In this document: positions 1 through 42,897 of the stretch, in pieces
Layout: every line of letters starts with the position of its first letter
How positions within the stretch are numbered: the stretch's first letter is position 1
Origin: an uncultured Bacteroidales bacterium
GTDB lineage: Bacteria > Bacteroidota > Bacteroidia > Bacteroidales > UBA4417
Direction: 5' to 3'
DNA: 42,897 bases
Assembly: GCA_903878265.1 (NCBI GenBank)
Contig: CAIRHD010000074.1
Span: 1 to 42,897 of the forward strand
Notes under the pieces: model-generated
Seen by the model: the letters and a program-made list of their open reading frames with translations, nothing else
Database searches by the model: none
What the model was told of the DNA's origin: nothing
Position numbers and translations under genes: made by a program

Positions 1-266
1 TAAAGTGCCGAAACCAGGTTATAGCTTCCCCAGTAATAGCCCTGGTTATGTTGGGCTTGCAGGGCAACTTGTTGAAGCTTTGTGGAATAATAAATGGCCG
101 AATCGGAATTTTTGGATGTCCAATACTTTGAAAGTAGAATCAATGCCGGAATTTTATCCTTAGCTGTTACCGCTTGCGCAATAGAAATGCGCAAACTATC
201 CAGATTTTCGCTTTTGATTTGTGTTGTTAAAAACAGGAAACACGCAATCCATAACCATCGGAGCAT
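1..266 (-). CDS. Secreted (signal peptide) protein, N-terminal part only, truncated by window edge; possibly TPR-type helical repeat sensor/regulator
   Basis: Reverse complement from 266 reads MLRWLWIACFLFLTTQIKSENLDSLRISIAQAVTAKDKIPALILLSKYWTSKNSDSAIYYSTKLQQVALQAQHNQGYYWGSYNLVSAL and stays open to the window edge; signal peptide plus helical-repeat-like sequence. Confidence 0.75.
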   Translation of the reverse strand, partial: MLRWLWIACFLFLTTQIKSENLDSLRISIAQAVTAKDKIPALILLSKYWTSKNSDSAIYYSTKLQQVALQAQHNQGYYWGSYNLVSAL

Positions 267-617
267 ACAAGTATGGTTTTTTATGCAAAAATAGAATAAA
301 TCAGATACTTAGAAAGTATAAAACAAACCACAGCGAGGGTTACAGATCCTTTTAGTGTGCTGGAGTATTTACAATTAGTTTGTTGGCTGATGTTTCAGAT
401 TGTTTTCCTGTCCTTTTGTCTTGATACTTCGACAAGCAAAAAGTAAGAGAAAGAGAATGTATTCAAAGTAAAAATACCATGTTAGAAGTAATTTCTAATC
501 AATTTTTATCGCCAAGTATTGATGCCGGCACAACATAATAATAGAAGCTTTTTGTTTTCAAATCAAATGCCCTTGCTATCAATTCCTTACTTTTGCATTT
601 CACCATTAGGCTAACGA

Positions 618-1238
618 ATGGAACTGATCAATAAATATTTCCCGGAAATTACAACGGATCAACTACAAAAATTCAGGCAACTTGAAGCCCTGTACATGGA
701 TTGGAATAATAAAATCAACGTGATTTCGCGTAAGGATATGGGCCATTTTTATGAGCATCATGTATTGCATTCTTTGGGGATTGCTAAAATACAGCAGTTT
801 CAACCTAGGGCTTCTGTGATGGATGTTGGTACAGGTGGTGGGTTTCCAGGCATTCCGTTAGCGATTCTTTTTCCTGAAACAGAATTCTTTTTGGTCGATT
901 CTATAGGCAAGAAAATCAAAGTAGTACAAGAAGTGGCCAAAGCCTTAGGAATAAATAATGTTGAAGCAATTCAGTCGCGTGCCGAAGATGTGAAACCAAA
1001 ATTCGATTTTGTTGTCAGCCGTGCCGTAACCACTTTGCCCGAATTTATAAATTGGGTGGCCGGCAACCTGAAAAAAGAAAGCAAACATGCGCTAAAAAAT
1101 GGTATCCTTTATCTAAAAGGTGGCGATTTGGACGCTGAATTAGCCCCGTTTAAGGGGAAATGCAGCATTTATAATCTTAACGATTATTTTGAGGAAGGAT
1201 TTTTTGAAACAAAAAAGGTAGTTCATGTAGTCTTGTAA
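618..1238 (+). CDS. rsmG: 16S rRNA (guanine(527)-N(7))-methyltransferase RsmG
   Basis: SAM-binding motif MDVGTGGGFPGIPLAILFPETEFFLVDSIGKKIKVV and ~206 aa length typical of RsmG/GidB. Confidence 0.95.
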   Translation: MELINKYFPEITTDQLQKFRQLEALYMDWNNKINVISRKDMGHFYEHHVLHSLGIAKIQQFQPRASVMDVGTGGGFPGIPLAILFPETEFFLVDSIGKKIKVVQEVAKALGINNVEAIQSRAEDVKPKFDFVVSRAVTTLPEFINWVAGNLKKESKHALKNGILYLKGGDLDAELAPFKGKCSIYNLNDYFEEGFFETKKVVHVVL

Positions 1239-1353
1239 GTTAACGGCCCGAATAAAGCATGCAATTTTTCTTTTCCCCAAAAAAAGAATCCCTTTTTTAG
1301 TACTTTTGGCTCACTTAAATTACTGCAAATAAACCTTGCCCGATAATTGCTTT

Positions 1354-1674
1354 AAAGGCTTAAAGAAGCAATAAGACTGGACATTAATCGTTTCCCCTCT
1401 GATTTCATGTTTGAAATCACTAAAAGTGAGATTGAAATTTTGAGGACGCAAATTGCGACCTCAAAACGTGGAGGTATCAGGTATCTGCCTTTTGCTTTTA
1501 CCGAACAAGGGGTTGCAATGCTTGGATGAAGACCTTACTGAACGATTAAGGGAATTAGAGGGCAGGTATGACCAGAAATTTAAAGATGTTTACGAAGCCT
1601 TGAACTATCTTCTTGAAAAAGACACTCAGACAGCAGAGCAGAAAGAACGCCGACAGATCGGATATAAAATATAA
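1354..1674 (+). pseudogene. Decayed ORF6N-domain (KilA-N-like) DNA-binding protein remnant
   Basis: Frame through 1354-1528 reads ...KEAIRLDINRFPSDFMFEITKSEIEILRTQIATSKRGGIRYLPFAFTEQGVAMLG* (ORF6N core), then the expected C-terminal tail EDLTERLRELEGRYDQKFKDVYEALNYLLEKDTQTAEQKERRQIGYKI follows in another frame; N-terminus and the central segment after GVAML are missing. Confidence 0.8.
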
Positions 1675-1712
1675 ATACCAACAATTCATAACAAATAATC
1701 CATTTATATAAA

Positions 1713-3188
1713 ATGAACACAGAAATCTTTAACCTGGAACCCACCGCAGTGTGGAAAAACTTTTACAGCCTCACACAAATCCCACGTCCTTCGCACCACG
1801 AAGAGCGCATCCAGAAATTTATGTTTGATTTTGGGATCAACCTTGGGCTTGAAACCATAAAGGACGAAGTAGGCAACATCATTATCCGTAAGCCTGCAAC
1901 CCCGGGCATGGAAAACCGCAAAGGCATTGTGCTTCAGACCCATCTCGATATGGTTCCACAGAAAAACAGCGACAAAGCACACGATTTTGCAACTGATCCT
2001 ATCGAAGCTTATGTTGATGGCGATTGGGTTACAGCTAACGGCACTACACTTGGCGCCGACAATGGAATGGGCGTTGCGGCTACCATGGCAGTTTTGGAAG
2101 CAAAAAATCTGGTACATGGGCCCGTTGAGGCCTTGTTCACTTGCGATGAGGAAACTGGAATGACAGGTGCTTTTGGCCTGAAACCAGGAGTATTTCAAGG
2201 CGATATCCTTTTAAACCTCGACTCGGAGGATGAAGGCGAATTGTATGTAGGTTGTGCCGGTGGAACCAATGCCAACGCCACTTTCAATTATACCGAAGAA
2301 CCTGTTCAGGAAGGTTTGGCTTCGTTCAAACTATCTATTACCGGTTTGAAAGGTGGTCACTCAGGTTTGGAAATTATCCTTCAGCGTGGCAACAGCAATA
2401 AGCTGATGAACCGCTTTTTACAACATTCGGTGGTTGAGCATGGGCTTCGTTTGGCTTCAATCGAAGGCGGCAGCTTGCGCAACGCTATTCCACGCGAATC
2501 TTTTGCTGTGGTAACAGTTCCACCTTCCAAAGCCGATGAATTTGTTAAATGTGTCGGCGAATTCGAAAAACTCTATCGCAGCGAACTTTCAGCAACCGAA
2601 CCTGACCTGAAATTTGCTATTTCAGCTACATCAACGCCAAAATCGGTAATTGATGCCGCTTCGCTGGATAAAGTTATGAAAGCTATTAATGCTTGCCCAA
2701 ACGGTGTTATGCGCATGAGCGACGATATGATAGGGCTTGTTGAAACCTCTACCAACCTGGCAAGCGTAAAATCGGACAATGGAAAAATCCTTGTTCAGTG
2801 TTTGCTCCGTAGCTCGGTTGATTCGGCACAAGAGGATCTTGGTGGAATGATCAAAGATGTTTTTGAACTTGCCGGTGCAGATTTGGTGCTTGATGGAACA
2901 TATCCTGGCTGGAAACCAAACATGAAATCAGCCATCCTAATCACCATGCAGGAGGTGTATCAGAAATTATATGGCCGTATTCCAGAGATTAAAGCTATTC
3001 ATGCGGGCCTCGAATGCGGGTTGTTAGGTGGGGTTTATCCAAACTGGGACATGATTTCGTTTGGCCCAACCATCCGTTACCCACATTCTCCAGATGAAAA
3101 AGTGCATATCGCATCAGTCGAAAAATTCTGGAACTATCTGGTTAACACGCTGAAAGATGCTCCTTTAAAAGAAGTTGCAGTAGCTTAA
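1713..3188 (+). CDS. pepD: Aminoacyl-histidine dipeptidase / cytosol nonspecific dipeptidase (M20)
   Basis: QTHLDMVPQKN, TLGADNGMGVAATMAVLE, LFTCDEETGMTGA, GLKGGHSGLEI, HAGLECG, PHSPDEKVHI motifs. Confidence 0.95.
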   Translation: MNTEIFNLEPTAVWKNFYSLTQIPRPSHHEERIQKFMFDFGINLGLETIKDEVGNIIIRKPATPGMENRKGIVLQTHLDMVPQKNSDKAHDFATDPIEAYVDGDWVTANGTTLGADNGMGVAATMAVLEAKNLVHGPVEALFTCDEETGMTGAFGLKPGVFQGDILLNLDSEDEGELYVGCAGGTNANATFNYTEEPVQEGLASFKLSITGLKGGHSGLEIILQRGNSNKLMNRFLQHSVVEHGLRLASIEGGSLRNAIPRESFAVVTVPPSKADEFVKCVGEFEKLYRSELSATEPDLKFAISATSTPKSVIDAASLDKVMKAINACPNGVMRMSDDMIGLVETSTNLASVKSDNGKILVQCLLRSSVDSAQEDLGGMIKDVFELAGADLVLDGTYPGWKPNMKSAILITMQEVYQKLYGRIPEIKAIHAGLECGLLGGVYPNWDMISFGPTIRYPHSPDEKVHIASVEKFWNYLVNTLKDAPLKEVAVA

Positions 3189-3198
3189 ATGCAGATTA

Positions 3199-3243
3199 AA
3201 ATCCTTGCCTTCGATAAAAATATAGGGGGCAAGGATTTTTTTT
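3199..3243 (+). terminator. Rho-independent terminator downstream of pepD
   Basis: 11-bp perfect stem AAATCCTTGCC...GGCAAGGATTT followed by T-tract. Confidence 0.85.
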
Positions 3244-3251
3244 ACAAAGCG

Positions 3252-3282
3252 TTTGGTTATTTAGATACTTTTTATACCTTTG
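3252..3282 (+). promoter_or_regulatory. Bacteroidota-type promoter for rpmH (TTTG-N19-TACCTTTG)
   Basis: -33 TTTG at 3252-3255 and -7 TACCTTTG at 3275-3282, matching TTTG/TAnnTTTG consensus, ~20 nt upstream of rpmH ATG. Confidence 0.75.
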
Positions 3283-3303
3283 CACCCCTAAAAACTACCA
3301 ACC

Positions 3304-3453
3304 ATGAAAAGGACTTTCCAACCATCAGTAAGGAAAAGAAAAAATAAACACGGATTCAGATTGAGGATGTCAACTGTTAACGGCCGCAGGGTTTTAGCTG
3401 CTCGCAGGGCACGCGGAAGGAAAAAACTGACTGTTTCCGACGAAGGGAAATAG
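3304..3453 (+). CDS. rpmH: 50S ribosomal protein L34
   Basis: Translation [49 protein letters not shown]; absent from the supplied ORF track because it is under 60 aa. Confidence 0.97.
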
Positions 3454-3511
3454 CGATTTTCGTTCACGGCTGTTTGTTCCCATAACAGTTTTATATAGCA
3501 TTGCGCATTTC

Positions 3512-3546
3512 GGAGGAGGCTCACAAGCCTGCCTCCTTTTGTTTTT
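3512..3546 (+). terminator. Probable rho-independent terminator downstream of rpmH
   Basis: GGAGGAGGC-tcacaa-GCCTGCCTCC (one bulge) followed by TTTTGTTTTT. Confidence 0.75.
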
Positions 3547-3991
3547 ATAACCATATCAAATTTTTAAGGAATTCTTGGAGCAATATTGAGAAATCGATAT
3601 AAATAATAAGTTTGTTATATATATTCGCATATATATATATATATTTGTAAAAAAGTTTATGGACTTACGAACACGAAAACTTTAAGCGATCGAATAATCT
3701 TGTTCGCATTCGGAACGAAAAGGTTTTCAGTAGGATTGAACCTGCGATTGCGGAAGTTCTGAGACAGCAAATGGTTAGTTGAAATGCCAGACCGATTACC
3801 CAGAAACATTTGAGATTAGATTCTTAACATCATTAAATGATATTTAAAAGGATACAAATCACACATTAACCAATCGACAGACAGGAATCCGTAAAAAAAC
3901 CAAATCCAAACAGTAAAAGCTCCAATATTAATATTCTGGACTGTTAATCGGATACAAAATAAAAATCCCCAATCCCTAAATCCCAACAAAC

Positions 3992-6900
3992 ATGAGTAAA
4001 CTGTACTTCTTCTTGGTTATGTTACTGCTCAACAGCAGTTTCTTGTTTTCGCAGGTAGCCATCAACGCCGATGGCAGTGCCCCGCACACTTCGGCAATGC
4101 TCGATGTCAAGTCAACTAACAAAGGCTTTTTGCCTCCCCGCATGACGCAGGCCGAAATGTTTGCTATCTCAAGTGCTGCTAATGGACTGGTGGTATATTG
4201 CACCGATTGTGGCACAGAAAGGACAGGGGCTTTATCCATTTCTATCATGGGGACATGGTATTGGTTCACCACCAATTGCCTTCCTCCTGTTGCGCCCACT
4301 ACCGGGACGCATGTACCATCCGTCACACAGATAGTCTGGAACTGGAATGCTGCGGCAACAGCAACAGGCTACAAATGGAATACAACCAACAATTATGCTA
4401 CTGCAACCGATTTAGGGAATGCGACCACTATCACCCAGACTGGCCTAACATGCAACACAGCTTACAGCATATATGTGTGGGCTTACAGCAGTTGTGGTTA
4501 TTCGGTGGCAACAACATTAACACAAAACACCTCGCAGAACCCGCCTGCCCAGTCAACCGCAGGTACACATACTTCCACTGTTACTTCAATTGTGTGGAAC
4601 TGGGGTACAGTGGCGGGAGCAACAGGTTATAAATGGAACACTGTGGAAAACTACGCCACGGCAACCGAAATGAATACTGTAACCACTAAATCAGAAACAG
4701 GCCTGACCTGTAACACAACCTATGCAAGATATGTGTGGGCATATAATTCATGCGGCGTCTCGGCTTCCCGACTGCTGTCGAAAACTACTGATATGATTGC
4801 TACTACGGCACCTGCTGCTTTAACGAATACAGCTTCCCAGAACGAGATAGTATGGAATTGGGGTAGTGTAAGCGGTGTGAGCGGGTACAAATGGGGCACA
4901 ACAAACAATTATTTGAATGCCACCGATATGGGAAGCAACACTACATTTACTGAAACTGGCCTTTATTGCAACAACAACTATACAAGGTACGTTTGGTCTT
5001 ATGGCTCTTGTGGTAATTCTACGGCAGTACCGTTGACGCAAAGCACAATAACCAATCCACCTTCTACACCGACTGCAGGCGTTGCCACTGCCACATCAAC
5101 AACCGTCAACTGGGTATGGCACAAGGTGCAGGGAAGTAATTTAGAAACTGTTGGATATAAAATTAGTTCCACAAACAATTTTGCAACGGCTATAGACCTG
5201 GGTTATGATACTACATTTATTGAGCCTTTATTGTCCTGCAATACTCTTTATACCAGATATGTTTGGGCATATACTGCTTGTGGGTATTCTGCTACGGTAA
5301 CCTTGCAAAAGAGTACAAGTTCAGTTACACCTGTGGCTCCTATAGCAGCTACAAATTATGGCTATCTGAATTCCATTGCCTGGAACTGGAGTGTAGTGCC
5401 AAACGTAACTGGATATAAATGGAACACCACAAACAATTATGCCACAGCTATTGATATACAGCCCAATACAAACAATACCTATACCCAAACAGGTTTGATT
5501 TGTAATGTGTCATATACCTGCTATGTATGGTCGTACACCCTTTGTGGAAACTCAACGCCTTTGTTGCTCACATGCAGCACCGCCCAAAGTCCACCACCGA
5601 TACCCACGGCTGGAACGCAAACGCCATCAGCAACGCAGATAATATGGAACTGGACTGCTTCAACAGGAGCTACCGGTTATAAATGGAATACCACGAATAA
5701 CTATGCTACGGCTACTGATATTGGCAATGTCATTACAAAAACTGAGACCGGGCTGACCTGCAATACATCATACACACACTATATTTGGGCTTATGGGGCC
5801 TGTGGATATCAGGCAACACCACTTACTTTGATACAATCAACCACCACTAATCCTCCTGTAGCACCCACAGCCGCCACACAAACACCAACCGCCACTCAAA
5901 TCACTTGGGGATGGAATATCGTGAGTGGAGCAGTAGGATATAAATGGGGCACAACCAATGTATATGCCAATGCAACAGATTTGGGCTCAGCCACTACAAA
6001 GACTGAGACAGGTTTAACATGCAGCACTTCTTATACAAGGTATATTTGGGCTTATTCCTCATGCGGTTCATCAGCCATACCTTTGAGTATCACCCAAAGC
6101 ACCAATACAAACCCACCTCCAACCCCTGTAGCCGGTACCCACGCAGCAACAACAAGTCAGATAACATGGAAATGGAACAAAGTTTCGGATGCCACAGGTT
6201 ATAAATGGGGAATCACCAATGACTATGCAAGTGCTACCGATATGACCACTGATACGGCAAAAGTAGAAACTCCACTCAACTGTATGCAAGCTTATACAAG
6301 ATACGCATGGGCATACAACTCTTGTGGAAATTCTTCACCTGTAACCCTAACACAAAGCACAACAGCAGCCGCGTTTGCCACTCCTGCCCCTGATGCTTGT
6401 TACGGAAATGTCACTACCGTGGGATGGCATTGGTTTGCGGTTACGAATGCGACAGGGTATAAAATCAGTGCAACAAATGATATATCTCTGGCTACCGATG
6501 TGGGAATATATACACAGTATCTTGAAGGGAACCTTACCTGTAATACCTCATATACAAGGTATGTATGGGCTATCACCTATTGTGGCTTTTCAACCACTCC
6601 ACTTGTCCTCTCTGCCAGCACAAGCGCGGTTGCGCCAGCTTCTCCAACGGCAGGAACACATGTGGCTACTGCCAGTCAGGTCACCTGGAATTGGAATTCA
6701 GTTTCAGGGGCTACAGGCTATAAATGGAATTCCACGAATGATTATGCCTCCGCTACCGATATGGGCAGCGCAACCACAAATACCCAGACTGGATTAACCT
6801 GCAATAACTCGTATAACAGTTATGTATGGGCTTACAGCGCTTGTGGCACATCTGTTGTGCTTACGTTAAACGCAAGCACAACAGCAACAAGCATCTCTAC

Positions 6901-7756
6901 CCCAACAGCAGGGACACAGACCTTTGGTTCAAACAATATTACATGGGCATGGAACACGGTCATTGGAGCTACTGGATACAAATGGAACACATCCGACAAC
7001 TTTGCAACTGCTACCGATATGGGTACTGCTACAACCAAAGCAGAATCTGGATTAACCTGCAACAATTCCTATATACGCTATGTATGGGCATATTGTGCTT
7101 GTGGTACTTCCTCCTCCTTATCTATCACCCAAGCTACTACTGCCTGCTTCAGTTGTGGTTCATCTTTATCAATCAACCATGTTGCTTCAGGCGGTGTTGC
7201 CCCTGTAAACAAGAGCGTAACTTATGGCACTGTTACCAATATACCGGGTGAAACTACTAAATGCTGGATTACCAGCAATCTCGGTGCCGACCATCAGGCA
7301 ACAGCAGTGGATGATGCAACCGAACCTTCAGCAGGATGGTATTGGCAATTTAACCGTGTTCAGGGATACAAGCATGATGGTACAACGCTAACGCCAAGTG
7401 CTTCATGGCTTACAGATATAGGTGAAAGCTCTGAATGGCTTCTCGCTAATGACCCTTGTAACAAAGAACTTGGAGGCACATGGCGCTTGCCCACAGCAAC
7501 GGAATGGACCAATGTGGATGCTTCAGGTTGGACCAACTGGAACGGACCATGGAATTCAGCCTTGAAACTACATGGTGCAGGATTAGTTGTTCAAAGTACC
7601 AGCCTGGCCTACAGAGGCTCTCGCGGCTATTATCAAAGCAGTAATCAAGTATCATACAATATAAGTTACAATCTGCAATTCACCAATAGCACGAGTATAG
7701 TTAATAGTGGGATTTATAAGTACCAGGGACAATCAGTTCGTTGTATAAAAGACTGA
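3992..7756 (+). CDS. Giant secreted repeat protein: N-terminal signal peptide and VAINADGS..MLDVKST.KGFLPPRMT segment, 11 tandem Cys-paired FnIII-like modules, C-terminal FISUMP (Fibrobacter succinogenes major paralogous) domain
   Basis: 1254 aa; repeating unit ~85 aa of pattern TAGTxxxxxxQIxWNWNxVxGATGYKWNTTNNYATATDMGxxTTKTETGLTCNTSYTRYVWAYxxCGxSxxxxLTQST; C-terminus KCWITSNLGADHQATAV...GTWRLPTATEW...SVRCIKD. Confidence 0.9.
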   Translation: MSKLYFFLVMLLLNSSFLFSQVAINADGSAPHTSAMLDVKSTNKGFLPPRMTQAEMFAISSAANGLVVYCTDCGTERTGALSISIMGTWYWFTTNCLPPVAPTTGTHVPSVTQIVWNWNAAATATGYKWNTTNNYATATDLGNATTITQTGLTCNTAYSIYVWAYSSCGYSVATTLTQNTSQNPPAQSTAGTHTSTVTSIVWNWGTVAGATGYKWNTVENYATATEMNTVTTKSETGLTCNTTYARYVWAYNSCGVSASRLLSKTTDMIATTAPAALTNTASQNEIVWNWGSVSGVSGYKWGTTNNYLNATDMGSNTTFTETGLYCNNNYTRYVWSYGSCGNSTAVPLTQSTITNPPSTPTAGVATATSTTVNWVWHKVQGSNLETVGYKISSTNNFATAIDLGYDTTFIEPLLSCNTLYTRYVWAYTACGYSATVTLQKSTSSVTPVAPIAATNYGYLNSIAWNWSVVPNVTGYKWNTTNNYATAIDIQPNTNNTYTQTGLICNVSYTCYVWSYTLCGNSTPLLLTCSTAQSPPPIPTAGTQTPSATQIIWNWTASTGATGYKWNTTNNYATATDIGNVITKTETGLTCNTSYTHYIWAYGACGYQATPLTLIQSTTTNPPVAPTAATQTPTATQITWGWNIVSGAVGYKWGTTNVYANATDLGSATTKTETGLTCSTSYTRYIWAYSSCGSSAIPLSITQSTNTNPPPTPVAGTHAATTSQITWKWNKVSDATGYKWGITNDYASATDMTTDTAKVETPLNCMQAYTRYAWAYNSCGNSSPVTLTQSTTAAAFATPAPDACYGNVTTVGWHWFAVTNATGYKISATNDISLATDVGIYTQYLEGNLTCNTSYTRYVWAITYCGFSTTPLVLSASTSAVAPASPTAGTHVATASQVTWNWNSVSGATGYKWNSTNDYASATDMGSATTNTQTGLTCNNSYNSYVWAYSACGTSVVLTLNASTTATSISTPTAGTQTFGSNNITWAWNTVIGATGYKWNTSDNFATATDMGTATTKAESGLTCNNSYIRYVWAYCACGTSSSLSITQATTACFSCGSSLSINHVASGGVAPVNKSVTYGTVTNIPGETTKCWITSNLGADHQATAVDDATEPSAGWYWQFNRVQGYKHDGTTLTPSASWLTDIGESSEWLLANDPCNKELGGTWRLPTATEWTNVDASGWTNWNGPWNSALKLHGAGLVVQSTSLAYRGSRGYYQSSNQVSYNISYNLQFTNSTSIVNSGIYKYQGQSVRCIKD
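4298..7150 (+). repeat. 11 tandem protein-coding modules (~255-270 bp each)
   Basis: Manual alignment of the translation; each module has W-x-W, GYK(W/I), and two Cys in L.C.xxY....Y..CG. Confidence 0.88.
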
Positions 7757-7923
7757 TGATGGTTAAGTGGTTAATAGAAAGTTAATGGTTAATAGAAAAT
7801 AGGCGATTGCAAATGGATGGAAATATCAGGAATCTTATCATTCAATTGGGTTAGATTCATTACAATGCCAACTCATTGCCACCGCTTAAAGCTCATTTAA
7901 TAACAATAAAACGAAAAGTGAAA

Positions 7924-9384
7924 ATGAAAAAAACACATTCAATATTACTGGTAGTAATAACAGCAGTGTTTATCTATTGTTCCACCGCTCAAGCCCAAAA
8001 TGTAGTAACTTCAGGCACTACCATGAAGATTGCATCCGGAACTAAGTTAGTCTCAACACTGGACTTTACAGTTAACAATAGTGGCAATTTAATAGTAGAT
8101 GGCTCACTGATATTGAAACAGAACTTTACCAACCAGAATGCATCAAGTAATCTGAGTAGCGGTACTCTTGAATTCTCTGGATCGGCTGCACAAAGCATTG
8201 CAGGACAAAACCAAATTGGCAGCTTGGCAGTAAACAACAGTGCGGGGCTTGACATCAACGGAAACACAACGCTGAATACGGGTCTTATACTGCAAAGCGG
8301 ACTAATCAGGTTAGGCTCCAACAACCTTTCTTTGGGCAACACCGCTACTGTTACAGGCACTCCATCAGCTTCCAGCATGGTGGTTGCAACTGGAACGGGC
8401 GAATTACGCAAATGCTATTCAGGTGTAGGAAGTTTTCTGTATCCTGTTGGCGACAATACGGGTACTGCCGAATATTCACCAGTGATTTTAAACTTTACAG
8501 GAGGCTCTTTTGGCGTTGGCAATTATGCAAGTGTGAGGCTTGCTAATTCTGCCTACTCAGGTTCATCTGCCAATTACCTGAACCGTTACTGGTTGCTTTC
8601 GCAAAGTGGTATTGCTTCGCCGCAGTACAATGCCATGTTCCAGTATTCAGCAGCAGATGTTGTTGGTGATGAAAGCACAATCAGTTGTCTCCAGGTGGAA
8701 CCTTCGCCAATTGTTGCTTATGCCTTGGCCAACCCCTCGCTTCATCAACTCACAGCTACAGGATTGTCAAGCTTCGGGACATTTGCTGGCATGTTCTACA
8801 ACAACAATAATAAAGTATTGAGTTTGAACCTTTATCTGGAAGGACTCTATGCAGGTAATGGTTTGATGAATAAAGCAAGGAATGCCACTTCCGAACAGTT
8901 TGCAGGCAGCATTGCCGACAAGCTAACTATCGAACTTCACCCAAGTTCAAATTATAGCAGCATTGCTTTCTCGGATAACAATGTCAGCCTGCTTTGCAAT
9001 GGTTCGGCAGATATAAACATTCCTGCCGCACAAAACGGCTCATATTACATTACTGTCAAACACCGTAACAGTATAGCCATCACAAGCAAACTTCCTGTTT
9101 CGTTCACCGGAAACTCAATCAGTTATGCCTTTGATGCAGCCACAAAAGCTTTTGGGAACAACCTCAAGTCGATGGGTGATGGATACTTTACCTTATACAG
9201 CGGCGATGCCAATCAGGATGGTTATGTTGATACTTCAGATTTGATCATTTTAGGTAACCAGTCAACTTCCATGTCAACAGGATATCTCTCAACAGATTTG
9301 AATGGCGATGGTGTGGTTGATGCTCTCGACCTGATATTGTACGACAATAATTCATCCATGTTTGTAACGGCTATTTTACCATAG
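7924..9384 (+). CDS. Secreted protein with C-terminal dockerin-like double Ca-binding loop
   Basis: Likely start at 7924 (MKKTHSILLVVITAVFIYCSTAQAQ); end has GDANQDGYVDTSDLIILGN...DLNGDGVVDALDLILYDNN; beta-helix-like N-terminal half (SGTTMKIASGTKLVST...). Confidence 0.85.
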   Translation: MKKTHSILLVVITAVFIYCSTAQAQNVVTSGTTMKIASGTKLVSTLDFTVNNSGNLIVDGSLILKQNFTNQNASSNLSSGTLEFSGSAAQSIAGQNQIGSLAVNNSAGLDINGNTTLNTGLILQSGLIRLGSNNLSLGNTATVTGTPSASSMVVATGTGELRKCYSGVGSFLYPVGDNTGTAEYSPVILNFTGGSFGVGNYASVRLANSAYSGSSANYLNRYWLLSQSGIASPQYNAMFQYSAADVVGDESTISCLQVEPSPIVAYALANPSLHQLTATGLSSFGTFAGMFYNNNNKVLSLNLYLEGLYAGNGLMNKARNATSEQFAGSIADKLTIELHPSSNYSSIAFSDNNVSLLCNGSADINIPAAQNGSYYITVKHRNSIAITSKLPVSFTGNSISYAFDAATKAFGNNLKSMGDGYFTLYSGDANQDGYVDTSDLIILGNQSTSMSTGYLSTDLNGDGVVDALDLILYDNNSSMFVTAILP

Positions 9385-9616
9385 ATTCCAGTTAATTGAT
9401 GGCTTGGTAAACCATACCAAATTATTTTGCCATCTTTAGTAACAAGTGATAATCCATGTAGTGAAAGATTAATAAAAATGCAATTTGCCAAAATGAAACA
9501 GTAATTGCATGCACAACTTTAGCCTACTTTCAACAATGCCAATAATTCAAAACATTTTTAGCCGGAATTGGGGTTATACATCAGATAGAATCACAATGCC
9601 ATAAAAACATAAAACA

Positions 9617-12568
9617 ATGAAACAAATATATTTATTCATCCTGTTTTTCCTGATTGGTTACGCATTGATGGCCCAGGTATCTATCTGTACCGATGGCAGT
9701 GCTGCCGACAATTCCACTTTGCTTGAAGTGAAATCTAAGGCAAAGGGGTTTCTGCCTCCTCGCATGACCCGTGCCGAGCTGAACACCATCAGCCTCCCGG
9801 TTGATGGACTGGTAGCATTCTGTACCGACTGTAATTCAAATGGAACAGGAGCATTGGTAGTATATAAAGGCGGAACCTGGCTATTACTCAGCCCTAACTG
9901 TGTTACTCCTTTTGCACCTGTAGCCGCTACGCACACTCCATCACCCACACAAATAGTCTGGAATTGGAACGCGGTGACAGGAGCGGCAGGTTACAAATGG
10001 AATACTGTGAATGACTATGCCTCAGCAACCGAAATGGGTACTACCACTTCCATGACACAAACTGGGTTTAATTGCAACACTGCATATACAAGTTTTGTAT
10101 GGGCTTACACTGCCTGTGGCAATTCAACAGTTGATACGCTAAGGCAAACCACATCCATGTCGCCTACTGCATCTCCCGTAGCGACTACACACGCGCCTTC
10201 GGTAAACCAGATAATATGGAACTGGAATACAGTGAGCAATGCCAGTGGGTACAAATGGAACGCTTCGAACAACTATGCAACAGCAACTGATTTGGGCAAT
10301 AGTCTTTCCAAGACCGAAACTGGACTGGCCTGCAACACTTCTTATACCCGATACGTCTGGGCATATTCATCCTGCGGTGTATCTTCTCCCGTTACCATTA
10401 CACAAACTACGGTGTCCAATCCTACCACTCCCACGGCAAGTACTTCAACACCTTCACCTACTCAAATAATATGGAATTGGAATGCCGTGAGTGGAGCATC
10501 GGGGTATAAATGGAGCACTACCAATAATTATGGAACAGCAACCGATCTGGGGCTTGTAATTTCGAAGACCGAAACAGGACTAACATGCAACACTTCTTAC
10601 ACAAGATACCTATGGGCTTATACTGCTTGTGGCAGCTCAAGCGCACTAACGCTTATCCAGACAACATCACTTAACCCACCCCAAACCCCATCATCTGGTA
10701 CACATACGTTAGCAACAACGCAGATAATTTGGAACTGGAATTCGTCTATCGGTGCCACAGGGTATAAATGGAGCGACCTCAATAATTTTGCATCTGCAAC
10801 TGATATGGGTGCTGCAACCACAAAAACAGAAATAGGTTTAAGCTGCAATACTCCATATACGCGTTTTGTTTGGGCTTATAATTCCTGTGGGAATTCAACT
10901 TCGGTAACTCTTACTTCCTCCACTACATTTACGCCTGCACCTTCAACACCCACTTCTGCAACTCCTGCAACAACAATAACACAAATTGTATGGAACTGGA
11001 ATGCAGCCAGCGGTGCTACCGGCTATAAATGGAACACCACCAACAACCTGGGAACGGCTATTGAAATGGGAACATCATTAACAAAAACCGAAACAGGCCT
11101 AACTTGCAATTCGAATTATAACCGCTATGTATGGGCATATAATGAATGCGGATATTCAACCTCGGCAGCCCTTCTGGCAAGTACCAACCAAGACCCTCCG
11201 GCAACACCTTCCGCAGGTACGCATGTACCTTCGCCTACTAAAATTGTCTGGAACTGGAATACTGTTGTAAATGCAGCAGGTTACAAATGGAATACAACCA
11301 ATTCACTGGCAAGTGCCATTGATATGGGAACAGCCACCGCAAGAACAGACAGCAACTTAGTGTGTAATACCAGTTACAACAGTTATGTGTGGGCTTACAA
11401 CAATTGTGGCATATCAACACCTGTCGCACTTTCTCAAACTACTTCAATGCACCCGCCAGATTCACCATTACCTGCTACTAACATATCCACAACCAATCAG
11501 ATAACTTGGAACTGGAATGTTATTCCAGGAGTTACAGGTTACAAATGGAATTCAGTTGATGATTACGCAACAGCAACCAATATGGGCATCTCCACATCTT
11601 ATACCCAGACAGGGTTAAACTGTTATTCAAATTATTACAGTCATGTATGGGCTTATAACTCTTGCGGCGTGTCAATTTCCAGAACACTCAACTTTAGTAC
11701 AACAGCCAGCCCGCCAGCCCCGGTTGCAGGAACTCATATTGCTTCAACCAATCAGATTATTTGGAACTGGAGTGCCGTGCCTGAAGCAACAGCTTACAAA
11801 TGGAATACGGTCAACAACTTTGCTACTGCTACCAATATTGGAACTGCCACCAGCAAAACGGAAACAGGTTTGAACTGCACCACTCCTTATAACCGTTATG
11901 TTTGGGCAATCAACAATTGCGGAAATTCTTCCGTGGTTACTTTGAACCAGTCAACTGTTTCCTGTTGGGTTTGTGGCGATCCTATGACACTCACTCACAC
12001 AGTAGGTGATGTGGCACCAGTTACAAAGACTACTACTTATGGCACCGTGTCATCCACTACTATTTATGGAACCAAATGTTGGATAACAAGCAATCTGGGA
12101 TCGGATCATCAGGCAACTGCCGTTAATGATGCTACCGAACCTTCAGCAGGGTGGTACTGGCAGTTCGACCATAAACAGGGGTATAAACATGATGGCGTAA
12201 ACAGGACGCCAAATACCACATGGACTACCTGGTACACCGATAATAATGATTGGACTATGGCCAACGATCCTTGCACAATATTGCTTGGCAGCACTTGGCG
12301 CATGCCAACGAATGAAGAGTGGCAGTCGCTGGATAACTATTGGAGCAATTGGAACGACACCTGGAATTCTTCTCTTAAACTTCATGCTGCGGGGTACATT
12401 TCTTATGATGCCGCCACTCTTACCTCAACAGGTTTTCAGGGCTTTTATTGGTCAAGTACTGCCTCAACCAATAACCAAAGTTCCTATTTGTTCTTTAATT
12501 CGAATACCAGCAATATAAACACAATTCCTCGTTCAACAGGCATCCCTGTCCGATGTATTAAAGACTGA
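9617..12568 (+). CDS. Secreted repeat protein paralogous to 3992-7756: 8 tandem Cys-paired FnIII-like modules plus FISUMP domain
   Basis: 983 aa; signal peptide MKQIYLFILFFLIGYALMAQ; VSICTDGSAADNSTLLEVKSKAKGFLPPRMTRAEL; 8 modules; C-terminus KCWITSNLGSDHQATAV...STWRMPTNEEW...PVRCIKD. Confidence 0.9.
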   Translation: MKQIYLFILFFLIGYALMAQVSICTDGSAADNSTLLEVKSKAKGFLPPRMTRAELNTISLPVDGLVAFCTDCNSNGTGALVVYKGGTWLLLSPNCVTPFAPVAATHTPSPTQIVWNWNAVTGAAGYKWNTVNDYASATEMGTTTSMTQTGFNCNTAYTSFVWAYTACGNSTVDTLRQTTSMSPTASPVATTHAPSVNQIIWNWNTVSNASGYKWNASNNYATATDLGNSLSKTETGLACNTSYTRYVWAYSSCGVSSPVTITQTTVSNPTTPTASTSTPSPTQIIWNWNAVSGASGYKWSTTNNYGTATDLGLVISKTETGLTCNTSYTRYLWAYTACGSSSALTLIQTTSLNPPQTPSSGTHTLATTQIIWNWNSSIGATGYKWSDLNNFASATDMGAATTKTEIGLSCNTPYTRFVWAYNSCGNSTSVTLTSSTTFTPAPSTPTSATPATTITQIVWNWNAASGATGYKWNTTNNLGTAIEMGTSLTKTETGLTCNSNYNRYVWAYNECGYSTSAALLASTNQDPPATPSAGTHVPSPTKIVWNWNTVVNAAGYKWNTTNSLASAIDMGTATARTDSNLVCNTSYNSYVWAYNNCGISTPVALSQTTSMHPPDSPLPATNISTTNQITWNWNVIPGVTGYKWNSVDDYATATNMGISTSYTQTGLNCYSNYYSHVWAYNSCGVSISRTLNFSTTASPPAPVAGTHIASTNQIIWNWSAVPEATAYKWNTVNNFATATNIGTATSKTETGLNCTTPYNRYVWAINNCGNSSVVTLNQSTVSCWVCGDPMTLTHTVGDVAPVTKTTTYGTVSSTTIYGTKCWITSNLGSDHQATAVNDATEPSAGWYWQFDHKQGYKHDGVNRTPNTTWTTWYTDNNDWTMANDPCTILLGSTWRMPTNEEWQSLDNYWSNWNDTWNSSLKLHAAGYISYDAATLTSTGFQGFYWSSTASTNNQSSYLFFNSNTSNINTIPRSTGIPVRCIKD
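9919..11960 (+). repeat. 8 tandem protein-coding modules (~255-260 bp each) homologous to those at 4298-7150
   Basis: Manual alignment of translation. Confidence 0.88.
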
Positions 12569-13061
12569 GTTTGCCGACATGCAAAATGAAATGATAGTAT
12601 TTCGATTTGCATACAGTTTTCAAGATGGGGGCTGTAAAAAGAGAAAGGGTATGTCGGATGAAAGAAATAAGTGCAAAGGAAGAGTGTGCTGACTGGATGA
12701 ACTGCCAATAAGCAACTATGTTTACAGATCACAGTCATGAACCTTCACCGGGGAAAATCGGGAAAACCCATCAACGTGCCTAATGGTGTTTCATTCTAAA
12801 GGAAATTGCATTGAACGGAATAGGGGAAAGGGCAGTTTAAACTTTTCAGAAGTATGCCTCAGTTGGGGTACGTCTTCTTTTCAGATGCGTACCGGTAAAT
12901 TTTCTCTTCATTATCACCTGTTTGCGCTCGCCATGTTTTTTATTCGTACCGTTGTTATTCGCAACTTTAACCTTTCATTTGCCCATTACAAGCTTTTTCG
13001 AATCAAAGACAATCAATCCGTGCAAGCTTTTGGTAGTAGGATTAGTTTGGCAGTAAAATCA

Positions 13062-13089
13062 AAAAGCCTCCTGTAACGGGGTGGCTTTT
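13062..13089. terminator. Terminator-like hairpin in intergenic region
   Basis: AAAAGCC...GGCTTTT with additional CC/GG pairing. Confidence 0.45.
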
Positions 13090-13190
13090 GCTGTTTATTT
13101 GGGGCGCAACTTCAATTCGCACCCCGACTGATTGCAATGTTATTTGCTGCCATTGCCACCGAATAATCACCTTCCTTAAGCAGTCCACGT

Positions 13191-14222
13191 TTATTCGTGT
13201 TTAACAGAAACAGATTTTTTGTTTTTTTCAAGTATCCTGAATGCCTCTTTTAAACTATCGGCTATTGGTATAAATGCATAGTCGAAATTGGCTTGGAATT
13301 TTTCCGACGAATAGAGCGATTTCGCCATGGCTGCCCTTACATTTTCGCGGGTAAGCAGCGGCTTTGTCCCCGAAAGGCGGCTACGCCATTCATCTAACCA
13401 GGCAATTGTTGATAGTATTTTTGGGTTAATGGCAATATGGGGATGAGGTTTCCCAAGTATATCGGCTGCTTTGGCAAAAAAATCTTTAAGCGGCAAATTT
13501 TCGGAATTGAGCACAAACCGTTCGCCTTTAATATTGCTTTCCATCAACAAAACCATTGCCTTTACCACATCGCGCACATCTACATAACCGTTTATTCCCG
13601 GCATGTAGAACGGGAGGAAATTCCTTATGCCATGAAATAATTGGTTTGTGGCTTTTCGGTGGCATCCCGCACCAATTATTACCGAAGGGTTTACGATAAC
13701 GGCATCCAAACCTTCCTCAATCCCACGCCAAACTTCGCGCTCGCCACCATATTTGCTTATAGCATAGCCACTATTGAGTTTCGAGGTTTTCCATTTGGCA
13801 TTTTCATCGATCATTTCGCCTTTTTCGGCTTGGCCAAGCGAAGCAATGGAACTAACATAACAGAGTTTCTTTACCCCGTTTTCGAGGCAGGCATTTACCA
13901 CATTTGCTGTCCCTTCTACATTTATGGCAAGCATTTCTTTCAAATTTTGAGGGTCGAACGAAATTAGGGCTGCACAGTGGTAAACATAATGTACACCTTC
14001 CATAGCTTGTTGGAGCGAAAAAGCATCGATCACATCGCCCTCAACCCATTCAATGTTCCCATTGCGATTGTTGTCGTCAGGTGGCAGGCAATCGAAAAGT
14101 TTCTGCACATCATACTGTTTCTTGCTAGGGCGCAACAAAGCCCTGACCTTACGGCCTTTTCGCGTAAGCTCATGCAAAAGATAGGTCCCGACCAAACCCG
14201 TGCCTCCGGTAACAAGTATCAT
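13191..14222 (-). CDS. NAD-dependent epimerase/dehydratase (extended SDR)
   Basis: MILVTGGTGLVGTYLLHELTRKG Rossmann motif; YHCAA, INVEGTANVVNAC, SGYAISKYGGEREVWR (YxxxK), NPSVIIG. Confidence 0.92.
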   Translation of the reverse strand: MILVTGGTGLVGTYLLHELTRKGRKVRALLRPSKKQYDVQKLFDCLPPDDNNRNGNIEWVEGDVIDAFSLQQAMEGVHYVYHCAALISFDPQNLKEMLAINVEGTANVVNACLENGVKKLCYVSSIASLGQAEKGEMIDENAKWKTSKLNSGYAISKYGGEREVWRGIEEGLDAVIVNPSVIIGAGCHRKATNQLFHGIRNFLPFYMPGINGYVDVRDVVKAMVLLMESNIKGERFVLNSENLPLKDFFAKAADILGKPHPHIAINPKILSTIAWLDEWRSRLSGTKPLLTRENVRAAMAKSLYSSEKFQANFDYAFIPIADSLKEAFRILEKNKKSVSVKHE

Positions 14223-14427
14223 GCTGCAAAACTATGAATTTTTTGTTCGGTTGGCACACAAACCTGAGATAGGGGCGAATATTCATTCCCTGAATATGGT
14301 TCTATCTTGATGAAATTCCTATTTTCGGCTTTCCCAACTGGCGACTTGAAATCCGAATTGGTCATATACATAGCAAAGCACAGCCAATCAAATGTTTTGT
14401 TAACTTTGCCGCCAAATACCGTTTTTT

Positions 14428-15705
14428 ATGAATTTTGTTGAAGAACTGCGCTGGCGTGGCATGATACACGATGTGATGCCTGGTACCGCCGAGCAACTTG
14501 AGAAAGAAATGTCAACAGCATACGTTGGAATTGACCCTACCGCCGACTCGCTGCATATCGGGCATTTAGTTTCAATAATGATGTTGAAACACTTTCAATT
14601 ATCCGGCCATAAACCGCTTGCTTTGGTTGGAGGTGCTACCGGAATGATTGGCGACCCATCGGGGAAAAGCGAGGAACGCAACCTCTTGAGCGAGGAATTG
14701 CTTCGCCATAACCAGGAATGTATAAAAGAACAATTGTTGAAATTCTTGGATTTCGACACAAGTAAGCCGAACCATGCCGAAATTGTGAACAACTACGATT
14801 GGATGAAGGAATTTTCATTCCTTGGTTTTCTAAGGGAAGTTGGCAAACATCTCACTGTTAATTATATGATGTCGAAAGATTCGGTTAAAAAGCGTCTCGA
14901 AACCGGGATTTCGTTTACCGAATTCACGTATCAACTTGTGCAGGGATACGATTTTCTTCATCTTTACGATAACAAGAACTGTAAGCTCCAAATGGGCGGA
15001 AGCGACCAATGGGGAAATATTACCACAGGAACAGAACTTATACGCCGGAAATCGGGTGGCGAAGCTTTTGCACTTACCTGTCCGCTGATTACAAAAGCTG
15101 ACGGTGGTAAGTTTGGTAAAACTGAAAAAGGCAATATCTGGCTTGACCCCGAGAAAACTTCGCCTTATGCTTTTTACCAGTTCTGGCTCAATTGCAGCGA
15201 TGAGGATTCCAAGAAATACATCCGCATTTTTACGCTTTTCAACCAGCAGGAAATTGAGGCACTGGAACTTGAGCAGGAAACTGCGCCACATTTGCGCGTA
15301 CTGCAAAAGGCACTTGCAAAAGATTTGACATTACGGGTGCATGGTTTGGATGAATTCGATCAGGCCGTAAAAGCATCCGATATTTTGTTTGGCAAAGGCA
15401 CTACCGAAACCTTGCGAACTCTCGATGAAAAAACCCTTTTGGGGGTTTTTGAAGGCGTTCCGCAATGCGAAATTCTCCGTACAGAACTTGAAACAGGGAT
15501 TGGAATGGTTGATTTCCTGTCGGAAAAAACCGGGATTTTCCCGTCCAAAGGCGAAGCCCGACGGATGTTAAAAGAAGGTGGCGTTCAGGTAAACAAAGAA
15601 AAAGCAATCGAAGATTCTACGGTTACCCCATCGTTTTTACTCAACAACAGCTATATACTGGTACAAAAGGGGAAAAAGAACTACTTTTTGGTTAAAGTGG
15701 TTTAG
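14428..15705 (+). CDS. tyrS: Tyrosyl-tRNA synthetase
   Basis: [59 protein letters not shown] motifs, C-terminal S4-like domain. Confidence 0.97.
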
Positions 15706-15738
15706 TTTTCGCTTAATCCGATTTTTTGATTTTACTGG

Positions 15739-15776
15739 TCCGGAAACGACTTTTTGTTGTTTCCGGATTTTTGTTT
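15739..15776 (+). terminator. Rho-independent terminator of tyrS
   Basis: TCCGGAAAC-gactttttgtt-GTTTCCGGA perfect 9-bp stem followed by TTTTTGTTTT. Confidence 0.88.
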
Positions 15777-15898
15777 TATAAGTTTATTTTTTTTCCTTGT
15801 AGGGGTAACACCTCTTTCAAGTGTCTATATAGATAAGAAATGATTTCTAATTGCCCCCCTTAAGAAATCATCGTATATTTTTCATAAAATCGAAAACC

Positions 15899-17452
15899 AT
15901 GAAAAAGTATCCTCTCTTCATTTTTTGTATGATTGCTATGGTTCACATTGGCAACGCACAAACCGTTGTAAGTATTTTACCTGCCTCCGGAATAAGCGGC
16001 GATAGGGTTGTATTGCAAATCAATACAGTAAACACACACTTTACAACCTGGACAGCCCAAAGCCTTGGTTTTCATCTTTATCAGGGTGATTTTAGCATGA
16101 TTTTTACTAATATTGAAGAAGTTGTGAACGATACTGCAATTAAACTTCGGTTTCATCTTTGCCACGATCATCCTTTGGGAAACTACGATTTTACATTGTG
16201 GTGTCCGACGGGAGTAACAGTAAATAACAACCTTTTTCAGGTATTATCCGACCCAACCCCGCCAAATATTATTCAGCTTACAACCGATAGCACATCTGCC
16301 GGCACTGCTTTCTCCACCTACATTGTTACTGAAAACACTGATTTTTCTTTTTATCCTTCCAATTATTCCTATATAGTGCATCAGGGCGATACCATTACAG
16401 CATTTAGCGTTCAATATTGGCAACCATGGAATACACTTGTGAGATTTGTGTTGCCTTTTGGCACTTCGGCCGGGTTTTACGATGTATATCTTTATAATTC
16501 TTTGGATGGAACCATGAAGCTTGAAAATGGGCTTCAGGTAACTGAAAACCCAAATGCGCCAAGCCTTATTTCGTGCGATCCCGATACGGTTGTGCAAGGA
16601 GGTACCGTTGAATTGTACCTAACCGGAAACCACACCAACTTTTCTTTTTTCACCTCATGGCAAGATATTCAGGTGAGCCTCCGCAAATCGGACGATTCCA
16701 CGGTTGTAAGCGGGGAATATAATTATACCACCACTTATGGTCTAAGCCCTGCTGTTGTGAGGGCAACCATGGCATTAAATTACTTGCTGCCGCCCGGCAA
16801 ATATGACATTATTACCCACGATCCACTTTGTGGCACAATGGTTTTGGCCGAAGGGATTACCATTTTGGAAGGCCCTGCCCCACCGTCGGTTGCAAGACTT
16901 TCACCCAATATGCTTTTTGCTAAAGACAGTCTTTTGAATTTGAACCTGGGACAATTTATTTTGGTTTCGGGAATAAACACATATTTCAATTCCTGTGCAT
17001 ATATCTATATTACGAATGGAGCCTATTATTCACGCTTGAATTACTGGCATTATTATTCCAATACAAGTTTCGATTTCTTTTTGTACGATATTTATAAAAT
17101 GCCTCCCGGGTGGTACGATTTCCATTTTGGCAATTGGAACGAAAACCTGGTTCTTACGAACGCCTTCCATATTGATAACCCGACAGTTGGTATTCAGGAA
17201 GTTGAGAAAAGCACTATGAATATTTACCCTAACCCTTGTACAGGGAAAGCCACACTTGCACTTAATAGCAATTCATGTGAAGTGTTTGAAATTTTCGTAA
17301 CCAATTTGGCGGGACAGCTTGTAAAAAAATTGAAAGCCAATGTGTTGGAAAGCGAAATCACACTTGACCTAATCGGCCAGCCGAAAGGGATTTATTTTGT
17401 AAAAACTGCGTCAGAAAAAAGGGTGAGTGTCCAGAAACTGATCATAAGGTAG
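15899..17452 (+). CDS. Secreted protein with about four IPT/TIG-like repeats and T9SS C-terminal sorting domain
   Basis: Start likely 15899 (MKKYPLFIFCMIAMVHIGNAQ); repeated ILPASGISGDRVVLQI.TVNTHF / PDTVVQGGTVELYLTGNHTNF; C-terminus MNIYPNPCTGKATLAL...GIYFVKTASEKRVSVQKLIIR. Confidence 0.85.
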   Translation: MKKYPLFIFCMIAMVHIGNAQTVVSILPASGISGDRVVLQINTVNTHFTTWTAQSLGFHLYQGDFSMIFTNIEEVVNDTAIKLRFHLCHDHPLGNYDFTLWCPTGVTVNNNLFQVLSDPTPPNIIQLTTDSTSAGTAFSTYIVTENTDFSFYPSNYSYIVHQGDTITAFSVQYWQPWNTLVRFVLPFGTSAGFYDVYLYNSLDGTMKLENGLQVTENPNAPSLISCDPDTVVQGGTVELYLTGNHTNFSFFTSWQDIQVSLRKSDDSTVVSGEYNYTTTYGLSPAVVRATMALNYLLPPGKYDIITHDPLCGTMVLAEGITILEGPAPPSVARLSPNMLFAKDSLLNLNLGQFILVSGINTYFNSCAYIYITNGAYYSRLNYWHYYSNTSFDFFLYDIYKMPPGWYDFHFGNWNENLVLTNAFHIDNPTVGIQEVEKSTMNIYPNPCTGKATLALNSNSCEVFEIFVTNLAGQLVKKLKANVLESEITLDLIGQPKGIYFVKTASEKRVSVQKLIIR

Positions 17453-17712
17453 AAGTGGTATTCAATGAAGGTCAAAGGTTAAAAATCAAAGGTCAAAAGT
17501 TAAAGTTAAGTCCGTTGATGGAAACGCTTTACATATAAAGCCAGAGTTAGCATTAGACTTATTTTAAAAAATTGAAATGAAGAGCAAATACTGTAGTTTT
17601 AGTTTTTTGCATTTTGCTTTTTAACCTAAATTCAGGAAAGCATATAAAATTTTATTCCAAAAGACTCACTCACTAGCACCCAATCCGCAATCTGCAATCC
17701 ACAATCCGAATT

Positions 17713-17743
17713 CCCCAATCCCTAACCCCCAATCCCTAACCCC
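17713..17743. repeat. Tandem CCCCAATCCCTAACCCC / CCCAATCCCTAACCCC duplication
   Basis: Two near-identical 16-17-mers; the same core CCCCAATCCCTAA recurs at 3967-3979. Confidence 0.85.
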
Positions 17744-19127
17744 TTTTATAAGGATGGGCTTCTGTATTGAAAATCACTTTGTGAAATTCCAGTTTGCCGG
17801 AATCGTCGAAAAGTAAAAAAGCATATTTTAGTGTTTCGGCAAAGAAAAAGCTTTCCATATAATCCTTTTTTTCCATCGTCCTTACATCTTGTATGGCAGT
17901 GTACGCTTCATGGGTGCGGCATGATTTTACAAGGTTTTCGAACATTTTTTTGCCCATTTCCAGATAGCGTTGATCATTTGTATATTGGTAAAGGTAATAC
18001 ACACTTTCAAAGTTTTCGGGACGAAGGATATACGAGCCATTTTCCACTTTCATGGTTTTATAATTTATTGATTCCGGTTCAACACCATTTTGCTTCCACA
18101 TCAGGTAGTTTGAATTTTGTAATGCCTCTGCCCTTTTCAGGTCGTTGTCCATGGCTAAAGTCCCGGCAAAAAAGGCATCGAGAGCACCATATTTGGTTGA
18201 TGTCCGTTTGCCGGTGTACATGTCGGACTGCCCATACCACAAAGTATCATTCGATTGATCGGCAAGGTATTTATTCACAGCCTCTATGGTTGGCTTCCAC
18301 ATGGCAGTAAGTTGTTTGTCGTTGAAAAGGATTGATCCTTTTAGCATGTACTCTAAATACGAATCGATGCAACCCGAAATATGGCTTACCGGATTGGTAA
18401 CTTTATTTGTTTCAACATTGATCCCTTCGGCAGTCAAATTGATTGGCGAGCGAAGTTCGTATAGCGCCGCCATGGCTTTCATGGCAGTATTGTAATATTC
18501 CGGATTTCCAGTGTGTTTGCTCAGCGTACCATATTCTATAAGGTAAGTGCCAATTTCGGCAGGATTTGATATTTCGCCGGATGTTGCACCTGTTTTCAGG
18601 TTTACATATCGGAATGGCATACCTGAAGGTGAATTAAACGCTTTCATCAGACGTTTGGCGAGGTCTTCGGCCAACGAGAGGAAACGGCGGTCGCCATCGA
18701 GTTCATAAGCAGAAAGCAAACCACCCAAAATACGGATGGAGACTTCAAAATTCTGCACATCCATATCTACATCGAAATCAAGGTTTTTAAAAATTAGTTC
18801 TTTGGTTTCTTTTGCTTCTTCAGTCAAATCCATCAGTATCATAGTGTCGAAAGCATCAACAGGAGTCATCAGCAGCGACTTTTTATACCAATTGTGCGGC
18901 TTTTTGCTTAAAGGTTGCAAGGCATCGTACCCCCAGGCATATTTTTTATACCCATTCCAGGCATGTAAAAATTCAGTTTTCACCCTATTGGCCATTTCCG
19001 CCTTATCGATCAATTGTGAAATGTCAATGGAGGCAGAAGCCATTTCAACGGCTTGTGAATGAGCCTGAAACGAAAAAAGGATCAGTAATGATAGCAGCAA
19101 GGCTGAAAGTGTTGATGTGGTTTTCAT
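17736..19127 (-). CDS. Glycoside hydrolase family 47 (class I alpha-mannosidase) homologue, secreted
   Basis: Signal peptide MKTTSTLSALLLSLLILFSFQAHSQA; FLHAWNGYKKYAWGYDALQPLS, TPVDAFDTMILM, VSIRILGGLLSAYELDGD, PAEIGTYLIEYGTLSKHTG, LRPENFESVYYLYQYT, MESFFFAETLKYAFLLF, VIFNTEAHPY. Confidence 0.9.
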   Translation of the reverse strand: MKTTSTLSALLLSLLILFSFQAHSQAVEMASASIDISQLIDKAEMANRVKTEFLHAWNGYKKYAWGYDALQPLSKKPHNWYKKSLLMTPVDAFDTMILMDLTEEAKETKELIFKNLDFDVDMDVQNFEVSIRILGGLLSAYELDGDRRFLSLAEDLAKRLMKAFNSPSGMPFRYVNLKTGATSGEISNPAEIGTYLIEYGTLSKHTGNPEYYNTAMKAMAALYELRSPINLTAEGINVETNKVTNPVSHISGCIDSYLEYMLKGSILFNDKQLTAMWKPTIEAVNKYLADQSNDTLWYGQSDMYTGKRTSTKYGALDAFFAGTLAMDNDLKRAEALQNSNYLMWKQNGVEPESINYKTMKVENGSYILRPENFESVYYLYQYTNDQRYLEMGKKMFENLVKSCRTHEAYTAIQDVRTMEKKDYMESFFFAETLKYAFLLFDDSGKLEFHKVIFNTEAHPYKRG

Positions 19128-19335
19128 AAAGTATTATGTTTTTAAACAGCGAAGATAGTAAGATAAAGGATATTTCTGCTATTGAGGCAAAATGAAAACC
19201 CAAAAACAAAGAAATATCACTGAGACACAAGTCTGCAAGTACACGCAAAGGATTGTTAACAACGATAGGGCGGAAATAAATAAAATTTGGCCTACTTCAG
19301 CATACAATAAATGGCACTCAGTGTGGCTCTTTGTG

Positions 19336-19513
19336 GCAAGAAATAGCTTTTTGCCATATACGTGTATTCAGGGCTTCACTCAAAGTGAAACCCTGAATAT
19401 TGCAGGCAAGCAAATACTAATTGCTATTTGGGCAAACCAGGTTTCAGGAGGGCTTGCCCAAGTTGGGCAGAAGCAAACCAGGTTTCAGGCGGGCAAATAC
19501 CCATAGGTATTTG
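19336..19513. repeat. Cluster of inverted and direct repeats (REP-like/structured intergenic element)
   Basis: Hairpin TATTCAGGGCTTCACT-caa-AGTGAAACCCTGAATA (19365-19399), TGCCCAA-g-TTGGGCA (19455-19469), CAAATACC-cata-GGTATTTG (19494-19513), and a direct repeat GCAAACCAGGTTTCAGG[A/C]GGGC. Confidence 0.85.
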
Positions 19514-19886
19514 GGGAAACTGAAAAAAACGGCAAATTAATTTTCGCAGGGCTTTTCCGAGTATGTTTTGCCGGACGCATCAGAAAAGAAGGTGCGCCCG
19601 AATTAATTTGGTACTTTTGTTCTTGTCCCAAACCTTCGGCACAAGTTCAATCTTACCTTGTAGAAATATCATGGAAATAGAACAAGAGAAACAAAATATA
19701 AATGCTGCAACAAAGCATCCGTTGATTGGAAATCATATCAGAGCAGTATGGTGCTCCTCCGAACGGAAAAATGTGTTTTTCGAAATTTAGGCATCCTGAA
19801 AGCTTTCCGAAAAGCATTTTTTGTCGTATCAACTGTCGCAAACATTTATTATCCCTGTATGTTAATAACAACAAAACATCAATAAC

Positions 19887-21113
19887 ATGAATAAGAAGAA
19901 ATATCTCATTAGCGTTTTGCTGCTTTTTGCCATGGGCACACAAGCACAGATCAAGCTTGTCGGCATGAGGGGCAACCAAGGCTCCAACTTTATGGATATT
20001 GTAAAATGGCAGGCCCTCGATCCGGCTTCGGTTACTGCATATCCGTCGCTTTTACATGCTTATTATATGGCTTCATCCGTGTTCGATGCTTACAACAGTA
20101 AGTATTATATAACAGGTATCGGCGCTTCGGCTTCAGGTTTGTTGGAGTTCAATACAGTAACTAACGAGCAGTCTCTGCTTAATTACAGCTCGTTTTCCAA
20201 TACTTCGGAAATAGATATGAGCACAGGCAAAATCTACTCCCTTTCTATAGACCAACCCGGATATATAAAGGTTAACGAGTACGATATCAATACCGGAACA
20301 GACACACTCATTGGCGAAGTTTACGATCCCGGAATTACGGGGATAGCGATGGATGCAATTGGTTTCGATTCCAATAACGGGATTATATACTATGTTGGCG
20401 ACGATGGGCAATCCATCCTGAGTTTGTTTGGCATACAAGTCCGCAACCCGGTTTTCACCTATACCAAAACGGCTTTGACAACACCGTCAGTTGGCACCAA
20501 TATGATGAGCATAAATTACGATAATGCGAACAATACCATTTATGCACTCAATTTCGAATCGAACAGTTCGGGAAGCAGCACCGGTACTTATGTGGTTGAA
20601 ATAAACAAAACCACAGGCGAGGTGGTTAACAGGGGCCAACTCCAAGGATTTCAGGGATTTTTAGTCGGGTCTTCTTCGTTTGATCAAAACTCGGGAAGCT
20701 TTTTGCTTGTAGGATACAATGGAAACCCCGATGTTCAAATGATAGTTTTCGACACTTACAACAATACCTATCAAACCGGTTTTATGCCCGACAACGTTTC
20801 GGAAATTGTGTGCGACAATTACGATTTTGCTAAAAACACTTACGTTACAACTTCCGAGACTGAACCTGAAAAAGCGACTATAAGCCTGTCGCCAAACCCA
20901 GCCAGCAACAATATTACGATAGAAAACAGCAATGCAATTCCGGGGCAAATGAAAGCAAGTATTTTCGATATTAACGGAAAGATGAAATGGCAGGACACTT
21001 TTCAGGCCGTAAACAAGACAAGTGTGGACATAAGCAATCTGCTTCCGGGTGTTTATATGTTAAAAACAGAAAGTGTCAACAGGGTTGAAAACCATAAATT
21101 TGTGGTAAGGTAG
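19887..21113 (+). CDS. Secreted beta-propeller-like protein with T9SS C-terminal sorting domain
   Basis: Signal peptide MNKKKYLISVLLLFAMGTQAQ; C-terminus ATISLSPNPASNNITIENS...VDISNLLPGVYMLKTESVNRVENHKFVVR. Confidence 0.82.
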   Translation: MNKKKYLISVLLLFAMGTQAQIKLVGMRGNQGSNFMDIVKWQALDPASVTAYPSLLHAYYMASSVFDAYNSKYYITGIGASASGLLEFNTVTNEQSLLNYSSFSNTSEIDMSTGKIYSLSIDQPGYIKVNEYDINTGTDTLIGEVYDPGITGIAMDAIGFDSNNGIIYYVGDDGQSILSLFGIQVRNPVFTYTKTALTTPSVGTNMMSINYDNANNTIYALNFESNSSGSSTGTYVVEINKTTGEVVNRGQLQGFQGFLVGSSSFDQNSGSFLLVGYNGNPDVQMIVFDTYNNTYQTGFMPDNVSEIVCDNYDFAKNTYVTTSETEPEKATISLSPNPASNNITIENSNAIPGQMKASIFDINGKMKWQDTFQAVNKTSVDISNLLPGVYMLKTESVNRVENHKFVVR

Positions 21114-21173
21114 TTTTACCTGCTTTTTTTTGAGAAATTGTTTTTAATTACAGCATAAACAGAGTGTTTTTTG

Positions 21174-21869
21174 ATGAAAAAGATTATTGTACTTACCGGC
21201 GCAGGCATAAGTGCCGAAAGCGGAATCAGCACTTTCCGTGATTCAAATGGCTTGTGGGAGCAGCACCGCATTGAGGATGTGGCCACGTTTGATGCCTGGA
21301 GGCGAAACCCTGACCTGGTGCTGGAGTTTTACAACCAAAGGCGCAAGCAATTATACGAGGTAAAACCTAACGCCGGGCATAGTGCACTGGTTAAACTTGA
21401 GAAAAAGTTTGATGTACAGATTATCACCCAAAATGTTGACGACCTGCACGAACAAGCCGGTTCCAGTCAAGTGCTCCACTTGCATGGTGAGCTAAAAAAA
21501 GTAAGGAGTACTGTTGACGAAAACCTTGTTTATACCCTCGAAGGTTGGGAGTTAAAAAAAGGCGACAAATGCGAAAAAGGTTCCCAGCTCCGTCCACACA
21601 TAGTTTGGTTTGGCGAGGCTGTGCCCATGATTGCGACCGCACAAAAACTTTCAGCAGAAGCGGATATTTATATTGTGATTGGCACTTCGCTCAATGTTTA
21701 TCCGGCTGCCGGACTTGTGTACTATGTTAAAAAAGGAACACCCGTTTACCTCATTGACCCACATGCCGAAATGCTTCCTGATGTAAAAAACCTTACCGTT
21801 TTAAGCGAAACTGCTGGAAAGGGTGTGCCAAAGCTTGTGAAACAATTGCTGGCGCAAGGAAAGGGTTGA
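21174..21869 (+). CDS. cobB: Sir2-family NAD-dependent protein deacylase
   Basis: VLTGAGISAESGISTFRDSNGLWE, ITQNVDDLHEQAGS, LHLHGEL, RPHIVWFGE, VIGTSLNVYPAAGL. Confidence 0.95.
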   Translation: MKKIIVLTGAGISAESGISTFRDSNGLWEQHRIEDVATFDAWRRNPDLVLEFYNQRRKQLYEVKPNAGHSALVKLEKKFDVQIITQNVDDLHEQAGSSQVLHLHGELKKVRSTVDENLVYTLEGWELKKGDKCEKGSQLRPHIVWFGEAVPMIATAQKLSAEADIYIVIGTSLNVYPAAGLVYYVKKGTPVYLIDPHAEMLPDVKNLTVLSETAGKGVPKLVKQLLAQGKG

Positions 21870-22285
21870 TTGCGGATGTCGGATTGAGTGAAAATCAAAT
21901 TGCTTTACTTACATCAGATAAAAATAAGGCACTAATACTTCGTAACTTGAATTTTATCAATTTTGCTTTGTTTCGCATTTTTACTTTCTACCTGTTGCCT
22001 GGTTCAGTATAATTTTGCACTTTGGGCACAAAACTTAAGGTTTCCAGCAATGGTTTTAACTTTTTTTGTGCAGGTAATTTGTGGGTTTTGTTAAATTGCC
22101 ACAATACTTAAAGCAGATAATCGTTAACTGATAAAGAATAGTTTACTAATTTGCCGCATCGAATTAAATAAACAGCCTTGCCTGATATTCAAGCTTTTCA
22201 ATTGATTTTAGCCAATACTATCAACCAGACCGAGTATCGTTTAAAGGCCAATTTTCAAACAAATCATACCATTAAAATAAAACCA

Positions 22286-23152
22286 ATGAAAACAAAACTC
22301 TTATTAGTGCTTAGCCTCTCGGTTGCAATTATTGGGACTTCTTGCGTAAGCCAGAAAAAATACAAAGCGCAGGTTTCCAGTTTCGAAACGCTCAATGCTC
22401 AATATACCAAGAAACAAGGCGATTTGAATGCTTGCGAAAACGCCAAAGCAAATTACCTTAAACAAATTGAAGATTTGAATCGGCAACTTGCCGATTTGAA
22501 CAAGGAACAGACCTACCTGAAAACCAACAATACTGTGGTTTTAAACCAGTTGGAAGCCCTTTCGGTTATTACCGGAACCCAGGCCGAAAGTATCAAAAAG
22601 TCGATGGAAAACATCGGCATGAAAGATGCCTATATACAGGGTTTGCAAACTTCGCTGGCGCAAAAAGATTCGCTCAACATGGCTTTGGTAATGAACCTTA
22701 AAGGAGCCATTGGTAACCTCGACGACAAGGATATCAACATCAAGGTGGATAAAGGCGTTGTGTTCATCGATATTTCGGACAAACTTTTGTTCAAAAGCGG
22801 AAGTTACGATGTTACCGACAAAGCTCACGAAGTACTTGGCAAAGTTGCCCTTGTGCTGAAAAACCAACCTAATATGGAATTTATGGTCGAAGGCCATACC
22901 GACAATGTTTCATTTAAAAAAGGCGATTTGCTCGACAACTGGGATTTAAGCGTAAAACGTTCCACAACCATAGTCCGCCTGCTCCAAACCAAATATGGCC
23001 TCGATCCTTCTAAAATTATTGCCGCCGGGCGCAGCGAATACCAACCGCTTACCTCAAATAGTTCGGCCGATGGAAAAGCATCCAACCGCCGCACACGGAT
23101 TGTAATCCTGCCTCAATTAGACCAGTTTTTTAAACTGCTCGAAAAGAAATAA
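22286..23152 (+). CDS. OmpA-family lipoprotein (C-terminal peptidoglycan-binding domain)
   Basis: Start at 22286 MKTKLLLVLSLSVAIIGTSC lipobox; coiled-coil; FMVEGHTDNVSFKKGDLLDNWDLSVKRSTTIVRLLQ...RSEYQPLTSNSSADGKASNRRTRIVI. Confidence 0.93.
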   Translation: MKTKLLLVLSLSVAIIGTSCVSQKKYKAQVSSFETLNAQYTKKQGDLNACENAKANYLKQIEDLNRQLADLNKEQTYLKTNNTVVLNQLEALSVITGTQAESIKKSMENIGMKDAYIQGLQTSLAQKDSLNMALVMNLKGAIGNLDDKDINIKVDKGVVFIDISDKLLFKSGSYDVTDKAHEVLGKVALVLKNQPNMEFMVEGHTDNVSFKKGDLLDNWDLSVKRSTTIVRLLQTKYGLDPSKIIAAGRSEYQPLTSNSSADGKASNRRTRIVILPQLDQFFKLLEKK

Positions 23153-23186
23153 TCCTGCCGCATTCTCAAATTATTGCCTTACATGG

Positions 23187-23230
23187 AAACCCATGCTATC
23201 CTTTTTGGATGGTGTGGGTTTTTATTTTGC
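23187..23230 (+). terminator. Probable rho-independent terminator after OmpA-like gene
   Basis: AAACCCA...ATCC-ttttt-GGAT...TGGGTTT followed by TTATTTT. Confidence 0.6.
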
Positions 23231-23333
23231 AAGAATGTGTCGAAACAATTGGTTTCGCTGAAAGAGATAGACGAAAAAATTTTTTTTTCCTGCATTTCAA
23301 TATTTTGTAACTTTGAGGTGAAGTTAAACCACT

Positions 23334-25457
23334 ATGCAATACAGGCACTTGTTCCCAATGGTAAGGATATTGCTTCCTTTTATGGCCGGGATAATAGTGT
23401 GCGTTACTATTTCGGCGGCAACAGCCATACCTTTAAGTATTTGGATCATATTTTTACTGCTCACAATTGGCTCAGGATTCATTCCGTTTCTTATAAAAAG
23501 TACCGTCAAACGATGGCTTTTCGGATTTATGTTGAGCCTATTCCTGTTTGTAAGCGGATACAATTCGGTATTGCCGCGCAAAGAAATCCTGAGACCTGAA
23601 CATTTTTCCAAAATTCAAACCAAAGGTGTATTTATTGCCACCATATCCGAACCTTTACAGGAGAAAGACCACAGTTTTAAAACAATCCTACATGTAAAAA
23701 GCCTGAAAAAAGGAAATTTAATCCTCAGAGCGGAAGGTCGAATACTGGCCTATTTTGCAAAAGATTCGTTAAAAAAACCGCCTTCCGAAGGCTGCACCAT
23801 TTTCTTTTCGGGCGATATACAGGAAATAGGGTTACCGCAAAATCCTGGCGCATTCGATTACCAAAAGTACATGGCCACCAACAATGTTTATCATCAGGTT
23901 TACCTGAATAAGCTGTCGTGGCAAACAACCGAACTTTCCAAAGGCTTTAGCATCACCCGATTGGCGCATCAGATTTCGCAAAAATTTGTGGCTATATTGA
24001 GCATCAACGGCCTAAAAGGACAGGAATTTGCAGTTGCCTCGGCTTTGATTTTAGGGCAAAACGATATGCTCGACAACGAAACGCTTCAGGCATATTCAGG
24101 TTCCGGGGTAACGCACATACTCAGTGTCTCGGGCTTGCATGTTGGTGTAATTTTTATTGTAATCAGTTTCCTGCTTGGTTTTATAAAAAATGAAGGACGC
24201 CAATTGTATTTCAAAACAAGCTTTATCCTAATAACAATTTGGGCGTATGCCTTGCTCACCGGCATGTCGCCACCGGTAATGAGGTCGGCGGCCATGTTCA
24301 CATTTATTTCGTTGGGAAATGCTAGCAAACGAAACGTGCATATAATCAATTCCTTAGCTGTTTCGGCCTTGGTTTTGTTACTTATCAACCCTTTGATGAT
24401 CAGCAATATTGGTTTCCAACTTTCGTACCTCGCCATTGTCGGGATTGTATTTATCAACAAACCAATTGCGGATCTGGTAAACCCAAAAACTAAAATCGGG
24501 GAACAAATATGGGGCTTAATAGCTGTGTCTCTTGCCGCACAAATTGCAACGGCACCGCTCACCATGCTTTATTTTCATCAATTCCCGGCCTATTTTATCC
24601 CGGCCAACCTTATTGCCATTCCGTTGTCATTTCTTGCCATTTACTTGGGTTTATCGGTTTTGGTAACTTCTGCAATCCCGGTAATAAGTAATTTTTTAGG
24701 CCTCATAACCAATTTTCTGTTGTTTGTGCTAAACTATTCGGTTGGGTTTATTGAGCGTTTGCCTTATTCGGTATTAAAGGTTACTATGGTTTTTACCAAA
24801 GAAATGATTCTGCTGTATTTCATTCTCACTTCAGTAATACTGCTGATTGCTTTCAGGAAGAAAGAAATTTTTTACATTTCCCTGGTGCTGGTTTTATTGC
24901 TGTCGGTAAGTTTTACCTTAACAGAAAACCAGCGCCAAAAGCAGCAGAAAATTGTGTTTTACTGTGCCAATAAGCAAACGGCTGTTGGGTTTGTGAGTAG
25001 GCAACAACAAGTGCTTGTGGCCGATTCCGTATTGCTGAAAGACAAAAAAGCCAATAAATTCAACCTCGATGGCGCAAAATCGCTTTATGGTTTTTCTACT
25101 GCCGTTTCGTTTGCCCTCGATACCGTTGACAGCCGTTATCAACAAGTACCGTTACAAATAAAAAACCTGCGCAACCTTGGGAATAATTTTTTGTTTTTCG
25201 ACAAGCGCATTGCTTTGGTTGACAGCATCCCAAAACCTATTGGCAATTGTTTTAAACTAAAAGTCGATTATTTGGTGATTAGGGATAACCCAAGGATTCG
25301 CATCGTCGATTTGAAGAAACTTTATCAGCCTGGATTAATCATTATTGATGGATCGAACAGTTTTTATAAAACCGAAAAATGGGTTACCGATTCCCAAAAA
25401 GCTGGATTAAAGGCATATAGCATCAAAAACCAAGGTGCTTTGGTTATTGATTTGTAG
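23334..25457 (+). CDS. comEC: ComEC/Rec2-family competence membrane protein
   Basis: ASALILGQNDMLDNETLQAYSGSGVTHILSVSGLHVGVIF and multiple TM segments; DUF4131-like N-terminus. Confidence 0.92.
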   Translation: MQYRHLFPMVRILLPFMAGIIVCVTISAATAIPLSIWIIFLLLTIGSGFIPFLIKSTVKRWLFGFMLSLFLFVSGYNSVLPRKEILRPEHFSKIQTKGVFIATISEPLQEKDHSFKTILHVKSLKKGNLILRAEGRILAYFAKDSLKKPPSEGCTIFFSGDIQEIGLPQNPGAFDYQKYMATNNVYHQVYLNKLSWQTTELSKGFSITRLAHQISQKFVAILSINGLKGQEFAVASALILGQNDMLDNETLQAYSGSGVTHILSVSGLHVGVIFIVISFLLGFIKNEGRQLYFKTSFILITIWAYALLTGMSPPVMRSAAMFTFISLGNASKRNVHIINSLAVSALVLLLINPLMISNIGFQLSYLAIVGIVFINKPIADLVNPKTKIGEQIWGLIAVSLAAQIATAPLTMLYFHQFPAYFIPANLIAIPLSFLAIYLGLSVLVTSAIPVISNFLGLITNFLLFVLNYSVGFIERLPYSVLKVTMVFTKEMILLYFILTSVILLIAFRKKEIFYISLVLVLLLSVSFTLTENQRQKQQKIVFYCANKQTAVGFVSRQQQVLVADSVLLKDKKANKFNLDGAKSLYGFSTAVSFALDTVDSRYQQVPLQIKNLRNLGNNFLFFDKRIALVDSIPKPIGNCFKLKVDYLVIRDNPRIRIVDLKKLYQPGLIIIDGSNSFYKTEKWVTDSQKAGLKAYSIKNQGALVIDL

Positions 25458-25574
25458 ATTTTGGTTCGCCATTAAAAGAAGAAAGAGCCGATTAAATCGA
25501 CCCTTTTTCGTGCCATTAATACTAATGGCAATCAGTTGTTATACGGTTGATAAACAAGTGTTTAAAGCAAAAAC

Positions 25575-27413
25575 CTACTCAACTGTTACTGATTTTGCTA
25601 AATTCCTCGGTTGATCCACATTGCAGCCACGCAACAGCGCGATATGGTATGAGAGCAATTGCAACGGAATGGTTGCAAGTAGAGGAACAAGCATTTCGTC
25701 ACATTCGGGTATTTCGATGCAATAATCAGCCAAGGCGCGCACATCTTCGTCTCCTTCGGAAACTATAGCGATAATATTGCCTCTACGTGCTTTAACTTCC
25801 ATAATATTGCTGACAACTTTTTCGTATTGTCCCCGTTTGGTGGCAATTACAACTACCGGCATTGCTTCGTCAATCAAAGCGATTGGACCGTGTTTCATTT
25901 CGGCAGCCGGATAACCTTCGGCATGTATGTAGGAGATTTCCTTCAGTTTGAGCGATCCTTCAAGAGCCACCGGGAAATTAATTCCTCTTCCTAAATACAG
26001 CGCATTGGTTGCTTTGCTGAAAACCTGTGCGATTTCCTTCACATGATCGTTGCACCTAAGCGTTTTTTCAATTTTTTCGGGAATGGCATTAAATTCGTGA
26101 AGCAAACGGTAATACCGCGAGGCTGAAATAGTGCCTTTTTTCTCGGCAAGCATAAGTGCCAGCAAGGTAAGTACCGTAACTTGAGATGTAAATGCCTTGG
26201 TGGATGCAACACCGATTTCGGGGCCGGCATGTGTATATGAACCTGCATGGGAAGCACGAGCGATTGACGAGCCAACCACATTACAAATCCCGATAATGGT
26301 AGCACCTTTCGATTTTGCCATTTCTATGGCAGCCAAAGTGTCGGCCGTTTCGCCTGATTGGGAAATGGCTATTACGATATCGTCTTCGTAAATCAAAGGG
26401 TTGCGGTAGCGGAATTCGGAAGCGTATTCAACTTCAACCGGTATGCGCGCCAGTTCCTCAATTAAATACTCACCTACAATTCCGGCATGCCACGATGTAC
26501 CACAACCTACAATTATTATACGCCTGGCGTTGAGGAATTTGCGCAAATAATCCTGTATGCCGCCCAGCACAATTATACCTTGATCCATGTGCAAGCGCCC
26601 ACGCATACTATCCTTAACGGTGCGAGGCTGCTCATAAATTTCCTTGAGCATAAAATGGTCGAAACCACCCTTTTCCAACGCGCTCAGGTTTATTTCGAGG
26701 GTTTGAACATAAGGTGTTTTTTCAACATCGGCAATAGTCCTGATTTTTAATCCCTCGGCCAGGCTGATGGAGATAACTTCCTCTTCGCCGGGATATACAA
26801 CTTGCCGGGTATATTCAACAATAGGTGCGGCATCGGATGCAATAAAAAATTCACCTTCACCTATGCCAACTACCATTGGACTGCCTTTGCGGGCTGCGAT
26901 TAGCAAATCGGGTTCATCCTGAGAAAGGATAACAATGGCATAAGCTCCAGTAACTTGTGTAAGGGCAATGCGAACGGCTTCGGCCAATTTCTGCTTTTCG
27001 TTGGCCATAATATCTTCGATAAGATACATCAACACTTCGGTATCTGTATCGCTCCTGAAAATATAACCGCGTTGCTGAAGTTCCTGTTTCAGAACATTGT
27101 AGTTCTCAATTATGCCGTTATGGATAATCGCCATTTTTTCGCTCGACGAATAATGAGGATGTGCGTTAACGTCGTTCGGTTCTCCGTGAGTGGCCCAGCG
27201 AGTATGTGCTATACCAATATTCGCTGTAACATCAATCCCTTCGAGCAGGTGATCCAATTCTGAAACTTTACCGCGAGTTTTGTAAACCTTTAGCGAGCCA
27301 TTCAACAACGCAATCCCGGCACTGTCGTAACCCCTATATTCCAGCCTATGCAATCCACCAAGTAAAATTGGGCTTGCCTGTTTCTTGCCAATGTATGCAA
27401 CTATTCCGCACAT
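25575..27413 (-). CDS. glmS: Glutamine--fructose-6-phosphate aminotransferase (isomerizing)
   Basis: MCGIVAYIGKKQA...; HTRWATHGEPNDVNAHPH; SIS domains; C-terminal NLAKSVTVE. Confidence 0.98.
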   Translation of the reverse strand: MCGIVAYIGKKQASPILLGGLHRLEYRGYDSAGIALLNGSLKVYKTRGKVSELDHLLEGIDVTANIGIAHTRWATHGEPNDVNAHPHYSSSEKMAIIHNGIIENYNVLKQELQQRGYIFRSDTDTEVLMYLIEDIMANEKQKLAEAVRIALTQVTGAYAIVILSQDEPDLLIAARKGSPMVVGIGEGEFFIASDAAPIVEYTRQVVYPGEEEVISISLAEGLKIRTIADVEKTPYVQTLEINLSALEKGGFDHFMLKEIYEQPRTVKDSMRGRLHMDQGIIVLGGIQDYLRKFLNARRIIIVGCGTSWHAGIVGEYLIEELARIPVEVEYASEFRYRNPLIYEDDIVIAISQSGETADTLAAIEMAKSKGATIIGICNVVGSSIARASHAGSYTHAGPEIGVASTKAFTSQVTVLTLLALMLAEKKGTISASRYYRLLHEFNAIPEKIEKTLRCNDHVKEIAQVFSKATNALYLGRGINFPVALEGSLKLKEISYIHAEGYPAAEMKHGPIALIDEAMPVVVIATKRGQYEKVVSNIMEVKARRGNIIAIVSEGDEDVRALADYCIEIPECDEMLVPLLATIPLQLLSYHIALLRGCNVDQPRNLAKSVTVE

Positions 27414-27674
27414 AGTAATTAGTTTATATTGTTAAGTACTTTAAAACAATCGGTTATAACTTTTTAAAGCTGATTTATTTTTAGCGGCCAAAAGTACTAA
27501 AAACTACCGGAATGTAAGGCTGTAGGCTTTATTAAAAGTCGATTTCTTTTTAGCATTTGGTTAAAACTTTGTAATCAGCAAAAAATTGAACCAGCATTAA
27601 GGCCTATTTGCAAGGATGGAAATCATGACTAAAAATACAAATAATAGTTGAATGCACCCCGCAAATTTAAAACC

Positions 27675-29135
27675 TTATCCTGCAATTTCCTGAATGGCAA
27701 TTTCCTTTACAAAATCGAAAAGCAACCTTACCCCGACACCTGTTCCACCAGAAGTGCGGTAGCTATCGCGTTTTTCCAGAAATGCAGGACCGGCAATATC
27801 CAGATGGATATATGGGTAATCGGTAAAATGCTGTAAAAATTTGCCGGCAGTAATTGCTCCGGCAAAACGTCCGCCAATATTTTTCATGTCGGCAATTTCC
27901 GATTTCAACAAGTCTTCGTAATCGTCCCAAAACGGAAACTCTGCAATTCGCTCGCTGACCTTGAACCCACATTTTACTAATGTATTGAAATACGTTGCAG
28001 CATTGTTGTGCATTCCAGCCATGCCAAATTTACCCAAAGCGGCTTCGGCGGCTCCAGTGAGTGTAGCGATGTCTATCACCAACATCGGATCATATTTTTT
28101 TGCATAAGTAAGAGCGTCAGCAAGTATCATCCGCCCTTCGGCATCCGTATTGAGAACTTCAACGGTGGTGCTATCCATCATGGTTATAATATCTCCAGGC
28201 ACGTAGGCATTTCCATCCGGACGGTTATCAGTTGCCGGAGCAAGCGCAACAATATAAACCGGCAGTTTTGCCAGAGCAATGGCATACAAAGCCGAAACTA
28301 CCGCTGCCGATCCTGACATATCACATTTCATGGTTTCCATGGATGCACTGGGTTTCAGGCTAAGTCCACCTGTATCGTAAACAACGCCTTTGCCAACAAA
28401 AACAATTGGTTTGGCATTTACAGCATTTTCGGGTTTATACTCTAATATGCTGAAAGTCGGCGGATCAATGCTGCCGAGGTTAACAGCCAATAGGCCACCC
28501 ATTTTTAATGCTTCGATTTTCTGCTTGTTCAGGATTTCGATTTTTATGCCCGCTTCCACGGCCATTGCTTCGAAATCGAGTGAAAGTTTTTCCGCGTTGA
28601 GCGTCGAAAGTGGTTCATTGATTAGTGAACGACAGGTATAAACTGCTTTGCACAGAATATTAAGTTCATTAATTGATTCATAATCAATGCCTGAACCAAA
28701 AACCTCAATTTCCTTTAATAATGATTCTTTCTCAGCGCGGTCCTTTCGGTATTTAAGGAACTGATAATTGCCCAAAACCATTCCCTCGGCAAATGCAAGG
28801 GTTTCGGGTTGTTTGATGCAGCAATCTACCACACAAACCGATTCGATCTTTTGTTCTTTCATAACGACTAAAATGCTTTCGCCAGCTTTGCGGCATTTTT
28901 CAAGCACTTTGTTTTGATCCGATTCTTCGGCTGATGGAATCCGGCTGACAACTGCAATATGCCCAAGCTTGTTTAAAATTACCGTATTCAGGTTTTTTTC
29001 AGCTAACCTTAATGTAATATAATCTATTTCAGGCGCTTCAAAACTGCTTTTGGGCAAATCCGAAATCTCGGAAATCAGGAAAATATTTGTATTCTCAACT
29101 TTGTAATTATCTGTTTTTGCAATTATTGGTAACAT
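27675..29135 (-). CDS. Leucyl aminopeptidase (M17)
   Basis: VGKGVVYDTGGLSLKPSASMETMKCDMSGSAAVV, NTDAEGRMILADALTYA motifs. Confidence 0.96.
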   Translation of the reverse strand: MLPIIAKTDNYKVENTNIFLISEISDLPKSSFEAPEIDYITLRLAEKNLNTVILNKLGHIAVVSRIPSAEESDQNKVLEKCRKAGESILVVMKEQKIESVCVVDCCIKQPETLAFAEGMVLGNYQFLKYRKDRAEKESLLKEIEVFGSGIDYESINELNILCKAVYTCRSLINEPLSTLNAEKLSLDFEAMAVEAGIKIEILNKQKIEALKMGGLLAVNLGSIDPPTFSILEYKPENAVNAKPIVFVGKGVVYDTGGLSLKPSASMETMKCDMSGSAAVVSALYAIALAKLPVYIVALAPATDNRPDGNAYVPGDIITMMDSTTVEVLNTDAEGRMILADALTYAKKYDPMLVIDIATLTGAAEAALGKFGMAGMHNNAATYFNTLVKCGFKVSERIAEFPFWDDYEDLLKSEIADMKNIGGRFAGAITAGKFLQHFTDYPYIHLDIAGPAFLEKRDSYRTSGGTGVGVRLLFDFVKEIAIQEIAG

Positions 29136-29335
29136 TATATAATTTGAATTTTGAGTTTATTGATTTAATGGAGGTTCAGCTAATTGAACAATTATGTGAT
29201 ACATTTGATTTAACAAGATTTGCCATTCAATCTTTGTTTTTGCCCTTGAAACTATGTGTAAATATAGGCATGTAAAACTTCAATTTATTTATATTAATGA
29301 CATTCAGCAAGTTAAGCATTTCTATAGAAATGTTC

Positions 29336-30883
29336 TTACCCTCCCCACGTTTCCCTGTCGAGGCTGCGGTAATGTATGGCTTCGGCCAGATGTTCGGTTT
29401 TAATTTCTGAGCTGTTATCAAGGTCGGCAATGGTGCGCGACACTTTTAGTATTCGATCGTAAGCACGGGCGGAGAGGCTGAGTTTTTCCATTGCTGTTTT
29501 CAAAAGGTTGTGGCCTTCGTCTGTAATCTGGCAGATTTGCCTGAGCATTTTGCTGCTCATTTGTGCGTTGCAGTGAATATTTTTGCTTTCCTTATACCTT
29601 TCTTCCTGTATAAGCCTGGCACGGGTAACCCTTTCGCGGATGGTAGTGCTTTTTTCCGATTGCCGCATGCTGGTAAGTTCCCTGAATGGGACCGGCACAA
29701 CTTCCACATGTATGTCAATCCGGTCGAGCAACGGACCAGAGATTTTGTTCAGGTATTTTTGTACAATGCCTGGTCCACACACACAATCCTTTTCGGGATG
29801 GTTGTAATATCCACAAGGGCATGGATTCATGGCAGCAATAAGCATGAAACTAGCCGGATAAGTTACCGAAAATTTTGCCCTTGAAATTGTGATTACCCTG
29901 TCCTCTAAGGGTTGGCGGAGTACTTCTAAAACGGTGCGTTTAAATTCGGGCAATTCGTCTAAAAATAAAACTCCGTTGTTCGCCAACGAAATTTCGCCCG
30001 GTTGTGGGTTACCGCCTCCACCAACCAAGGCCACATCGGAAATCGTGTGGTGAGGGCTGCGGAATGGCCTGATGCTGATAAGTGAAGCTTCGCGTTCCAT
30101 TTTTCCGGCTACCGAATGTATTTTCGTTGTTTCTAATGCTTCACGAAGGTTCAAAGGTGGCAATATAGAAGGCAATCGTTTGGCTAACATAGTTTTACCG
30201 GCTCCTGGCGGACCAATTAGAATTACGTTGTGGCCACCGGCAGCGGCAATTTCCAAAGCTCGCTTTATGTTTTCCTGACCTTTTACATCGCTAAAGTCGA
30301 ATTCATAATTGTCGAGGTGGGAGTAGAATTCCTCACGGGTATTGATAACAACCGGTTCGAGGTGGATGCTGCCTTCAAGGAACTGGATTACCTCTTTCAG
30401 TGTGTCAATCCCATATACTTCCAGATCGTTCACAATGGCGGCTTCTCTTGCATTAATCCCAGGTAGTATAAAGCCTTTAAAGCCATTGTCGCGGGCTTCA
30501 ATCGCGATTGGAAGCGCACCTTTTATCGGTTGCAGGCTGCCATCGAGCGAAAGCTCACCCATGATGATGTACTTTTCGAGTTCCTCGGTAATTAGTTGCT
30601 CGGATGCCGCCAATAACCCAATGGCAATCGGAAGGTCGTACGAAGAGCCTTCTTTGCGGATATCGGCAGGAGCCATATTGATGATAATCTTCTGGCGGGG
30701 GAATTTATAGCCAATATTCCGCAATGCGGCTTCAATACGTTGATGGCTTTCCTTTACCGCGTTATCAGGCAGGCCAACCATTGAAAACTGAATTCCCTGA
30801 TCTACATTAACTTCTATCGTGATTACAGTCGCACTGATACCTTGTATGGCACATCCAAATGATTTAACAAGCATAAAAAGCAA
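29336..30883 (-). CDS. YifB/ComM-family Mg-chelatase-like AAA ATPase
   Basis: [78 protein letters not shown]. Confidence 0.97.
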
Positions 30884-31041
30884 TTTTATCGCAGGTTAAA
30901 AGTACAGTATTTTTGCTGACGAGCTTATTAAAACCCTAAAATTGACGAAAATGCTAATCCTTTAAGCAAATTGGGGCAAGCAATGTGAACTTTTAATAAA
31001 GAAAACCGTTGTATTTAAAAATAAAATGGAACATGTTATAC

Positions 31042-31242
31042 ATGCACGAAAACAAAAACAACATTGAAGTTAAATCGCCTTGCCGTGGTGTGTGTACACT
31101 CGACCATAAGGGAAAATGCGTGGGTTGTTTCCGAAAGTTGGACGAAATTGCGAATTGGAGTGTTTATAACAATTTTCAAAAAGGCGAAATACTGAAAATG
31201 ACCTTGTTGCGGATGCAGCTACCCGATATTTTTGACAGTTAA
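31042..31242 (+). CDS. DUF1289-domain protein
   Basis: SPCRGVCTLDHKGKCVGCFRKLDEIANW Cys-rich DUF1289 motif; start could be 31009, 31033 or 31042. Confidence 0.88.
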   Translation: MHENKNNIEVKSPCRGVCTLDHKGKCVGCFRKLDEIANWSVYNNFQKGEILKMTLLRMQLPDIFDS

Positions 31243-31770
31243 AATTCTTTCGTTTAATTCCGGTATCTTTCCCTTTTTTAAAAATATAAAGTTTCAATTA
31301 TCTGTATATCTGTATAATAGGGTTAGTATTTTCGATTTAACAACAATTCCTTTATTTTGGTGTTTTTTGTTTTGCTGCAAAGCGATGCGTTGAGCCTGCC
31401 GAAATGACAAAAAGAAAAAAGAAACAGATTCTAAACACATTAGGCCACAAAGGATTGATTTTATATATTTTTGATAAAGAAGAGATTGGCTAATACTAAC
31501 GAACTATTGTGATTGCATCTGCAAAAAAAACTGTTAAGCTTTTACAACACCAGTTTCGCCGTTCCGCTCTACTTTGATTTCGACAAAGCGGGTGGTTTAT
31601 CGAATTTTATCGTTCCGGGACAAATAATCTGCGTTTGGAGGTTGGCTCGTATTTCTATTTCTTAACTTTGTACTAAGTTTTGTTTGCTCTTTGCAATTCG
31701 AATACATTTGCAAACAAGATAAATGCCGGCATTTCTCCAATCTTTTTTCTAATTTATTATACCCTATTAA

Positions 31771-32274
31771 ATGCCTCGCCCACAACGTATTGACCCCAAA
31801 ATAGAACCGGCAGATGCTTTTATCGGTATTGTTACAAATATGTCGATAATACAGATGGCGCATTTTATCAATCAAAAATCCCTGCTCAATTTGGTTCGGG
31901 AAGCAGATTTGCCGGTATATTTCGAGAAAACCGATAAGTTGGTTGATTTCAAGTTTTTTCACTGTCAAAACGAAGATTTCAGGAGCGATTTCTGCTTGTT
32001 GGGCAACAGCAATTCAGGGATAAACCTTCTGCCTTCGCACAAAGAGTTTAATTATTTCCTGATTGCGCTAGGTGCCATTCCCGATTATAAAATTTCGCTC
32101 CTCGTTTCCCAAATTAAATCAATAAACGGGGTACAGATTGCAGCCAACCTCCCCCAAAAATCCAATCTTGCCATACCGCCGATATTAACCGATATTGAGC
32201 TGCACCTTACCGAATTGAAAAAGATGAAATCAGAAAAACAGAATTTGATCATGCCTTTATCCGAAGACCAATGA
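31771..32274 (+). CDS. IPExxxVDY family protein (Bacteroidota-specific)
   Basis: FIGIVTN...LLPSHKEFNYFLIALGAI...YKISLLVSQIKSINGVQIAANLPQKS, matching family layout. Confidence 0.65.
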   Translation: MPRPQRIDPKIEPADAFIGIVTNMSIIQMAHFINQKSLLNLVREADLPVYFEKTDKLVDFKFFHCQNEDFRSDFCLLGNSNSGINLLPSHKEFNYFLIALGAIPDYKISLLVSQIKSINGVQIAANLPQKSNLAIPPILTDIELHLTELKKMKSEKQNLIMPLSEDQ

Positions 32275-32699
32275 AAGGAAAAATACTTGTTACGGTTCAA
32301 TTTGGCTGCCTTGCCTTGCTAATTGTATTTACCCGTTGGGCTACATTTACTTGGTGGGTTTTTGTATTATTAGGCTTTTCTGCTTTTCTGGCATTTTGGG
32401 CCATGTTTGCAATGCGGTTTGGCAACTTTAATGTTGTTCCGTACCCGGTTGAAAAAGGCGAAATGATATCGGATGGCCCTTATAAAGTAATCCGGCATCC
32501 CATGTACACTTCAATTTTCATTTTTATAGCTGCTATACTTTGTGGTCAGTTCGATTATATTAAACTGGTAATCAGCATAATACTGATTGTTGGTTTAGTG
32601 GTGAAAATGTTTTTTGAAGAAAGCCTTCTTTGTGAACATTTTCCTGCTTACAAATCCTATATGCAAAAAACGAAAAGGGTAATTCCCTTTGTGTGGTAA
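32271..32699 (+). CDS. Isoprenylcysteine carboxyl methyltransferase-like / PEMT-like membrane methyltransferase
   Basis: GDGPYKVIRHPMYTSIF-type motif (SDGPYKVIRHPMYTSIFIF) and EE...FPAYKSYMQKTKRVIPFVW; ATGA overlap with upstream gene. Confidence 0.85.
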   Translation: MKGKILVTVQFGCLALLIVFTRWATFTWWVFVLLGFSAFLAFWAMFAMRFGNFNVVPYPVEKGEMISDGPYKVIRHPMYTSIFIFIAAILCGQFDYIKLVISIILIVGLVVKMFFEESLLCEHFPAYKSYMQKTKRVIPFVW

Positions 32700-32999
32700 A
32701 AGTTTAGATATTTATAAGTTGGGGATTAATGAAGTGAAAAGTTGAAGTATACGATGTGTGTGGCGTGTCTATTCCAAAATTTTTTAGGCAGGAGAAAGTG
32801 AGAAATGAAAGGTGAGAAATGAAAGGTGGAAGAAGTAAAATATTTGTTTGGAATGCCTATCCTGTAATTCGATAACACTTAAAACCGCAACATAAGATTT
32901 GTGCTGGTGCGGAATCTGAATCAAAAAACTTTAGTTTTAACGACAAAAAACTGAACCGGATTAAATACTCCTTAACTTTGAGCCGTAAAAAGTGCAAGA

Positions 33000-34526
33000 A
33001 TGGAAGGTAAGATAAAACACGGAATCAAAGAAATTATCTCAAAACCCATGGCTGTAATTGCTATGGCTACCTTACTTTTCATCCCTTTGTTGTTTTTGGG
33101 AACACGCACCAGCCACGATTGGGGCGATGATTTTGCTCAATATATCCATCAGGCAGCCAACATCGTAAAACATATCCCTCAATCGGAAACAGGTTTTGTT
33201 TATAGCCAGTTGAATTACATCGGGCCGCAGGCTTATCCTATTGGTTTCCCGCTTTTGTTGGCGCCAGTTTATTCCTTTTTCGGAAATAATATGGTGGCTT
33301 TTACTGCCTTTATATCATTTATTTACATTGCGTTGGGATTGTTGATGGTGGTTTTTTACAGGCGTTATTTTACATGGTTTACCTCACTGGTACTGGCTTC
33401 TATTTTCATGTACAACCCGCAAATGATTATTTTCAAACGTGAAATCATGTCCGACATTCCGTTTACGGCTCTGTTGGTACTTAATTTTATACTTTATCAG
33501 AAAGTGAAATCAGGAAACTGGAAGCAACTCGCCCTTTTGGCTTTTGTAATTGGGTGTATGCTCATTGTAAGGCCAGCCGGAATTGTGTTTGTTGCAGCAG
33601 TTTTAATGGAACAATTGATCAATTTGGTTAAAAGGAAAACCTGTTTCAAAAGCTTTTCCATTTTTACCGGCATCTTCATTTTTCTGCCTGTGATTCTGTA
33701 TTTTACGATCAATTCTTTGGTTTTTAAAATCCCTTCAGGAGGAAGCATCCACGACTATCTGCTTTTCTATTATTCCGGCAATTTCTTGCAAATTATCCCC
33801 GAAAACCTTTCCCATCATATCGAAGTGTTCAGGTTTTTATACATACCCCAGGCAGGTGCTTTTAATGGGTTTTCGCTTTTGCTGGGTGCAACAATGCTTA
33901 CTATGGCCTTGCTGGGATTTGTGAAACGATTGCTTCAGGGAATGGATGCAATTGAATGGTTTTTTATGTTTTACGCCTTGATGCTTTTGGTTTTCCCAAA
34001 CAACGATTCGGCATTCAGGCTAATGGTGCCATTGGGGTTTATTTGCTTGTTTTATGCTGCTATTGGATTGAAATCCATTCAGTTGCTGACCGAAATTCCA
34101 ACATGGAAAAAAGTTGTTGCAATTGCTGGGATTGTTTTGCTGCTGTTTATGCCCGGGCTTTTCAGCATTGCCCATTTTGGAGGAAACACACTCGAAGGGC
34201 CGCAACAAAAATCGGCAACCGAAACATTTGCTTTTATCAGCAAAAACGTGCCTGCTGATTCGGTGGTCGTTTTTGCCAAACCCCGCGCACTTGCCTTGTA
34301 TGGAGGTTGCAAAAGTATAGCCGACCCATTTACCACCAATCCAACGCTCATACACGAACAGGTTATTAAAGCCAACGCTTCTTACTTGCTTATTCACAGT
34401 AAGTTAACATCAGTACAAATGCAGCGGTACTCGCGTGTGATGCAAGGCCGGCTCACAGCAATATGGCGAAACAAGGATTTTACCCTTTATAAAATAAATC
34501 ATATCAATCCTTTAGCACATCGCTAA
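33000..34526 (+). CDS. Polytopic membrane glycosyltransferase-like protein (GT39/ArnT-like)
   Basis: Multiple TM segments; TRTSHDWGDDFAQYIHQAANIV, IGPQAYPIGFPLLLAP, REIMSDIPFTALL, VRPAGIV. Confidence 0.7.
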   Translation: MEGKIKHGIKEIISKPMAVIAMATLLFIPLLFLGTRTSHDWGDDFAQYIHQAANIVKHIPQSETGFVYSQLNYIGPQAYPIGFPLLLAPVYSFFGNNMVAFTAFISFIYIALGLLMVVFYRRYFTWFTSLVLASIFMYNPQMIIFKREIMSDIPFTALLVLNFILYQKVKSGNWKQLALLAFVIGCMLIVRPAGIVFVAAVLMEQLINLVKRKTCFKSFSIFTGIFIFLPVILYFTINSLVFKIPSGGSIHDYLLFYYSGNFLQIIPENLSHHIEVFRFLYIPQAGAFNGFSLLLGATMLTMALLGFVKRLLQGMDAIEWFFMFYALMLLVFPNNDSAFRLMVPLGFICLFYAAIGLKSIQLLTEIPTWKKVVAIAGIVLLLFMPGLFSIAHFGGNTLEGPQQKSATETFAFISKNVPADSVVVFAKPRALALYGGCKSIADPFTTNPTLIHEQVIKANASYLLIHSKLTSVQMQRYSRVMQGRLTAIWRNKDFTLYKINHINPLAHR

Positions 34527-35226
34527 GAACTTGCACCGATTTTAATTCGCCGAAAGTAGGGATATGTATCCTGAAATACTCCAACATTTTTTGCAGCAAT
34601 TCGCTTCGGGTTGTATAATCCATTTTTATGCTTACAATACCTATGTTGAGAGCGGTTAGCACTTCGGAAAAGCTGTTGCTCAACGGTGGTGAAAAATAAT
34701 GCGGATGCTCCGGTGGGAAGCCGCAGAAATTGCCGTTCAGCATATCGAAAAAAGAATTGGAAGCACTAAAATTATTGTGCGGAGCAAATCCCATAAATTC
34801 GGTTAGACCAATAGTAAAGGAAAGTGGGAAGCCGGAAATGGATTCCGTTGCCCGATCGAGGTTTAGGACAGAATCTTCAATAAAATGATATAAATTAGGA
34901 TCGGCCATTTGTGCCGAAAAAGCGTGCGAAAGCAACTCGCCAATATAAATGCTCACCGCAGTTTTGGTAATTTCGGTAGCAATGCCATTTAGCTGGTATT
35001 CGCAAGAGGCATCGCGCATTACACGCAAACCTTCGCTTTCTTTATGGTTGGCCACCAGATTTATTATCGAAAGCGGCGAAAACAAGTTGCGTTTTATCTT
35101 TGCACCCTTTTTACGGACTCCTTTAACAATATAGGATTGTAAACCCAATTGCTCGGTATAAATCCGGGTTATGATGCTGGTTTCGGAGTAATCCATGCAG
35201 TGCAGGACAATTCCTTTGGTTGACAT
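34504..35226 (-). CDS. recO: DNA repair protein RecO
   Basis: Start at 35226: MSTKGIVLHCMDYSETSIITRIYTEQLGLQSYIVKGVRKKGAK...LFSPLSIINLV. Confidence 0.92.
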   Translation of the reverse strand: MSTKGIVLHCMDYSETSIITRIYTEQLGLQSYIVKGVRKKGAKIKRNLFSPLSIINLVANHKESEGLRVMRDASCEYQLNGIATEITKTAVSIYIGELLSHAFSAQMADPNLYHFIEDSVLNLDRATESISGFPLSFTIGLTEFMGFAPHNNFSASNSFFDMLNGNFCGFPPEHPHYFSPPLSNSFSEVLTALNIGIVSIKMDYTTRSELLQKMLEYFRIHIPTFGELKSVQVLSDVLKD

Positions 35227-35439
35227 TATCATTATTTGGGTGTGTAGATAGATATGATTAAGCAAAAAAATCCCGGTTATTGGAAATCATTTATAAAGTC
35301 CTAACCTTGAGTGCTTTCCGAAAAGTCTTTTTTTGTAACAAAGCCGCGAAATTTATAATGTTGATTAACAATGCTTTGTGAACCTTTGTGCCATGGCGGT
35401 TTATATGCATTTCTTCGTTTTTGGTTTGTTGTAAGTTGC

Positions 35440-35634
35440 TTATATCTTGAACTTCATCCCACAACAAACACTTTTTTGGAGCAATTCTTCTGGAAGGTGC
35501 GCTTCCGACACGTTTGAATAACAATCGTACAAAAACAATGCAAGCCCTTGTAAAACAGGTAAATCGTCAATCAAATTGGGAAAATTGAAATTCTGTTTGG
35601 TGTCCCAAAATCTTGTGAGAAAATCGGAATTCAT
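35440..35634 (-). CDS. Small hypothetical ORF overlapping the GH3 stop codon (TGATG)
   Basis: ATG at 35634 overlaps TGA of the GH3 gene; MNSDFLTRFWDTKQNFNFPNLIDDLPVLQGLALFLYDCYSNVSEAHLPEELLQKSVCCGMKFKI. Confidence 0.35.
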   Translation of the reverse strand: MNSDFLTRFWDTKQNFNFPNLIDDLPVLQGLALFLYDCYSNVSEAHLPEELLQKSVCCGMKFKI

Positions 35635-37871
35635 CAATCAACCAATTCAAAACCAGCTTTCAACCTAATATCCTCGGACGAAGCGCCAATCATCAATTCA
35701 AATTCGCCCGGCTCGGCTACCCATTCCAGATTTTGGTTATAAAACGATAATTTTTCTACGTTGATAACGAAACTGATCATTTTTGATTCGCCAGCTTTTA
35801 AATGTATTTTTTTGAAGTCTTTGAGTTCCTTAACAGGCCTGATTATCGAACCTACTTTATCCCTTAAATATAGCTGAACAATTTCCTCCCCATCGTATTT
35901 GCCTGTATTAGAAATTGTTACCGACACTTGTAACTGATCTTTTTTGCTCATTTTGGTTGAACCGATCTTTAAATCGCTGTATGCAAAAGTGGTGTAGCTT
36001 AATCCATATCCAAAAGCATATTTTGGGAAAATGGATTCATCGATATAGGATGATTTGTTAAAGTGGTTATCATCGTTTTTTGCAGGGCGGCCTGTGTTGA
36101 AATGGTTGTAATACATCGGTATTTGCCCGACCGAGCGTGGGAAAGTAATCGGCAGTTTTGCCGAAGGGTTATAATCTCCGAAAAGCACATTGGCTATGGC
36201 ATTACCGGCTTCGCTGCCCAGCCACCATGTGTATAAAATTGCTGGCGCATTATCGGCAGTATAATTAAACACTAACGGACGACCAGCATTTATCAGCACT
36301 ACCACAGGTTTTCCGGTTGCAAGAAGTTCTTTTAACAAATCTTCCTGAACCCCTGGAATATTGATATTGCTTCGGCTTTTGGCTTCACCGCTTAAATCCC
36401 TACGTTCGCCAATGCTAAGGATAACAACATCCGCCTGTTTTGCGATATTTACGGCTTCGGCAAAACCAGCCCTGTTGCTGCCTTCAATTTCGCAACCTTT
36501 GGCATAGAGAAGTTTGGCCGTAGAACCAATTTTATTCTCTATTCCTTCCCATTGCGAAACAATAAAGTTAGAGTCCACACCAGGAACTTCCACATCCCAA
36601 AACCCCTTGTTCTGCTTCACAGCTTTCACCAACGGGCCAATAAATGCAATAGTTTTCGTTGTTTTGGATAACGGCAACAAATGGTTTTCGTTTTTCAATA
36701 AAACTATGCTTTTTGAAGCTACTTCCCTTGCAATTTTTGTGTGTTCGGGGTTGTTCAATGCTTTTTGCTGCCTGTCGGGATTGCAAAACCGGTACGGGTC
36801 ATCGAACAAACCTAGTTCAAATTTCTTTAACAAAATCCGCATAACGGCATCATCAATTAGCGCGACCTGCACTTTATTGTCGGCTACAAGTTTAGCAAGG
36901 TTGTTTTTGTAACAGCGGCTTTCCATATCCATATCGCTTCCAGCGGTAATGGCGGAAAGTGCTGCTTCGTAACCATCTTTAACATTTCCATGGTTTATCA
37001 TTTCGCCGATTGATCCCCAATCACTGACGACAAAACCTGTAAAGCCCCATTTGCCTTTTAAAATCTCCCTTTGTAAATATTTATTTCCGGTAGCGGGAAC
37101 TCCATTTATATCGTTGAATGAATTCATAAAAGTGGCTACGCCGGCATCAACAGCAGCTTTGAATGGGGGCAGATAGGTTTCCCACAACATCCGCTCACTC
37201 ATATCGACCGAATTGTAATCGCGGCCACCAATTGCAGCACCATAAGCAGCAAAATGTTTGGCACAAGCCATTACCGAATTTGTGCTGCCGAGTTTTTCGC
37301 CTTGAAACCCTTCGACCTTTGCCTTGGCTATCAAGGAACCCAGATAGGTATCTTCGCCCGCACCTTCCATTACTCGGCCCCAACGAGGATCGCGGGCAAT
37401 ATCGACCATAGGTGCAAAAGTCCAGTGTATTCCACTTGCACTTGCCTCGTTGGCAGCTACTTGTGCCGATAGTTTTATGGCTTCCAAATCCCAGCTACAG
37501 GCTTCGGCCAATGGGATAGGAAATGTGGTTTTAAACCCATGGATTACATCCTGCCCGAACAATAAAGGGATTTTCATCCGCGACTGCATGGCGATTTTCT
37601 GCCAGCTTGCAGTGCGCTCAACTCCAATGCAGTTGAGGAGCGATCCAACTTGACCATTTTTTATCTGTGTTGCTTTAGCATTGTCAACCGTTACGGGTCC
37701 GGTAGCAGACCAGTCGTCGCTGTACTGGTTCAACTGCCCGATTTTTTCTTCCAATGTCATTAATTGCAAAACCGAATCAACCCGTTGGGCAATAGGAGTT
37801 TGCTTTATCTGAGCAAAAGAAATATGGTTCGTCCAAATAAGAACCAGTAAAAAGATAAGTTTAGTTTTCAG
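35634..37871 (-). CDS. bglX: Secreted GH3 beta-glucosidase (BglX-like), probable CTG start codon
   Basis: GH3 motifs LLFGQDVIHGFKTTFPIPLAEACSWD, GFVVSDWGSI (nucleophile Asp), C-terminal FnIII-like domain; reading frame upstream of the ORF-track TTG encodes signal peptide LKTKLIFLLVLIWTNHISFAQ and begins at CTG 37871. Confidence 0.9.
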   Translation of the reverse strand: MKTKLIFLLVLIWTNHISFAQIKQTPIAQRVDSVLQLMTLEEKIGQLNQYSDDWSATGPVTVDNAKATQIKNGQVGSLLNCIGVERTASWQKIAMQSRMKIPLLFGQDVIHGFKTTFPIPLAEACSWDLEAIKLSAQVAANEASASGIHWTFAPMVDIARDPRWGRVMEGAGEDTYLGSLIAKAKVEGFQGEKLGSTNSVMACAKHFAAYGAAIGGRDYNSVDMSERMLWETYLPPFKAAVDAGVATFMNSFNDINGVPATGNKYLQREILKGKWGFTGFVVSDWGSIGEMINHGNVKDGYEAALSAITAGSDMDMESRCYKNNLAKLVADNKVQVALIDDAVMRILLKKFELGLFDDPYRFCNPDRQQKALNNPEHTKIAREVASKSIVLLKNENHLLPLSKTTKTIAFIGPLVKAVKQNKGFWDVEVPGVDSNFIVSQWEGIENKIGSTAKLLYAKGCEIEGSNRAGFAEAVNIAKQADVVILSIGERRDLSGEAKSRSNINIPGVQEDLLKELLATGKPVVVLINAGRPLVFNYTADNAPAILYTWWLGSEAGNAIANVLFGDYNPSAKLPITFPRSVGQIPMYYNHFNTGRPAKNDDNHFNKSSYIDESIFPKYAFGYGLSYTTFAYSDLKIGSTKMSKKDQLQVSVTISNTGKYDGEEIVQLYLRDKVGSIIRPVKELKDFKKIHLKAGESKMISFVINVEKLSFYNQNLEWVAEPGEFELMIGASSEDIRLKAGFELVD

Positions 37872-37883
37872 GTTGTGTTGTGT

Positions 37884-39407
37884 TTAGTTTTTAAAAATAC
37901 GCACATAATCTACTTGATAAGATACCGGGAAAACGGAATCATCAACACCATATTTACCGCCCCAGTTGCCTCCTACTGCAAGGTTCAGGATTACAAAAAA
38001 ATCTTGATCGAAGGGCCATTCGTTTGTGGTTTTATGTTCGTTTTCGATATGGTTGTATATTTTGTTGTCAAACATAAAATCAATTTTATCTGGAGTCCAT
38101 TCTATACTAAACAGATGGAACGAATTATATGGGTTTTCGATATAAACTGCTTTCCCTTTTTGGGTGCCTGTAAAATGGTTATATACTTCGGTATGGATGG
38201 TGCCAAAAATGCTATCCTTTTCGTATCCAACATGTTCCATAATGTCGATTTCGCCACATTGGGGCCAACCAGCTTTTTCGGCATTGGCACCTAACATCCA
38301 AAAAGCTGGCCAAGTTCCTTTACCAGCCGGAAGCTTTGCTCTCATTTCAAGTTTTCCATACTTAAATTTTCCCATGGTTACTATCCTTGCAGATGTATAT
38401 TGCTTATCCTCCTTTTGCTGTTTTCGCGCAATTATTTTAAGACAACCATTCCCGGCAAAGGCATTTAAAGTATCCTTCTGTGTATAATACTGCAATTCGT
38501 TGTTGCCCCAGCCGTTTCCGCCTACATCGTAAACCCATTTTGTGCTGTCGGGCAAGCCATTGTAGTTGAACTCATCGCTCCATGCCAATTTCCAGCCTCT
38601 CGAAACCGGCGAGAGTTTCGTGCGTTCCAGTAAAAGCTCTGGCTCATTGGTTGTAATAAAATCGAAACCGTTTGCAAGCAGCCAATCCATTTGTTCGGTA
38701 TCGTTTACAGTCCAGGCGTTAAGATCAAGGTTGTTGCTTTTGGCATCCGAAATCCAGACGGGATGCTCGGCATAAACCGAATAATGAAAATCTGCACCAC
38801 TAATGCCATCCGATTCAAGCTGGTCTGGCGATTTGTCGCCTTCAAGGTATTGAGTGTTTGCTTGTGGGTTCAAAGCAATCACCCTTTTCAAAATGTCGTA
38901 ATCGAAACTGATATATAAGAACATTTCTTTGGCTTTTAAATCGGCTACTACCTTCATGACTTTTTCTGCAACGATAATCCCACGCGACTTGCCAATTTCC
39001 GAAGGTTTGATTTCGCAAATTAGACGTGTGCTTGCATTGTTTGCGAGCCCTGCTTTTATATACTCGCGCAAGGTTGGCAGTTTCTCGCCGTTTGAAAGTT
39101 TGAAAGCCAGTAAATTTTGATAACTGCTTTTTTCTATTGGTAGATTGTTGTATTCCGGGTCATGGTTGATAACCAACGAATCATCTTCCGTCATGCGCAC
39201 ATCAAATTCGGAACCGGCACATTTTAATTCGATGGCATGTTTGAGCGAGGCAATAGAGTTTTGCGGGAGGTTGTTTGTTTTCCATGCCCCGCGGTGGGCA
39301 ACCACATTATTAGTTGCAAATGCGCTTTTTTGTCCGAAGGCACTTATCAAACAGTTTGACAAAATAAGGAATATGATTGCAAGAAAGCAATAAAAACGAG
39401 GGTTCAT
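37884..39407 (-). CDS. Secreted two-domain enzyme: glycerophosphodiester phosphodiesterase (GDPD) domain fused to GH16 (laminarinase/licheninase-type) domain
   Basis: GDPD: VVAHRGAWKTNNLPQNSIASLKHAIELKCAGSEFDVRMTEDDSLVINHDPEYN, LICEIKPS; GH16: WKLAWSDEFNYNG...WPAFWMLG...CGEIDIMEHVGYEKDSIFGTIHTE...QVDYVRIFKN. Confidence 0.93.
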   Translation of the reverse strand: MNPRFYCFLAIIFLILSNCLISAFGQKSAFATNNVVAHRGAWKTNNLPQNSIASLKHAIELKCAGSEFDVRMTEDDSLVINHDPEYNNLPIEKSSYQNLLAFKLSNGEKLPTLREYIKAGLANNASTRLICEIKPSEIGKSRGIIVAEKVMKVVADLKAKEMFLYISFDYDILKRVIALNPQANTQYLEGDKSPDQLESDGISGADFHYSVYAEHPVWISDAKSNNLDLNAWTVNDTEQMDWLLANGFDFITTNEPELLLERTKLSPVSRGWKLAWSDEFNYNGLPDSTKWVYDVGGNGWGNNELQYYTQKDTLNAFAGNGCLKIIARKQQKEDKQYTSARIVTMGKFKYGKLEMRAKLPAGKGTWPAFWMLGANAEKAGWPQCGEIDIMEHVGYEKDSIFGTIHTEVYNHFTGTQKGKAVYIENPYNSFHLFSIEWTPDKIDFMFDNKIYNHIENEHKTTNEWPFDQDFFVILNLAVGGNWGGKYGVDDSVFPVSYQVDYVRIFKN

Positions 39408-39550
39408 TTTGGGTTATTTCTAAATTTCGACCGTCTAAAATTAAGCTAAAATGTGTGATCCAGTGCGAATAAAACGCCTGATAATATTCAATATGTTGAC
39501 ATGGTGTGATTTATATAATTATTTTTAGAATTATAAAAACACTTCAGGTA

Positions 39551-39579
39551 TTTGATATTACCAAAAACCGCTACTTTTG
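39551..39579 (+). promoter_or_regulatory. Bacteroidota-type promoter for RNase H gene (TTTG-N17-TACTTTTG)
   Basis: TTTG at 39551-39554 and TACTTTTG at 39572-39579, 9 nt before ATG 39589. Confidence 0.6.
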
Positions 39580-39588
39580 CCAACCATT

Positions 39589-40224
39589 ATGAGCAAGCCG
39601 AAGAGTAAATATTATGTAGTGTGGGAAGGCCATCAAAATGGCATTTTCGATACATGGGACAAGTGTAAAAAGCAGGTTGAGGGATACACAGGTGCCAAAT
39701 TCAAGAGTTTCGCAACTTTAGACGAGGCAAAAAGGGCATTGGGTGGAAATCCGTGGAGTTATTTTAACAAAACCGCCAAAGCTGAAATAAGCCCACAAAT
39801 GAAAAAACTTCACGGCGAACCACCAAAACAAGGCCTCTGTGTTGATGCAGCTTGTAGCGGAAACCCCGGTATTATTGAGTACCGCGGTGTCGATCTGGCT
39901 ACTGGCAAGCAAGTTTTTCACCGAGGCCCTTTTCCTGAAGGCACCAATAATATTGCCGAATTCTTGGCCATTGTAAGCGGTTTGGTTTATTTGAAGAATA
40001 ACATCCTTTTGCTGCCAATTTATAGTGATTCGGCCAACGCCATTGCCTGGGCCAGGAATAAAAAGGCTGCTACTTTATTAAAACCAAATGCAATAAACAA
40101 GGAACTATTTGAACTTTTAGACCGTGCCGTTGCCTGGCTTCAAAACAACACCTACACTACCAAGATCCTAAAATGGGAAACTAAAGCTTGGGGCGAAATC
40201 CCAGCTGATTTTGGGAGAAAATAA
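39589..40224 (+). CDS. rnhA: Ribonuclease H with N-terminal viroplasmin (hybrid-binding) domain
   Basis: MSKPKSKYYVVWEGHQNGIFDTWDKCKKQVEGYTGAKFKSFATLDEAKRAL (viroplasmin) then CVDAACSGNPGIIEYRGVDL...NNIAEFLAIVSGL...YSDSANAIAWARNK. Confidence 0.93.
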   Translation: MSKPKSKYYVVWEGHQNGIFDTWDKCKKQVEGYTGAKFKSFATLDEAKRALGGNPWSYFNKTAKAEISPQMKKLHGEPPKQGLCVDAACSGNPGIIEYRGVDLATGKQVFHRGPFPEGTNNIAEFLAIVSGLVYLKNNILLLPIYSDSANAIAWARNKKAATLLKPNAINKELFELLDRAVAWLQNNTYTTKILKWETKAWGEIPADFGRK

Positions 40225-40324
40225 GGGGAATAAATAATGCCATTCAATAATCACATTATTGCTTTCTTTGCAATTGGGTAAGACTGGTATAGGTTTGAGG
40301 CAATAAATATCTGCAAAACAAGTG

Positions 40325-40356
40325 TTTGTTATTTTAAATATGATTTTGTAATTTTG
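40325..40356 (+). promoter_or_regulatory. Bacteroidota-type promoter for yceD-rpmF-plsX-fabH cluster (TTTG-N20-TAATTTTG)
   Basis: TTTG 40325-40328, TAATTTTG 40349-40356, upstream of GTG 40383. Confidence 0.6.
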
Positions 40357-40382
40357 CGCCCCTCAATTTAATACTGACTCCG

Positions 40383-40907
40383 GTGAACCGTATCAAAGAA
40401 TATCATATTCAGTTTGTTGCGCTTGAACTTGGAAATCATCAGTTTGAGTTTGAGGTCAACGATTCGTTCTTTGAACATTTTGAGTTTTCGCAAATCCAGC
40501 ATGGCAAGGTGCATGTAACAGTTGAGCTTGAAAAAATGGAACGGATGATGGTTTACAACATAAACCTGAACGGGGAAGTGCTTGTTACTTGCGACCGTTG
40601 TACCAACGAATTCTATTACCAACTTTCCGACAATCAGAAGCTTATAGTAAAATTAGGCAACGAATATTTGGAAGAGAGCGAAGATGTGGTGGTTATCCCG
40701 GAAACGGAATATAAGTTCGACTTGTCGCCTTATATATATGAATTCGTACATTTAGCCCTGCCTGTGCGCCTGTTACACCCTGATGATGAAGCAGGCAACA
40801 GCACATGCGACCCGGATATGTTGAAGCGCTTGGAAAAACATGCACCAACAGAAGCTACTGACCCGCGTTGGGAAGCACTCAAAAATCTCAATACCGACAT
40901 TAATTAG
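40383..40907 (+). CDS. yceD: YceD/DUF177-family protein
   Basis: LVTCDRCTNEFYYQLSDNQKLIVKLG and location immediately upstream of rpmF; GTG start. Confidence 0.88.
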   Translation: MNRIKEYHIQFVALELGNHQFEFEVNDSFFEHFEFSQIQHGKVHVTVELEKMERMMVYNINLNGEVLVTCDRCTNEFYYQLSDNQKLIVKLGNEYLEESEDVVVIPETEYKFDLSPYIYEFVHLALPVRLLHPDDEAGNSTCDPDMLKRLEKHAPTEATDPRWEALKNLNTDIN

Positions 40908-40935
40908 TTTGAATTAACATTAAATACATAAAGCA

Positions 40936-41121
40936 ATGCCAAATCCAAAACACCGGTTTTCGAAAACCAGGACTGCAAAACGTAGGACACATTATAAACT
41001 TGAAGTGCCAACCTTCATTATCTGCTCAAACTGCAGCACATCTGTACTTTACCACAGAGTTTGCCCCGAATGTGGCTATTACAAAGGCCGTCTCGCCATC
41101 GAAAAAAATACAACAGCTTAA
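40936..41121 (+). CDS. rpmF: 50S ribosomal protein L32
   Basis: MPNPKHRFSKTRTAKRRTHYKL...CSNC...CPECGYYKGR zinc-ribbon L32. Confidence 0.96.
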   Translation: MPNPKHRFSKTRTAKRRTHYKLEVPTFIICSNCSTSVLYHRVCPECGYYKGRLAIEKNTTA

Positions 41122-41167
41122 TTTTGCCAACAACATGGCAAATCATGTTCAGTAAAAGATTCTTCGA

Positions 41168-42133
41168 ATGAGAATCGGGTTAGATGTTATGGGCGGCGAT
41201 TTTGCGCCGGTGGCCACTATTGACGGTGCTATACTTGCAGCTAAAGAGCTTTCGCGCGATGACAAAATCGTTTTGATCGGTAAAGAAGCTGTTATCCATT
41301 CGATATTGCTCGAAAGAGGATGTGATGTGTCTGTATTTGATATAGTGGATGCCACAGATGTAATAGAAATGGGGGAACATCCAACTAAAGCTTTGGCCCG
41401 CAAGCCCGATTCGAGCATAAGTGTAGGCTTTGGGATGTTGAAACATAAAAAAATTGAAGCCTTTGCCAGTGCCGGAAATAGCGGTGCCATGCTGGTTGGC
41501 TCAATTTTTAGTGTAAATACTATTCAGGGGATTGCCCGTCCATGTACTTCTGCCATTGTGCCACAGGAAAATGGCGGTACAAGCCTACTCGTTGATGTAG
41601 GCACAAACCCCGATGCAAAACCTGATGTTTTTTACCAATTGGGTCTTATTGGGTCAATTTATGCCGAAAACGTTTTTCATGTTAAAAATCCTCGGGTAGC
41701 TTTATTGAACATAGGGCACGAAGAGGAAAAAGGCAACCTGACCACCCAATCGGCCTATCACCTGATGAAAGATTCCAAAGATTTTAACTTTATCGGGAAC
41801 ATCGAAGGTCGGGATATTCTTCGCAACAATGCTGATGTTATTGTTTGCGATGGGTTTACCGGGAATATTATCCTCAAACTCGTGGAATCATTCTATAACA
41901 TTTTGGAAAAGCGTAGCCTGATGGACGATTATGTCAGTAGGTTGAACTACGAGAATTATGGAGGAACACCCATTTTAGGCGTAAACGGTGCCGTCATTAT
42001 GGGTCATGGCATTTCTAATGACATAGCTGTAAAAAATATGGTGCTGCTTGGACGCGATGTTTATAAGGCCAAAGTTGCTTCCAAAATAAAACATGCACTT
42101 TTAAACCTCAACGGGGGATTTATAGTGGAATAA
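41168..42133 (+). CDS. plsX: Phosphate acyltransferase PlsX
   Basis: MRIGLDVMGGDFAPVATIDGAILAAKEL; GFGMLKHKKIEAFASAGNSGAMLVGS; NADVIVCDGFTGNIILK. Confidence 0.97.
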   Translation: MRIGLDVMGGDFAPVATIDGAILAAKELSRDDKIVLIGKEAVIHSILLERGCDVSVFDIVDATDVIEMGEHPTKALARKPDSSISVGFGMLKHKKIEAFASAGNSGAMLVGSIFSVNTIQGIARPCTSAIVPQENGGTSLLVDVGTNPDAKPDVFYQLGLIGSIYAENVFHVKNPRVALLNIGHEEEKGNLTTQSAYHLMKDSKDFNFIGNIEGRDILRNNADVIVCDGFTGNIILKLVESFYNILEKRSLMDDYVSRLNYENYGGTPILGVNGAVIMGHGISNDIAVKNMVLLGRDVYKAKVASKIKHALLNLNGGFIVE

Positions 42134-42234
42134 TTTTCCCATACCTGCGCTGCCTGATTCAGGATTCTAAGCTGGGAAATTGTTGACCCCGTTTGAAAAA
42201 ACCACTTTTTTTAACAACAGGAAAACTTACATTT

Positions 42235-42897
42235 ATGAATAGACTGAAAGCCGCAATTACCGGAGTTGCAGGGTATGCCCCTGATTATGTGCTCAATAAC
42301 GAGGAATTAAGCAGAATGGTGGATACTACCGACGAATGGATTATGACTCGTATAGGCATCCGCGAACGCCATATTTTAAAAGGCGAAGGTTTAGCTTCAT
42401 CGGATATGGGCACAGAGGCGGTAAAACTGCTCCTTGCAAAAACAAACACCAATCCCGAAGATGTTGACCTGGTAATTTGCGCTACTGTTACTCCTGATAT
42501 GTTATTTCCGGCTACAGCCAACATAATCAGCGATAAATGCGGTATCACCAATGCTTTCAGCTACGATATGAATGCTGCATGTTCCAGTTTTTTATATGCG
42601 CTTACCGTTGGACAAAAATTTGTTGAATCGGGAACACATAAAAAAGTGATTATTGTAGGTGCTGATAAAATGTCGGCCATTACCGATTATACCGACCGTG
42701 CAGTTTGTCCTCTTTTCGGTGATGCTGCTGCTGCCGTTATGTTGGAGCCTACCATCGAAGATGTGGGAATGATCGACTCCATTTTCAGGACAAATGGTGT
42801 TGGCCGCCACCATTTATATATGAAAGGTGGTGGGTCGCAGCGCCCGGCTTCGCACGAAACAGTTGATAATAAAGAACATTTTATATATCAAGATGGA
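42235..42897 (+). CDS. fabH: 3-oxoacyl-ACP synthase III FabH, truncated by window edge
   Basis: [47 protein letters not shown]...[12 protein letters not shown]...[15 protein letters not shown]; open to window end. Confidence 0.96.

Follow-up and report, generated by a model that had tools for sequence, protein, structure and literature searches.

A protein joining a GDPD domain to a GH16 domain is already known through the PDB entries 7WW4 and 7WWC, released in 2023 under the title 'multidomain beta-1,3(4)-glucanase'; according to its entry title, 7WWC carries laminaritriose. The sequence of these entries is very close to Pedobacter fusions such as those of loci L037 and L142. Our literature search found no paper describing them and no biochemical data on the GDPD half of the fusion, and searches on GDPD with GH16 and on mannosyl-6-phosphatase returned nothing relevant. 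Each half also has solved relatives of its own. The GH16 laminarinases 3ILN (Rhodothermus), 5WUT (Flavobacterium ULam111) and ZgLamC share the fold and the ExDxxE motif of the fused GH16, but their solved chains contain no GDPD domain. The Bacteroidota GDPD BDI_0402 (3NO3) has the GDPD fold, the HRG, ExD, HD and ExK motifs and, like the protein studied here, 'QNS' in place of 'ENT'; it is however a stand-alone enzyme, about 40% identical to ours. Finally, a group of Flavobacterium loci (L059, L063-L065, L135) encodes a GDPD 59-60% identical to ours together with a GH3, and also SusC and SusD. In these loci, unlike in ours, the GDPD is unfused and the backbone enzyme is a GH144 instead of a GH16.

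The stretch of DNA analysed here, hereafter the window, is 42.9 kb long and contains the following features:

37884..39407, minus strand: GDPD-GH16 fusion gene, 507 aa (open reading frame, Pfam, full-length match to 7WW4/7WWC)
39330..39407, minus strand: putative N-terminal signal peptide, about residues 1-26, sequence MNPRFYCFLAIIFLILSNCLISAFGQ (hydrophobic helix 3-22 in the structural model)
38622..39314, minus strand: GDPD domain, about residues 32-262 (PF03009; invariant residues in two alignments)
37887..38603, minus strand: GH16 domain of laminarinase type, about residues 269-507 (PF00722; best stand-alone structural match 3ILN)
35634..37871, minus strand: GH3 beta-glucosidase (BglX-like), next gene downstream (Pfam and NCBIfam; inspection of frame and start; same pair in locus L131)

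The fusion gene opens with an ATG and runs in one frame with zero internal stops. Pfam detected GDPD (PF03009) at residues 38-257 (E 2e-21, 77.6 bits for a curated cut-off of 23.6) and Glyco_hydro_16 (PF00722) at residues 322-496 (E 1.2e-26, 93.7 bits for a curated cut-off of 22). The GDPD motifs are H38-R39-G40, E67-x-D69, H82-D83 and E132-x-K134, and the GH16 motif is E386-I-D388-I-M-E391 (ExDxxE). The usual GDPD 'PENT' reads 'PQNS', its position Q49 being Q, E or K among the relatives. The N-terminal residues resemble a signal peptide. The first-pass annotation had described one secreted polypeptide with complete GDPD and GH16 signatures; open reading frame, Pfam and catalytic residues confirm it, and that description was accurate, save that it left unstated the strand, which is the minus strand.

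In the PDB, 7WW4/7WWC matched the whole protein, over residues 32-506 (598 bits with phmmer). Its single chain contains both domains, ordered and arranged as in the window fusion, at 55% identity, hence about 45% sequence divergence. An AlphaFold2 model of the window fusion, computed from its sequence and those of relatives, had a mean pLDDT of 88.7 and a pTM of 0.84 and superimposed on 7WW4 over the whole length, with TM-scores of 0.91/0.96 and an rmsd of 1.7 angstrom over 481 columns. The fused GH16 scored 286 bits against 3ILN. From this similarity and from 7WWC with its laminaritriose, the GH16 half is predicted to be an endo-beta-1,3(4)-glucanase of laminarinase type; sequence and structure are what suggest the enzyme classes of both halves.

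The GH3 gene (NCBIfam 811 bits for a cut-off of 666) is the only glucan-enzyme companion of the fusion in the window. The frame is open from 37883, and ahead of the signal peptide there is no ATG, GTG or TTG; the probable start is a CTG at 37871, just past the stop codon of the fusion. The sister locus L131 has the same pair, with a GH3 whose ATG start overlaps the end of the fusion; unlike this sister, the window GH3 either uses a rare start codon or contains a sequence error. The profiles built for this analysis picked up no gene for SusC, SusD, EEP or PF04185 in the window. The SusC/SusD-beside-enzymes arrangement of a polysaccharide utilisation locus was accordingly not seen there, and is present in L129, L130, L042, L050 and others. 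The window genome has two GDPD matches and two GH16 matches, as well as two PF10091 (GH144-type) matches located elsewhere than the fusion locus.

The architecture itself being known, what is new is the gene neighbourhood of the GDPD relatives. A search for the domain architecture and its surroundings, of the kind proposed in the first-pass annotation, found that GDPD-GH16 fusions recur across Bacteroidota beside glucan enzymes. Other genomes of the window's genus carry full-length fusions (G010, G002 and G007, with 74%, 56% and 57% identity), and so do other families of the same class and, from an alignment-based scan of a genome collection for wider relatives, named isolates of Tamlana, Runella, Winogradskyella, Pedobacter, Gelidibacter and Polaribacter as well as a Saprospiraceae MAG.

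Fused or unfused, the close GDPD relatives occupy SusC/SusD loci with a GH16, a GH3 or a GH144 endo-beta-1,2-glucanase. Fusions of Flavobacteriaceae and Saprospiraceae follow a Y_Y_Y regulator, SusC and SusD and are followed by an EEP enzyme in 8 of 9 loci, five of which have a GH3 after the EEP; this Y_Y_Y-SusC-SusD-[GDPD-GH16]-EEP(-GH3) order was found in Tamlana, Gelidibacter, Polaribacter, Saprospiraceae and further genomes. Among the nearest solved relatives of the EEP enzyme are 3MPR and 4C1R, of which 4C1R is named mannosyl-6-phosphatase, so that the Flavobacteriaceae partner appears sugar-6-phosphatase-like. The next gene after the Pedobacter fusions, those resembling 7WW4/7WWC, encodes, in 9 of 10 cases, a PF04185 phosphoesterase whose C-terminal domains are those of phospholipase C, whereas it is the GH3 in the window. 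Within the genus of the window, L129, L132 and L133 have the order SusC, SusD, GH16, GH2, then GDPD-GH16 or a GDPD remnant, and L130 has the order of L129 without the GH2.

The unfused GDPD was found in eight Flavobacterium-type loci with SusC, SusD, GH144, mostly an alpha/beta hydrolase, GH3, GDPD, a GH43-like protein and mostly an M28 peptidase; L137 is one independent GH144 locus with an unfused close GDPD relative. The GH144 protein of the GDPD loci scored 607 bits against the Chitinophaga-type endo-beta-1,2-glucanase structures 5GZH/5GZK. Separate genes were also found in Yeosuana (L060: GDPD, GH2, GH16, GH16, EEP, sulfatase, GH3) and in the split locus L108, where the GDPD precedes a GH16 protein. 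Besides these partners, a gene of DUF4175 type, about 1100 aa long, divergently adjoins almost every Pedobacter fusion (L047, L052, L053, L056, L057, L142-L144); strikingly constant as it is, it is probably unrelated.

We compared the close relatives with other GDPDs of the same genomes, counting as partner any glycosidase of the same-strand run within five genes and leaving out the fused domain itself. A glycosidase partner was present for 22 of 33 close relatives and for 0 of 36 other GDPDs, and an EEP or PF04185 partner for 10 of 33 and 0 of 36, respectively. The corresponding Fisher p values, 3e-10 and 3e-4, overstate the certainty because the locus sets come from related genomes and are not independent, and because the sample was partly picked by sequence (L042-L071 were chosen by sequence match). 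In a neighbour-blind sample (20 genomes, GDPD identity 47% or higher), 7 GDPDs were fused to GH16, 3 lay with GH144 and 1 beside GH3; no glycosidase partner was detected in the other 9. Proximity to SusC/SusD was rejected as proof of glycan use: 11 of the 36 control GDPDs have SusC/SusD nearby, and GDPDs adjoin them without glycosidases in L159, L161, L163-L165, L169, L175, L176, L178 and L179. These glycosidase-free pairs suggest SusCD systems for phosphate esters, not glycans.

The reading that we favour, with a probability of about 0.5, is that of a two-domain, Sec-exported, beta-glucan-foraging enzyme whose GDPD half acts on phosphodiesters of the same material. After export via Sec, the GH16 half would make endo cuts in a beta-1,3-rich glucan backbone and the GDPD half, a predicted metal-dependent phosphodiesterase, would remove phosphodiester-linked groups carried by that material. 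The downstream GH3 would take the oligosaccharides to glucose and, in the relatives, a phosphomonoesterase-type partner of the gene run would take off or recover whatever phosphate stays behind on sugar or glycerol. The dual-enzyme reading of the first-pass annotation is well supported by the conservation of both active sites, the pairing of GDPD and glucan-enzyme genes and the phosphoesterases beside the fusions. From the gene context we further infer that the glucan itself bears the phosphodiester, and what group it may be, with phosphoglycerol, phosphocholine, phosphoethanolamine and sugar-P-sugar as candidates. This context supports, short of proof, a phosphodiester-decorated beta-glucan as the substrate and makes the idea, in modified form, more credible than it was from the sequence alone. 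The strongest part of it is borrowed from relatives, the window locus being devoid of the SusC, SusD, EEP and PF04185 genes.

The explanation that survives best beside it is co-secretion only: the GH16 would digest an undecorated glucan, and the GDPD would scavenge glycerol phosphate or phosphate from free glycerophosphodiesters, namely deacylated phospholipids that lysed cells of algae, fungi or bacteria contain alongside the glucan. In its favour, the GDPD active site is canonical; the PF04185 gene after the Pedobacter fusions, of phospholipase C/acid phosphatase type, fits the use of lipid head groups, and other GDPDs of these genomes adjoin SusC/SusD without glycosidases. We nevertheless consider it rather unlikely, since it leaves unexplained why this GDPD subgroup, unlike other GDPDs, accompanies two unrelated glucanase families (GH16 and GH144), and why it has a sugar-6-phosphatase-like EEP partner.

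The nature of the glucan was considered in the light of the fused GH16, which, as a predicted beta-1,3(4) enzyme, should not cut beta-1,2 bonds. Bradyrhizobium makes beta-1,3/1,6 cyclic glucans with phosphocholine, and phosphorylated eukaryotic glucans exist, such as oomycete phosphoglucans; both types are candidate substrates of the GH16 fusion. The phosphoglycerol of OPGs is expected to be of the sn-1 form. Given the strict specificity of B. subtilis GlpQ for sn-glycero-3-phosphoryl substrates (PMC7086022), the GDPD of the fusion would need a different stereochemical preference to act on such groups. The positions of the substituents in OPGs are reported as not identified (PMC11842490). In the OPGs of E. 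coli, a possible natural substrate type, the backbone is beta-1,2-linked, the branches are beta-1,6-linked, and the substituents are phosphoglycerol, phosphoethanolamine and succinyl groups (PMC3818809). The phosphoglycerol-glucan substrate put forward in the first-pass annotation is therefore retained in part: a phosphodiester-bearing glucan gains support from gene context, but the classic E. coli OPG would be a poor substrate, because its bonds are beta-1,2/1,6 and not the beta-1,3 expected for the GH16 half. A backbone enzyme for beta-1,2/1,6 glucan, as OPG degradation calls for, was found only in the GH144 relatives, the fused GH16 not being one. The E. coli-type phosphoglycerol glucan suits the GH144-GDPD loci, whose alpha/beta hydrolase may remove OPG esters. 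Loci L059, L061, L063, L064, L065, L070, L135, L136 and L137 are plausible candidates for the use of substituted bacterial beta-1,2-glucans.

A eukaryotic substrate was also considered, that is, a phosphodiester-containing beta-1,3-glucan from oomycetes, fungi or algae, or a wall protein of these organisms that is bound to glucan, in which GDPD and GH16 together would open oomycete phosphoglucans or GPI-remnant links. A laminarinase-type beta-1,3(4) GH16 suits eukaryotic glucans better than beta-1,2 bacterial ones, the EEP relative 4C1R bears the name mannosyl-6-phosphatase, and several host genera of the fusion are marine or freshwater. In one lineage at least, however, this GDPD subgroup lies in GH144 loci, which point to beta-1,2-glucans of bacteria, and we hold a eukaryotic target to be improbable.

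Returning to a GDPD acting on the decorated glucan, we also propose, tentatively and with less than even confidence, that Bacteroidota possess glucan loci specialised for phosphodiester-decorated beta-glucans, for example bacterial phosphoglycerol or phosphocholine glucans. A dedicated GDPD subgroup, fused or as an operon neighbour, would there be combined with the fitting backbone enzyme (GH16 for beta-1,3, GH144 for beta-1,2), often next to a phosphomonoesterase clearing the phosphate, and the window would be a reduced member of this group. Our literature search turned up no pathway devoted to feeding on glucans substituted with phosphoglycerol or phosphocholine. If the proposal is true, such loci would allow Bacteroidota of soil, freshwater and the sea to eat the envelope glucans of other bacteria, or phosphorylated algal or oomycete glucans, recovering carbon and phosphate from one molecule, and they would provide tool enzymes for analysing substituted glucans.

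Catalytic residues were compared in 23 fusions, the window and 22 others with 51-74% identity to it. The GDPD set (H38, R39, E67, D69, H82, E132, K134) was invariant in all of them, and the GH16 triad E386/D388/E391 was unchanged in all except one (L045, E391Q). Between pairs of fusions, pN was 0.05-0.15 and pS 0.66-0.85, so that both halves diverge far less at sites that alter the amino acid than at silent ones; silent sites being near saturation, ratios would be unreliable and we claim no dN/dS value. L132 and L133, of the genus of the window, have a truncated or lost GH16 half and an intact GDPD, with another GH16 gene nearby, which argues that the GDPD has a job of its own. The exceptional fusion of L045 (9917-11476) carries glutamine in place of the acid/base glutamate, and a separate intact GH16 is present in the same locus.

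That the GDPD half is non-catalytic and only binds or positions the substrate for the GH16 might be read from the change of 'PENT' to 'PQNS' and from the name given by the PDB depositors to the relative, which mentions only the glucanase. Against it stand the invariance of all canonical metal and catalytic residues, the integrity of the GDPD in L133 and L132, with their broken or lost GH16, and in L045, whose GH16 lacks its acid/base, and the unfused GDPD in the same kind of locus; we regard it as highly improbable. As for an assembly or frameshift artefact joining two genes, which the first-pass annotation had named as a possible refutation and the 629 contigs of the draft genome might invite, it can be dismissed with near certainty because many independent genomes, other families and isolates carry the same fusion and the crystal structure of a relative has the same architecture.

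The origin of the pairing was addressed with trees of each half. The GDPD tree interleaves fused and unfused forms, and the GDPD halves of the genus of the window lie near each other, with weak support. The GH16 tree places most fused domains in one region and those of G002 and G007, of the same genus, elsewhere; a clade uniting these two with the main fusion clade was rejected (AU p = 0.001), and placing the L045 GH16 inside that main clade gave an AU p of 0.12. A single fusion origin, with all fused GH16 domains in one clade, was also rejected (p = 3e-8); since the main clade also contains some unfused sequences, the separate tests for G002/G007 and L045 are the cleaner ones. Within the genus of the window, the GDPD is thus joined to two different GH16 lineages, and the position of G002 and G007 outside the main clade implies that the pairing arose, or the GH16 half was replaced, more than once, trees of this size leaving the order of these events unfixed. 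A shared substrate would lead to just such a pattern, in which one GDPD subgroup is paired time and again with different glucanases.

Elsewhere in the window, two large secreted proteins (3992-7756 and 9617-12568) contain many degenerate repeats of about 90 aa (WNW...GYKWNTTNNYATATD...YVWAYxxCG) and have a C-terminal domain in common.
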